Origin: Sulfurimonas sp.
Lineage (GTDB): Bacteria > Campylobacterota > Campylobacteria > Campylobacterales > Sulfurimonadaceae
Assembly (NCBI GenBank): GCA_030949825.1
Contig: JAUZSC010000009.1
Location: 35,896-99,895, forward strand
Direction: 5' to 3'
DNA length: 64,000 nt
In this document: positions 1 to 64,000 of the stretch, one piece after another
How positions within the stretch are numbered: the first letter of the stretch is position 1
How the letters are laid out: each line of letters begins with the position of its first letter
Translations under genes and position numbers: made by a program
Notes under the pieces: model-generated
Database searches by the model: none
The model's input: only the letters and a program-made list of their open reading frames with translations
What the model was told of the DNA's origin: nothing

Positions 1-966
1 TCAAATCAGTTTGCTTACTCTGCAGTTAAAAGTGTGAGTGAAAATGCAGGAACAAAATACAATCCTCTTTTTATCTACGGTGGTGTAGGTCTTGGCAAGA
101 CGCATTTAATGCAGTCGGCTGGAAATGTTTTTGAAAATCAAGGTAAAAATGTCATCTACACAACAAGTGAGCAACTTCTTAACGATTTTATACGCCATAT
201 TCGTAACAAAACTATGGAAAAATTTCAAGAAAAATACCGCAAATGTGATGTACTGCTCATCGACGACATACAGTTTTTAAGTGGAAAAGAAGGAATACAA
301 GAAGAATTTTTTCATACCTTTGAAGCACTTAGGGGTGATGGCAAACAAATAATAATGACAGCAGATAAGCACCCTAAAAAAATAGGAGGTCTCCAAGAAA
401 GACTCCAAAGTAGATTTGAGTGGGGCTTAGTTGCAGATATACAACCTCCTGAACTTGAAACAAAAATAGCCATTATAAAAAGTAAATGTGAAATAAATAA
501 GGTTAAACTTTCTTCTGATATTATTAACTACATTGCAACCGTAATTGACAATAATGTTCGTGAAATAGAGGGTATACTCTCCCGTTTACAAGCCTATTCA
601 CAGCTTATGCATATAGATATAGACTTAGATTTCACCAAAAATGCTCTCAAAGACCAACTTCAAGAAAAGAAGAAAAATCTAAGCATGGAATCTATTACAA
701 ATATTGTGTCAAAAGATTTAAATATAAAACCTAGTGAAATTCGCTCCAAAGGAAGAAGTAAAAACCTTGTTTATGCTCGAAGAATTGCTATTTATATTTG
801 TAGAGAATTAACGCAAAATACTATGCCTCAACTTGCACAATATTTTGGTATGAAAGACCACACAGCAATATCGCACACCATTAAAAAAATCAATTCACTT
901 ATACAAACGGATGAAGATTTTAAAACAAAAATAGAAGAACTTTCAAATAAAATAACTTCAAGCTAA
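1..966 (+). CDS. dnaA: Chromosomal replication initiator protein DnaA, 5'-truncated by the window edge
   Basis: Frame is open from base 1 (SNQFAYSAVKSVSENAGTKYNPLFIYGGVGLGKTHLMQ); Walker A GVGLGKTH, Walker B LLIDDIQF, C-terminal DHTAISH DnaA signature. Confidence 0.97.
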   Translation, partial: SNQFAYSAVKSVSENAGTKYNPLFIYGGVGLGKTHLMQSAGNVFENQGKNVIYTTSEQLLNDFIRHIRNKTMEKFQEKYRKCDVLLIDDIQFLSGKEGIQEEFFHTFEALRGDGKQIIMTADKHPKKIGGLQERLQSRFEWGLVADIQPPELETKIAIIKSKCEINKVKLSSDIINYIATVIDNNVREIEGILSRLQAYSQLMHIDIDLDFTKNALKDQLQEKKKNLSMESITNIVSKDLNIKPSEIRSKGRSKNLVYARRIAIYICRELTQNTMPQLAQYFGMKDHTAISHTIKKINSLIQTDEDFKTKIEELSNKITSS

Positions 967-995
967 AAATCTGAAGAAAAAAAAGATATAATAAT

Positions 996-1137
996 AAATG
1001 TGAATAAGTGTGAATTAGGTCAAGTGTATTCATCACATATAAAAAGCCCTTGCATTAGAGTTTTAAAAGTGATTTTCACATATTCACTATGACCTACTAC
1101 TAACTACTAAAAATTATATAATACAATAGGATTTTAT
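996..1137. promoter_or_regulatory. Putative replication origin (oriC2-like) between dnaA and dnaN
   Basis: TGTGAATAA (999-1007) and TGTGAATTA (1009-1017) 10 bp apart; opposite-strand boxes ATTTTCACA (1072-1080) and ATATTCACT (1080-1088); CTACTACTAACTACTA (1094-1109, reverse complement TAGTAGTTAGTAGTAG) next to an AT-rich stretch. Confidence 0.6.
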
Positions 1138-2206
1138 ATGAAGATAATTATCTCTAAATCAATCATAGAAAACATTTTAATTCAAGCAGGACCTTTTTTA
1201 GAAAAAAAAGATACTTCTCAAATTACATCACATGTTTTTATAAATGTTTCCAATGCTACTTTAACAATAAAAGCTACTGATTATGAAATAGGTTATTTTA
1301 TTACTACAAACAATGTAAATATAATAGATGATGGTAGTACTACAGCAAATGGTAAAAAACTATTAGACATTATTAGAATTTTAAAAGATGGAGATATTAA
1401 TCTAGAAGTTAAAAATGAGATGTTATATATCACTCAAGCACATTCTAACTTTAAACTACCAACATTTTCTCATGAGGATTATCCAGAGTTTCCAAGTTAT
1501 GAAGGAAAAAGCCGTATTGCAATAAATTCTTTTTCTCTTATAGAATCTCTAAAAAAAATAACACCTGCAATAGATACTAACAATCCTAAATTTGAGTTAA
1601 ATGGTGCACTTATAGATATTAAGCCAGATGCCATTAACTTTGCTTCTACAGATACAAGAAGACTTGCAGTAGCCACAATTCCTAATCATGCAGAGGAAGA
1701 ATTATCAATTATACTTCCAAAAAAAGCTATTGTAGAAATTCAAAAACTATTTTTTAACGATATTGAACTTTATTATGATGAAACAAATTTAATCATTCAT
1801 TCTGATCAGTATACTTTTTTTTACAAAACTCATAAATGGCAAGTTCCCAGAGTATTCTAGAATTATTCCAAAAGAAATAGCCAATAATCTTTTATTACCA
1901 AAAGCAATTATGGTTGATTCTATAAAACAAATAACAACTATTTCAACTGATGTAAAAATAACATTTTTAAACGAAACAATAAGCTTTGAAAGCTTAAGTG
2001 ATGATAATATTGAAGCAAAAACAGAAATAGGCTTTTCAACTGGTTTTACAGAACCTTTTACAATAGCAATCAACAGTAGATATTTATTAGATTTTTTAAA
2101 CACTATAAATAATTCAGAGTTTAACATAGGGCTTAATGAAGGTAACTTACCTTTTATTTTAAGTGATGAAAATTTTAAAACGGTTGTAATGCCGATAGTA
2201 ATATAA
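1138..2206 (+). CDS. dnaN: DNA polymerase III beta subunit (sliding clamp), frameshifted in an 8-T run
   Basis: ORFs 1138-1860 and 1910-2206 are N- and C-terminal parts; removing one T from 1815-1822 gives YTFFTKLINGKFPEYSRIIPKEIANNLLLPKAIMVDSIKQ, a continuous DnaN sequence. Confidence 0.93.
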
Positions 2207-2214
2207 GGAAATAA

Positions 2215-4533
<2,319 letters not shown>

Positions 4534-4540
4534 GTAAGAG

Positions 4541-5942
4541 ATGCTACTTCCAGAGATAAAAGAAAGAGAATACCGTTTTAAGTTAGCCCTTAGAATGGGA
4601 CTTCCTATTTTTTGCTCTTGTACTTGCCTTTGTGTCAAGCACACTTATAAATACCTATGAATCACTCCAACCTTCTTTTTATATTCTTTCTTTACTGCTC
4701 TTAGTATTTAGTATTTATTTCATTTTTTTTCTTATATATAAAGGCTTTGATGAGCCTATTACAGAACGCGTTTCTAAGACTTTCACAAGAGAATATTTAT
4801 ATAAATACTTAAAAATAAAAATAAAAAAAGACTACACACTTATGCTTTTGAGCATAGATAACCTACATAATATAAATACCCGTTATGGAATTAAAAATGG
4901 TGATAAAGTTTTACGCGATGTAGTGCTTTATATGAGTGAGTATTTTAAAGACAAAAATATAGTTAATTTTCCAATGGGACATATAAAAGGTGGAGATTTT
5001 ATTATAGGACTTGAGGGTAAAAAAAGAAGACTATAACACAATACTTGAGCTTTTATGTCTTAAAAGTAGTGAATTAAAAATAGGCGAGATAGAAGTAAAT
5101 ATATCAGGAGCCATAACTGATACAAGTTTTTCAAATAATTTAGAATATATGATAGAAAATTTATTTGAATTACAAGAAGAAAATAGAAATAAAAAAAAGT
5201 ATTTATGAAAAAGAGCTTATAAGCCCTACGGACTTAGAATCTTTTGTGATAGATGCTATAAAAAATGAGCGTGTTGAGAATAGAACACAAAATATTTATG
5301 AGAAAGATACACTTATTATGAAAGAGTTTTTTTCTAAGTTAATTGATTCAAATGGGAAAGTTATACATCCAAAATCATATATGAAAGTTGTGAATAAACT
5401 AGGTTTAACCGCACAATATGATTACCTTGTATTAAAGAGTATCATAAAAATGAGTTTAAAGAAAGAGGAACTTTTTTGCTTATCAATTCATCCAACTTCT
5501 TTAAGAAACAGTGCTTTTTTAGAAAAAGTAAAAAATATTTTAAATGATAATGAAGAAGTAAGAGGGAAAATAGTTTTTATAATAACAGAAGTAGAATATT
5601 ATTCAAATTGTACTAAATATAATTATACGCTTCAATCATTAAGAAAAAAAAGGTGTTAAAATAGCTTTAGATAAGCTAGGTTCTTTTCATTCAAGCTTTC
5701 TTTATTTAAGGGACTTAGACATAGATATAGTTCGTTTTGATACTTTTTATTCTAAATCTAGCAATCAAAACAGTAGTAAAAATATGCTCGATGGACTTAA
5801 TTTAATGGCACACAAGCGTGGCGTTAAAACATGGATAAAAATGTTAGAAACTGAAGAAATGAATTCTTTTGCTCAAGAGATAGGGATTAATTATAGACAG
5901 GGCAATATAGTATCAGAAATTAAAAAAGAGGTAGTTATATGA
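4541..5942 (+). pseudogene. GGDEF/EAL-like c-di-GMP signalling protein broken by about four frameshifts
   Basis: Frames join at homopolymers: T6 near 4608, A7 near 5022, A8 near 5190, A8 near 5646. Reads as MLLPEIKEREYRFKLALRMGLPIFFALVLAFVSSTLINTYESL..., with GGDEF-like NTRYGIKNGDKVLRDV and an EAL-like C-terminus. Confidence 0.6.
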
Positions 5943-6319
5943 TGAAGTACGGTGAAAAAATAGTGAATGAGTTTGATGTAGACAAGGACTTAGAAATATG
6001 GCCAAATGCACATGAAAGAAATTATCTCATAAAGATGACACTTCCAGAGTTTTCTTGCCTTTGTCCAAGAAGTGGCTATCCTGATTATGCTACAATATAT
6101 TTAGAATATACTCCAGATAAATGGGTAGTAGAATTAAAGGCTATCAAGCTTTATATTAATTCATTTAGGGATAAACATGTGAGCCATGAAAATTCTGCAA
6201 ATGAGATTTATGAAGTCTTAGATGCTAAACTAAAACCTAAGTACATGAAGGTTATAGCCGACTATAACCCAAGAGGAAATGTTCACACAGTTATAGAGAT
6301 AGATAGCTCAAAGCTTTAA
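5939..6319 (+). CDS. queF: NADPH-dependent 7-cyano-7-deazaguanine (preQ0) reductase
   Basis: FSCLCPRSGYPDYATIYLEYTPDKWVVELKAIKLYINSFRDKHVSHE, QueF signature. Confidence 0.95.
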   Translation: MMKYGEKIVNEFDVDKDLEIWPNAHERNYLIKMTLPEFSCLCPRSGYPDYATIYLEYTPDKWVVELKAIKLYINSFRDKHVSHENSANEIYEVLDAKLKPKYMKVIADYNPRGNVHTVIEIDSSKL

Positions 6320-6330
6320 AGGAATTTAAT

Positions 6331-6795
6331 ATGTTTGGTAAGATATTAGCTAAAAAGAAATCTGAAACAGAAGAAGATACTAATAATAAAGAAATTATAA
6401 AAAAGATTTCAAAGATGAACCTTAGTGATATGAGATTCTATGTAAACAATAAACTCAATGACTTTGAGGTATGCGAAGATGGACTTAAAGCTGTTATGAA
6501 AAAGCTTGTAAGTAAAGATGCAAATGAAAAAAGATTTGTAGAGAGTGATGCAATGGACTCAAAGATTAAAAAAGCTTTTGATCTTGTGATTGTAATAGCG
6601 GCAAATAAAAAGATGACAATGGATACTTCTGAGCTTATTAAGGAGTTTATAGACCTGTATGACGATATCATCAAAAAGTTTGATACCGATAACAAACAAA
6701 TATATACTTCAAAATTAAATGATGCACTAGCTAATTCTTTAATAACAATACAAACAATGATGCAACTCAACAGAAAAATGGATATTTTAAAGTAA
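6331..6795 (+). CDS. Hypothetical protein
   Basis: 154 aa ORF with good start context directly after queF; product not recognised. Confidence 0.7.
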   Translation: MFGKILAKKKSETEEDTNNKEIIKKISKMNLSDMRFYVNNKLNDFEVCEDGLKAVMKKLVSKDANEKRFVESDAMDSKIKKAFDLVIVIAANKKMTMDTSELIKEFIDLYDDIIKKFDTDNKQIYTSKLNDALANSLITIQTMMQLNRKMDILK

Positions 6796-8042
6796 GTATT
6801 GCTTGAGCCACAAAAGGGCATCTTCGCGCGTTTTTAGTATTAAATCTATTTGTAGTGTATAAGCTTTATCGAGTATGTCAGCGTAGTCTTTAGATGGTTT
6901 AATCCCTAAATTTATAATATCTCTTCCTTTTAATAGAGCTTCTTGCTTTGAATTTAAAATACCAAGGTTTATGGCTCTTTTTTTGAGACTAAGAAATATT
7001 TCCGCATCTACAGATGGATGTAGAGCTTGAGAGAAAAGTAAGAATAATTCGATATTTACCTTTGTTGCCAAATGTAAAATTTCACTATCAGTATAAGAAA
7101 ATTCAAATTTTGTCTTAGTAAGTGAAGCGATATTTTTACTAAGTTTAGTTTTGTTTGTTAGTCTAGAAAGAAAAATACCTAAGTCATTTTTAGTAAATTT
7201 ATAACAGATAACTGATAACATAAGAAAAAAGTTAGTATCATTGTCTTTTTTTACTTAGCTGTTTCATCCTGTCTATCGCATTCATAATAGATAAAAAGTC
7301 TTTAGCATCTAGAGCATCAAGAGGCTGTAAATATTTGAGTCCACCCAGTTTTTTTTAGTAAAACAAATGCACTTGATGGTCTAGGAGATTTTAGAAATAT
7401 TTTTTTAATTTCATCATAAACTCTTTCTTTGGCTAATTCAAAAAGTAAATCTTTTTCACACATATTTTTACAAAGTACAAAGAGTTTTTCATCAAGGTTA
7501 AATTCTAACCTAGATCTAAAAGAAACAGCTCTAAAAACTCGAAGAGGATCTTCATCAAATTTTTCTAAATTTACAGCTTTTATGAGTTTATATTTTATAT
7601 CTTGTATACCATCAAAAGGATCAATAAATATTTCTTTATCTACATCGTATCCAATACTATTCATCGTAAAATCTCTTCGTGAAGATGCAGTTTTGAAGTC
7701 TAAATTTTTATCTGTTTTAACTAAAAATCCAGAATGTCCAGATGCAATTTTATTGTCAGTTCTTGGAAGTGTAAAATCAATTTCTAAGTTTTCTAAAGAG
7801 AGCTTGCATACTCCAAAGCTTTTTCCTACATTATTTACTCTTCCAAACTCTTTTAAAATATTTGAAAGCTCTTGATATGAATTTACACCCAAAAGCTCTA
7901 TATCTATATCTTTTGAATCAATATTTAAGAAAAAATCGCGTACATAGCCACCAACTATAATAGATTTAATCCCATTATTCTTTAGTTTATCAAATATTTT
8001 ATTTAAATAATTTGGATAATCAAATATTGGTGTATTTTTCAA
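6787..8042 (-). CDS. cca: tRNA nucleotidyltransferase / poly(A) polymerase family (CCA-adding), frameshifted twice
   Basis: KSIIVGGYVRDFFLNIDSKDIDIELLG ... DFTMNSIGYDVDKEIFIDPFDGIQDI; ORFs 7317-8042 and 6787-7221 separated by T-run frameshifts near 7350 and 7245. Confidence 0.85.
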
Positions 8043-8203
8043 TTTTAATTCTCACTTTGATAAATTATAGATAATAATTAAATAATGCGTGCCACCATAG
8101 AGCTATATTCTTATATTATATATAAGTATATCACTATTTTTATCAAAGTATAACTTTTATTTAGGTATAATCGCACAAAATTTTTCCACAAAGGGAACAT
8201 CTA

Positions 8204-10015
8204 ATGCAAAAAATTAGAAACATCGCCGTAATCGCGCACGTTGATCATGGTAAAACTACACTTGTAGACGGGCTACTCGAGCAATCTGGTACATTTGGTG
8301 ACCATGAAGCACATGAAGAAAGAGCTATGGACAGCAATGACTTAGAAAAAGAAAGAGGAATCACGATTCTTTCTAAAAATACCGCTATCCGCTATAAAGA
8401 CTATAAGATTAACATTATAGATACTCCGGGTCACGCTGATTTCGGTGGTGAAGTTGAACGCGTTCTTAAAATGGTTGATGGTGTTTTAGTTTTAGTAGAT
8501 GCTTATGAAGGTGTTATGCCTCAAACTAAGTTTGTTGTTAAAAAGATGCTCGCCCTTGGTAAAAAACCAATTGTTGTAATAAACAAAATCGATAAACCTT
8601 CTGCTGAACCAGATCGCGTAGTCGATGAAATGTTCGACCTTTTTGCAGATATGGGTGCGACAGATGATCAACAAGATTTTCCAGTCATTTATGCAGCAGC
8701 AAGAGATGGTATTGCTAAAATGGACATGAGTGATCCTGATGGAGATTTTAATTGTATTTTTGAAGCGATTATCAATGATGTTCCAGAGCCAGAAGGTGAT
8801 GCAACGAATCCACTTCAAGCACAAGTTTTTACACTAGATTATGATAACTATGTTGGTAAAATCGGAATTTCTCGTATCTTTAACGGTACTGTAAACAAGG
8901 GCGATAACATTATGCTTGCAAAAGCTGATGGCGAAATGGTTAAAGGTAAGATCTCTAAACTTATTGGTTTTCATGGTTTAAATCGTATGGAAATTGATCA
9001 AGCTGAAGCTGGTGATATTGTTGCATTTGCAGGAATGGAAACTGTTGATGTTGGAGATACTGTTGCTGATCCTAAAAATCCTGTAGCACTTGACCCTATG
9101 CATATTGAAGAACCAACACTAACAGTTGTGTTTGCTGTTAATAACTCTCCTCTTGCTGGTCAAGAAGGTAAACATGTAACAAGTAACAAACTTCGTGAGC
9201 GTTTAGAAGCTGAAATGGTTACTAATGTTGCAATGGGCTTAGAAGTAGTTGGAGAAGGTAAATTTAAAGTATCAGGTCGTGGTGAACTTCAAATTACAAT
9301 TCTTGCTGAAAACATGCGTCGTGAAGATTATGAGTTTAGTATTTCTCGTCCAGAAGTTATCGTTAAAGAAATCGAAGGTGTTAAATGTGAACCGTTTGAG
9401 CATTTAGTTATTGATGTTCCTGAAGTTTTATCTGGTGGTGTTATTGAGCGTCTTGGTAAAAGAAAAGCTGAAATGAAATCAATGTTACCAATGGGTCAAG
9501 GTTTCCAAAGAATTGAGTTTGAAATTCCTGCGCGTTCATTAATCGGTTTTCGTGGCCAGTTTTTAACAGACACAAAAGGTGAGGGAATTATGAATCATTC
9601 ATTTTTAGAATTCCGTCCATTCTCAGGTTCAGTTGAATCTCGTTCGTATGGTGCTCTTATTTCTATGACCCCAGGTTCAACACTTGCATTTTCATTATTT
9701 GGTATCCAAGATCGTGGTGTTTTATTTATAGGTGTTCAAACTCCAGTGTATGAAGGTATGATTATTGGTGAGCATTCTCGTTCAAACGATTTAGTTGTTA
9801 ACCCTATTAAAGGTAAAGCACAATCAAATGTTCGTTCTTCTGGTGCGGATGAAGCGATTAAACTCATCCCTCCTCGTGACATGTCACTAGAGCGTGCTCT
9901 AGAGTGGATTGAAGATGATGAGCTTCTTGAAGTTACACCTAAAAATATTCGTATTCGTAAGCGTTACTTAACGGAAGCGGAAAGAAAAAGAGAAGGAAGA
10001 AAATCTCCTAAGTAG
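8204..10015 (+). CDS. typA: Ribosome-associated GTPase TypA/BipA
   Basis: [47 protein letters not shown]. Confidence 0.97.
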
Positions 10016-10028
10016 ACTTTCTATCTTC

Positions 10029-10061
10029 CTTCACGATAAAGATTTAATCCTTATCGTGAAG
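10029..10061. terminator. Bidirectional hairpin terminator between typA and the MCP gene
   Basis: CTTCACGATAA (10029-10039) pairs perfectly with TTATCGTGAAG (10051-10061); it overlaps the last codons of the minus-strand gene. Confidence 0.65.
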
Positions 10062-11138
10062 AATCTCATCTAATATTTTAAACACTTCATTACTTCCTTC
10101 TTCCATTTCATTAAAAGCACTTTTAAGCGCATTTACATCCATATCTTTTTCAAGTATAAGATCAAATACCTTATGGGTACCATTGTGAACAATAGAATGT
10201 GGTTTTTCTAAACTTTTATAATGCGATGTTTGAGAGAAACTTGCTTTACCATCTCCTTCGTAGTACCATTTACCTAAACGACAACTATGATGATCTACAA
10301 ATTTAAACTGTTCTTTTTGTGTTACTGCAGAAAAATAAGTATTTACTTTCCAAAGAACATGATCGAGTTTAGCAAGGGACATAAAAACTCTATCGTTTGT
10401 AAAAGACATTGCCTTTATAGAGTCTTTAATCCCGTTTGAATCCTCATGTAAGGAGACATTGAGTTCAGTAACAAGTCCGCTTGATTCTTGAACATTAGAT
10501 TGTATCTCGTTAAATTGTTCGGACATGCTATCTACATCTTGTTTCATTGACTGAAGTGAAATATTTATTTCGCTCACTGCCTTGTCTGTTCTGTCTGCTA
10601 GTTTTCTAACTTCATCAGCAACAACTGCAAATCCCCGTCCGTGTTCACCCGCTCGCGCTGCTTCGATGGCGGCATTAAGTGCTAGTAAGTTTGTTTGGTC
10701 GGAGATGTCTTTTATGAGTGAAAGAATACTTGTTATATCATTGGTTCTCTCGGAGAGACCACTTACGGTATGCATAGAAGTGTCTGAAAGCTCATTAAGT
10801 GTATCTAAAAGATTTACAATAGAACTCGTTTTATCTGCTGTTTCTTCTATGCTTTGGGCAAGTTCATTCGTTCTTCCTAAGTTATCTTTTGAGTTAGAAA
10901 CAGATTCAGCCATATTACCTTGAATATCTACTATGTTAGCTTTTAAATGGGTGTTTTGCATCCGCATAAGTACATCAGAAGTTCTTTCTACAAAGACTCT
11001 GTCGGGGTTATTTCTTTTTCTTTCTTGCTCATCAAAGATAGCTTGTAATCTTTGGTTTTCTTCTTGGAGTAAGTTATTCTCTGATTGAAGTTTTTCGTAA
11101 ACCTCAAGAGAAACTTTTGACGAGGTAAATAATCCCAT
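10044..11138 (-). CDS. Soluble methyl-accepting chemotaxis protein with C-terminal CZB zinc-binding domain (TlpD-like)
   Basis: MCP hairpin [41 protein letters not shown] motif [15 protein letters not shown]; no transmembrane segment. Confidence 0.92.
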
Positions 11139-11170
11139 TGTTCATCCTATATATAAGTAATTCTTCTAGT

Positions 11171-12148
11171 CTATCTGAATTTTTGTAAGAAGAACTTTAA
11201 TATTCTCGTTTCTAGCCAATATTTTGGATGAAATAGAGAACCTTCTATAAAACCTACATGTCCACCGTGTAGGGATATTTCAAGGACAATGGAGTCAGAT
11301 ATTTCATCGGGACTAGGTAATATAGTATCATTCATAAAAGGATCATCTTTTGCGTGAATAATAAGCGTAGGTGTGTGAATATTTTTTAAGTACTGTTTAG
11401 AGCTTGATTTTGTATAATAATCCTGCGCAGACTTAAAGCCGTGGATAGGTGCAGTGTAGATGCCATCAAAATCCCAAAATGTTTTTAAAGTATTTATATC
11501 TTTTTCTTTCATCCTTAGGAGCGATTCCATATCATGCTTAGCATATTTTTTCTTAAGCGTTTTTTTAAGATTTTGCATAAGATGCATTTGGTAGATGCGA
11601 GAAAATCCTTTGTTGATAGCATCTGCACATACATCAAGTTGCAAGGGAGCAGATACAGATACAGCAGCTTTAAGTGGTGAATCTACTCCTAGCTCTCCTA
11701 AAAGTTTAAGTAGCATATTTCCACCAAGAGAATACCCAACTGCGTAAAGAGGTGCATCTGGGTATCTCTTTTGAATCTCTTTTAGACAAAAAAGAGCGTC
11801 TCCTGTTTCTCCACTATGGTAGGAGCGTTCTAAGTTGTTAAGTTCCTCTGAACAGCTTCTAAAGTGCATTAAAACTGTGTTGAAACCATTTTTACAAAAG
11901 CTATCCATAATTCCACGAATATAAGGCGATTTATAAGAGCCTGTTAGTCCATGAAAAAGTATAACAAAAGGTGTGTTAGCGTTTGTGTTACTCGTAAATG
12001 AAAAATTTAAATCAAGAAAATCACCATCTTCTAAAATTAAACGCTCTCTCAAAGTTTCAACTTCTGGACCTTTTCTAAAAAATGATGAATAAAGTGTTTG
12101 CATATGTCTATTTTTCATGAAAAATGTGGGTTTAAACGACTTAGTCAA
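11171..12148 (-). CDS. Alpha/beta hydrolase, YheT family
   Basis: LFHGLTGSYKSPYIRGIMDSF, AVGYSLGGNMLLKLLGE, HAKDDPFM. Confidence 0.88.
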   Translation of the reverse strand: MTKSFKPTFFMKNRHMQTLYSSFFRKGPEVETLRERLILEDGDFLDLNFSFTSNTNANTPFVILFHGLTGSYKSPYIRGIMDSFCKNGFNTVLMHFRSCSEELNNLERSYHSGETGDALFCLKEIQKRYPDAPLYAVGYSLGGNMLLKLLGELGVDSPLKAAVSVSAPLQLDVCADAINKGFSRIYQMHLMQNLKKTLKKKYAKHDMESLLRMKEKDINTLKTFWDFDGIYTAPIHGFKSAQDYYTKSSSKQYLKNIHTPTLIIHAKDDPFMNDTILPSPDEISDSIVLEISLHGGHVGFIEGSLFHPKYWLETRILKFFLQKFR

Positions 12149-12242
12149 ATATAATCCTTTATTATTTGTAAAATCTTATCAAATCTTTATATATAGATGG
12201 CTATAATCGTATTAATTAACTAAGTAGCGTGGAGCCATCAAT

Positions 12243-13274
12243 TTGAGCAATTTAAAAAGAAAAAAAATATATAATCCTGATTCAACAGAAAATGTAAACG
12301 ATAGAAAAATCTTTGGTGGTAACCCAACAGGTATTTTTGAGTTAAATAATATCAAATACCAGTGGGCATATAACCTTTGGGAAATGATGCTAAATAATAC
12401 ATGGTTTCCAAAAGAAGTTGATATGACTCGAGATGTGAATGATTATAAGAACCTCACACAAGCTGAAAAAACAGCTTACGACAAGGCTTTATCGCAGTTA
12501 ATCTTTATGGATTCTTTACAAACAAATAATATTATCGATAATATTAACCCTTATATTACTTCTCCTGAGATTAATCTTATTTTAGTGCGTCAGTCTTTTG
12601 AAGAGGCATTGCACTCACAGTCGTATGCAGTTATGGTTGATTCTATTTCTACTAATTCTGAAGAAATTTATGACCTATGGCGTAGAGATATGATGCTAAA
12701 AAATAAAAATGATGCCATCGCTGCTGTCTACCAAAATCTAGTAGATGAGCCATCTGAATACAACTTTGTTAAGGCATGTTTTGCAAACCAAATCTTAGAG
12801 GGAATCTACTTTTACAGTGGTTTTACTTACATTTATACACTTGCTCGTTCAGGCAAGATGCTAGGTTCTGCACAGATGATTAGATTTATTCAAAGAGATG
12901 AAGTTACGCATCTTGTTTTGTTTCAAAACCTTATAAATACGCTTAGAAAAGAAAGACCAGAGCTTTTCACAGAAAAACTTCGTGCTGAAGTTATAGAAAT
13001 GTTTAAAGAAGCGGTGAAGCTAGAAACAGACTGGGGACAGTACATTACTCAAGGTCAGATTTTAGGACTCACTGATGATATAGTTGAGCAGTATATTCAA
13101 TACCTTGCAGATGATAGATTAACATCAGTTGGATTTGATAAAATTTATAATGTTACTAATCCTATTAAGTGGGTTGATGATTTTGCTAAGTTTAATGATC
13201 AAAAAACAAACTTTTTTGAAGCTACTGTTACAAACTACTCAAAAGGTAGTTTGAGTTTTGATGACGATTTCTAA
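12243..13274 (+). CDS. nrdB: Ribonucleotide-diphosphate reductase beta subunit (class Ia-like, Tyr retained)
   Basis: [36 protein letters not shown]. Confidence 0.94.
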
Positions 13275-14016
13275 AAAGAAGAAAGACTATATACTTGTCT
13301 CTCTTCTTTTTGAGACAAAAAATTCTTACGATACAAACTTAGATACCCTTCTCGCTCTGATTGAGAAAACACAATATAACTCTTGTATTGTCGCTCCTGA
13401 AGTCTGTTTAACAGGTTTTGATTACGATAATCTATCTGCTGCGCAAGACTTTACGCCAAAGGCATTAAAAAGTTTAAAAGAAGTCTCTCAAAATAAGATT
13501 ATTATCTTAACAATGATTGAAAAAGTAGCTCACAAGACTTTTAATATGTTAAAAGTTATTCACAATGGCAAAGTTGTTTATTCTCGTGCTAAAGAGAAGC
13601 TTTTTAAGTTTGCTGCTGAAGAGAAGTATTTTACACCAGCTACAGATGCAGACTTTGAAATTGTAGAAATTGATGGAATAAAGATAGCTGTCTTAATTTG
13701 TTTTGAACTTCGCTTTAAAGATATGTGGAAGAAATGTGAAGGCGCAGATGTGATTGCAACACCATCTTGGTGGGGAGTAGCACGAAGTGAACATTTTGTT
13801 AGTTTTACAAAAACATTAGCTATTATGAACCAATGTTATGTTGTTGCAAGTGATTCTTTAAATGCAGAATGCTCAAAAATGAGTTCAATTATAAATCCTC
13901 AAGGTAAAGCGCTTTATAATGGGAATAAAGCTTGCTTAGAAGTTCAATATAATGAAAAAGAAATTGCCATCATGCGACGGTATATGGATGTAGGATTAGG
14001 TAAAGATATTGGATAG
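13258..14016 (+). CDS. Carbon-nitrogen hydrolase (nitrilase superfamily)
   Basis: [34 protein letters not shown]. Confidence 0.88.
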
Positions 14017-14647
14017 AATTACTGCAACAAAAACAACACGCTTAGCAAATGAGTGTCATCACAAGTTTACACTCAGCGCAAATGTTAAAAATGCTATTGC
14101 CAATACTAATCGTGAAATGTTTGTCCCAAGTGGGTTTAAGCATAGTGCGTACAAGCTAGATGCCTTGCCTATGGGTGCTGCACAGTGGATAAGTTCACCT
14201 CTTACAGTTGCAAAGATGACTGAGTACCTTCAGCCCAAAGGGGCAGACAGAGTTTTAGAAGTAGGTTGTGGAAGTGGTTATCAAGCTGCAGTTCTCTCAC
14301 ATATGTTTCGTGGAGTTTTTACAATAGAACGCATAGAGTCTCTTATGCTTCAAGCAAAGTCTCGTTTTAAAGCATTAAATATTCATAATATCCACACCAG
14401 AACTGACGATGGACAAAATGGATGGATACAATACGCTCCTTATGACAGAATTCTTTTCTCTGCCACGGCTAAAGAGATTCCAAAAAAACTCTTCGAGCAG
14501 TTGAGTGATGGTGGAATCTTAGTAGCACCTATGCAAAAGGGAGAGAAGCAGGTAATAATGCGTTTTAAAAAAAATGGTAAAAATATTCAAAAAGAAGAAC
14601 TAGAAGCTTGTGATTTTGTACCAGTTTTAGATGGTGTTCAAAAATAG
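14009..14647 (+). CDS. pcm: Protein-L-isoaspartate O-methyltransferase
   Basis: ISSPLTVAKMTEYLQPKGADRVLEVGCGSGYQAAVLS. Confidence 0.92.
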   Translation: MDRITATKTTRLANECHHKFTLSANVKNAIANTNREMFVPSGFKHSAYKLDALPMGAAQWISSPLTVAKMTEYLQPKGADRVLEVGCGSGYQAAVLSHMFRGVFTIERIESLMLQAKSRFKALNIHNIHTRTDDGQNGWIQYAPYDRILFSATAKEIPKKLFEQLSDGGILVAPMQKGEKQVIMRFKKNGKNIQKEELEACDFVPVLDGVQK

Positions 14648-14707
14648 TTTCTTTAATTTTTTAAGCTTTTTATAGTAAAATATATTAAATAAAGGCTAGG
14701 TAGAATC

Positions 14708-15564
14708 ATGGAAAATGTTTATGGAATACAGTACAGCAAACCAGAAGTAGTTTTACTTCAAGACACAGGCATTGGAGTAGCTGAAGCTGCTGCGCGTACC
14801 TGTTACGATTCTTTTGAAAATAGTGAAAATGAAGTCATAAAAAACATTGAGTACACTATGCCCGATGATGCAATGAGCGATTCTATAAATGAGATCGAAG
14901 ATTCAAATCTTTTAGATGATTTAGCATGGACATATTTTCATCATTCTATCTTAGAACATGCTAACCTAAGCTTTTTAGTACGAGGAACTTCGCGTGGAGT
15001 ACTCCAAGAACATGCTCGTCACCGTATTCAAGCTATAAGTGTGCGAAGCACGCGTTATACAATGAGTTCTATCATTAACGCATTTGTAGCTTCAAATCAT
15101 GGCGGCGATAAAGAATTTTTTATACAAAAAGTGCTTGGTTTTGATATGTTTGTTACGATTGACGAGGGCTATAATAGAGTAGAAATTGGCGCTATATATG
15201 ACAAATTAGCCTACCAAAAAAATATTGTAGAAGATTTTCATTCTATTGCTGTTGCTAAAAGTTCACTTCCGCTTTTAGAAGAACATGAGGGCAATGCTGA
15301 ATCTTTATTTGCTGCACTTCAAGCTGGAAAGAAAAAAAGAAATGTTGGGGATGCTTTTAAGCATATAATTTCTGACAATGTGAAAGTAGATATGGTCGTG
15401 ACCTTTAATCTTAGAAGTTTAAAAAATTACTTTACACTCAGAGATTCTGGCGCTGCTTTTTTTTTCAAATACGCTGGCTAGCACAAGAAATGATGCGTGT
15501 AACACCATCAAAATATTTAGATTTAATTATCAAAAAAAAAATCATAAAGAATTCATATGTATAA
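14708..15564 (+). CDS. thyX: FAD-dependent thymidylate synthase, frameshifted in a 9-T run
   Basis: LEHANLSFLVRGTSRGVLQEHARHRIQAISVRSTRY (ThyX RHR motif); correcting the run at 15457-15465 restores FQIRWLAQEMMRVTPSKYLDLIIKKKIIKNSYV. Confidence 0.9.
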
Positions 15565-15772
15565 AATAATTTTAGCTTTGCTTACACCACTCTTTTTCTT
15601 AGGATGTGCAAACTTTCAAGTAACGGGTGTGATGTGCGATCAAGTAAGAAGTGACCCAACAGCAACAGTTCCATCAGAATGTAGAAGATATGTAGATGAA
15701 GATGCACAGAAGGCATTTGATAAAGAGACAGAGATTCTCTCAACAGAAGATGCTATTAAATTTACAAAGTAA
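15557..15772 (+). CDS. Small putative lipoprotein
   Basis: MYKIILALLTPLFFLGCANF, lipobox LGCA. Confidence 0.65.
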   Translation: MYKIILALLTPLFFLGCANFQVTGVMCDQVRSDPTATVPSECRRYVDEDAQKAFDKETEILSTEDAIKFTK

Positions 15773-15800
15773 ATTTGTTGCACAAACGCTTGTTGAGCTA

Positions 15801-17131
15801 GTACCACTCCCATAAACTTCAACAAAAATGGACTAATATTTGCTTTTAAGAGATAATGACACTATTTTAATAATTGAGTAGTGTTAAAATCATTATTAGA
15901 ATAGATAAATATGAGACAAGTAAAATATAAAATCAATCTGCAACCAGAGCAAAAAGAGACACTAGAAAAACTTCTTAAAAAACAATCTACTCCCCAAAAT
16001 ATAGCAAGAAGAGCAAAAATAATACTTCTTACTAATAATGCTAAAGAGAGCTATACATCTATAGCTAGCACTTTAGGGATAGGTAGTTGTGATATTACTA
16101 AATGGACAAAGAGATGGATAGAGAGAAGTGACATTAAAGACAATCTGGAACGATTACAAGACAACCCTCGTTCAGGCAGACCAAGTGGAATTACGCCAGA
16201 ACAATGGTGCCAGATTATGGCATTAGCATGTGAAAAACCTGAGAACCATGGTGTTCCTCTCACAAACTGGAGTCATTCTACATTAACAAGAGAGATTATT
16301 AAACAAGGAATTGTTGAAACTATATCCCAAAGTCATGTTGGTGACTTTTTAAAAAAGCAAAATTACAACCACACCGAAGTATCTATTGGCTAAATGAAAA
16401 ACCTGATGAGAAGAAAGATGAACGAATTAATGATGTATGTGATGTTTATCACAATATCAGCCAAAAAGAAGATGAACTTACGATAAGTACTGATGAGATG
16501 ACAGGTGTACAAGCATTAGAGAGAATTGCAGAAGACAAACCTATGTCAGCAGGTAAACCATGTGCTAGAGAGTTTGAATATAAGAGACATGGTACACAAA
16601 CACTAATAGCAGGATTCAATGTCACAACAGGTGAAGCCTATGGTATCTGTGGTGATACTAGAACAGAAGAAGATTTCTCAAACTTTATTGAACATACTAT
16701 AGAAAAGTATCCAAATTACAAAAAATATCACTTTGTGTTGAGATCAACTCAATACTCATAAATCAGAAAGTTTAGTACGCTTGATTGCTAAATATTCTGG
16801 TGATAAGCAAGACTTAGGAGAAAAAGGTAAATCAGGTATTTTAAAGTCTATGCAAACACGAGAAGATTATCTTTGGAATAATGAACACAAGGTTGTTTTC
16901 CATTACACTCCAAAACATTGCTCTTGGCTAAATCAGATTGAGATTTGGTTTGGTATTTTAATGAAAAAAGTAGTTACAAGAGGAACCTTTACATCTAAAG
17001 AAAATCTAAAAGAGAAGATATTAGCTTTTATAGATTATTTTAATGAAACAATGGCAAAGCCCTTTAAATGGACTTATAGAGGGAAGCCTTTGAGTGAGTA
17101 GTTTTTTTGGGTTAGTTTGTGGGAGTGGTAC
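15801..17131 (+). mobile_element. IS630-family insertion sequence with terminal inverted repeats and TA target duplication
   Basis: Left end GTACCACTCCCATAAACT; right end reverse complement GTACCACTCCCACAAACT; flanked by TA at 15799-15800 and 17132-17133; transposase inside. Confidence 0.88.
15911..17101 (+). pseudogene. IS630-family DDE transposase with at least two frameshifts
   Basis: N-terminal HTH ORF 15911-16393; A-run frameshift near 16355 restores FLKKAKLQPHRSIYWLNEKPDEKK; second frameshift near 16741 (HFVL[D]QLNTHKSE); acidic motifs STDEMTG, DQLNTH, SWLNQIEIWFG. Confidence 0.88.
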
Positions 17132-17946
17132 TAGTCCTTTTTGTTCAGTGTTTTAATGCTAATCTTTTTACCAGTTAGTTTTGGTGCTCTTGGTCTTGGA
17201 GTTCCATCGTAGCTATGGTTTCTATCTCCTGACTTTCCAGAAAAAATCGCTTTCCCATTTTCATCTTTTCCTATAAACTTATTGTCTTGTTTTTCTTTTT
17301 TGTCCCAAGGCTTTTTATCATCACTGAAAGATTTTTTTTCATAAGGTTTCTTGTCACCGAATGACTTTTTATCTCCGTAATCTTTTTTCCCATAAGGCTT
17401 TTTATCGTCATAGTTTCTTTTAGGCTTGTTATCACGGCTTATAAACTCCCGTTTTCTTTCTTCTCGTGGGTCAAAATCTTTTCTAGTAGGCTGTGCTACT
17501 TTTTCAATGATTTCTTCACTAAAACCTTCTATTCGTTCTTGCATAATTGTTCTACCATTGAGCGTTTCAATAGCATGAAGTAATTTTTCTTCACTAGGGT
17601 CAAGTAAAATAAGCGCATGCGAATCAGACTTAGTGATTCTAGACATATACACAATAGCCTTATCTGGAACATCATAACTTATAAGAAGCGCGCATCGCAT
17701 ATCTGGGTTTTTATATAACTCTCGATCACTAACAATGCTAACATTTGTTTGTTCGGTTGTTAGTTTTGATTCTTCTGCTGTTACAACAATGATTTTTTTA
17801 CCATCATTTTGATTAAGCAGTAATGCTAAAAGTTCCTCTTTTTTGTCGTTTTTACATGGATGGGCACGATGATTGTGTCTTTTAAGTGTTTGAGTTGTGT
17901 CTGACATGAAAAATCCTTGAGGTTTTAGTGATGCAATTATACCCAT
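17131..17946 (-). CDS. Protein with degenerate helicase-C-like N-terminal region and a charged low-complexity C-terminal tail
   Basis: CALLISYDVPDKAIVYMSRITKSDSHALILLDPSEEKLLHAIETLNGR resembles a DEAD-box RecA2 end; tail is repeated KKPYGKKDYGDKKSFGDKKPYEKKSF. Confidence 0.6.
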   Translation of the reverse strand: MGIIASLKPQGFFMSDTTQTLKRHNHRAHPCKNDKKEELLALLLNQNDGKKIIVVTAEESKLTTEQTNVSIVSDRELYKNPDMRCALLISYDVPDKAIVYMSRITKSDSHALILLDPSEEKLLHAIETLNGRTIMQERIEGFSEEIIEKVAQPTRKDFDPREERKREFISRDNKPKRNYDDKKPYGKKDYGDKKSFGDKKPYEKKSFSDDKKPWDKKEKQDNKFIGKDENGKAIFSGKSGDRNHSYDGTPRPRAPKLTGKKISIKTLNKKD

Positions 17947-18016
17947 TATTAGCTTTAATTATTATAGAGGTTAAGATATGGTAATATTAAATATTAATTC
18001 AAGGAATATATAAACT

Positions 18017-19279
18017 ATGTCATTTAAAAACTTAGGTCTATGCGACCAACTATTAAAAGCTGTAAAAGAACAAGGTTATGATGAACCAACACCTGTACAA
18101 AAAGAAGCGATTCCCGTTATTCTTGCAAAAAGAGATATTTTAGCAGGTGCGCAAACTGGAACTGGTAAAACTGCTGGTTTTACACTTCCTATGCTAGAAC
18201 TTATTCACCGTCATAAAGATGAGTCGAGAAAAAAACATCATGTTCGTGCGCTTATTTTAACACCTACGCGTGAGCTTGCGCTACAGGTTGAAGAAAGTGT
18301 TTCGCTATATGGCAAATTTCTTCCATATAAGTCTTGTGTTATTTTTGGTGGTGTAAAAATTAACCCTCAAATCACAGCACTTAGAAAAGGGATAGATATC
18401 GTTGTAGCGACTCCAGGGCGTTTACTTGACCATATCTCTCAAAAAACTATTGACCTTTCAAAAGTGGACTTTTTGATTTTAGATGAAGCAGATAGAATGC
18501 TTGATATGGGTTTTATAAACGATATCAAAAAAGTTTTAGCAGTACTTCCAAAGCAAAAACAAACACTTCTTTTTTCAGCTACATTCTCAAATGAGATAAA
18601 AAAACTTACAGATTCTCTACTTAACTCTCCTGTACTTATCGAAGTAGCAAGAAGAAACCAATCGGCTGAACAAATCAAACAGATTGTACATCCAGTTGAT
18701 AAAACAAGAAAAAGAGAACTTCTTACAAAACTCATAAAAGAGGGTGATTGGCAACAAGTTTTAGTGTTTATGAGAACTAAACATGGCTGTAACCGTTTAA
18801 GCGAACAACTTTCAAACGATGGCATCTCATCTGCGGCAATTCACGGAAACAAGAGTCAAAATGCACGCGTAAAAGCATTAAGTGATTTTAAAGCAGGAAA
18901 AGTTCGGGTACTTGTTGCGACAGATATTGCCGCTCGTGGAATTGACATCGATCAGCTTCCTCATGTTGTGAATTTTGAACTTCCAAATGTTTCAGAAGAT
19001 TATGTGCATAGAATAGGGCGAACAGGTCGGGCAGGAAACAAGGGTGAAGCTATGAGTCTTGTCTGTGTTGATGAGAATGAATTTCTAGCAAATATCGAAA
19101 AACTAATAAACAAAGATATTCACAAGTTTATAGTTAAAGGTTTTGAACCAGATCCTTCTATAAAAGCAGAACCTATAAAAATGGGTGGAGGCGGTGGTAA
19201 CCGTGGTCGTGGTGGAAATTCTCGTTCTAGAGGCAACAATAAGCCAAGAAATGGCGGTGCTTCTCGAGGAAGAAGATAG
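18017..19279 (+). CDS. rhlE: DEAD-box RNA helicase, RhlE-like
   Basis: [56 protein letters not shown]; Gly/Arg-rich C-terminus. Confidence 0.95.
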
Positions 19280-19294
19280 TTTTTACACTCTCTT

Positions 19295-20404
19295 TTATTC
19301 GTAGTTAAATTTTATTTGTGCATCTTGTATTAATCCATCTCTTATGGTTTTATGACAAGTTGTGCAATCTGATTTTATACCATAATCTGCTGCAAACTGC
19401 TCTTTTGTGATGTTTTTATGTTTCTCTTTCCAGTAGTTGGTCTCTGTAATTGCTTGAGGAATTTTGTCACCTAATCTATCGAGTACTTTTATAGATGCTT
19501 CTCTTGTTGAATATTCGGCTGCATGGCTGAGCAAATACTCTCGAATTGATTGTGCTTCTTCCTCTGGACGCGAAGCATCTTTACCAAAATGATTTTCAAG
19601 ATTATCCATCATAAAGTTCCAAGACTTTTTTGGTAGTAGGTAAGCGGGATAAACAATATGACAAGAACCACAACCTGAAGATGTCTCATAAGAATCGCTC
19701 CTAAAGTCTATGGCTAAACTTTGATCTTGTGTTAAAATATTATCTGGTTTTGTATAAAAATATACTCCTAAAGACAAGACAGAAGCTATCCATACAAGCC
19801 CAAAAAGATGTTGTTTTGGTGTTAAAATAACATCGAAACTTGTTTCTATTCTTTTTCCATGAATCATTCCAAGTATAAGGTCTGAGCCATTAAAAACTAA
19901 ATTTAAAAGAACTCCTATAACATGCGAAGCGATAAAAACTATAAGTACCGTTGTAGCTGTTTTATGAATACTCTCAAGTAAAAGCATCCATCCGCTATAG
20001 TTTTTGTTTAAACTAGCAAATATTCCACTATTTTCTTGGATGCCATAAAGTAAACTTCCACTCACTGTAACTAAAATTAAGAGAGTCATGATTAGCAATA
20101 CATAGACAGCCGAGGCAGGATTATGCCCCATATAGGAGCCTCTGTTTTTGTTAAAATAATTTTTAAAATACGCGGGTACTTGTGGCGCCTTTTTTAATAA
20201 ATCTTTATGTTGTGAGCATTTAACACCGAGAAATCCCCATATAATTCTAAATGCAATTAAGAGGGCTACAAGATAGCCTACTAAGACATGCGATGTTAAT
20301 TGGTTTTCTTTTTGTATAAGTATATAAGATGTTACTACGCTTGTTATCAGCATAACATGGAAGAGTCTTGTGTAAATACTCCAGATTTTCTTTTTTTCTT
20401 TCAT
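19295..20404 (-). CDS. Cytochrome b561-type membrane domain fused to a C-terminal dihaem cytochrome c (DHC-like) domain
   Basis: N-terminal TM/His-rich b561-like region; CGSCH and CTTCH haem c motifs near the C-terminus. Confidence 0.82.
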   Translation of the reverse strand: MKEKKKIWSIYTRLFHVMLITSVVTSYILIQKENQLTSHVLVGYLVALLIAFRIIWGFLGVKCSQHKDLLKKAPQVPAYFKNYFNKNRGSYMGHNPASAVYVLLIMTLLILVTVSGSLLYGIQENSGIFASLNKNYSGWMLLLESIHKTATTVLIVFIASHVIGVLLNLVFNGSDLILGMIHGKRIETSFDVILTPKQHLFGLVWIASVLSLGVYFYTKPDNILTQDQSLAIDFRSDSYETSSGCGSCHIVYPAYLLPKKSWNFMMDNLENHFGKDASRPEEEAQSIREYLLSHAAEYSTREASIKVLDRLGDKIPQAITETNYWKEKHKNITKEQFAADYGIKSDCTTCHKTIRDGLIQDAQIKFNYE

Positions 20405-20511
20405 TTATTTCACCAGATAGTTTTTATTTTATGATGAATATTATAACAAAATAATAATTAAGTTAGAAACTTTGATATAATTTCTCTTATAAATCAAGGG
20501 AAGGACAGTTT

Positions 20512-21039
20512 ATGAATAGAAGTAATATATGTGAGTTATGTTCGAGTGAGGAGGATCTTAGTTTATTGGAGGTGTCACCATCAGATGCAAGCCAAGAGCA
20601 GTCGGTATATGTATGTTCAACTTGTAGAGGGCAAATAGACAGCGGTGAACTTGATGAAACGCATTTTAACTGTTTAAACGATTCTATGTGGAGTGAAGTG
20701 CCAGCTGTTGCAGTACTGAGTTACAGACTTTTACACGCGCTTGGTCGTCAAGACTTAGTGGACATGATGTACATGGAAGAAGATGTAAAAGCATGGGCAG
20801 ATGCTGGACTAGAGCAGGAAGAAAAGCTAGTGTATAAAGATGCTAACGGTGTACTTTTAAGTGCTGGGGATACAGTAGTAATTACTAAAGACTTAGATGT
20901 TAAAGGCACTGGTTTTACTGCAAAAAGAGGAACTGCTGTTCGCAATATCGGCTTAGTTCATGGGGATGCTGAGCATATCGAAGGTCGAGTAAATGGTGTT
21001 AAAATTCATATACTAACAAAGTTTTTGAAAAAATCATAA
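20512..21039 (+). CDS. PhnA/YjdM family protein
   Basis: ICELCSSEEDL...VYVCSTCRGQI zinc ribbon; DANGVLLSAGDTVVITKDLDVKGTGFTAKRGTAVRNI. Confidence 0.88.
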   Translation: MNRSNICELCSSEEDLSLLEVSPSDASQEQSVYVCSTCRGQIDSGELDETHFNCLNDSMWSEVPAVAVLSYRLLHALGRQDLVDMMYMEEDVKAWADAGLEQEEKLVYKDANGVLLSAGDTVVITKDLDVKGTGFTAKRGTAVRNIGLVHGDAEHIEGRVNGVKIHILTKFLKKS

Positions 21040-22133
21040 TGAATGCTTACGATAGATTTCATGCTATAGACAAAGACTTTCGCTCTCCATATGCCAGAGA
21101 TAGAGACAGAATTATTCACTCTGCTTCTTTTAGAAAACTTGAGTATAAAACACAGGTTTTTTTAAATCAAGAGGGTGATTTTTTTCGTACACGCCTTACC
21201 CATTCCATAGAAGTTTCACAAATCGCACGCTCTATTACTGCAAGCTTAGGTCTTAATGAAGCGCTCTCAGAAGCAATAGCCCTCGCGCATGATTTAGGTC
21301 ATACTCCTTTTGGACATGTTGGTGGTGATACACTCAATGAGTGTCTTAAAAAAGATGGTTTTAAAAATGGTTTTGAGCATAATTTTCAATCTTTTCGCGT
21401 AGTTTCTTTTTTAGAAAAAAGATACAAGGCATTCGATGGACTCAACCTTACTTTTGCTACACTCGAGGGCATTTTAAAACATTCTTATCCTTATCATAAA
21501 AACTTTCTGCCTTCAAAAATTCATGAACAGTTTAACCTCGATACGCATCCATCTATTGAGGCTATGATAGTTGATCGTGCTGATGAGATAGCATATACAA
21601 GTCACGATATAGATGATGGAATCAATTCGGGACTCATTTCTTTTGATGATTTAAGAGAAAGTGAACTTGTGCAAGAGATTTTGCAAAAAGTAAAAGAAGA
21701 AGGTATAGAAGAATCCGATGCTGAAATGTTTCGCTATAGATTCAGCTCACATCTTATAAATCATCTTGTATATTCGCTTTTAGAGTACTCAAAAGAAAAT
21801 ATCCACACGACAGACATAAAGAGCATGATTTTAAATGCTAGAAGTGAACTTCCAATCGGTATGGAAAAAACTCTAGAAACAAAACTCAAAAAACTCAAAA
21901 AACTCCTTTTCCAAAAGCTTTATCAACATCAGGCTATCGTTACTAAAATGTATGCTGGAAAACAAGCAGTTATGGGTCTTTATAATGGCTTAATGGAAGA
22001 AGAAAAAATGCTTCCAGAAAATTTTTATAAACAGTTAAGAACAAGAAAAAAACATAGAGTTATCGCAGACTATATTGCATCAATGAGCGATAGACATGCA
22101 ATAAGTTTTTACAAAGAGATGTACGGAAAATGA
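21039..22133 (+). CDS. dgt: Deoxyguanosinetriphosphate triphosphohydrolase-like protein
   Basis: FRKLEYKTQVFLNQEGDFFRTRLTHSIEVSQIARSI, ALAHDLGHTPFGHVGGDTL (HD domain). Confidence 0.93.
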   Translation: MNAYDRFHAIDKDFRSPYARDRDRIIHSASFRKLEYKTQVFLNQEGDFFRTRLTHSIEVSQIARSITASLGLNEALSEAIALAHDLGHTPFGHVGGDTLNECLKKDGFKNGFEHNFQSFRVVSFLEKRYKAFDGLNLTFATLEGILKHSYPYHKNFLPSKIHEQFNLDTHPSIEAMIVDRADEIAYTSHDIDDGINSGLISFDDLRESELVQEILQKVKEEGIEESDAEMFRYRFSSHLINHLVYSLLEYSKENIHTTDIKSMILNARSELPIGMEKTLETKLKKLKKLLFQKLYQHQAIVTKMYAGKQAVMGLYNGLMEEEKMLPENFYKQLRTRKKHRVIADYIASMSDRHAISFYKEMYGK

Positions 22134-23365
22134 GATATTTATTTTTACTAACACTTATTGTTTTCTCTCTTTACGCAGAGGAATTAGAAAATACATCTGA
22201 CTTAATTCAACTCAAAGACACTTCAGGACTGAGTGATTTCGAAGTAAGAGACAAAGCAGAAAAAGCGGATAACAAGAAAAAGCAAAGTATTTCACTCAAA
22301 CAAATATATGAAATCACAGATGCTAATGGCAGTGTAAATATTAAAAGACTACAGGCTTTATGGGAAGATCAAACACCTAAAACTAATGGATATGACTGGG
22401 TAAAAGCTAAGTCAGGGGAATGGTTTAAGGGTAAAATAAAAGCGATGTACAATGATGCATTAGAATTTGACAGCGATGAGATAGGTCTTTATACATTTGA
22501 CTTTGATGATATTGCGTATATAAAAAGCCATGGATCTATCAATGTAAACATAGAGAAGGTGGCATCTATTAGCGGGATAGTCCGTTTTGATGGGCAAAAG
22601 ATAAAGATTATTCAAGGAGATAAGGATTATGAGTTTGAGCGCTCTGCAATAGTCTCATTTGCTCCCGCAGGGGAAAGAGAAAGAAACTTTTGGTCAGGGA
22701 AAGTTTCCATTGCGGTAGATAAGCGTACTGGAAACAAAAACCAATTTGATTTTACAAGCCAGCTGAATTTACAAAGAAGAACAGATGCAACGCGTTTAAG
22801 TTTTGATTATTTAGGTCGTATTTCATCGGTTGAGGGTGATGAATCTGCAAATGATCATCGTATAACAGAAACTTTTGATGTTTATATAACAAAACGATTT
22901 TATTGGACACCACTTTTTTCAGAATACTATACAGATAAATTTCAAAACATTAAAACTCAACTAACTGCATCTATAGGTTTAGGTTATACGCTTATAGACA
23001 AAAGGAAGCTCTCTTTAGATCTATCGGGCGGGCCAGGTATACTTTACACGCGTTACGATACAGTAGAATTAGGTCAAAAAAGTACAAGAACATCTCCATC
23101 TTTTGAGACACGAATTAAATTAGATTATGAGTTTACAAAAAAGAGTGATATCGTATATGATTATAAGTTTACATTTACAGATAATGATTCTGGATTTTAC
23201 AAGCACCATATGGTTCTTCGATTAGAAAATGAACTTACTTCATGGCTTGACTTAGATTTATCATTGATTTGGGATAAACTAGCAAAACCTACAGAGTCAA
23301 AAGATGGGACACTCCCTTACAAAGATGATTATCAGATGCTCATCGGTTTAGGAGTTGAGTTTTAA
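22130..23365 (+). CDS. DUF481 family putative outer-membrane protein
   Basis: Signal peptide; beta-rich C-terminus ending VEF; DUF481-like repeats. Confidence 0.75.
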   Translation: MRYLFLLTLIVFSLYAEELENTSDLIQLKDTSGLSDFEVRDKAEKADNKKKQSISLKQIYEITDANGSVNIKRLQALWEDQTPKTNGYDWVKAKSGEWFKGKIKAMYNDALEFDSDEIGLYTFDFDDIAYIKSHGSINVNIEKVASISGIVRFDGQKIKIIQGDKDYEFERSAIVSFAPAGERERNFWSGKVSIAVDKRTGNKNQFDFTSQLNLQRRTDATRLSFDYLGRISSVEGDESANDHRITETFDVYITKRFYWTPLFSEYYTDKFQNIKTQLTASIGLGYTLIDKRKLSLDLSGGPGILYTRYDTVELGQKSTRTSPSFETRIKLDYEFTKKSDIVYDYKFTFTDNDSGFYKHHMVLRLENELTSWLDLDLSLIWDKLAKPTESKDGTLPYKDDYQMLIGLGVEF

Positions 23366-23368
23366 GAC

Positions 23369-25279
23369 TTATAAAACTTCAACTCTGTTTCTTCCATTAT
23401 CTTTAGCTACATAGAGTGCGTCATCACATCGCTTAAATATACTCTGGGCTGTATCACCTTCTTTATACTCGCTGAGTCCAAAGCTTGCAGTGATTTTTCC
23501 TGCTACTGGATGTTCGTTTGCCTCAATAAGGTCTTTTATTTTGAGTGAAATGTGTGCAGCAGTTTTTGCATCTACATTTTTAAAAAGAATCACAAACTCT
23601 TCTCCACCCCATCTTGCAAAAACATCTGCGTCTCTAACAGAGGCAGCAACTGTTTGAGCCATAGTAACAAGGACTTCATCCCCTATAAGGTGTCCGTAGG
23701 TGTCATTAAATGTTTTAAACTTATCTATGTCGATTAATGCAACCGATAAAGTTCCTTTTCTTTTATGGAGTTTTTCTAACTCTTCTTCAAAAACTAAATC
23801 AAATTTATTTCTATTGTAGACCTGCGTAAGAGCATCTGTATAAGCCTTTTTCTCAGTTTTGTTAAGCTCTTTTTTAAGCATTGTGATATCTGTAAATGTA
23901 ACTAGAGAGTGATGCGTATTTTTCAATTGAGAAATAGCTATTTGAAATGATTTCTCTTCCTTGTTTTGATCATGTATACTGACCATTCTTTTTTCAGGTG
24001 GAAGTTTTGTAACAAGGGAAATAAATTCTTCATTGCTATCGATGAGACCTTTATGTAAAAAGCCATCTTTTTGTATGAAAAGACTAAGGATATCGTGTTT
24101 TGTACTTTTGTTGAATTTATTTATATCTTGTATGTTAAACAATGCATTAAACTGTTTGTTTGAGAACTTTACATCTTTAAAATCTGTAATCATCATCATA
24201 TTATCTGTTGAATCAAGTATGTCGTTAAGGAGTTCCCTTTGTTTATCTATCTGAGTCCTTGAAGTTATTTGTTGGTATAAAAAGTAAATGATAAGGAGGG
24301 ACAAAAAGAGACTGATTATTCTTAGAGAAAACCTGTTAGCAAGTGCTTCTTTTATACTTGGCGATATTTCATAAGATATAATCCAAGCAATTGTTTCACC
24401 AGAGATGTCCTCAATTGGAAAAAACGAGACAACAATAATGAGGTTTCGATACTTAATATAAGAGCTAAAGCTATCTTCTTCTAGCATTTTTGTAGTTATC
24501 TCATCTTTTATATTCTCAAGCCGTATTTTATTTCCTGCTACACATTTTTCTTTTGTGTGTCCTTCGTTGAGAGTAAAGAAATAGTTTTCATTTTCCCCAG
24601 ATTCTACATATGTATCAAGCAAATTATGTTTTTTTAAGGACTCAATGTTGAAAAGGTCTTTATGTATAATAAAATGAGAATGTATATTGCTAACATTGTT
24701 AAGATACCATTGAAGTCGAGTGCTGCTAAAAGAGATTTCAAGTACACCAAGGTACTCGTTGTTTGTGTTAAAAAGTGGAAATATATTTCTAAATCCATGC
24801 ATTGTTTCATCTTGAATGAAGCCTCTCAGAGGGGTTTTGTTTTCATTTACATATACAATATCTTCGCGTGTTTTACTTAGATTATTTCCAAACTTTAAGG
24901 GTCTATGTGCTTGGTAAAAGACAGTATTGTCTGCAAATATAAAGTTGTATTCTGAAACACTTTGTTCACGCATGATTTTATAATGAGTAGAGAGCAGGGT
25001 ATGTAACTCTTCTCGTAATATATCTTGTTCTTGCATTGATGCATGCTGCGCTTTAGAAAGTATCTGCAGCACTCCATCCATTGCTAATGTGTATTTGTAC
25101 ATGGCAGATGCTGCGGCTTCTTGACTTGCTAAAAGTATGTCATAATGGGTTTCAAGTGAATCCACATCTTGTTCTAAGGCTAAATCTATTCTGCTTTGTG
25201 CATTGATATGTGATAAATAGTAAGCAAGACCGTTAAGAAACAAAAAAACAAGGAGTAAATTTATATATATTTTATTCAT
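23369..25279 (-). CDS. Membrane diguanylate cyclase (periplasmic sensor plus GGDEF)
   Basis: YTDALTQVYNRNKFDLVFEEEL, FARWGGEEFVILF. Confidence 0.92.
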   Translation of the reverse strand: MNKIYINLLLVFLFLNGLAYYLSHINAQSRIDLALEQDVDSLETHYDILLASQEAAASAMYKYTLAMDGVLQILSKAQHASMQEQDILREELHTLLSTHYKIMREQSVSEYNFIFADNTVFYQAHRPLKFGNNLSKTREDIVYVNENKTPLRGFIQDETMHGFRNIFPLFNTNNEYLGVLEISFSSTRLQWYLNNVSNIHSHFIIHKDLFNIESLKKHNLLDTYVESGENENYFFTLNEGHTKEKCVAGNKIRLENIKDEITTKMLEEDSFSSYIKYRNLIIVVSFFPIEDISGETIAWIISYEISPSIKEALANRFSLRIISLFLSLLIIYFLYQQITSRTQIDKQRELLNDILDSTDNMMMITDFKDVKFSNKQFNALFNIQDINKFNKSTKHDILSLFIQKDGFLHKGLIDSNEEFISLVTKLPPEKRMVSIHDQNKEEKSFQIAISQLKNTHHSLVTFTDITMLKKELNKTEKKAYTDALTQVYNRNKFDLVFEEELEKLHKRKGTLSVALIDIDKFKTFNDTYGHLIGDEVLVTMAQTVAASVRDADVFARWGGEEFVILFKNVDAKTAAHISLKIKDLIEANEHPVAGKITASFGLSEYKEGDTAQSIFKRCDDALYVAKDNGRNRVEVL

Positions 25280-25395
25280 TAGTTTATTCTAGCATAATAT
25301 TTCATAATAACAAGAAATAAAAAATTAACTATGAAAATGATAAAACTTCAGGATTAAAAGGTGTCACGCTGCTTTAATGAGAGCTAAGTAAGTAT

Positions 25396-25421
25396 AAAAA
25401 GTAAAACAAGCCCGAAGGCTT
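25396..25421 (-). terminator. Rho-independent terminator of rpsU
   Basis: Minus strand AAGCC-TTCG-GGCTT-GTTTTACTTTTT. Confidence 0.75.
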
Positions 25422-25424
25422 ATC

Positions 25425-25638
25425 TTATAGGCGTGATTCGTAGCGTCTCATCATATAAAGACGCTTAAGCATTTTTTTTACGAGAAGCTATTTTGAATTT
25501 CTTGCGCTTTTCGGTTTCCGTTTCGTGGAAACGGCGAGCACGAGCTTCAGTAACGATTAAGTTACGGTCAGTCTGCTTCTTGAAACGGCGGTAAGATGCA
25601 TCAAAGTTATCATCTGAACGAAGTACTATTCCTGGCAT
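25425..25638 (-). CDS. rpsU: 30S ribosomal protein S21, frameshifted in an 8-T run (absent from ORF track)
   Basis: Minus strand [55 protein letters not shown], then after a 1-nt correction at 25472-25479 [15 protein letters not shown]. Confidence 0.93.
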
Positions 25639-25830
25639 ATCACATCACCCACTTTCTTTAAAAATTTGTCGAGTTGGAATTATAGCTGAAACTACTTTTT
25701 AATTCAAATGAGTTCAATAGAACCACGAGTTAAAAGAATTTTTTCTTTATTTTCAAGCTTATTATAAAATGAATAACTTTGAAGGTTCATGTATTTCTCC
25801 GTGACAAGAGTATATCACGGAAATGTGAAC

Positions 25831-26025
25831 TTAAGCTTTTGTAGTACAGCCTGTATTGATTTTAAGTAAGCTATACAATGGACAAAATCCAAAAATCCCT
25901 GTTAGTAATGGAACTGCTCCAACTACTACTACAATTATATTGCCTGTAGCTACCCCGTAAACTATTAAAGCTATACCTGCTGAAACTCTTAATGCTCTGT
26001 CTAATGGTCCTGCGTTATAACACAT
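25831..26025 (-). CDS. DUF2892-type inner-membrane protein
   Basis: NAGPLDRALRVSAGIALIVYG...GIFGFCPLYSLLKINT. Confidence 0.85.
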   Translation of the reverse strand: MCYNAGPLDRALRVSAGIALIVYGVATGNIIVVVVGAVPLLTGIFGFCPLYSLLKINTGCTTKA

Positions 26026-26124
26026 ATTGAATCCTTTTTGATTTTGATGGTGTAATTATTCCGAAATTTAAAAGCTTTGTCTGCTACTTATGTTACACAA
26101 GGATTTTGTAGCTATAATAATTTT

Positions 26125-27783
26125 ATGATTACACAAGATTCCATAGAAGCCTTAAAAGCACGCCTTGATGTTGTTGATGTTGTAGGTTCGTATGTGGAAT
26201 TAAAAAAGGCAGGAGTGAATTATAAATCTCCTTGTCCTTTTCATGATGAAAAATCTCCTTCTTTTGTAGTAAGCCCTCAAAAACAGATTTATCATTGTTT
26301 TGGTTGCGGTGCTGGTGGAGATTCTGTAAAATTTGTTATGGAATATGAAAAACTAAACTACCCAGAAGCTCTTGAAAAACTTGCAGACTTCGCTAACTTT
26401 ACACTTAGTTATACAGATAACAAACATAACAAACCACGCTCACAAGTTATGGATAAACTTCAAGAATATTATAGTTCTTTACTTCCCTCAAAACAAACGG
26501 CAAGTGACTATGTAAAAGAACGGGGCATCTATGAGAGCAGTGTAGAAAAGTTTGGAATTGGTTACGCTCCTGATTCTAACACTTCGATAAACTATATAAA
26601 ATCACAAGGTTTCACCATACCTGAGTCAGTTGAGATGGGTGTTGTAGGCTCGGATTCAGGTCGTAACTTCGCAAGGTTTGTAGAGCGTGTTACCTTTCCG
26701 ATTCATTCAGCGAGTGGTGCTATTGTGGGTTTTGGTGGACGGACAATTACGGGACATCAAGCAAAGTATATAAACTCACCCGAAACTCCATTTTTTAATA
26801 AATCGCGTTTACTCTATGCCTACCATCATGCACGGCAATCACTTTACAAACAAAGTGAAATCATTATAACCGAGGGTTATCTCGATGTTATTATGTTGCA
26901 TCAAGCAGGTTTTACAAATGCGGTGGCAACCTTGGGAACAGCACTCACAGTAGAGCATCTACCACTTTTAAGAAAAGGCGAACCTCGTGTTGTTATGGCA
27001 TACGATGGTGACAAGGCAGGGAAAAAGGCAGCACTCAAAGCATCGAGACTTTTAAGTGCTGGTGGTTTTTCGGGTGGTGTTGTTATCTTTGGAGATGGAC
27101 TTGATCCTGCAGACATGGTTAAAGAGGGTCGAACTGAAGAGTTAGCATCTATGTTTAGAGAAACAAAACCATTTATAGAGTTTGTTTTAGATGAGATTTT
27201 ATCTTTGTATGATTTAAAAGACCCTAAGGCGAAAGAGTCATGCATGGGAGAAGGTCTTGCGTACTTAAAAACACTCTCACCTCTTTTACAAGAAGAATAC
27301 AAAACCTACCTAGCATCTCGTTTGGGTGGGCTTGGCGTAAGCCCATCACTTTTAAAAGTGACTTCAAACAAAGATGAAAACAAAAATGCTCCTCGTGTAC
27401 AAAAAAATACACATAAAGATATGTGGGAACTCTCCCTGATTAAAACAATGATAGAAAAACCACACTTTATCAACCAAGTGTTTGATGTACTAGACCCATC
27501 TATTTTAATGTTTCACTCTCAAGAACTTAACTTAGCCCTTGCGTCACATACAGATGCCCCAGAAATCATGGCAATACTTGTTGATGAAACGATTCCTATA
27601 CTCCAAGATGAGGACTCACTCAAATCAGAACTTCTTATTTTCTTAACAAAGCACTACGAAAGGGAACTAAAAAAGATAAATTTACAAATCCAGATGCCAT
27701 TTGAAGAAAAAGCTTTTTATATTCGAAGATTTCGTGGTAAAATAGCTAGATTAAAAAAAGGTGAACTCGTTTCATATTTATAA
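26125..27783 (+). CDS. dnaG: DNA primase
   Basis: CPFHDEKSPSFVVSPQKQIYHCFGCGAGGDSVKFVM zinc motif; ITEGYLDVIMLHQAGF, AYDGDKAGKKAA Toprim. Likely start is the internal Met at 26125. Confidence 0.97.
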   Translation: MITQDSIEALKARLDVVDVVGSYVELKKAGVNYKSPCPFHDEKSPSFVVSPQKQIYHCFGCGAGGDSVKFVMEYEKLNYPEALEKLADFANFTLSYTDNKHNKPRSQVMDKLQEYYSSLLPSKQTASDYVKERGIYESSVEKFGIGYAPDSNTSINYIKSQGFTIPESVEMGVVGSDSGRNFARFVERVTFPIHSASGAIVGFGGRTITGHQAKYINSPETPFFNKSRLLYAYHHARQSLYKQSEIIITEGYLDVIMLHQAGFTNAVATLGTALTVEHLPLLRKGEPRVVMAYDGDKAGKKAALKASRLLSAGGFSGGVVIFGDGLDPADMVKEGRTEELASMFRETKPFIEFVLDEILSLYDLKDPKAKESCMGEGLAYLKTLSPLLQEEYKTYLASRLGGLGVSPSLLKVTSNKDENKNAPRVQKNTHKDMWELSLIKTMIEKPHFINQVFDVLDPSILMFHSQELNLALASHTDAPEIMAILVDETIPILQDEDSLKSELLIFLTKHYERELKKINLQIQMPFEEKAFYIRRFRGKIARLKKGELVSYL

Positions 27784-27799
27784 ACTGGGGGAATTAACA

Positions 27800-28219
27800 A
27801 TGGCAGGAATACATTTTTCATTTATAGATTTTAAACAACTACTTGCATTAAACATGGGTATAGCTGATAGACTTGATGAAAATAGAGCGGAGAGTTTTAC
27901 GCTTGTTTATTGTAGTTTTGAGGGCTTAGACCAAGAGGTGATAGATAACTCTCTTGCTAGTATTCTTCGTACATCAGATTCTATTGTAAACCATGGAAAA
28001 GACTACTTTTTTGTTCTTCCTTATACTGATAAATACGGAGCAGATATTGTCAAGAAACAATTTGATGAAGCATTTGCTAGATTTTTAAAATCTTTTATGC
28101 TTTCGTATCCAGCTGATGGGGAAAACCCTGCTGAACTTTTAGGCGCACTTCAAGATAGTGTGAGTTTTTTTCTTAAAGATGACCTGCATTGTTTAGATAG
28201 ATTCGCAAAAGTTATTTAG
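27800..28219 (+). CDS. Hypothetical protein
   Basis: Starts MAGIHFSFIDFKQLLALNMGIADRL after a GGGGGA Shine-Dalgarno-like site. Confidence 0.6.
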   Translation: MAGIHFSFIDFKQLLALNMGIADRLDENRAESFTLVYCSFEGLDQEVIDNSLASILRTSDSIVNHGKDYFFVLPYTDKYGADIVKKQFDEAFARFLKSFMLSYPADGENPAELLGALQDSVSFFLKDDLHCLDRFAKVI

Positions 28220-28454
28220 AACTCGTTTTATAAAAAGAGATAGCATCTGCTATCTTTTGTTCTTTATAAATCTTTTTATCACATACATATCTACACTTCA
28301 TTTTTTGATTTTTCATCGCTTTTTTATTGGCATCTCTTGCTTTAGTATCAAATACGCTTAGGTTGAAACGCGTTTCTTTTGGTGTATCAAAAGGGCTAAT
28401 CGCCAATAGGGATAGTGGAAAAATAATACATAATAATTTCTTCATACACTTCAT
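28212..28454 (-). CDS. Hypothetical small secreted protein
   Basis: Signal-like N-terminus MKCMKKLLCIIFPLSLLAISP; two Cys. Confidence 0.55.
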   Translation of the reverse strand: MKCMKKLLCIIFPLSLLAISPFDTPKETRFNLSVFDTKARDANKKAMKNQKMKCRYVCDKKIYKEQKIADAISFYKTSSK

Positions 28455-28512
28455 ATCGACAGTTTACCTTTTTAGTTTATAAAAATAGCTTTATGCACAT
28501 CAAATAAATATA

Positions 28513-28530
28513 TTGGAATGCTAAATGCTT
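28513..28530 (+). promoter_or_regulatory. Putative sigma-54 promoter upstream of the fliK operon
   Basis: TTGGAATGCTAAATGCTT: GG(28515-16)-N10-GC(28527-28). Confidence 0.6.
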
Positions 28531-28579
28531 TATTTTAGAAAAACCCCGTTATAACAGGGGCTTAAAGTAGGAGTACAGG

Positions 28580-30046
28580 ATGATTTCATTAGATGTAAAA
28601 GCAGACTCAAAAGCATCATCACCTCTAGGATTAGGACTTGCTAAAGAAGCTGCAGAAGAATCGACTCTTTCTTTTTCGGCACTTTTAAGTGGGGCAAAAG
28701 ACTCGAAATTTTCTAAAGATACTAAAGGTATTCAAAATGGCTCTTTTGTAGTAGCGCTTGATCTCAAAGAAGAAGTTGCAGATACAAAGCTAGCAACAAA
28801 CAAAGACTCCTTACTTTCTCTTTTAAAAGGTGATAGTAAGATTGTAAGCGCAGATACTATAAAAACTATCAAAAAAGAAGATATTGATGCTTTAGAATTG
28901 AATCCAAAAGTAATACAAAATCTTAGCGTGGCTGAGGTAAAAACTTTGATATACGATGCAAAACAGTTTTTAAAACAAAAAATTATGCAAAGTGATGATT
29001 CTAAAATACTACAAGCCAAAGATTTACCAAAGACCTTAAAAGGTTTAAGCGATATGGCTAAAAGTCTTGGTATAGATATGAGTAAGATTACGCTTGAAGA
29101 AGTTAAAGTTAGTGCAAAAGAAGTTTTCAAGGCAGATGCCCAAGAGATTGTAGAGATTCAAGTTAAAGTACCAAAAAATAAAATAGCAAAAGTACAAACT
29201 GAACAAGAAGCAGTACAAGAGATAAAAGTAAAAGATACCATAAAAGAAGATGTGAAGCTTAACGACAAAAGAGTAGATATCCTTAAAGAAGTTAAAGCGA
29301 CACCTCTTTTTAAAGCTCAAGAAAAAACAGAACTAACAACAGAACAAATTGTACAAACTAAACAATTTAAAGTTGAAGAAAAAACACCAAAAACAAAGGC
29401 AGATGAAACATTAAAACTTCTTCTTCGAGGAGATAAACCAAGCCTAAGTGTTGGAAATACTACGGCTGATTTTTCTGTTGCAACAGCTAGAGTTATAGCA
29501 CCAACTGCAACAAGTGAGGCACAAAAATCTTTTGAGCAACTCCTTCGCGCTTCACCAGAAGAAAGTACTTCAAAAACAGATGGTCTCTCAACACACAAAG
29601 CAGATAGTTTTGAAGTAAAACTCAACGAAGCTAAGCAGATGATTAAGTATTTATCTGCTGATGTAAAAACGGCTATAGAAGATTATAAGTCACCATTTAC
29701 AAGAATTAAAGTACAACTTAATCCTCAACAGTTGGGTGAAGTAGATGTAACGATTGTGCAAAGAGGTAAAAATCTTCATGTAAATATTAGCTCAAACACA
29801 GCAGCTATTAACACTTTGGCGATGAATGCGAATGAGTTAAAAACACAATTAAATAATAATGGAATAAATAATGCTTCCTTAAACTTTAATAACAGTGAGC
29901 AACATAGCCAAGAGCAAAATTCTCAACAACAGCGAAACCGCCAAAATGAGCGTGACGCTGATGAAGAGTATAACTATTTTGAAACACAAGAACAAAATGA
30001 AGAGATTCTTAGCTCTTTAGAAATTGTAGTTCCAAACTACGCGTAA
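28580..30046 (+). CDS. fliK: Flagellar hook-length control protein FliK-like
   Basis: C-terminal RIKVQLNPQQLGEVDVTIVQRGKNLHVNISS; directly upstream of flgD. Confidence 0.88.
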   Translation: MISLDVKADSKASSPLGLGLAKEAAEESTLSFSALLSGAKDSKFSKDTKGIQNGSFVVALDLKEEVADTKLATNKDSLLSLLKGDSKIVSADTIKTIKKEDIDALELNPKVIQNLSVAEVKTLIYDAKQFLKQKIMQSDDSKILQAKDLPKTLKGLSDMAKSLGIDMSKITLEEVKVSAKEVFKADAQEIVEIQVKVPKNKIAKVQTEQEAVQEIKVKDTIKEDVKLNDKRVDILKEVKATPLFKAQEKTELTTEQIVQTKQFKVEEKTPKTKADETLKLLLRGDKPSLSVGNTTADFSVATARVIAPTATSEAQKSFEQLLRASPEESTSKTDGLSTHKADSFEVKLNEAKQMIKYLSADVKTAIEDYKSPFTRIKVQLNPQQLGEVDVTIVQRGKNLHVNISSNTAAINTLAMNANELKTQLNNNGINNASLNFNNSEQHSQEQNSQQQRNRQNERDADEEYNYFETQEQNEEILSSLEIVVPNYA

Positions 30047-30056
30047 AGGACATAAA

Positions 30057-30755
30057 ATGGGTATTACATCAACAGGCTTAAATGCCGCGACAAATCCAGA
30101 AACAGTAGCTTCGACGAATGTTCAAGATAAAACTAAATTAGGTAAAGATGACTTTATGACTTTACTTTTAGTACAGCTACAACATCAAGATCCAACGGAA
30201 CCAATGGATAGTGGAGCGATTTTAACGCAGACCTCAGAACTAGCAGCTTTAGAGGCAAGTTCAAATACAAATACAGCACTCGAAGAGTTGTCCGCATCTT
30301 TACAAAGTTCTCAAGATTTTGGAATCACTTCAGCTATAGGAAAACGAGCAGATCTAGGAAGTGATGCAATATCTCACGATGAAGGGACAACAAGCTCATT
30401 TGAAATGTATTTCTCCGAAGATGTAGCATCTGGAACAATAGAAATATCTGATTTTGAAGGCAATATAGTATCGACTATGAATATCCAAGATCAAGAAGAT
30501 GTAAATGGTAATGTACTAAGTCAAAGAGATGCTGGTGTGTATCAGTTTGACTGGGATGGATTAGGATTAGATGGTGCAGCGGTTGAAAGTGGTATTTATC
30601 GAGTAAATGCTAAATATGTTAATGCAGCCGGTGATTCACAAACAAGTAGAATAGGAGCCTATCCAATAGAATCAGTACGGTTTGAAAATGGAGAAACTTT
30701 TGTAAAAGTTGGTTCAAGTTATGTTCCATTAGCAGATATAGTCGAAATCTATTAA
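30057..30755 (+). CDS. flgD: Flagellar hook assembly protein FlgD
   Basis: LGKDDFMTLLLVQLQHQDPTEPMDSGAILTQTSELAALE. Confidence 0.93.
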   Translation: MGITSTGLNAATNPETVASTNVQDKTKLGKDDFMTLLLVQLQHQDPTEPMDSGAILTQTSELAALEASSNTNTALEELSASLQSSQDFGITSAIGKRADLGSDAISHDEGTTSSFEMYFSEDVASGTIEISDFEGNIVSTMNIQDQEDVNGNVLSQRDAGVYQFDWDGLGLDGAAVESGIYRVNAKYVNAAGDSQTSRIGAYPIESVRFENGETFVKVGSSYVPLADIVEIY

Positions 30756-30766
30756 AAGGATATATT

Positions 30767-32023
30767 ATGATGTCTCAAGCTTTTTATACAGGAATTTCTG
30801 GAATTAGAAGTAATCAGTATGCTATTGATGTAGTATCGAATAATATGGCAAATGTTAGTACCGTTGGTTTTCGTGGTTCAAACTATGAATTTGCTTCTCT
30901 TTTTGAAGAACAACTTTCAACCGCTACAAGTGTGGCATCTAGCAGCATAGGTCTTGGCTCAAGACTCCAAGCAACATCTATGGTAGATGGACAAGGAGTC
31001 CTGCAACTTACAGATAGAAGTACAGATTTAGCTATTCTTGGTGATGGCTGGTTTGGCATACAAGGTGAGGGTGATCCCGTATACACAAGAGACGGAGCTT
31101 TTACCTTTGATGCAAATGATGATTTAGTTTCACTTGATGGTTTGCATGTACTAGGAACACTTGGCGGAAACATTAGCGATAATGATGTTCTAACTTCTAC
31201 AATCGATGAAATTCCTCTGGGTCCTATAGCTTCACAAGAAAAGTTAAAATTTCCTAAATCATTAACATTTCCTCCTGTTGCAACAAGTCTTGCAACTTTT
31301 AGTGGAAACCTAGGAAATCTTGATGAAGTTCGTACTATGAGTGCTGGTGTTGTGGACTCGCAGAGTAATAAAAATGAACTTAAGCTTACTTTTACACGAA
31401 CTGTACCTCAAGTATTACCAGGAAGTCAATGGGATGTAGTTGCAACAACTGAAACATTAGATGGAAATACAATTTATGATACAAAAAATGGGCAAGCTTT
31501 GTTTGGTGCTTCTGGCGATTTAATCTCAAGTACATTAACAAGTATAGACAATAATGGAACAAATCTAGAAATTGATTTAGGTTCAGGTTTTGATGGTGTT
31601 GTAGCATTGAGTAATACTGATGTTTATGCTTCAAGTTCGGCAAATGGAACTATTGGTGGAGATTTACGAGGCTACTCTATTAACAAAAATGGAGAAGTTA
31701 TAGCAACATTTACAAATGGCGCACAAAGTAGTGTTGGTAAAATTGCAATATACCATTTCCAAAATGAACAAGGTTTAACGCGTTTAAATGGCTCTAAATT
31801 TCAAGCAAGTCAAAATAGTGGTGAGCCACTTTTTTATACAGATGCTGCAGGTAATAACATTATAGGAACAGATCTCACAAACTTTAATCTTGAAGGTTCA
31901 AATATTGATTTATCATACGGTCTTACTGATCTTATTATTTTACAAAGATCATACGACGCGAATTCTAAGTCTATCACGACAGCTGATCAGATGATGCAAA
32001 AAGCCCTCAGCATGGATGCCTAA
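30767..32023 (+). CDS. flgE: Flagellar hook protein FlgE-like
   Basis: FYTGISGIRSNQYAIDVVSNNMANVSTVGFRGSN; C-terminal SYDANSKSITTADQMMQKAL. Confidence 0.88.
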   Translation: MMSQAFYTGISGIRSNQYAIDVVSNNMANVSTVGFRGSNYEFASLFEEQLSTATSVASSSIGLGSRLQATSMVDGQGVLQLTDRSTDLAILGDGWFGIQGEGDPVYTRDGAFTFDANDDLVSLDGLHVLGTLGGNISDNDVLTSTIDEIPLGPIASQEKLKFPKSLTFPPVATSLATFSGNLGNLDEVRTMSAGVVDSQSNKNELKLTFTRTVPQVLPGSQWDVVATTETLDGNTIYDTKNGQALFGASGDLISSTLTSIDNNGTNLEIDLGSGFDGVVALSNTDVYASSSANGTIGGDLRGYSINKNGEVIATFTNGAQSSVGKIAIYHFQNEQGLTRLNGSKFQASQNSGEPLFYTDAAGNNIIGTDLTNFNLEGSNIDLSYGLTDLIILQRSYDANSKSITTADQMMQKALSMDA

Positions 32024-32039
32024 ACAAGCCCTTAAATAA

Positions 32040-32057
32040 TTGGAACACTAAATGCTA
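32040..32057 (+). promoter_or_regulatory. Putative sigma-54 promoter upstream of the second flgE-like gene
   Basis: TTGGAACACTAAATGCTA: GG(32042-43)-N10-GC(32054-55), near-identical to the fliK site. Confidence 0.6.
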
Positions 32058-32123
32058 TATATCTATTAGATATGAGAAGTAAATTCTCTTAGATTTTCAA
32101 GCAAACCAATTAAAGGATATAAG

Positions 32124-34259
32124 ATGTTAAAATCACTATTTTCCGGTGTAGCCGGACTACAATCGCACCAAGTTGCGATGGATATAGAATCAAACAATAT
32201 TGCAAATGTTAATACTACGGGTTTTAAATATTCTCGTGCTAACTTTTCAGACCTCTTAGCCCAAACAAAGTCTATCGCAACAGCGCCTCAAGGTGCTCTT
32301 GGTGGTAAAAATGCGGTTCAGATTGGTCTTGGTTCTACTGTAAGCTCAACAACAAGAATCTTTTCACAAGGTTCAATCCAAAATTCAGATAAAAATACAG
32401 ATGTTGCCATTCAAGGTGATGGATTTTTTATCATCTCACCTGATGGTGGGAACACATACAAATACACCCGTGCAGGAGATTTCAAATTTGATGCAGGTGG
32501 AAATTTTGTAGATAACAATGGTTTTATTGCACAAGGTTGGTTAAGGGATAAAGAAACAGGAAAGGTAGATTCTACAGCACCAATTACAAATATTAATATT
32601 GCCCCAGGACTTACAACTCCTGCGCAACCTTCAAGTGAAGTTGTTCTAAAAGCAAACCTAAATTCTGGACCACTTGTTCAGAGTTTTTCTCCTGCTTATC
32701 AAGTAAAAAGTGGAACACCCCCTGTTTTACCAATTCAGCCAGCATTGGATGCAAATGGTAATGCGATAGCTTCAGGTAATGTTGGTGTAATGTTTAACGA
32801 AGTAGGGGAAGCTTTCTCTCTTCAAAAAGACCAAGGTGTTTGGGCTTCATTTGTTGATACAACGGTTACTGGTGGCGCGATTGTTGCAGCCGGTGCAGCA
32901 GAATTAGATATTACTTTTACACTCGATGATGGAACTACAAAGCAAATCACAACTTCAGGTGGTTTAGCTACAAACACTATAGATGAAAATGGCTTGAGAT
33001 ACACTTCGGCTATCAATGCTCAATCAGCTGTTACGGGAGTATCTGCAAGCTATGATATTGCAGCAAATACGATTACTTTAGTAAATTCAAATGCATCTGC
33101 TTCTGCATCACATAATATTAATATTAGTGCCGTTGGTAATACTAATAGTGGTTTAATAGTAGGAAGTACAACTACAGCTTACAGATACCAATACGATCCA
33201 GCGGGAACTTCAAAACTTGCAGGTTCAGATAAAACATTTACAACAATCGCAGACTTGCGTGAAGCGATGGAAGTTCAAGCGAATGCTGATGGTGGTGGAG
33301 CTACAAGTAATGTAGAAATTAGAGTAGATGCACAAGGAAAGATTGAAATAATCAATCCCGGTGGCTCAGCAAATGATTATGACATTAATCTAAAAATAAC
33401 AGCAATGAATGCTGGAAGTATCCCAGGTGGTGGAATCACAGAAAATGTGCGTTTTACAAGAAATATGGAAGCCTTAAATTCTGTTTTACCTGCGGGAAGT
33501 AGTGGTAAAGCTTTCTCACAAGCTTTTAATGCCGCGACGCATTCAAGTTCTATAGATATTTTTGATTCACTTGGCTCTAAACACACACTTAGAATGGAGT
33601 TTAGAAAAACAGCTCTTGATTTAACGACTGGTAGTACATGGGATTTATTAGTAAGCGTTCCTCAACCAGCAACGATTGATACAGTAGCTCCTACATATGA
33701 AAAAACAGGTTCTATCCGTTTTAACAATGATGGTTCACTCGCTACTTACAATCCACCAAATATTTCTTTTTCAGGAAACAATGGTTCAGCACCAGATCAA
33801 CAAGTAAGTTTAAGTTTTGGTACAGCAAATGCCTTTGATGGTATGACATCTTTTGATAATCCATCATCAACTTCGGGAATTTCTCAAGATGGTTTTACAG
33901 GTGGAGACTTAGTTGGAATTAGAATCGATCAGTCTGGTACTCTAGTAGGTTCATTTTCAAATGGTCGTTCTTTTGGACTTGCACAAATCGGTATGGCTAA
34001 GTTTACAAATAATGAAGGCCTCTCAACTGAGGGTGGAAATGTATACATTCAAACTGCCAATTCAGGTGATCCTATTATCGGTACAGCAGCAACAGCAGGA
34101 CGAGGGTTTATTCAGTCTTCAGCTCTTGAAGCATCAAATGTTGACCTTTCGCGAGCATTAACCCAGTTGATTATTATTCAGCGTGGTTTTCAAGCAAATG
34201 GTAAAACGATTACAACATCCGATCAGTTACTTCAGACTCTTATAGGGCTTAAAAATTAA
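32124..34259 (+). CDS. flgE: Flagellar hook protein FlgE
   Basis: LFSGVAGLQSHQVAMDIESNNIANVNTTGFKYSRANF; C-terminal RGFQANGKTITTSDQLLQTLIGLKN. Confidence 0.93.
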   Translation: MLKSLFSGVAGLQSHQVAMDIESNNIANVNTTGFKYSRANFSDLLAQTKSIATAPQGALGGKNAVQIGLGSTVSSTTRIFSQGSIQNSDKNTDVAIQGDGFFIISPDGGNTYKYTRAGDFKFDAGGNFVDNNGFIAQGWLRDKETGKVDSTAPITNINIAPGLTTPAQPSSEVVLKANLNSGPLVQSFSPAYQVKSGTPPVLPIQPALDANGNAIASGNVGVMFNEVGEAFSLQKDQGVWASFVDTTVTGGAIVAAGAAELDITFTLDDGTTKQITTSGGLATNTIDENGLRYTSAINAQSAVTGVSASYDIAANTITLVNSNASASASHNINISAVGNTNSGLIVGSTTTAYRYQYDPAGTSKLAGSDKTFTTIADLREAMEVQANADGGGATSNVEIRVDAQGKIEIINPGGSANDYDINLKITAMNAGSIPGGGITENVRFTRNMEALNSVLPAGSSGKAFSQAFNAATHSSSIDIFDSLGSKHTLRMEFRKTALDLTTGSTWDLLVSVPQPATIDTVAPTYEKTGSIRFNNDGSLATYNPPNISFSGNNGSAPDQQVSLSFGTANAFDGMTSFDNPSSTSGISQDGFTGGDLVGIRIDQSGTLVGSFSNGRSFGLAQIGMAKFTNNEGLSTEGGNVYIQTANSGDPIIGTAATAGRGFIQSSALEASNVDLSRALTQLIIIQRGFQANGKTITTSDQLLQTLIGLKN

Positions 34260-34432
34260 TGAAAGACTACTTTAAAGAAGTTGCAAAGGGTTTAATTGCC
34301 TTTGCAAATCTTTTTGCAGTTTTAGTATTTTTTAAAAGTGAAGATTGGCTAAGTGGATTTTATGTTATAATTGGCACATATATTTTTAGTGGAATTATCT
34401 ACTATGTTTTAGTAAAAAAGGATGTAACATGA
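34259..34432 (+). CDS. Small membrane protein (57 aa)
   Basis: MKDYFKEVAKGLIAFANLFAVLVFFKSEDWLSGFYVIIGTYIFSGIIYYVLVKKDVT; start overlaps the flgE stop. Confidence 0.6.
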   Translation: MKDYFKEVAKGLIAFANLFAVLVFFKSEDWLSGFYVIIGTYIFSGIIYYVLVKKDVT

Positions 34433-34533
34433 CAGAAGCAGCGCAAGTTTGGAGTATATTAATGCTTATCTCCTCAGGGGCTTTACTTACTTACCATTAT
34501 TTTAAAACGAAAAAGACTTCAAATCATCACTAA
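34429..34533 (+). CDS. Very small membrane protein (34 aa)
   Basis: MTEAAQVWSILMLISSGALLTYHYFKTKKTSNHH; ATGA overlap with the previous ORF. Confidence 0.5.
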   Translation: MTEAAQVWSILMLISSGALLTYHYFKTKKTSNHH

Positions 34534-34582
34534 ATAACTTTTACGATATAATTTCTTTACTATAAATAAAGGAATTATACTT

Positions 34583-35746
34583 ATGCTATTCTCCGCTCCA
34601 CTCAAATCAAACTCAAAAAAAATTATGTTACTCGGTTCAGGTGAACTAGGAAAAGAAGTAATCATTGAAGCACAACGCTTAGGTTTAGAAACTATTGCGG
34701 TTGACAGATATGAAAATGCTCCTGCTCATCATGTGGCACATAGAAGTTATGTTGTAAATATGCAAGACAAAGACGCTCTTTTAGAAGTTATTCGTCGTGA
34801 AAAACCTGATTATATTTTACCTGAGATAGAAGCTATTTCTATCGATGCTTTGTTTGAAGCTGAAAAAGAGGGTTTTAATATTATTCCAAATGCCCAAGCA
34901 GTTTCTAAAACGATGAACCGTAAAAATATTCGTACTTTCGCGGCTGAAGAACTAGGTTTAAAAACAGGTCCTTATAAATTTGTAAGAAGTGAAGAAGAGA
35001 TGCTAAAAGCAGCGCGTGAGTTAGGCTTCCCTTGTGTTATAAAACCTGTTATGTCTTCTTCTGGTCATGGTCAATCTATTGCAAAAAGTGAGAGTGATAT
35101 TCCTTCTTCATGGGAGACAGCAAAAGAAGCACGGGGAGATGCCAGTGAGTTAATCGTTGAAGCCTTTGTTGATTTTGATTATGAGATAACAATACTGACA
35201 GTTAGAAACGGAAAAGAAACTGTATTTTGTGAGCCAATAGGGCATGAACAAAGAGATGGTGATTATGTATTTTCTTGGCAACCAATGGCTATGAGTGAAG
35301 TAGCATTAAAAAAAGCGCAAGTAATGGCAAAAACTGTAACAGATGGTCTTGGAGGGCAGGGTCTTTTTGGTGTTGAGCTTTTTGTTAAAGGCGATGAGGT
35401 TTATTTCTCAGAGCTTTCACCGCGTCCACACGACACAGGGATGGTAACACTCATTACCCAATCTCAAAGTGAATTTGCCTTGCATCTGCGTGCTGTTTTA
35501 GGTCTTCCTTTAGGTTTTACATTTTATGGTTCTGGTGCATCTGCTGCATTTAAGTCAGATGCGCATAACTACGCACCTCTTGTAGATGTAGATGACTCTT
35601 TGTTTAGTGCTAATAGCTTTGTGCGAGTGTTCTCAAAACCAGAGGCACACAAAGGAAGAAGACTAGCAGTTGCCCTTGTTTTTGATGAGGTAGAAAAAGC
35701 CTTAGAAAAATCTCGTGAACTCATTAAAAAAATAAAAGACGCTTAA
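34583..35746 (+). CDS. purT: Formate-dependent phosphoribosylglycinamide formyltransferase
   Basis: [43 protein letters not shown]. Confidence 0.95.
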
Positions 35747-35765
35747 GTTAAGGATTCGTAATTAA

Positions 35766-36689
35766 ATGAAAATGGTTTTATTAGATACTCTCACTTTTGG
35801 AGAAACAGACTTAGGTGCTTTTGATGCACTTGGTGAAGTTACAGTGTATCAAACAACATCTGCAAAACAAACACAAGAACGCATTGCTAACTGTGATGTT
35901 ATCGTTACTAACAAGGTTGTTATTACAAAAGAGAATATGAAAAATACACCGAGCTTAAAACTCATTTGTGTAGCAGCAACGGGTATGAACAATGTTGATT
36001 TAGATGCAGCAAAAACAAACAATATAGAAGTAAAAAATGTAGCAGGCTATTCAACTGATTCTGTTATTCAACATACTTTTTCTTTACTTTTTTATCTTAT
36101 GGGACATTCTCGTTATTACGACGAGGTAGTTAAGAGTGGAAGCTATTCTAAAAGTGCTATTTTTACAGATGTATCAAAGCCATTTTTTGAGATAAAAGGT
36201 AAAAAATGGGGAATTATAGGTTTAGGTGCTATTGGTCGTGGTGTTGCAAATATCGCTAAGGCTTTTGGCGCGGATGTAACTTATTACTCTACAAGTGGAG
36301 TGAATCGTACAGAAGATTTTCAGCGACAAAGCCTAGATGCAATGCTCAAGTCCTGCGACATGATCTCTATTCACGCACCTTTAAATGAAAAAACAAACAA
36401 TCTTTTAGATTATGAAGAACTCAAAACCTGTAAAGATGGGGCAATAGTTCTCAACCTTGGACGCGGAGGCATTATCAACGAAGATGCGGTGGCTAAGATT
36501 ATTGATGAGAAAAATATTTCTTTTGGTCTAGATGTTTTAACTGAGGAGCCAATGCGTGAAAATCATCCACTTTTAAGCGTTAAAAACAAAGAAAATCTTT
36601 ACATTACACCTCATATTGCGTGGACTTCCATAGAAGCACGAGATTTATTAATTGCATCTACGGTAGAGAATATTAAATCGCTGAAATAG
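35766..36689 (+). CDS. D-2-hydroxyacid dehydrogenase
   Basis: KWGIIGLGAIGRGVANIAKAFGADV; VLNLGRGGIINEDAV. Confidence 0.92.
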   Translation: MKMVLLDTLTFGETDLGAFDALGEVTVYQTTSAKQTQERIANCDVIVTNKVVITKENMKNTPSLKLICVAATGMNNVDLDAAKTNNIEVKNVAGYSTDSVIQHTFSLLFYLMGHSRYYDEVVKSGSYSKSAIFTDVSKPFFEIKGKKWGIIGLGAIGRGVANIAKAFGADVTYYSTSGVNRTEDFQRQSLDAMLKSCDMISIHAPLNEKTNNLLDYEELKTCKDGAIVLNLGRGGIINEDAVAKIIDEKNISFGLDVLTEEPMRENHPLLSVKNKENLYITPHIAWTSIEARDLLIASTVENIKSLK

Positions 36690-37081
36690 CACTCTTCTTC
36701 TCAGCTTTTTTAGCTGCCACGATTATTCCCTTTAGTTCAGAACTTGCATTTATTGTAGCTTTAAAAAATGAGATGCCACAATATACAGCGCTTTTTTTTG
36801 CTTCATCAGGAAATATCCTTGCTATCATTGTAAATTATTATTTGGGTTTTTTGTTTTACGAAAAAACTAAAACAAAACTTTCTAAATCTCGTATAGGAAA
36901 GAAGTCATTTGCTCTAGGTGAGAAGTACGGATATTACGCTTTATTCCTCTCATGGCTTCCAATCATCGGTGATCCTCTCACCCTCGTTGGGGGTATTTTA
37001 CGATTACGATTCCTTTATTTTATTCTTATCGCTGGTTCTTTACGCATAGCGAGGTATTATTTTTTAACTTTTATGATATAA
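36677..37081 (+). CDS. DedA/VTT-family membrane protein (YqaA-like); start uncertain
   Basis: Open frame upstream of the annotated Met gives EIALFFSAFLAATIIPFSSELAFIVALKNEMPQYTALFFASSGNILAI; no ATG/GTG/TTG in that frame before a stop. Confidence 0.7.
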   Translation: MAEIALFFSAFLAATIIPFSSELAFIVALKNEMPQYTALFFASSGNILAIIVNYYLGFLFYEKTKTKLSKSRIGKKSFALGEKYGYYALFLSWLPIIGDPLTLVGGILRLRFLYFILIAGSLRIARYYFLTFMI

Positions 37082-37110
37082 TTATTGTAATATGTCAAGG
37101 AGTTATTTTT

Positions 37111-38046
37111 ATGCTTAAAGAATTGTTGGTTTTACTCATAACAAGTCAATTCCTTTTCTCTGATGCTATCACTCCAATCCCCTTAAATCCTGATTATGAC
37201 AAAGAAAAAGCAGCACTAGGAAAGAGCTTGTTCTTTGACCAGATTCTTTCTATTGATGGAAGTAGATCGTGTGCTTCATGCCATCACCTTCCTGGTAGTG
37301 GAGCAGACAATATAGCTTTTTCTCTAGGTATGTCTAATCATGCTACTAGTATTAATACGCCAACAGTTTTAAATGCAAGGTTTAATTTTGTGCAGTTTTG
37401 GAATGGACGCGTAGAGACTTTACACGAACAAGCACTTGTGCCACTTTTTAATCCAAAAGAGATGGGAGAATCTATTGAAGCTTCAATAGAAAAATTAAAT
37501 AAATCAAAGTATAAAGAAAAATTTGAAAATTTATTTCCAGAAGGTGTTACAAAAGACAGTATTGCTCAAGTAATAGAAGAATTTGAAAAAGCTTTAACAA
37601 CGCCAAACTCTAGGTTTGATAAATATTTAAGAGGCGATGAATATGCTCTTAATGAACAAGAGTTACGCGGCTATAAAGCTTTTCAAAACCAAGGCTGCAT
37701 CTCGTGTCATAATGGTGTAAACATTGGTGGGAATATGTACCAAAAGATGGGAATCATGATCCCTTATGACCATACAGTAGATGCTACTTCTATAGAGGGG
37801 CGTTATGCTGTTACAGGCAGACAAAGAGATAAGGCTGTATTTAAGGTTCCGACTTTGAGAAACATAGATTTAACTGCTCCGTATCTACATGATGGAAGTG
37901 CTACGAGTTTACGGGATGTTGTTATAGATATGCGAGAGCATCAGTTAGGAATTTTAGAAGAAGACAAAAGCATTGATGATATTGTTGCCTTTTTAAAAAC
38001 ATTGACAGGTGAAAGTCCAAAGATATTAAGTGGTACAAGCGAATGA
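37111..38046 (+). CDS. Dihaem cytochrome c peroxidase family protein
   Basis: CASCHH and CISCHN haem motifs; FWNGRVETLHEQALVPLFNPKEMG; TAPYLHDGSATSL. Confidence 0.92.
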   Translation: MLKELLVLLITSQFLFSDAITPIPLNPDYDKEKAALGKSLFFDQILSIDGSRSCASCHHLPGSGADNIAFSLGMSNHATSINTPTVLNARFNFVQFWNGRVETLHEQALVPLFNPKEMGESIEASIEKLNKSKYKEKFENLFPEGVTKDSIAQVIEEFEKALTTPNSRFDKYLRGDEYALNEQELRGYKAFQNQGCISCHNGVNIGGNMYQKMGIMIPYDHTVDATSIEGRYAVTGRQRDKAVFKVPTLRNIDLTAPYLHDGSATSLRDVVIDMREHQLGILEEDKSIDDIVAFLKTLTGESPKILSGTSE

Positions 38047-40325
38047 AAAAAAATATTTTTATAGCCTTTGTTTTCGTTAGCACACTCTGTGTTATAATTT
38101 TTTATATCTTGAGAAATGGAGAAATAGTAGAACATGAAAAATTATATGCAGAACTGAGAAACATAAGTTATGAGTTGGAAATTTCAATAGATAAACAGCA
38201 TAAGAATCTTGAACTTCTTAAAACTCAAAATAACTATGATGGAGTCGTAAAAGAAAATCTAGACTTGAAAAAAAGATTTCAATATTATGAGTTATTGATT
38301 AAAAAAACTAAGAATGTTAAATTAGATAACTTGTTTTACGATATGAAGCAGAAAATATTTACATTAGAACATATTTATGAAGATATAAAAACAGATAATG
38401 CAGTTATGAAAAATTCTCAAATGTGGCTATCAAAAACTTATATAAACTATGTGACTCATTCACAAAATACAAATCTTGATAAAGATGTACTTTTATATAT
38501 TTTCAATGCTATTAGCCCTTATAAAAGTACTCAAAATAACACATTTAAAAAAATCGAATCTGATTTTTTGGATGTAGATACCTTTAATGCACATTTATAT
38601 ATCATTTATGAAAAGAAAAAATCTCTTTCCTTTTTAGAAAAATCTCTTGATAAAAATACATTATTTGATGAATTGGATAAGGTTATTTTATATACATTAA
38701 GAGAAGTCCATAGTCTCCAAGAAGAAACAGAAACGATTATAAAAAGATTACTCTTTACTTCGGCTTTTCTTCTTCTTTTTGGGCTGATTTTATATGTAAG
38801 AGAGATTGTAAGTGCAAATGAAACAAAAAGACTAAAAAATGAACTGCAACAATTTGTAGATGCTCTCAATGAAAGTGCTATCGTTTCTAAAACAGATATA
38901 AAAGGTGTTATTACATATGTGAATGATAAGTTTTGTGAAGTATCAGGATATAAAAGAGAAGAGCTCGTTGGGTTTGGGCATAACATCATTCGGCATCCAG
39001 ATATGGATTCAAAAGTTTTCACTCAATTATGGTCAACTGTACAAAACAAGAATGTTTTTAAAGCAACTCTACATAATCGTGCAAAAAATGGAGATAGCTA
39101 TTATGTTGATACAACAATAAAAGCTATTCTTGATATACATGGAGAGATCATCGAATACCTCGCTGTGCGATACGATGTGACAGACTTGACTTTAAGTAGA
39201 GATAGGGCAGTCTTAGCAGAAAAAGCAAAGGGTGAATTTCTCTCAAATATGTCGCATGAACTCAGAACACCTTTAAATTCTATTAATGGGTTCTCAGCTA
39301 TTTTATCGCGTTTGATTAAAGATGAAAAACATTTAAAATATTTAAAAAATATTATGGATAGTTCGGATAACTTAATAGGCTTAATCAATGACATTTTAGA
39401 CCTTTCTAAACTCCAAAGTGGAAAATTTAGTTTAGATTACCATGACTTTAATTTGGAAGAAAAACTCCTTGTATTACTTGAGCGTTTTGACGCTTTACTT
39501 CTCGCATCTGACTTGCGTTTAGTACGCTATTTTGATGAAAATATAAAAGTAAGTTTGCAAGGAGATTGGTTAAGAATATCTCAAATCATTACAAATATAA
39601 TGTCCAATGCAATTAAATTTTCTTCTGCAGGAAAAGAGATTCAACTGAGCATCTCTTATGAAAAAGAAGAACTGAAAATTCAAGTAAGAGATTTTGGAAT
39701 TGGTTTAAGCCAAGAGGCACAGACTAAAATCTTTAATGCTTTTGAACAAGCAGATAATTCAACAACACGACAATACGGGGGAACTGGTCTTGGTTTAAGC
39801 ATAGTCCTCAACCTCATAGAGCAAATGAAGGGTACTATAGATTTACAAAGTACAGAGGGTGAGGGAAGTTGTTTTAGCATTATGATTCCTCTAAAAGAAG
39901 CTAAAGTACTTCAAGAACAAGAAGAGAGTCAAGAAGATGAACAAAGAGAACTTTTAAGCGCATATGTACTAATAGCTGAGGACAATAAAACAAACCAGAT
40001 GCTCATAGGAATACTTATGGAAGAGTTTGGTTTAGACTTTAAGATAGCAAATGATGGCGTAGAAGCGGTAGAGATGTTTGGAAAAGAAAAATTTGACTTA
40101 GTTTTGATGGACGAAAATATGCCAAATCTTAATGGCTGTGACGCTATGAAAAAAATCCACAGTTTCCACGGAAATGATGTACCAATAGTTGCCTTAACCG
40201 CTAATGCAATGACTGGGGATAAACAAAGATTTTTAGATTCGGGAATGGATGATTATGTTGCTAAACCCATTGACGATGAAGAGCTTTATAAAGTTATAAA
40301 AAGACTACTAAGAAAAAACAAGTGA
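38043..40325 (+). CDS. Hybrid sensor histidine kinase (PAS, HisKA, HATPase, receiver)
   Basis: FLSNMSHELRTPLNSI; GGTGLGLSI; VLIAEDNKTNQMLI...LVLMDENMP. Confidence 0.93.
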   Translation: MKKNIFIAFVFVSTLCVIIFYILRNGEIVEHEKLYAELRNISYELEISIDKQHKNLELLKTQNNYDGVVKENLDLKKRFQYYELLIKKTKNVKLDNLFYDMKQKIFTLEHIYEDIKTDNAVMKNSQMWLSKTYINYVTHSQNTNLDKDVLLYIFNAISPYKSTQNNTFKKIESDFLDVDTFNAHLYIIYEKKKSLSFLEKSLDKNTLFDELDKVILYTLREVHSLQEETETIIKRLLFTSAFLLLFGLILYVREIVSANETKRLKNELQQFVDALNESAIVSKTDIKGVITYVNDKFCEVSGYKREELVGFGHNIIRHPDMDSKVFTQLWSTVQNKNVFKATLHNRAKNGDSYYVDTTIKAILDIHGEIIEYLAVRYDVTDLTLSRDRAVLAEKAKGEFLSNMSHELRTPLNSINGFSAILSRLIKDEKHLKYLKNIMDSSDNLIGLINDILDLSKLQSGKFSLDYHDFNLEEKLLVLLERFDALLLASDLRLVRYFDENIKVSLQGDWLRISQIITNIMSNAIKFSSAGKEIQLSISYEKEELKIQVRDFGIGLSQEAQTKIFNAFEQADNSTTRQYGGTGLGLSIVLNLIEQMKGTIDLQSTEGEGSCFSIMIPLKEAKVLQEQEESQEDEQRELLSAYVLIAEDNKTNQMLIGILMEEFGLDFKIANDGVEAVEMFGKEKFDLVLMDENMPNLNGCDAMKKIHSFHGNDVPIVALTANAMTGDKQRFLDSGMDDYVAKPIDDEELYKVIKRLLRKNK

Positions 40326-40337
40326 GTTAGGAAAAAA

Positions 40338-41922
40338 ATGAATACAAGTGATGTTTTAATAATAGGCGCAGGTGGAGCTGGTTTGGTTGCCGCCTTGCAC
40401 GCAAAAGCAAAAGGCGTACATGTCAGAGTGTTAACAAAAAGAGTATCCAACCCGTTCTCAAACCTGTATGGCACAAGGTGGAATCAACGCAGCCCTTGGA
40501 AATGCTGGTGAAGATAGTGTTGCATCACATATTGCAAATACTTTGAAGTCCGCAAAAAATATAGCAAGTCTAGATGCCATAAAACACTTATGTGAAAATG
40601 CTCCAGATGCTATAGCGTGGTTAGACTCGATAGGTGTTTGCTTTTCTCGTACAAAAGACTCTAAAATCGCTCAAAGAGCCTTAGGTGGGGCATCTTCACC
40701 TCGTGCCTGTTATGCACAAGATTATACAGGTCTAAAAATCCTGCATACCTTGTACGATAGATGTTTAGAACAAGGCATAGAGATTATACATGAGACTTTC
40801 TTACTCGATATTCACACACACGAGAACACAGTTATGGGAGTGAGCGCCTTAGATATCCGCTCAGGAGAGACGAAGACTTACGAGGCAGCCTCTGTTATTT
40901 TAGCGACAGGCGGATACAGCAGAGTTTATAACAAACACTCAACTAACTCAACAGCATCTACGGGAGATGGCATTGCATCTGCCTTGCGAGCGGGAGCGAG
41001 TTTGAGCGATATGGAGTTTGTGCAGTTTCATCCAACCGGACTTAAACATTCTTCTATTCTTATCTCAGAATCAGCGCGAGGTGCTGGTGGTTATCTTGTA
41101 AACTCTAAGGGTGAGCGTTTTATAGATGAGTTACTTCCTCGTGACACAGTAGCTCGAGCCATAGATGCACAGATAAAAAGCGGTGAAAATGTATTTTTAG
41201 ATATTCGTCATTTAGATGAGGAGTTTATAAATAGAGAACTTCCACAAGAAAGAAAGTTAGCAAAGCTTTATGAAAATGTGGATCCTGTTAGTGATTTAGT
41301 TCCCATCAAACCAGTAGCACATTACACAATGGGTGGAATCGATGTAGATGCAAAGGCAATGACGAGTGTTAGAGGTTTGTTTGCCACGGGTGAATGTGCT
41401 AATCATAGTGTGCATGGTGCTAACCGTCTTGGCGGAAATTCACTTTTAGAGTTAATCGTTTTTGGAAAGCTTGCTGGTGAAAATGCTGCAGAATTTTCAA
41501 AAAATGTTTCTAGTTCCCAAGCACAGTATGGGAGCGAGAAGAGCCAAAGGGCTAGTTCCCATGCTTTGCTTGGGAATTCAGAGATAGATTTTTATAAAAT
41601 ACGAGAAGAACTCGGTGATTTGTTTTATTCGCAGGTTGGAATTATACGTGAAGCATCCCAACTCGCAGATGCTCTAGTAAAAGTAGAATCACACATCGCA
41701 AACCTTCCTCAAATGGGCGTAAAAGACACATCTAAAGTTTATAACACAAACAAGATAGAGTTTTTAGAATTTAAAAATATCTTAGAACTTTCTCGTTTGA
41801 TTCTTTTGAGTGCATTGTCTAGAAATGAAAGTCGTGGAGCACATTTTAGAAGTGATAAGCCAGACACAGATGCATCCTTTGACAAACATACTGTTATAGA
41901 TAAAGATGGAGTAGTGTCATGA
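40338..41922 (+). CDS. Fumarate reductase/succinate dehydrogenase flavoprotein subunit, frameshifted near 40450
   Basis: MNTSDVLIIGAGGAGLVAALHAKAKGVHVRVLTK then, after a 1-nt correction in the A-run, EYPTRSQTCMAQGGINAALGN; FHPTGL, HYTMGGID. Confidence 0.9.
41510..41579 (+). repeat. Double palindromic repeat inserted in frame in the FrdA-like gene
   Basis: CTAGTTCCCAAGCACAGTATGGGAGCGAGAAGAGCCAAAGGGCTAGTTCCCATGCTTTGCTTGGGAATTC; outer arms TTCCCAAGCA/TGCTTGGGAA perfectly complementary; direct repeat CTAGTTCCCA at 41510 and 41552. Confidence 0.75.
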
Positions 41923-42620
41923 AGATAAAGCTTCAAAGAGAAACACTTGTTGAGTATGAAGTAGATTTGAGTGATGCTACACTCTTAAATGTTTTAGATG
42001 AGATAAAAACAAAGATTGACCCAAGTTTGAGTTTTTCAAGTGGATGTAGAAGTAGCATCTGTGGCTCATGTTCTGTGCGTGTAAATTCAAGAGAAGTTTT
42101 AGCCTGTTCTTATAAGGTTCAAGATGGAGATGTCGTCGAGCCATTAAAAAATGTACCAGTCATTCGTGACTTAGTTGTAGAGATGGATAAGGCTTTACAG
42201 TTTAATGCAAAATCAAAGGCATGGCTAAGTAATACTTTAAATACTCCTAATCTTACGCAGGACAATGCCTCTATGAACGAAGTGCAAAGTGATTGCATCT
42301 TATGTGGAGCGTGTTATAGCGCTTGCCCTGTGTATGCAGTAAATAGTGACTTCTTAGGACCATTCGCACTCACGCGTGTTTGGAAATATGTGAGTGATGC
42401 TAGAGAGGACAATTCAAAAGAAAAGATTGATACTATTCAAGCGAATGGCGTTTGGGATTGTACTTTGTGTAATGAGTGTACACTTGTGTGTCCTCAAGAT
42501 ATATCTTCAAAAGCAGACATCGAGATGCTTCGTACTCGTTCTGTAATGGCAGGACATAATGACCCAAATTTCACATCTTTTGACACAGGCTTTGGCTTTG
42601 ATGGAAGTCCCTCGTTTTAA
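41919..42620 (+). CDS. Fumarate reductase/succinate dehydrogenase iron-sulfur subunit
   Basis: CRSSICGSCSVRVNSREVLAC 2Fe-2S motif; CILCGACYSACPVYA and CTLCNECTLVCPQDI cluster motifs. Confidence 0.92.
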   Translation: MKIKLQRETLVEYEVDLSDATLLNVLDEIKTKIDPSLSFSSGCRSSICGSCSVRVNSREVLACSYKVQDGDVVEPLKNVPVIRDLVVEMDKALQFNAKSKAWLSNTLNTPNLTQDNASMNEVQSDCILCGACYSACPVYAVNSDFLGPFALTRVWKYVSDAREDNSKEKIDTIQANGVWDCTLCNECTLVCPQDISSKADIEMLRTRSVMAGHNDPNFTSFDTGFGFDGSPSF

Positions 42621-42670
42621 AACACTAACAAACCCTTTAAACTATGTTATAATAATTCTAACATAAAAGA

Positions 42671-42744
42671 AAGAACTAGTTCTTTGAGCCTAACGCTGAG
42701 TTAAACCTAGCGTTAGCGTAGGTATCGGGATTACTCCCGATACC
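42671..42744. repeat. Cluster of intergenic palindromes
   Basis: AAGAACTAGTTCTT (42671-42684); CTAACGCT/AGCGTTAG (42690-42716); GGTATCGGGA-TTAC-TCCCGATACC (42721-42744). Confidence 0.7.
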
Positions 42745-42800
42745 GTATCTAATAGATGAAAGGTTTCCTTCATTTTATGAAATAAAATTAAGGAATTAAT

Positions 42801-43298
42801 GTGGCTAAAGAACATTCATTCGACATTACAGCAAAAATAGATATTCAAACTTTTAAAAATGCGATAAACCTCGTAGATAGAGAAGTTTCAAATCGTTATG
42901 ATTTTAAAGGGACTACTTTTGAGGTTACTTTTAATGAAAAGGCTAAAACACTTGTTTTAATTGCCTCAAGCGACAACAAGATAGACGCACTTAAAGATAT
43001 TGTAATCGCAAAATTTCTAAAACAAGGCTTATCTTCTAAGGTTATAGAAGAGTTGAAAACTGAAGACAGTTCAGGTGGAAATAGAAAGATGACTTTTAAA
43101 GTTGTTGATTATATAGAAAGTAAAGAAGCAAAAAAAATCACAGCCGACATTAAAAAAATGAAGTTAAAAGTGAATGCGCAAATCGAGGGAGACTCCATCC
43201 GTGTTAAAGGTGCTAAACTTGATGAACTACAAAAAGTAATAGCAATGGTTCGTGGGGGTGAGTGGGATGCTCCTCTAAATATTGAAAATATGAGATAA
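42801..43298 (+). CDS. YajQ family nucleotide/c-di-GMP-binding protein
   Basis: FDITAKIDIQTFKNAINLVDREVSNRYDFKGT. Confidence 0.93.
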   Translation: MAKEHSFDITAKIDIQTFKNAINLVDREVSNRYDFKGTTFEVTFNEKAKTLVLIASSDNKIDALKDIVIAKFLKQGLSSKVIEELKTEDSSGGNRKMTFKVVDYIESKEAKKITADIKKMKLKVNAQIEGDSIRVKGAKLDELQKVIAMVRGGEWDAPLNIENMR

Positions 43299-43308
43299 GG
43301 ATTCTACT

Positions 43309-43974
43309 ATGACACGAATGACGATACTTGAAGCGGCAGAGCATTTTGGGATTTCTAAAGAAGCTATACATAACCGTGTACGACGCGGATCACTTGAGGT
43401 AATACTTGTTGATGGTGTGAAAATGGTAGATATAGATGCCAGCGTAAAAGCTAATCCAGCGCCTAAAACAAGTCGAGTAAGAAAAGCTCCAGCTAAACAA
43501 GTTGATGAGAGATATTATAAGCTTTTAGAAGATCAAAACTCTCAACTTCATGTAAAGGTAGAAAAGCTTGAGGGCGAAACAAGAACGCTGCGTGATCAAA
43601 AAGAAGAGATGCTCATACAAGAGCGTATTAAAATTGAGCAAATTTATAAAGATAAAGACGAGCAGTTAAAAAACTTTCTCACTACACTCTCTGCACAGTT
43701 TATGTTAAATGCTCCAAGCCAAGTAAAAGAAGAAGAGCATGTTGAAGTTGAGATTGAAGAAATTGAAGAAGCAATAGAAAAAGATGTAGAAAAAAAAGGT
43801 GAACTTATTTCACTCAAAAAATATTTAAAAAAGAATAATTATTCACCTAAAAAACAAGAAAAAATCAAAATGAAATTTGTGAAAAAAGCTAAAATAGATG
43901 AAAGAATTATTGTTATTGGAAGTAAGTATTACATGGATACTTTTAAGTACGATTATAGTGATTTACTCAAGTAG
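43309..43974 (+). CDS. Helix-turn-helix domain protein with coiled coil
   Basis: N-terminal TILEAAEHFGISKEAIHNRVRRGSLEV; charged coiled-coil centre. Confidence 0.7.
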   Translation: MTRMTILEAAEHFGISKEAIHNRVRRGSLEVILVDGVKMVDIDASVKANPAPKTSRVRKAPAKQVDERYYKLLEDQNSQLHVKVEKLEGETRTLRDQKEEMLIQERIKIEQIYKDKDEQLKNFLTTLSAQFMLNAPSQVKEEEHVEVEIEEIEEAIEKDVEKKGELISLKKYLKKNNYSPKKQEKIKMKFVKKAKIDERIIVIGSKYYMDTFKYDYSDLLK

Positions 43975-43993
43975 TGATTTTTATAAATCACTA
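43972..43993. terminator. Bidirectional terminator shared by convergent genes
   Basis: TAGTGATTT-TTAT-AAATCACTA. Confidence 0.65.
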
Positions 43994-45906
43994 GCTCGAA
44001 GTGTTAGCCCTTTTAGGTTACTAATAGGATACGAATAAGAAATCCCATCTCCTTCTCCTGTTATATCAAGCTCATTCATAATGTTTTTAACCATAGCTTC
44101 CACTTTTTTAGTAGGTGTTATAAACATAAGGTTTGAGTCAGTAGAATCACTTTGAAGTCTGTTGTAAAAATTGTCCATTTCTTCAAGTCCCATACCGTGT
44201 GCTTTCATGATGGTAACACCTCTTGCTCCGGCTTCTTTTGCAGCTAAAAGTGCTTTTTCTTCTCTTTCGTGTGGTACTATAACATGGACAGCGGAAAACT
44301 GCATTTTATAAGAATGACGCTTGTCTGTTCCTTGAACTTTTACGGTTGAGAGCCCCATATTTTCAGCATCTACTAAAGCATGGCGCAATTCATCAAGATG
44401 CACCTCTTCTTTTTCATGTTGACCCATAACACCCATTCTTTCTGTGATAACACCGTATGCCATAACTGTTATCATGGGAAAAAGAGATGCAAAGGCTATA
44501 AGACCAAAACCATCTATGAGAGGATCTCGTCCTGGTATATTTGTGGCAAGACCAAGACCGAGTGCTGCCACAAGTGGGACTGTTACAGTTGAAGTTGTTA
44601 CACCCCCGCTATCGTAAGCGATAGGAACAATATACTTGGGAGCTATAAATGTTAATGCGATTACAAAAACATAACCAGCGATGATGTAGTAAACAATATC
44701 TCCACCATTTACAATTCTAAATGTTCCTAAAAATAGACCAATAGACACACCAAAAGCAACCGCAATACGAAGAACGAAGTCGTTGATTTTTCCATCACTA
44801 ATCTCTTTTGCCTTTCTGGCAATTGCCGTAAGAGAAGGTTCTGCCATGGTAGTTGAAAAACCAATAGCACCAGCAAAAGCGTAGATAATTACATTGCTAT
44901 CGTTTTGAGTGAGTTGAAAAGCCATCGTTTCACCAAGTGAGAAAAGACCCATTTCAAGACCGATAATAAAAGCATCTAAACCAATGATAACAAGACCAAA
45001 GCCGATAAGTACTTCTTTTAAATTATCAATCGGTTTTTTTAAAATTATATATTGAAAAAATAAGATAATTCCCAAAATTGGAACTACATCCATTACCACT
45101 CCAGCAAAACCTTTAACAAGATTTATTAAACTAAAGTCAAAGGCACTTGCTGTTTCAGCGGTGTGTGCTGCGAGTGGCATTACAATATCAGATGTTTCTA
45201 TAAACTCGTAAACATAGATGCCATAAAACTGAACAAATATCATAGGAGTGAGTGAGGCAAAGGCAATAAGACCAAAGCCATCTAAAACAGGATTTCGACC
45301 CTTGATAGTAGATGCTAGACCAATCCCAAGGGCTGCAACAAGTGGTACGGTTACAGTAGAAGTGGTAACGCCACCAAGGTCAAAGGCGAGTCCAACGATT
45401 TCTTTAGGAGAGAAGTATGTGGCCGCTACTACTAAAATATATCCTGAGATAATGTAGTAATGAATTGGATGACCTTTTATAATCCTCCAAACGCCAACAA
45501 CTATGGCAAAACCAACAGAAAATGCGACAACCATTCTAAGCGTAAATGCGTCGATTCGACCAGCAGATATACCTGCTGCTTTATCGGCTATAACAAGTAA
45601 TGCAGGTTCGGCAACGGTTGTTCCAAAGCCTATCATAAAGGCAAAAAGAACTATCCAGCCTGTAGAACCTTTTCGAGCAAAGTCTCCAGCAAGACCTTCT
45701 CCAACAGGAAAAATTCCAACTTCAAGACCAAGAAGAAAAATAGCAAGACCTATACCAACGATAGCTAAACCAATGGTAGTACTAAGCCAGTTATCTGGAA
45801 TAACTTGAATGATTGCAAGTTGAAAGAATACGATAACGAGAATAATAGGAAGTAAATCTCTAAATGATTCTTTGAGGAGTTTTAAAAATGATGCTATGCT
45901 TAACAC
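43981..45906 (-). CDS. Tandem DUF1538 membrane protein with a C-terminal PII-like domain
   Basis: Two homologous membrane halves ([18 protein letters not shown] / [40 protein letters not shown]) followed by [31 protein letters not shown]. Confidence 0.85.
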
Positions 45907-46022
45907 GAGGACCTTCTTGTAGTTTTATATAAGCAATTGTACCTTGTCTTGCTTGAAACTAAAGAGAAATTGTAAAAAAAGAGAATATTTAGGTTTATAG
46001 TGTATAATTCAAATCTTCAAAT

Positions 46023-46118
46023 GGTTTCGTGTCCGAGTGGTCGATGGTGTGACCTTGGAAAGGTCATGTAGATTTATCTACCGAGAGTTCGAATAACTCG
46101 CTACATTGCTTTGAAACC
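46023..46118 (+). pseudogene. Degenerate tRNA-Ser(GGA): 5' half intact, T-arm/3' side altered
   Basis: GGTTTCGTGTCCGAGTGG...GACCTTGGAAAGGTC...GTAGATTTATCTAC, then GAGAGTTCGAATAACTCGCTACATTGCTTTGAAACC, about 12 nt too long for a normal T-arm. Confidence 0.7.
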
Positions 46119-46221
46119 CCTATAATAAGGACTTTGAAGAGAAACAGTTGCTTGAAAAAGCCAAGTGCGTCACTAATGCGTCAGTAATGAAACAGAGTGA
46201 TATAAGAAAAACAAATAAAAT

Positions 46222-46309
46222 GGTTCAGTGTCCGAGTGGTCTATGGTGTAACCTTGGAAAGGTTATGTAGTTTATTCTACCGCGGGTTCGACTCCCGCCT
46301 GAACCTCCA
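46222..46309 (+). tRNA. tRNA-Ser (anticodon GGA)
   Basis: Acceptor GGTTCAG/CTGAACC, anticodon stem TAACC-TTGGAAA-GGTTA, variable arm GTAG/CTAC, T-arm GCGGG-TTCGACT-CCCGC, encoded CCA. Confidence 0.9.
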
Positions 46310-46329
46310 TAAATAGGTGCTTTGAAGCA

Positions 46330-47261
46330 CTATCCGAAAATACTTCTCCCTTTAATATTATTACTTTTAACCACATTAGAAATGTATGTTTTTTGAGTAA
46401 CAATACTATCATTATGACCAAGTAATCCACTAACAACTGTTATACTTTCTATATCACTATGAATAAGGTTAGTTGCAAACGTGTGTCTCAAGTTATATAG
46501 CCTTCCCTCTGGTAATCCAACATACTTCAATACTTTCTTATACATCCAATCTAATTGTCCAGCACTTGTATATTCAGTGAAGTATCGGTTCGTGAAAACC
46601 CAAGTCTCACTTCCTGAGATTTCTTTTTGTGCTATGAGTGCATCCATCGCTTCTTTTAATATAGGAATAGTTCTAATTGAAGATGCTGTTTTTGGTTTGC
46701 CTATATCTCCGTTACGAATTCTTCTATTTACTGATACAGTTTGCTCTTCAAAGTCAATGTCCTGCCACTGCAATCCTATGACTTCCCAGAACGCAAACCG
46801 CTGCCTATCATAAATAAAAATATGTTCTTGAACATACCTCTCTACACAACTCAAAAGGACAGAACCCCTTGTTTATGGGGTTGTAAAAATATAAGTTAGG
46901 AAATAACGGCTAATCAAGTCAATTGAACTCAAATACTACAGTTGTTTTTACCATAAAGTTTATATTTCCATCCATTTATAAGAAAAAGGCTTAAAAAAAC
47001 AATACATTGATATTGAAAATATCAATATTTAACTTAATAATTTCCTTAAAGTGCTCAAAATAGGCTTTTAAAGCGTAAAATATTTGTGTAGAGAGCTATG
47101 GTTCTTGAACTGTTTTCTGATTCTACTATCCATAGCTCTAGTAACATCAGCAATAAAACCGTCAAGTCCGTCAATAACTATTTTTATTTCATCGAGTGTT
47201 AAAAAGCTTACTGGTTTATTCCCTTTTTTACTTTTTCTTGGAACTTTTACTGCATTAAGAG
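46330..47261 (-). pseudogene. Tyrosine recombinase (integrase) remnant, in two pieces
   Basis: C-terminal part 46330-46854: LYNLRHTFATNLI, LGHNDSIVTQKTYI, with a G-run frameshift (GLRSGEVIGLQW restored). Minus strand near 47075-47261 reads NAVKVPRKSKKGNKPVSFLTLDEIKIVIDGLDGFIADVTRAMDSRIRKQF. Confidence 0.75.
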
Positions 47262-47269
47262 GATTGACA

Positions 47270-47815
47270 GTGATTGACCTTCTTCAAATAATTTACGACA
47301 CTTCAAAGTTTGGAGATCGAGATTTATCGTTCTGGAAGACACGATTATTTAAAGTAGATAATGAGTATCTATCAGTACCAATTGAATATAAGTATATTCA
47401 GTATCGTAGTTGCTTAAACTATCAAATACCTAAGTTCAGAGAACACTCTTTTTATTGTAGCACCAGAAGAAGAGAGCTTGAGGACAAAACCAACCTCTAC
47501 CAAGTTGCAAAAGAACAAGCAGTCTATCAATACACAAATAGAAAAGCAATCTTAAAGTATGAATCGCAAATAAACAACTTCAACTTTTTAGTAGAGCTAA
47601 AGCATGAAGAAAAACTTTTACTCTTGCAACAACAAAAGAGAGAACTGAAACAGAAGCTTAAATCTTTTGAGATAGATAGCAAAACTTACCAACGGCTTTA
47701 CACACCTATCCGAAAGAGTAAAGAAAGTGTGAATTACCATATATGGAGTTTGTGTCGTAATTATCGCAATAGGTATTTTGATTGTGGTCGACTGAAAGAG
47801 GTTTATAGGAGTTAG
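47270..47815 (+). CDS. ORFan of the tRNA island; true start unclear
   Basis: VIDLLQIIYDTSKFGDRDLSFWKTRLFKVDNEYLSVPIEYKYIQYRSC... charged coiled-coil C-terminus; upstream part of ORF 47084-47815 is antisense integrase. Confidence 0.45.
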   Translation: MIDLLQIIYDTSKFGDRDLSFWKTRLFKVDNEYLSVPIEYKYIQYRSCLNYQIPKFREHSFYCSTRRRELEDKTNLYQVAKEQAVYQYTNRKAILKYESQINNFNFLVELKHEEKLLLLQQQKRELKQKLKSFEIDSKTYQRLYTPIRKSKESVNYHIWSLCRNYRNRYFDCGRLKEVYRS

Positions 47816-47827
47816 CTGATATTACGA

Positions 47828-47856
47828 GCCACACACATTTTAAGTGTGTGGCTTTT
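47828..47856 (+). terminator. Hairpin terminator after the island ORFan
   Basis: AGCCACACAC-ATTTTAA-GTGTGTGGCT followed by TTTTAT. Confidence 0.65.
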
Positions 47857-47866
47857 ATGGTATAAT
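47857..47866 (+). promoter_or_regulatory. Extended -10 promoter
   Basis: ATGGTATAAT: TGn plus a perfect TATAAT hexamer at 47861-47866. Confidence 0.55.
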
Positions 47867-47872
47867 TACAGA

Positions 47873-47996
47873 ATTAAGACTAAGTGAAGTGAAAATATGG
47901 GAATTCATATACTTCGTACCCTTGGAAACTTCGGTTTCAGAGTAGGTTGGTACGGCAGAGATGTGGGGTGCTTCCCTCCCACCACTTAGTTTTTTA
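47873..47996 (+). ncRNA. Candidate structured small RNA (contains a 30-codon ORF at 47897-47989)
   Basis: ACTAAGTG (47879-47886)/CACTTAGT (47983-47990); ATATG/CATAT hairpin; CGTACC/GGTACG enclosing GAAAC-TTCG-GTTTC; GTGGG/CCCAC; ends in a T-run. Confidence 0.5.
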
Positions 47997-48387
47997 TATA
48001 CTCTTCAAACATTATCTTAGATTTTTCATTAAAAAATTTCATACTATCTTGACACTTTATTAACTGTCTAATACTTGGTTTAAATATTGTTGATAGTTCA
48101 TTATGGTAATTATTTACAGATATTCCATACATCAAATAGCTGTCCTCATAGTAGGTTATAAAGTTAGTAATGCCATCTTGCTTATAGATGCAAGAAGCAA
48201 TTGTTGTATTGAGGAACTCTTGAAATTTATACTCATAAATATACTCTGCTTGTTCAGAATGGTTTTGTTGAATTTTTTGAGCTTTCTTCTTTGAGATAAC
48301 TAATTTGTTTTCATTGAAAGTATTTCTGTAATGGTGGAGTATCCCAGAGGTTATAATACCTAAAAATATTCTGTTTTTACTTCCCAA
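47986..48387 (-). CDS. Hypothetical protein
   Basis: 133 aa ORF; no recognised motif. Confidence 0.5.
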   Translation of the reverse strand: MGSKNRIFLGIITSGILHHYRNTFNENKLVISKKKAQKIQQNHSEQAEYIYEYKFQEFLNTTIASCIYKQDGITNFITYYEDSYLMYGISVNNYHNELSTIFKPSIRQLIKCQDSMKFFNEKSKIMFEEYIKN

Positions 48388-48845
48388 TATGAACCCTTAA
48401 TATATATTTGAAATTATATCTAATTTCTTCATAGTCTGATTGGATAGATTAAAGTTAGGACAGACGACGACAATACACCTAAGCAAGAAATATTGAATGC
48501 GTTAGTCACGTTATTTTACTTGTTTGTGTGTGTGAGTAGAATTTGCGTTTGTGCATCAGCATAAAGCGTTATAAGAAAGAATAGGGCTCCATACTCATTT
48601 TACATTCTTTTGAAGCATATAGAGGAAATATGGCTATAATTAGTGTAATATTTAGCTCAATAAGAGTAAGTGACACAGCGTTGGTCTCTCAATAAACACA
48701 GTGTGCTTTTTAGGAGTATTTAACACCTCTTAAATGTCGTTGTATAGGCAAGTGTAGAGGTTTTGAGCCTCTTAAATCAGAATTGGTGTGTCAGTAGATT
48801 TACCCCTGTGAAACCTCGTAATATAGGGGTTTAGTAAGGGAAAAT

Positions 48846-48873
48846 GAGAGTTCGAATCTCACCGAAACCACCA
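48846..48873 (+). pseudogene. 3' fragment of tRNA-Ser
   Basis: GAGAGTTCGAATCTCACCGAAACCACCA; CGAAACC complements GGTTTCG at 46023-46029; no matching tRNA 5' half directly upstream. Confidence 0.75.
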
Positions 48874-48886
48874 TTTTCTACAATAG

Positions 48887-49270
48887 CTATGACTTCAATA
48901 TTTTATCAATCCCTGGAATCACGAAATGTTTAAAATATTCTTTATTTATAGGTTTTTTAATAAATCTTTTCGCCCCCACATCTTTGATATCGTTAAAGTT
49001 TTCAGTGTTTTTTTGTGAAGTTACTATGAAAAGTTTTGAAGTAAGGTGAGGCTTATCGCGTAAGACTATATCGACAAAAGATATTCCATCGAGACCAATT
49101 GTTTCTATGCCTGAAAAGACTAAATCGACATCATTATCTTGAACATAGTCTAAAGCTTCTGCACCGTCTTCAAAAAGTACTATGTCTAAGTCCTCATAAT
49201 GAAGAGACTCTAAAATATCATGAATTTTATTTTGAACGGTTACACTTGCATCGAGTACTAATATTATCAT
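48887..49270 (-). CDS. Single-domain response regulator (CheY-like)
   Basis: MIILVLDASVTVQNKIHDILES...VDLVFSGIETIGLDGISFVDIV...KLFIVTSQ...KRFIKKPI. Confidence 0.85.
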   Translation of the reverse strand: MIILVLDASVTVQNKIHDILESLHYEDLDIVLFEDGAEALDYVQDNDVDLVFSGIETIGLDGISFVDIVLRDKPHLTSKLFIVTSQKNTENFNDIKDVGAKRFIKKPINKEYFKHFVIPGIDKILKS

Positions 49271-49377
49271 TACTAACCTTTATTTTTAAGCCTTGGTATA
49301 AGGTGAGATAATTTTAATATAACTCTACTTAAAAAGGTGTTATAATTTCAAATATAAAAAAAGGAAAACAAATATGA

Positions 49378-51315
49378 GTGTGCCAAGCAAAGCTAAGGCA
49401 ATCAAGCTGGACAATCCAGCTCAGGTAAAGATTAGCCATCAGCCTGAAACCAAACTACACATATTAGGCGGTAACAAATAATATGAAGCTGTAGTAAGGG
49501 CAGTCTATCAGCCACAATGCTTCGGCGTGAAGGTGTTGAGCCCCGTAATATTTATCGTCACACCTGACCAAAGTCTTCATTTACTGGAAGTCAGCATTTA
49601 TATAAGCGAAATTAAAAAGTGTTTTTCTAGTTTTTAACACTAGCCCAATAAAAGAAGAAAAGGTTAGCTTATACAAGAGGTGTCGGGGTCTAAGTCCGTA
49701 GCGGGTAGATGAATTGATTGTTTTGGAACTTGGGAGAGCCTTGTGATTTCTGAATGTTATGCCTAGAGCCGAAGAGGTTAGGGTGTAATTTCACAAGGCA
49801 GTCGGATTAATCCATAGTAGAGGTGTAAATAGGGTAATGCCTATTGAGGTTGAAATAAACCACTCGAAGGGATTAACAATTTAATGTAAGGAGGTAACTT
49901 AACAATGTCAAACTCGGAGTTGAATAACACTTTGTATAAATTATCTTCTCTATCAAAGTGTGCGAAAGAGAATAAAACATTTCAGTTTGAGAGCTTAGCT
50001 CATCATCTAAATGTAGAGTTCCTAAAAGATTGCTACAACAACCTTGCTAGAAACAAGGCAGTAGGAATAGATAAAGTAAGCTGGCAAGATTATAATAGTA
50101 ATTTGGATGAAAATCTGAGAAAGCTAGTGCAAAGATTGAAAAATAAATCTTTTAGACCACTTCCTGCAAAAAGAGTGTATATCCCTAAAGGGAATGGTGA
50201 AACAAGACCCTTAGGAATTTCAACTATTGAAAATAAGATAGTAGAGAGTGGTATATCACAAATATTGCAAAGTATCTATGAGATGGACTTTTAGATTGCT
50301 CTTATGGTTTTAGACCAAAAGAAATACACATCAAGCACTTAACCAAATAGATACAACTATTATGAGTAAACCTGTAAATCATATTGTAGAAGCAGACATC
50401 AAAGGTTTCTTTGATAATGTAAACCACAATATGTTGATAGAGTTCCTAAATATTAGAATAAAAGACAGTAGTTTGATATTTCTAATAAAGAGATTTCTAA
50501 AAGCAGGATATATTGATGATAATCTACTTATTAAAACAGATGTAGGTACTCCTCAAGGAAGTATCTTAAGTCCACTATTAGCTAATATATTTTTGCACTA
50601 TGTTTTAGATACTTGGTTTGAAAAAGAGGTAAAAACACATATCAGAGGATACTGCGAACTTGTTCGCTACGCCGATGATTTCGTATGCTTAGTTCAATAT
50701 AAAGATGATGCTAATAAAATAGTATCAGCACTATACAAACGATTTAACAAATATGGATTAACGCTACATCCTGATAAAACAAGAGTCTTCTCGTTTGGTA
50801 GATTTGAAAGAGGTAACTCTCAAAATCAAAATCGTAAAGCCAATACATTTGACTTTTTAGGTTTTACTCACTTTAGTGATAAAACAAGAAAAGGATACTT
50901 TAAAGTAGGGCGAAAAACAGCAATGAAGAAATTTAGAGCTAAAATAAAAGAGTTGAATATTTGGTTAAAACAGATAAGAAACTTAGTCCCTACAAAAGAG
51001 TGGTGGAAAATACTACAAGCTAAACTAAGAGGACACTTTCAATACTATGGAGTAAGTGGAAACTTCCCATCTATTAAAAGGTATTACTCTTTAGCTTTAA
51101 AAATGGTTCATAAATGGTTAAATCGTAGAAGCCAGAAGAAAAGTATGAGTTGGAGTAAATTATATAATTACTTAACTCTATACCCACTTCCACAACCAAG
51201 TATAAAACATAATTTCTACACTTTATCTCATGAGTTTGTGAGTTAAATTGAAGAGCCGTATGAGGGAAATCTTCAAGTACGGTTCTGTGAGGGGCATTCT
51301 GCACCTCCGAAATAT
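49378..51315 (+). mobile_element. Group II intron (3' boundary approximate)
   Basis: 5' GTGTGCC; about 530 nt of non-coding domains before the RT ORF; domain V GAGCCGTATGAGGGAAATCTTCAAGTACGGTTCT at 51253-51286; domain VI-like hairpin after it. Confidence 0.88.
49905..51246 (+). CDS. Group II intron reverse transcriptase/maturase, two frameshifts
   Basis: ORFs 49905-50294 and 50362-51246; YADD box (RYADDFVCLV), GTPQGSILSPLLANIFLH, maturase domain X; joined EMDFLDCSYGFRPKRNTHQALNQIDTTIM after correcting two runs; no HNH domain. Confidence 0.88.
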
Positions 51316-51335
51316 TAAATTAAATAAAAAGGAGG

Positions 51336-51767
51336 GTGGCGATGTCTACTCTACACAAGAAAATATTACTAAAAATAGTTTTATCTTTAGGACTTCTTCT
51401 AGCTTTTAGTGCGTGTTGTGACTCCAAAGATGAAGAAAAAGAAGCTGTGAAAATAGACAACACAAAAGTTTTAAAAATGGTTTTAAATGTGCAAGGAATG
51501 ACCTGTGAGGGTTGTGAAGCTACTATTCAAAACAATGTTTCAAAGCTCGCTGGTGTTGTGAGCGTAAAAGCTTCTCATGTAGATAAAACTACTACAGTTG
51601 ATTTTGATACAACACAAATAAGTGCTGCCCAAATTGAAAAAGTGATAATAGAAACCGGTTATAAAATCATATCAACTCCAGAGGGAAGTGATGAAAATGA
51701 GAGTCCTAAAGTTGCACCAAAGTCAGTAATGAAATGTGGCGAAGGTAAATGCGGTCACGCTGAGTAA
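51336..51767 (+). CDS. Lipoprotein with heavy-metal-associated (HMA) domain
   Basis: Lipobox-like LAFSACC; GMTCEGCEATIQNNVSKLAGVVSVKASH; C-terminal CGEGKCGHAE. Confidence 0.85.
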   Translation: MAMSTLHKKILLKIVLSLGLLLAFSACCDSKDEEKEAVKIDNTKVLKMVLNVQGMTCEGCEATIQNNVSKLAGVVSVKASHVDKTTTVDFDTTQISAAQIEKVIIETGYKIISTPEGSDENESPKVAPKSVMKCGEGKCGHAE

Positions 51768-51773
51768 GTAGCT

Positions 51774-52160
51774 ATGAATGCACTTGTAATTATAGGACTT
51801 TTTTTAGTCCTTCTTTTGGCTGTTTTGCTTGGAGTGTTTTTTTTACAAACTAAAAACAAAAAAGCTTCTTTACAAAATACGCAAAAACTCCCCGATATAA
51901 GCTTAGAAAGCTTGCTTAAAAAAATAGAATCTAAAGCATCAACGAGGCAAGAACTCAAAGATACCTTAGACTTAGTCTTAGAACACTTCGGAAATATAGA
52001 TAACTTTTCTCTTTATGAAAATATCATACGCGCAATTATACTCCATCCAAACACAAACAAAAATCTTATTCTTGAGTTTGACAAAGAACTCTCAAAAAGA
52101 AATCCAGAATATAAAAAACGGATATCAGATACACTTACAGATGCTCTAAATTTACGATAG
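51774..52160 (+). CDS. Hypothetical membrane-anchored protein
   Basis: Single N-terminal TM segment, soluble helical C-terminus. Confidence 0.6.
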   Translation: MNALVIIGLFLVLLLAVLLGVFFLQTKNKKASLQNTQKLPDISLESLLKKIESKASTRQELKDTLDLVLEHFGNIDNFSLYENIIRAIILHPNTNKNLILEFDKELSKRNPEYKKRISDTLTDALNLR

Positions 52161-52164
52161 TATT

Positions 52165-54087
52165 TTAAGAAATACTATCTGTAACGGGTCCTTGTACGCT
52201 ATTTATATGCATTTTTTGTAGTTGTTCTAACTCATCTGTAGTTTTAACAAAGCTAGCTATAATCTCAATGCCAAGAGAATCAGTAATCACTTGAAGTGCA
52301 GACATAGAGTCTTGGGATTGGTCAAGTAAAAAGGCAGAATCAGCTTTCATAAATTTAGGATTAAGCTCTTTAAGATAAGTGTAGTCGCTTGATTCTCCGG
52401 TAAATGAGTTCACACCAAAATCAAAACCGTATTTTGCAAAAAGGTTTACAAAACTTTTTACCGCTGCAATATTGTGAATAGCAAAGCTATCTGTAACTTC
52501 AAAGGACAATTTAAACTTTAAAGTTTTTGCGTGTTTATCAAAAAGTGAGGAAAGCTCGCTAAAGGCTTTAGAATCTTTTATAAATTCGTTTGATAAACGA
52601 ATAGAACACACGCTGCCATCAAGCTCTTCATGTCTTTGCGTAATAAGGTCTCTTAAAGTGACGATATACATTTTAGAAACAAGCCCTAAGTTAATTGCAG
52701 GAGCGATAAAGTCGCCATAGAAAAAGCGTTTGTTTTCTCCTCCATCAATAGTAAAAGTCATTACCTTATGATCAACAGTTTTTGTTTTAGCATTAAGTGT
52801 TGGCCAAAACCTTAAGCTAAAGTAGTTGTTTGTTATTGAGTCTTCTATAACTTCACGCCATTGTTCTTTACCCATAGAATTTTCATCATCTTTTTCTTCG
52901 TAGAGGTAGGTATTATCAGCTTCATTCGCTTTTGCTTGAGAGAGGGCATTATCTGCTCGAGTAAGAAGATCTCCGATACTAACAGTCGGCTTGTACCTGT
53001 AAAGACCAATGTTAATATTCACAGCTTCTGCGTCAAGAGCATTGGCTTTGATCAATTTATTAAAGCGTCTATTTATCCTTCGTGCTACATCACTCGCTTC
53101 ATCAGCTTCACAATCAGGAAGCATAAGGGTGAATTCTGTTCCATTGACTCTAGCAATCACTTTATCTTCATAAGGCTTACACACATCATTAAAACCTTGT
53201 GCAATTTCTAAAAACATAGCATCTGCTTTTTGACGACCAAGTGTTTGGTTTAAAACTTCAGCTCCCGCGAGTGCAATAAACATAATCGTTCCACCATTAG
53301 TTTTATTTTCAAGCTTGATTAAGTCTGTCATTTTTAACATAAGGTAACGGCGGTTAAAAAGTTTTGTTGTTGGGTCATTGTACAGAAGTTCTTTGTTTCT
53401 TTGTGCGGCTTCATTCCCTTTGTTGAAAATTTCTTCAACTTTTCTCACCATGGCATTCATCCCGTAAACAACATCTTTAAATTCTGTTGTAAAAGGAATC
53501 TCTTTTTGAATTACAAACTCATTTTTTAAAATAGCTTCGGCTTGATTTTGAACTTTATAGAGAGGTTTAAGAACAAAATGAAGGATTATCCACATGATTA
53601 GAAGCGCGACAAACACTGAAATAACAAAGAGATACAGAAGTTTGATAAACATTTTATAAAGAGCCTTGTAGACTACACCGGTATCTCCTGTTACACTAAC
53701 AACCCCGACCATATTCCACCCAGTAGATACATCTGCAGAAACACTTTCGAGTTCGATAGAAGTAAAGTTTATAAACCATAAAGGAACACCTTCGACGGGG
53801 TCACTATCAATCTGTAAATAATCTGTAGCCCCATCATTAGATTTATAATCTATCATCTTATAGTAGCCACTATCAAACTCTGCATCTATTGTCGTAACAA
53901 GAAGTGCTGGTTCTTCACTTGCATCTGCTAACTTGTTTGTTAGTGTTGAGATGTTATTAACCGTTGTCTCATAAAGTGACTGAATCATATCCTGTTTTGC
54001 AGAATAGTAGTTGATAGCCATAACCGCAGCTAACATAATGATGATGATAAAAGATACGGCAAGTGCCATTTGCTTAAAGAGTGTCAT
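52165..54087 (-). CDS. lapD: LapD-like c-di-GMP receptor (degenerate GGDEF and EAL)
   Basis: Periplasmic region between two TMs, HAMP-like, GGDEF position reads RVNGTEF, EAL motif absent; adjacent to lapG. Confidence 0.82.
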   Translation of the reverse strand: MTLFKQMALAVSFIIIIMLAAVMAINYYSAKQDMIQSLYETTVNNISTLTNKLADASEEPALLVTTIDAEFDSGYYKMIDYKSNDGATDYLQIDSDPVEGVPLWFINFTSIELESVSADVSTGWNMVGVVSVTGDTGVVYKALYKMFIKLLYLFVISVFVALLIMWIILHFVLKPLYKVQNQAEAILKNEFVIQKEIPFTTEFKDVVYGMNAMVRKVEEIFNKGNEAAQRNKELLYNDPTTKLFNRRYLMLKMTDLIKLENKTNGGTIMFIALAGAEVLNQTLGRQKADAMFLEIAQGFNDVCKPYEDKVIARVNGTEFTLMLPDCEADEASDVARRINRRFNKLIKANALDAEAVNINIGLYRYKPTVSIGDLLTRADNALSQAKANEADNTYLYEEKDDENSMGKEQWREVIEDSITNNYFSLRFWPTLNAKTKTVDHKVMTFTIDGGENKRFFYGDFIAPAINLGLVSKMYIVTLRDLITQRHEELDGSVCSIRLSNEFIKDSKAFSELSSLFDKHAKTLKFKLSFEVTDSFAIHNIAAVKSFVNLFAKYGFDFGVNSFTGESSDYTYLKELNPKFMKADSAFLLDQSQDSMSALQVITDSLGIEIIASFVKTTDELEQLQKMHINSVQGPVTDSIS

Positions 54088-54121
54088 AATTTCTTCCTTG
54101 TGTTATGGTGTACTTCTGGTT

Positions 54122-54745
54122 TCATAATTTCTTCCTTCGCATGCCTTGTTCTAGCTTTTTCCATTTTTTTGACTTTGCACCTGTGTCACCGTTTATCATT
54201 TTAACAACTTTAACAAGGTCTTTACGCTTGGATGCAGGGAGGACAAGTCTGTTGTTATTGTCTAAAATGAGAATATCACTTTTCTTTTTTGGTTTGGGTA
54301 CTTTGAGATAAGAGAGAACCATATGCGAGATTTTTTTACCGCTTCTACTTTTGTAAATTACATAAGTAAATTTTAATCTTTTAGGACTGATACCGAGTTC
54401 TTTAAGAATGTAGTATTTAGTAATGGTGTAGTCTTCACAATCACCTTTACCTTTACCTATAAACTCATATAAAGTAGCCCAGTAATCACTCACTCCATAT
54501 ACTTTTTTATCGCTGGAGTATTTAATATAATTGACCCATGAATTTACTACATTGAGCTTCTTCATAGTGCTTGCATCTTTAAGGTCTAAAATGAGTTTTT
54601 GTCTTACAGCTACAAACCTATTTTTAGAGTGTGCACCATATTTTAGCTCTACCTGATTAATTAACTTCTTCGTTATTAACTCGGCACTTAAAAAAGTAGG
54701 TGTAACAAACAAAATGCTTATAAAATAAAAAAGAATATATCTCAT
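54122..54745 (-). CDS. lapG: LapG-like transglutaminase-like periplasmic cysteine protease
   Basis: GKGDCEDYTITKYYILKELGI...HMVLSYLKVPKPKKKSDILILDNNNR (Cys-His-Asp). Confidence 0.87.
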   Translation of the reverse strand: MRYILFYFISILFVTPTFLSAELITKKLINQVELKYGAHSKNRFVAVRQKLILDLKDASTMKKLNVVNSWVNYIKYSSDKKVYGVSDYWATLYEFIGKGKGDCEDYTITKYYILKELGISPKRLKFTYVIYKSRSGKKISHMVLSYLKVPKPKKKSDILILDNNNRLVLPASKRKDLVKVVKMINGDTGAKSKKWKKLEQGMRRKKL

Positions 54746-54785
54746 AGTTTATTATAGCTTTACTTTGATTGATTAACTTTAAAAC

Positions 54786-56312
54786 TTAGCCTCTCTTTTT
54801 AAAACCTTCTTTCCCGTGTTTCGCATTTTGAGTAAAATCTTTACTAAAAGGTTTTAGGTAAGCTGGCATTGCCCGTCCTTTAACCCGCATAATATCGAGT
54901 ACCATTAAGTCTGAGATACTTTGTGCATCTAGCATCTTGACCTCATTAAGGTAAGTAAAAAGAAGTTCTCCTAAACGCTGTAGTGATATTTTCCATGTAG
55001 AGTTTGTTTGTTCGTACATCCACATACAAAAAGCATAAAAGTTTTCATAAACGCTTTGCTCTCTCCAAACAAGCACGATAGAGTTTTTAAAGTTACCATT
55101 GTTGTAAAATAAATCCCAAAACCTTGCAAATCGTTTCATGTTTTGTATATCAACAAAGCTAAGTTGTTTGTTTCTTAAAATATCATAAGGCGGAATGTCG
55201 CTATAAACCATCTCGTATTCTCTATCGTGTCTGTCTATGTAGGTACCTGAGAGTTTTTTTAGTATGCCTATTTGAATCTCACAAGAATTCCATGAAACGA
55301 GGGTGTCAAGGTTGTGTCCAAAACTCTCTAAGTCTTCACCCGGAAGACCTACGATTAAGTCGAGATGCATATGGGCATTGGTTTCATTTTCTAAAAAGAG
55401 TATGTTTTTCTTGATTTTATCAAGTTTTAATTGACGCGATACATTCTTAGCGATGTCGAGGTTGAGTGTTTGAATACCTACCTCGAGTTGCAGCGCGCCA
55501 TCGCTAAAGAGTTTCATTTTTTCTTTGATAGAATCAGGGAAATGGTCAGGAATAACTTCAAAATGAGCAAAATAAGTTTCATCCTTTGCTAGAAAGAAGT
55601 CTAAAATTCTGTTTGCGGTTCTCATGTTAAGATTAAAAGTCCTGTCTACAAACTTGAAGTTTCTCGCACCTCGAATCCATAGTTTTTCAAACTCAGCTAA
55701 GACTTCATCGAGATTAAAAGCGCGTACTTTTTCATCCATAGAAGAGAGACAAAATTCACATTCAAAAGGGCAACCGCGTGAGACTTCTACATAGATATAA
55801 CGGTTTTTTATATCATCGTCTGTGTAGTACTCATAAGGGAGTTTCATCTCTTTAAGATTTGGCGTAGTCATAGGAATAATTTTATCTTTTATGGAAACTT
55901 CATTGATGATATTTTTACAAAGTTCATAAAAACTAACTTCACCCTCACCTTGAACAATAAAATCTGCAGCATCTAGGTTTACACGAAAAGGAGTATAAGT
56001 TACCTCAGGACCACCAAGAATAAGGATAGTGCCAGGAGATACTTTTTTAAGTATGTGAATAAGTTCAGCAGTCTGCGTAGCATTCCAAATGTAAGTCCCA
56101 ATACCTATAATATCAGGAGAGGAGACAAGTAAATTCTCAGCAACAGTTTGAATAGCATCGTTAATACTAAACTCTAAAATCTCTGCATCTGCTTGAAGTT
56201 CATGAAGATTTGCATAAATATAGCGAAGACCAATAGAACTATGCGTGTATCTGGAGTTAAGAGTAGTAAGTAGTATTTTCAAAAAAACTCCATTTATTTT
56301 AAAGAGATGCAA
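54786..56312 (-). CDS. B12-binding-domain radical SAM protein
   Basis: ILILGGPEVTY, EVSRGCPFECEFCLSS (CxxxCxxC). Confidence 0.9.
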   Translation of the reverse strand: MHLFKINGVFLKILLTTLNSRYTHSSIGLRYIYANLHELQADAEILEFSINDAIQTVAENLLVSSPDIIGIGTYIWNATQTAELIHILKKVSPGTILILGGPEVTYTPFRVNLDAADFIVQGEGEVSFYELCKNIINEVSIKDKIIPMTTPNLKEMKLPYEYYTDDDIKNRYIYVEVSRGCPFECEFCLSSMDEKVRAFNLDEVLAEFEKLWIRGARNFKFVDRTFNLNMRTANRILDFFLAKDETYFAHFEVIPDHFPDSIKEKMKLFSDGALQLEVGIQTLNLDIAKNVSRQLKLDKIKKNILFLENETNAHMHLDLIVGLPGEDLESFGHNLDTLVSWNSCEIQIGILKKLSGTYIDRHDREYEMVYSDIPPYDILRNKQLSFVDIQNMKRFARFWDLFYNNGNFKNSIVLVWREQSVYENFYAFCMWMYEQTNSTWKISLQRLGELLFTYLNEVKMLDAQSISDLMVLDIMRVKGRAMPAYLKPFSKDFTQNAKHGKEGFKKRG

Positions 56313-56354
56313 ATTATATCTTCACTTTGCAAAATATAAAGTTATAATTCGTTT

Positions 56355-57458
56355 ATGCCAATATTATTATCAATTTTTTACTTTTTTTACTTTGCAATTA
56401 TCGGGGTTTATATTATTTTTATGCCCAAAGTTCTTGCGATGACGGGTTACTCTCCTAGTGAGATAGGGATTGTCTTTGCTGCGAGTCCTCTTGTTCGATT
56501 TATTATGCCTTTTGCTTTTATAAAGGGGCTTAAGATTGATAGAGCAATGTTTAATGCTTCACTTCTTATCGTTCTCGTTAGCGCGCTTAGTTTTTACTTT
56601 TCTTTAAACAATTTTTATGCGCTTCTTTTTTCTAACATAGGCTTAGGTATTGGAATGAGCGTAATGCTTCCTTACATCGAAGTTATTTCACTTGGGACCA
56701 TGGGAAAAGAGCGATACGGAAAGATTAGGCTTTTTGGCTCGGTTGGTTTTGTTCTTGTAGCACTTGTTTTAGTGAAGTACTTAAGTACTCCAAATATTGC
56801 TCTGAACTACCTTTTATCTGCAACGATTATGACAAGTATGGTCGCCTTTTTTATTGTAAAAAATGCAGATGCTAAGAAAAGTAAAGAAAAAGATTACACC
56901 AATGATATTAGCCTTGTAAATGACTGGAAATTATGGCTAGGGCTGACACTTATGCAAGTAAGTTTTGGCTCATTTTATAACTTTTTTACGATTTATGAAA
57001 CAGATTTTGGTGTGAGTTTAGATATGACAATCTATCTCTGGAGTTTCGGAATAGTCGCTGAGATTTTTATGCTCTTTTTTCAAGGTAAACTCCTCAAAAA
57101 TAATCTGCTTCTCATCTTGCAAATAACTACCTTAGCATCTGCATTTAGATGGTTTTTACTTTATCTTTTTCCTCAAAATATAATACTGCTCTTTTTCGCG
57201 CAGTCACTCCATGCACTTAGTTTTGCACTCTTTCATTCTGCCGCGATTAGCTACCTTTACCATACCTACAAGCATAAGGCTTTAGCACAACAGTTCTTTT
57301 CTGGAATCACTTATGGAATGGGTGGATTTATGGGAGCGTTAATTGCAGGCTATATTTATGAATGGTACCCGAGAGAGCTGTTCTTAAGTTCAGCTCTCTT
57401 TGCACTTTTGGCATCTATATTTCTATTTTTGCAAGCTAAAAAGATTAATAATCGATAA
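56355..57458 (+). CDS. MFS transporter
   Basis: About 12 TM segments; SPSEIGIVFAASPLVRF. Confidence 0.85.
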   Translation: MPILLSIFYFFYFAIIGVYIIFMPKVLAMTGYSPSEIGIVFAASPLVRFIMPFAFIKGLKIDRAMFNASLLIVLVSALSFYFSLNNFYALLFSNIGLGIGMSVMLPYIEVISLGTMGKERYGKIRLFGSVGFVLVALVLVKYLSTPNIALNYLLSATIMTSMVAFFIVKNADAKKSKEKDYTNDISLVNDWKLWLGLTLMQVSFGSFYNFFTIYETDFGVSLDMTIYLWSFGIVAEIFMLFFQGKLLKNNLLLILQITTLASAFRWFLLYLFPQNIILLFFAQSLHALSFALFHSAAISYLYHTYKHKALAQQFFSGITYGMGGFMGALIAGYIYEWYPRELFLSSALFALLASIFLFLQAKKINNR

Positions 57459-58272
57459 TTAAATTCGCCGTTAAAGTTTTGTCCGAGTTTTGAGTTCCTA
57501 GAGGTGGAGTGTTTACATAATCAAGTTTATAGTTTATTCCGAATGAAAAAATATCAGATATTTTACTTATAAAAGCACTTTTTGAATAGACGAAGTAATT
57601 TTTGCTATCATCAAGTTCTGTTCTATAACTAAGGTCTTGCGTGAACTTTAAATTTTCTAAGATTTGCCATTCATAGATAGCTTTAGTTCGTAATGAAGCA
57701 TACTCTATAGCGCTTGATGTATTTTCCAACTCATCTTGTGCATAAAGTAAACTTCCCTCAATAGAAAGCCTGTGACTTTCTTCTTTGATTAGTTTATATC
57801 TTGCCCCTGGACCTGTATATGCCTGGTAGTTATAACCAGAAAATTTATCATCTTTATATCCAAGGAGATATGTAAAGGCAAATCTATCTGTAAACTCATA
57901 ATCATAACTTAGCTCTGTTAGAAACTTATTTATTGTCTCAATATTTTTATCATCAGCATATTGTCCATCAAACATAAAGGTAAAAACATGTTTATCCCAT
58001 TGTTTTTTCATATCTAAATCTAGACTATATGCTGTAGTATCCGTATTTCCAGAAGTACTCACAAAACCAAACTCAGCATGTGTTTTTAGTGTATTTGCTT
58101 CTTCTCTTCTCGCTGCAATATTTTCAGGACGATTTCCCTCCATAGCTTCAAGATGTTTTAAATCATCTTGAAGTTTTTGTATTTGTGCTTTAGTATCAGC
58201 TATTTTATCTTGTGTAGTATTTGCGTAAGCTAAACAGCTAAGCGCAAGAAATACGGATAGTAGTTTACTCAC
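57445..58272 (-). CDS. DUF481 family putative outer-membrane protein
   Basis: Signal peptide, coiled coil, then AEFGFVSTSGNTDTTAYSLDLDMKKQWDKH. Confidence 0.85.
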   Translation of the reverse strand: MSKLLSVFLALSCLAYANTTQDKIADTKAQIQKLQDDLKHLEAMEGNRPENIAARREEANTLKTHAEFGFVSTSGNTDTTAYSLDLDMKKQWDKHVFTFMFDGQYADDKNIETINKFLTELSYDYEFTDRFAFTYLLGYKDDKFSGYNYQAYTGPGARYKLIKEESHRLSIEGSLLYAQDELENTSSAIEYASLRTKAIYEWQILENLKFTQDLSYRTELDDSKNYFVYSKSAFISKISDIFSFGINYKLDYVNTPPLGTQNSDKTLTANLIIDY

Positions 58273-58274
58273 GC

Positions 58275-59123
58275 TTATGCCTCTTCTTTTACAACATGAA
58301 CATCCATCTGTGGGTAAGGAATAGAAATTCCTTTTTCATCAAATGTAAGTTTTACAGTTTCGAGCATATCAAAATAAACATCCCAGTAATCATCAGTATT
58401 TACCCATGCACGGAAAGTAAAGTTTACGCTGTTGTCTCCGAGTTCACCAACACCTACAAAAGGAGCAGGTTCGGATAAAACTCTATCGTCAGCTTGCATA
58501 ATTTCCATCAAAGTCTCTTTAGCAAGTTTTAAATCATCACCGTATCCAATGCCAAATACATGATCAACACGACGGTTTGGCTTTTTAGAATAGTTCGTGA
58601 TATTTCCACCAATAATGGCAGAGTTAGGAACAATAATAGTCCTGTTATCAAGGGGTGCAATGATGGTAGAGAAAAGATTTACATCTTCAACTGTACCAGT
58701 CGCTCCAGCAGCCTCAATAAAGTCACCAACTTTAAAAGGGCGAAAGATGATGATAAGAACAGCAGCTCCAATATTTGCTAGAGAACCTTGAAGAGCAAGA
58801 CCAATAGCAAGACCAGCAGCACCAAATACAGCGATAAATGAAGTGGTGTTTATCCCTAGAGTATTTAAAGATGCAAAAACAACCATAAGTAAAAGGAGGA
58901 AATAGATTAAGCTTTCAGAAAATTCAACTAAAGTCTGATCCACTTTTGCCTTTAGCATTAAGCTTTTAGTGACAGCCGTTAGTTTATTTACTGCCCATTT
59001 TCCTATAAAAAATATAAGAAGTGCGGCAATGATTTTTAAACCATATTCACCTGCGTACATGATCGCCATATCTGTGTATTTAGACACCTCTTGCGTTGCT
59101 ATTTCAATATCTGGAACTTCCAT
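58275..59123 (-). CDS. mscS: Small-conductance mechanosensitive channel
   Basis: FIAVFGAAGLAIGLALQGSLANIGAAVLIIIFRPFKVGDFIEAAGATGTVEDV. Confidence 0.94.
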   Translation of the reverse strand: MEVPDIEIATQEVSKYTDMAIMYAGEYGLKIIAALLIFFIGKWAVNKLTAVTKSLMLKAKVDQTLVEFSESLIYFLLLLMVVFASLNTLGINTTSFIAVFGAAGLAIGLALQGSLANIGAAVLIIIFRPFKVGDFIEAAGATGTVEDVNLFSTIIAPLDNRTIIVPNSAIIGGNITNYSKKPNRRVDHVFGIGYGDDLKLAKETLMEIMQADDRVLSEPAPFVGVGELGDNSVNFTFRAWVNTDDYWDVYFDMLETVKLTFDEKGISIPYPQMDVHVVKEEA

Positions 59124-59173
59124 TTTATTTCTCCTCTGAATTTTAAAAGGAAATTATAGCAAAAACTAATGAG

Positions 59174-59503
59174 TTAGTAGTGTTGTTTTAGATGAATCTT
59201 TTCTACATATCTCGCGATAGAGTGGTAGGTATTAGAATGAGAGGACTCAACATTATAAAGAAGAGGTCGGTATTTAATGTAATTTTTCCAAACCTTTTTA
59301 CTTTGAAGTATTTTGTCTTGTTTGAAAAGCTCAAAACTTACAGATGCATTGATAAAACCTTTGAGAAGTTTCATCTCTTTGTCGTCTTCAAATCGTCTTG
59401 GAAACCAAATGGCTTCGAGTGCTTCATGTGCGTCGTAGTATCTTTGTTCATCTAAACAAAGTATGTATTCTTGTATTTTTTCAATCATTTTTATCATCTT
59501 CAA
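59174..59503 (-). CDS. DUF309 domain protein
   Basis: RYYDAHEALEAIWFPRR...LLKGFINASVSFELF. Confidence 0.8.
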   Translation of the reverse strand: MKMIKMIEKIQEYILCLDEQRYYDAHEALEAIWFPRRFEDDKEMKLLKGFINASVSFELFKQDKILQSKKVWKNYIKYRPLLYNVESSHSNTYHSIARYVEKIHLKQHY

Positions 59504-59805
59504 GTAGCATCATATTTTTTTCTCCAGTATCCTCTTCCACCTTTAAGTGAAATACAGTGTTGCTTTGGGAATCTCTCTTTATATTCATCGAGTCTATCTA
59601 AAGTTGCCTTTCCCGAATCACAGTAAAAAACAAAGACACTTCCATCAGGGTAATGTTTAAGTTCATGAGGATTAAAAACTACTGTTTGAGCCTTGTCTAT
59701 AGGAGATAAAATAGTATCGATGAGGACTACTTCTATACCTTCTTTTTCTAATTTTATTTTATTTTCTAAGAACTCTTTTTGTGTCCATTGTTTAGGATAA
59801 GTCAT
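59500..59805 (-). CDS. Rhodanese-like domain protein
   Basis: VFVFYCDSGKATLDRLDEY...ISLKGGRGYW. Confidence 0.7.
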   Translation of the reverse strand: MTYPKQWTQKEFLENKIKLEKEGIEVVLIDTILSPIDKAQTVVFNPHELKHYPDGSVFVFYCDSGKATLDRLDEYKERFPKQHCISLKGGRGYWRKKYDAT

Positions 59806-59813
59806 TTTATACC

Positions 59814-61190
59814 TTACTTACTAAGATTCTATGGATTGCATCTGATGTGGATGGTTTATGGTATAAATCACCTTGCATAAGTGTGCATCCATGTGCTTGT
59901 AAGTTATTGCGTTGCTCTGCTGTTGTAACACCAACGGCACTTATTGGTATGTTTATGTTTTTTTGCTAAAGCTATTAAGGCAAATGTGACTTCTTCATTG
60001 TTTATAAGCGAAGCCTCAAGTTTAAGCTCGCTTATTGCTAATGATTTTAGATGCATAACCGATGAGCATCCTAGACCAAATTTGTCTAGGTTTAGCTTAA
60101 TTCCAAGACGCGCTAGTTTATTTATGTAAGGAGTGTATTCTTCTACATCTTGCATCACTTGATTTTCTGCTAACTCAAACTTGAGGTACTCTTTGAGCGA
60201 TGTATTTTTATTTATAAGTTCACCAATGCTTCGGATAAAGTAAGCTTTTTTAAGTCTTTGTGTTGAAAGATTTAAGCAAAGGCTTCCCGTCTTTAAATCT
60301 TCTTTGTGCCATAACTCAAATTGTGCAACACTTGTTTTCATTACCCAGTCTTCAAGTATGTGAATAAAGTTTATCTCTTTTGCAAGAGGTAAAAACTCAT
60401 CAGGGAGGAGTAAGCCATGAACGGGATGGTTCCATCGAATGAGCGCTTCCATTCCTTGAATCTGAAGGTTACTCGAGTTTATTTGAAGTTGGTAGTAAAC
60501 TTGCATCTGCCCCTTGTCGATTGATTCTAAAAGTTGTTGCTCAAGTTTTTTTCTTTTTGCAGCTTTTTGTGCAAACTCTTCTGTAAAAAATTGATAATTA
60601 TTTTTCCCATTGTCTTTTACTTTTCGCATGATTACAGAAGCATTTTTTAAAAGAGTTTGGGAGTTTAATGTATCATCAGGATATACAGAAATTCCAAGAC
60701 TAAAACGAACTTCTATTTTTTGATCATCAATTAAAAAAGCTGTTCGAGAAAGTTTCATGATTTTATCACTCACACTACGGATAAAGCTAGCATCTTCAAA
60801 GTGGTCTAAGATGATGATAAACTCATCTCCTCCAAGCCTTGCTACTGTATCGCTCTCACGGAGTGTTCCTTGAATTTTCTTTCCCATTTCTTGAAGAACT
60901 TTGTCTCCAGTACTTGAGCCATAGCTATCGTTGAGCTTTGTAAAATCGTCAAGACCCAAATATAAAATAGCGATTTTCTTTTTAAATCTTGCAGCATTTT
61001 TGATGGACTGGGAGAGTCTATCTATGAACAAAAGTCCATTCGCCAGACCAGTGAGTGGATCATGTTCAGCTTCATAGACAAGCTCATGTTCAAATAGATG
61101 GTGCTCTTTAATCTCTTTTTTTAAGCGAAAAATCCATAGGAGGAGAGCCACGATAAGAAATACTAAAGATATTATAATGATAGTTTGCAT
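59814..61190 (-). CDS. GGDEF-EAL domain protein, frameshifted near the C-terminus
   Basis: VARLGGDEFIIIL; MEALIRWNHPVHGLLLPDEF; correction of the A-run near 59960 extends the protein with NINIPISAVGVTTAEQRNNLQAHGCTLMQGDLYHKP. Confidence 0.85.
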
Positions 61191-61238
61191 AGATTTATTA
61201 TACCTCTTTATTGTAATAAAGTTTGTTACAATAGCGTT

Positions 61239-64000
61239 ATGGGAAAGAAAAATAAAAGAAATACAAAAATAAACCAGAGAATACGAAGCTTTTTTGATGA
61301 TGAAGCATTTGATGTTGGAGTGGAACGAGTTCCCTCTGATACACTCAGTGAACTTTTTCACGCACTTGGAATCATTGACATTGATTTTACAAAAGAGTTT
61401 ATGCTTAAAGATATACGAAGACGCTGGAGTCAGTCAGGTTTTGACTTTCGAGAACATGTTTTAGAATTTTTTACAGCAAATGGTGAAAAATACCCCTCAG
61501 ATAAACCAAAAAAAATAAGTTTAGAGCGAACAGAAAAACTTTATGAATTACTTGGTGAGTTAGAGATTACGCAAGAAGAAGAGATTTTACTTCTTGAAGC
61601 TTTTAAAGAAGTAAGAAGTAAAAAGATAACGATACAAAAGATGGAATCAAAGCTAAATCATATTCGTTTTGATATGAAAAAAGAAAAACTGCAAAAAGCA
61701 CTTGATGGCTTTTTTGACATAGATGATTCTTTAGAGTTTAATGCCTCGCTTCGTTATAAAATCTATGGAGAACATTTTCATAAGATTTTAACGCTTAACA
61801 CAAAGCCTTATAGTTTTGAGTACTTGGATGAGAATTCTATAGAAGATATTGTTAGGCAGTTAGAAGTAGATAAAGAACAAACCATACTTGCAAAGCAAGC
61901 ATCTATAGAGAACTTCATAGATGGACTCGAGCAACCCCATGCTTATCTTACAAACAAAGAGATAGAGACAGCACTTCGTGCGAACCCTCCAAAAACACAG
62001 GTTCATTTTCCTATTCTTAAAGCATCTATACTTAAAAGTTTAATCGAGATGCATTTAGATGTGCAAGACTTAGTTATGCATGAGAGAGAAGTGCTTGTTA
62101 GTATCAAAGAAGAGGTGCTCTTGCCTTTTTCTGATTTAAAACATGGCTACACGCTAGAGCTTCACATACAACTCGATGGGCTTTTAGAAACCATTTGGAA
62201 TGGTGAAGCACTTGATTTTTCTGAGCTTGTTAGTGTGGCTAAAAAAGAGCAAGAACAAAGTTTCTTTTATGATTTAGAAGAGCTTGTTGGGACTTGTAAA
62301 AATTATGCGATATTGCTTCATTTTACTAAGGAAGAACTGCACTTAAAAGTCTATGAATTTCTTTTAGAACTTTTATATAACACGCTTGATATCACTCCAA
62401 AGATAGTGCGCAAAACGACACGAATATTTATCTATAACATTCAAGAACAGTTGGCTAAAAAACAAAGACAGGCGCTTCTCGCGAGAACGATTCGAGACTT
62501 TAAAAACCTTTTTCCAATGGCACGACAGATGCGAAGAAAACTAACACTTCACATAGGACCTACTAACAGTGGCAAAACATATCAGGCAATGAAGCGACTC
62601 GCAGATGCAGATACGGGTTATTACCTTGCACCTTTGCGTTTGTTAGCACTCGAGGGTTATGAAAGTCTAAAAGAGAAGGGCATCGAGTCTTCGCTTATAA
62701 CAGGTGAAGAACAGATTCTTGATGATGAGGCAACGCATATTAGTTCGACCATAGAGATGCTAAACTTTGAAGTGGATGTAGATGTTTGTGTAATTGATGA
62801 GGTACAGATGATAGACGACCGTGACCGTGGTTGGGCATGGGCTAATGCTATTATTGGGACACCTGCCAAAGAGATTATTATGACGGGTTCTACTAATTCT
62901 AAGGAAGCGATTATCGCGCTTGCGGAGTATCTTGGAGAAGAACTTGAGATTATCGAGTTTGAGAGGAAAAATCCATTACGACTTCTTGAAATTCCGACAG
63001 AGTCAAGAGATGTAGAAGCAGGAACCGCGATTATTGCTTTTAGTAGACGCGATGTCCTTCGTTTAAAACAAGATTTCTCACGCTTTTTCTCTGTAAGTGT
63101 TGTGTACGGAAATCTTTCACCCGAAGTTAGACGAGAAGAAGCACGACGATTTCGTGAGGGTGAAACAGAGATTTTAATTGCTACAGATGCTATAGCAATG
63201 GGGATGAATCTTCCTATAAAAACCATACTTTTCTCAAAAGCCGAAAAGTTTGATGGCATAACTCAAAGAAACTTACAACCATCAGAGATTCACCAAATTT
63301 CAGGACGTGCAGGACGTTTTGGTTTAGTAGAAGAGGGTTATGTGGGAGCACTGAATCTCGAAGCTCTAAGAATTATAAAAAAGAACTTTTATAAAGATGC
63401 AAAAACGATTACAATTCCTTTTAAAGTGATGGCAAACAGTGAACATATCAAACTTGTTGGAAGTATTTTAGAAGAGAATTCACTCAAAGAGATTTTAAAA
63501 TTTTTCGTTGAGAATATGGAGTTTAACGGTCCTTTTAATGCATCTTCTTTAGAAGATATGCTCGCTGCATCTGAGATTGTAGATAAATATAATCTAGACA
63601 TAATAACAAAATATAATCTAGCTTGCGCACCACTGACACTCAAATCTCCTTATATTATTAGTGCCTACGAAAGCTATCTTCATGCCTTAGAACAAGAAAT
63701 TCCAGTTGCGTACGTTACCCCAAAACTCTATGGGAATTTTGCACAAACAACAGATGAGCTTTTACGTGCAGAAGATATGGTAAAAGAAATTTCACTTTAC
63801 CTATGGCTTTCATATAGGTTTGAAGAATATTTTATAGATGAGAAAAAAGCAAGAACATCACGAGGTGTTTTAAACAGGTATATAGAAGAGTCCCTCCATC
63901 AAACACACTTTAGACAAACATGTAAAATGTGTAAGGCAACACTTCCCCTAAACTCAAAGTACAGTATTTGTCAGGCTTGTTTTAAGAAAAATTACACGAG
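61239..64000 (+). CDS. SUV3-like ATP-dependent RNA helicase, 3'-truncated by the window edge (absent from ORF track)
   Basis: Open frame to base 64000: LHIGPTNSGKTYQAMKRL, VCVIDEVQMIDDRDRGWAWANAIIG, LIATDAIAMGMNLPI, HQISGRAGRFG; C-terminal CKMC...CQAC. Confidence 0.92.
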   Translation, partial: MGKKNKRNTKINQRIRSFFDDEAFDVGVERVPSDTLSELFHALGIIDIDFTKEFMLKDIRRRWSQSGFDFREHVLEFFTANGEKYPSDKPKKISLERTEKLYELLGELEITQEEEILLLEAFKEVRSKKITIQKMESKLNHIRFDMKKEKLQKALDGFFDIDDSLEFNASLRYKIYGEHFHKILTLNTKPYSFEYLDENSIEDIVRQLEVDKEQTILAKQASIENFIDGLEQPHAYLTNKEIETALRANPPKTQVHFPILKASILKSLIEMHLDVQDLVMHEREVLVSIKEEVLLPFSDLKHGYTLELHIQLDGLLETIWNGEALDFSELVSVAKKEQEQSFFYDLEELVGTCKNYAILLHFTKEELHLKVYEFLLELLYNTLDITPKIVRKTTRIFIYNIQEQLAKKQRQALLARTIRDFKNLFPMARQMRRKLTLHIGPTNSGKTYQAMKRLADADTGYYLAPLRLLALEGYESLKEKGIESSLITGEEQILDDEATHISSTIEMLNFEVDVDVCVIDEVQMIDDRDRGWAWANAIIGTPAKEIIMTGSTNSKEAIIALAEYLGEELEIIEFERKNPLRLLEIPTESRDVEAGTAIIAFSRRDVLRLKQDFSRFFSVSVVYGNLSPEVRREEARRFREGETEILIATDAIAMGMNLPIKTILFSKAEKFDGITQRNLQPSEIHQISGRAGRFGLVEEGYVGALNLEALRIIKKNFYKDAKTITIPFKVMANSEHIKLVGSILEENSLKEILKFFVENMEFNGPFNASSLEDMLAASEIVDKYNLDIITKYNLACAPLTLKSPYIISAYESYLHALEQEIPVAYVTPKLYGNFAQTTDELLRAEDMVKEISLYLWLSYRFEEYFIDEKKARTSRGVLNRYIEESLHQTHFRQTCKMCKATLPLNSKYSICQACFKKNYT

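Follow-up and report, generated by a model that had tools for sequence, protein, structure and literature searches.

A divergent skipping-rope RNA beside a predicted BECR-fold ribonuclease in Sulfurimonas: a probable type III-like toxin-antitoxin pair

In classical type III toxin-antitoxin (TA) systems, the RNA is encoded upstream of the toxin, with one promoter and a terminator in between (PMC5086642). The abiF motif RNA (RF03085) neutralises the neighbouring toxin AbiF by direct binding (PMC12373285), and a decoy function has been shown for the pseudo-ToxI of phage PhiTE (PMC3475682). On the protein side, the BECR/PBECR fold consists of an N-terminal helix followed by a sheet of 4-5 strands, with a histidine in the helix and a threonine or serine in a late strand; MuF-C belongs to the PBECR clade of the BECR ribonucleases, in which the active site is made up of the helix histidine and a C-terminal threonine or serine (PMC5512222). 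A pseudoknot is depicted in Rfam 14 for the skipping-rope RNA family, RF02924 (PMC7779021), for which no function was stated in the literature found, the original 224-RNA survey and preprints being outside the search.

The locus described here lies in a stretch of 64,000 nucleotides of a Sulfurimonas sp. genome (GCA_030949825.1, contig JAUZSC010000009.1, positions 35,896 to 99,895), which is called the window below. An initial annotation of this DNA had proposed a compact structured RNA with its own promoter at 47857-47996, and left unmentioned an ORF for a protein of 133 aa that converges on it and whose stop codon overlaps the RNA 3' end. The features of the locus are the following.

46222-46309, plus strand: tRNA-Ser (GGA), found with ARAGORN, beside the integrase fragment
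46330-46854, minus strand: phage-integrase catalytic-domain fragment (Pfam PF00589, E = 2.1e-14); mobile context, not part of the pair
47858-47866, plus strand: putative extended -10 promoter element TGGTATAAT of the RNA, seen in the sequence; a TATAAT/TACAAT-type element lies upstream of the RNA in the homologs inspected
47879-47990, plus strand: skipping-rope RNA (RF02924), assigned by Rfam match, covariation and homologs above the cutoff
47879-47886 with 47983-47990, plus strand: P1, the closing stem
47889-47893 with 47904-47908, plus strand: P2, GUGAA/UUCAU in homologs
47914-47920 with 47949-47955, plus strand: P3
47963-47967 with 47978-47982, plus strand: P4, GTGGG/CCCAC
47899-47903 (GGGAA) with 47972-47976 (UUCCC), plus strand: loop-loop pseudoknot
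47990-47995, plus strand: U-run 3' of P1, probable intrinsic end of the RNA, seen in the sequence; a T-rich stretch follows P1 in homologs too
47897-47989, plus strand: 30-codon ORF within the RNA, not conserved and judged incidental
47986-48387, minus strand: protein of 133 aa with a TTG start followed by GSKNRI, predicted BECR/PBECR-fold ribonuclease (conservation beside the RNA, AlphaFold2, Foldseek)

The minimum-energy fold of the window RNA has -36.9 kcal/mol and z = -2.1, with 5 of 200 shuffles equally good; since this stability is only moderate, folding energy by itself speaks weakly for an RNA, and the minimum-energy structure differs from the conserved one. The proposed RNA was borne out by covariation in homologs. 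In an alignment of nine homologs, counted against P1, P2, P3, P4 and the pseudoknot between the P2 and P4 loops, 98.9% of cells were paired, and the compensatory base changes on which the initial annotation had staked its RNA were found, both sides having changed in 15 of 31 pairs, pseudoknot included. None of 500 shuffles matched the observed level, and slid controls were 43-53% paired. P1, P2, P4 and the pseudoknot covary. The loop-loop contact also co-varies over 20 sequences including those of phages (GGGAA/UUCCC, GGAC/GUCC, GGGC/GUCC, UGACC/GGUCA, GGU/ACC, GGC/GCC), with a mean complementary length above all 2000 re-pairings of the loops. This covariation is decisive evidence for the RNA structure. 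Most of the originally described parts, namely the extended -10, the closing stem, CGTACC/GGTACG with its GAAAC-UUCG-GUUUC hairpin, GTGGG/CCCAC and the T-run from 47990, are present in the sequence, the hairpin tip being confined to the window and one close relative. The inner ATATG/CATAT stem had to be given up: it is not conserved, and homologs keep GUGAA/UUCAU instead, with the loop GGGAA pairing with UUCCC.

The element had also been described as not belonging to a known RNA, which proved wrong in name. The Rfam covariance search called for at the outset matched RF02924 over its full length (model positions 1-80 of 80; E = 0.00036 in 16 kb), at 32.1 bits, which is below the gathering score of 36.7. 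Homologs from the same genus with the same partner protein reach 41-47 bits, above the gathering score, and two from other genera reach 42-43 bits; the window RNA is thus placed as a divergent relative of RF02924 through this chain of homology and not through its own score. On comparative grounds, the window element is a genuine structured RNA, a divergent skipping-rope RNA, in a Sulfurimonas genome, and the named records with relatives of both the protein and the RNA are likewise Sulfurimonas. A consensus scan found no sigma-70 site at 47858-47866, so that it is the conserved extended -10 on which the promoter assignment is based. A weak skipping-rope match of 26.8 bits, with well-pairing P1 and P4, was seen at L004:1255-1320 on the minus strand, antisense inside a DNA methyltransferase/restriction-like ORF.

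The 30-codon ORF that had been pointed out in the same stretch exists as a reading frame (MGIHILRTLGNF...), open and with an ATG in the window. In L059, the nearest relative, a stop follows after 9 codons; many homologs have no counterpart ATG, and the sequences found elsewhere are unrelated. Short of a peptide confined to this strain, it was rejected as a functional product, for which the probability is close to nil.

The convergent protein has counterparts in the same place in relatives, with a TTG, GTG or ATG start followed by GSKNRI and 37-82% identity. A profile search of 135 Sulfurimonas genomes gave protein matches in 15, a few of them weak; the RNA model, run separately on the same genomes, gave seven RNAs, every one in a protein-bearing genome and abutting the protein gene. 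Among the Campylobacterota the RNA adjoins every intact copy of this protein type that was seen, and pairs of both were found beyond the genus, in other families of the order (L101, L103). In a divergent subfamily (L061, L062, L064, L071) the RNA is visible by eye, with P4 and the pseudoknot covarying; the RNA model search did not detect it in L062, L064 and L071. L103 is intermediate, with a P3 of the divergent and a P4 of the usual type. The dN/dS ratios of 0.05-0.14, from pairs in which dS is high, indicate purifying selection on the protein. Its GSKNRI N-terminus is invariant within the Sulfurimonas family, and all 11 sequences compared share H43 and T100.

Searches of Pfam, PHROGs and PADLOC with the Sulfurimonas protein gave no informative match. 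An AlphaFold2 model built from six sequences (pLDDT 84.5, pTM 0.80) has a helix at 33-42 and strands at 62-66, 73-80, 83-91 and 96-102, with H43 just past the helix; these elements and the invariant H43 and T100 correspond to the BECR/PBECR fold as described above. Among viral models, Foldseek placed a phage minor capsid protein at the top (E = 1.1e-6, TM 0.68) and MuF C-terminal domains next. Against solved structures it returned only insignificant matches, some of them BECR-type toxins, and a PDB sequence search likewise gave nothing significant. The protein is accordingly presented as a predicted BECR/PBECR-fold ribonuclease, in which the conserved H43 and T100 would fit a plausible BECR active site.

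A second lineage of partners was found in phages. On viral sequences a strict RNA pattern gave no matches and a looser one 38 contigs, four of them real by Rfam; searches of phages and plasmids at the DNA level with the window RNA or L003 gave no match. Two of the phage contigs to which the RNA pattern led (L017, L022), and likewise five S. suis prophage records, have a PBECR3-type gene immediately before the RNA and in the same orientation. The phage partners match PBECR3 (PF18812) with E values of 1e-18 to 1e-24. In a first protein-led search the RNA was present at all nine viral PBECR3 relatives whose records include the 3' flank, four further records that end at the gene being outside this count. 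Nine more loci came from another protein search with a wider reach, and the RNA was present in every one of them; this set was out-of-sample, taken after the hypothesis had been formed. Each of the 18 viral PBECR3 genes whose 3' flank is sequenced is thus followed on its own strand, after 6-70 nt, by a skipping-rope RNA. Named hosts of these contigs are Streptococcus and Enterocloster (Firmicutes). The RNA is single-copy at the loci except for L092 (1887-2132) and L106 (1939-2125), where two tandem copies follow one PBECR3 gene. In a single case (L037:6313-6915) the gene that precedes the RNA, by about 120 nt, is PemK/MazF-like (PF02452, 24.6 bits, cutoff 23.1), the PemK/MazF-like fold being that of classical type III toxins; a search for relatives of this gene returned only L037 itself.

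The AlphaFold2 model of PBECR3 has the same order of helix and strands and the same best Foldseek match as the Sulfurimonas protein, with MuF-C among the next matches. The profile comparison between the two is weak (hhalign E = 0.027, probability 1.8%), and their kinship therefore rests on the predicted fold, the common active-site pattern and the common RNA. Since the Sulfurimonas protein is below the PF18812 cutoff, which the phage partners pass, we class it as BECR-like rather than as PBECR3.

The RNA is obligately linked to BECR-fold proteins (fold predicted) in two lineages with opposite gene arrangements, at loci that are not fully independent, some relatives being close. The arrangement bears on how the RNA may act. 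An antisense (type I) antitoxin pairing with the 3' end of the protein mRNA, which the RNA overlaps in Sulfurimonas, would agree with the convergent layout in Campylobacterota, which makes the RNA complementary to that end; the overlap with the coding region amounts only to about the stop codon, however, and the phage RNA, on the same strand and downstream of PBECR3, allows no such pairing, so that this explanation is highly improbable. Hardly better are the prospects of an RNA that acts in cis on the protein gene, as its 3' UTR or terminator, which would suit the phages, where the RNA comes directly after PBECR3 and is often followed by T-rich sequence. In Campylobacterota, however, the RNA is convergent and has its own promoter element, RNA-only copies exist, and P2, P4 and the pseudoknot covary, a covariation that would not be needed in a plain terminator. 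Neither antisense pairing nor cis control can be the mechanism in both lineages, given a convergent RNA in the one and a same-strand, downstream RNA in the other; a trans-acting, protein-binding RNA can. As the partner has a predicted ribonuclease fold, inhibition as in type III systems and AbiF/RCd22 is the most likely role of the RNA.

At several loci the RNA has remained and the protein has not. The RNA is intact and the protein lost or broken in L005, where only a vestige (MGSKN) is left, in L006 and L100, with possible C-terminal remnants recognised by eye, in L064 and L071, where the 5' part of the protein gene is gone, and in L102; both are damaged in L063 and L067. An intact protein without the RNA was not seen among the loci examined. 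The RNA is also carried by the Enterocloster phages CB457/CB473, MissC, Javan308 and the satellites Javan99 and Javan256, in none of which PBECR3 was detectable by tblastn, and in sequence the orphan MissC copy is almost the same as the RNA that accompanies PBECR3 in L112/L113. Such RNA-only loci would fit what an antidote leaves behind, and an RNA with a role of its own would fit too. In one genome (G470) the protein gene seems to be split over two contigs (L065 and L071), suggesting an insertion, and the RNA is intact.

These observations also enter the assessment of two further explanations. An independent role of the RNA, such as that of a phage or island sRNA, with the nuclease gene as passenger cargo of the same mobile elements, would account for several phages and satellites in which the RNA occurs and PBECR3 does not; cargo accumulates among mobile-element genes, and such genes surround the pairs. 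The association seems too tight for this, with at most 70 nt between RNA and gene at all 18 PBECR3 loci, all seven Sulfurimonas RNAs abutting the protein and orientations that differ, and we regard this explanation as improbable. Somewhat more credit, as an unlikely but serious alternative, is due to an RNA serving as activator, guide, obligate cofactor or preferred substrate in an RNP in which the BECR-fold protein acts on foreign or host RNA. Obligate linkage and co-conservation fit any RNP partnership, and the RNA is structured and single-copy at most loci, unlike classical type III antitoxins. However, it outlasts decayed or absent proteins, as an antidote should and a cofactor should not, and the homolog alignment showed no variable segment that could be a guide.

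The surroundings of the pairs point to mobile elements. Integrase genes adjoin the L003 and L009 pairs, and streptococcal pairs lie at prophage ends next to lysis genes. An RNA with its own promoter in a mobile context, as initially annotated, is supported by the covarying fold, by the extended -10 in the inspected homologs and by the integrase genes beside several copies. No direct repeat of the tRNA-Ser end was found that would mark the other end of the island. At 48840-48871 the window has a stretch like a tRNA 3' end (GAGAGTTCGAATCTCACCGAAACCACCA) outside any full tRNA, possibly an attachment-site remnant, with no exact partner in the genome. Further along, at 49411-51354, lies a group II intron (RF02005 at 49411-49698 and RF00029 at 51251-51354), whose reverse-transcriptase-like ORF is apparently split (49905-50294 and 50362-51246), and a DUF1538 membrane protein fused to a P-II-like domain is encoded at 43981-45906 on the minus strand.

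Taken as a whole, the evidence suggests a toxin-antitoxin pair with the skipping-rope RNA as its antidote. The reading of the locus as a two-gene, type III-like TA cassette, in which the RNA restrains a BECR-fold ribonuclease, is given a probability of roughly three in four. The tentative mention of a toxin/antitoxin-type RNA in the initial annotation agrees with the obligate partnership with a protein of predicted BECR, ribonuclease-like fold. For this pair we infer ribonuclease activity, toxicity, direct binding, neutralisation and a triggering condition, as follows. The protein (47986-48387, minus strand) would be a BECR-fold ribonuclease that cuts cellular RNA when free. The RNA (47879-47990, plus strand) would be transcribed from its own promoter, terminate at its own U-run and fold into a compact shape locked by the loop-loop pseudoknot; it would bind the protein and block it. 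With the loss of the RNA, through loss of the element or a phage shutting off transcription, the protein would be released. It is a possible, though doubtful, extension that skipping-rope RNAs are widespread RNA antitoxins of BECR-fold ribonucleases in at least two bacterial lineages, and that the phage and satellite copies without a nuclease are decoys disarming the nuclease of the host or of a rival element.

The proposal offers a function for an Rfam family for which none was found stated, names its protein partner, and predicts a protein-RNA TA pair based on a fold that many bacterial toxins have and for which no link to an RNA antitoxin was found. A literature search joining 'RNA antitoxin' and 'BECR' returned only a review of type II systems; priority is uncertain, the original survey and preprints being outside the search. 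If true, the PBECR3 family would gain a biological setting, and the carriage of skipping-rope RNAs by phages would be explained.

In comparison with known families and systems, the window RNA shares with RF02924 the full length, the same stems, the conserved AGAGAUG junction and the loop-loop pseudoknot, and differs in its sub-threshold score, its longer P3 branch and the tie to a specific protein partner described here. Of the phage nuclease families PBECR3 (PF18812) and MuF_C (PF18819), the former contains the partners found in phages; the Sulfurimonas protein matches the MuF-C/PBECR fold structurally, whereas its family has no Pfam match and an invariant GSKNRI N-terminus. Like the pseudo-ToxI of PhiTE, the RNA-only copies in Enterocloster and Streptococcus phages are antitoxin-like RNAs without a toxin, but a decoy role has been demonstrated for PhiTE, whereas for them it is a suggestion. 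The AbiF/RCd22 system (RF03085) is similar in that a motif RNA from comparative genomics, located beside a small RNase-type defence protein, proved to neutralise a toxin; AbiF, however, is of HEPN type, its RNA is upstream with two motif copies, and sequence and fold are unrelated. The type III systems (ToxIN, CptIN, TenpIN) likewise link an RNA, often pseudoknotted, to a small endoribonuclease in a phage or mobile-element setting, and linkage of the RNA gene to a small ribonuclease-type protein gene (protein fold predicted) is seen at all intact loci. In contrast to them, the RNA follows its partner gene in phages and converges on it in Campylobacterota, where it has a promoter element of its own, it is single-copy, with two copies only in L092 and L106, instead of a tandem-repeat antitoxin, and the toxin would be PBECR3 by Pfam or BECR-like by predicted structure and not of the MazF/Kid-like ToxN fold. 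Because gene order, repeats and toxin fold all differ, the pair would be a new variant that works like type III and not a member of that type.
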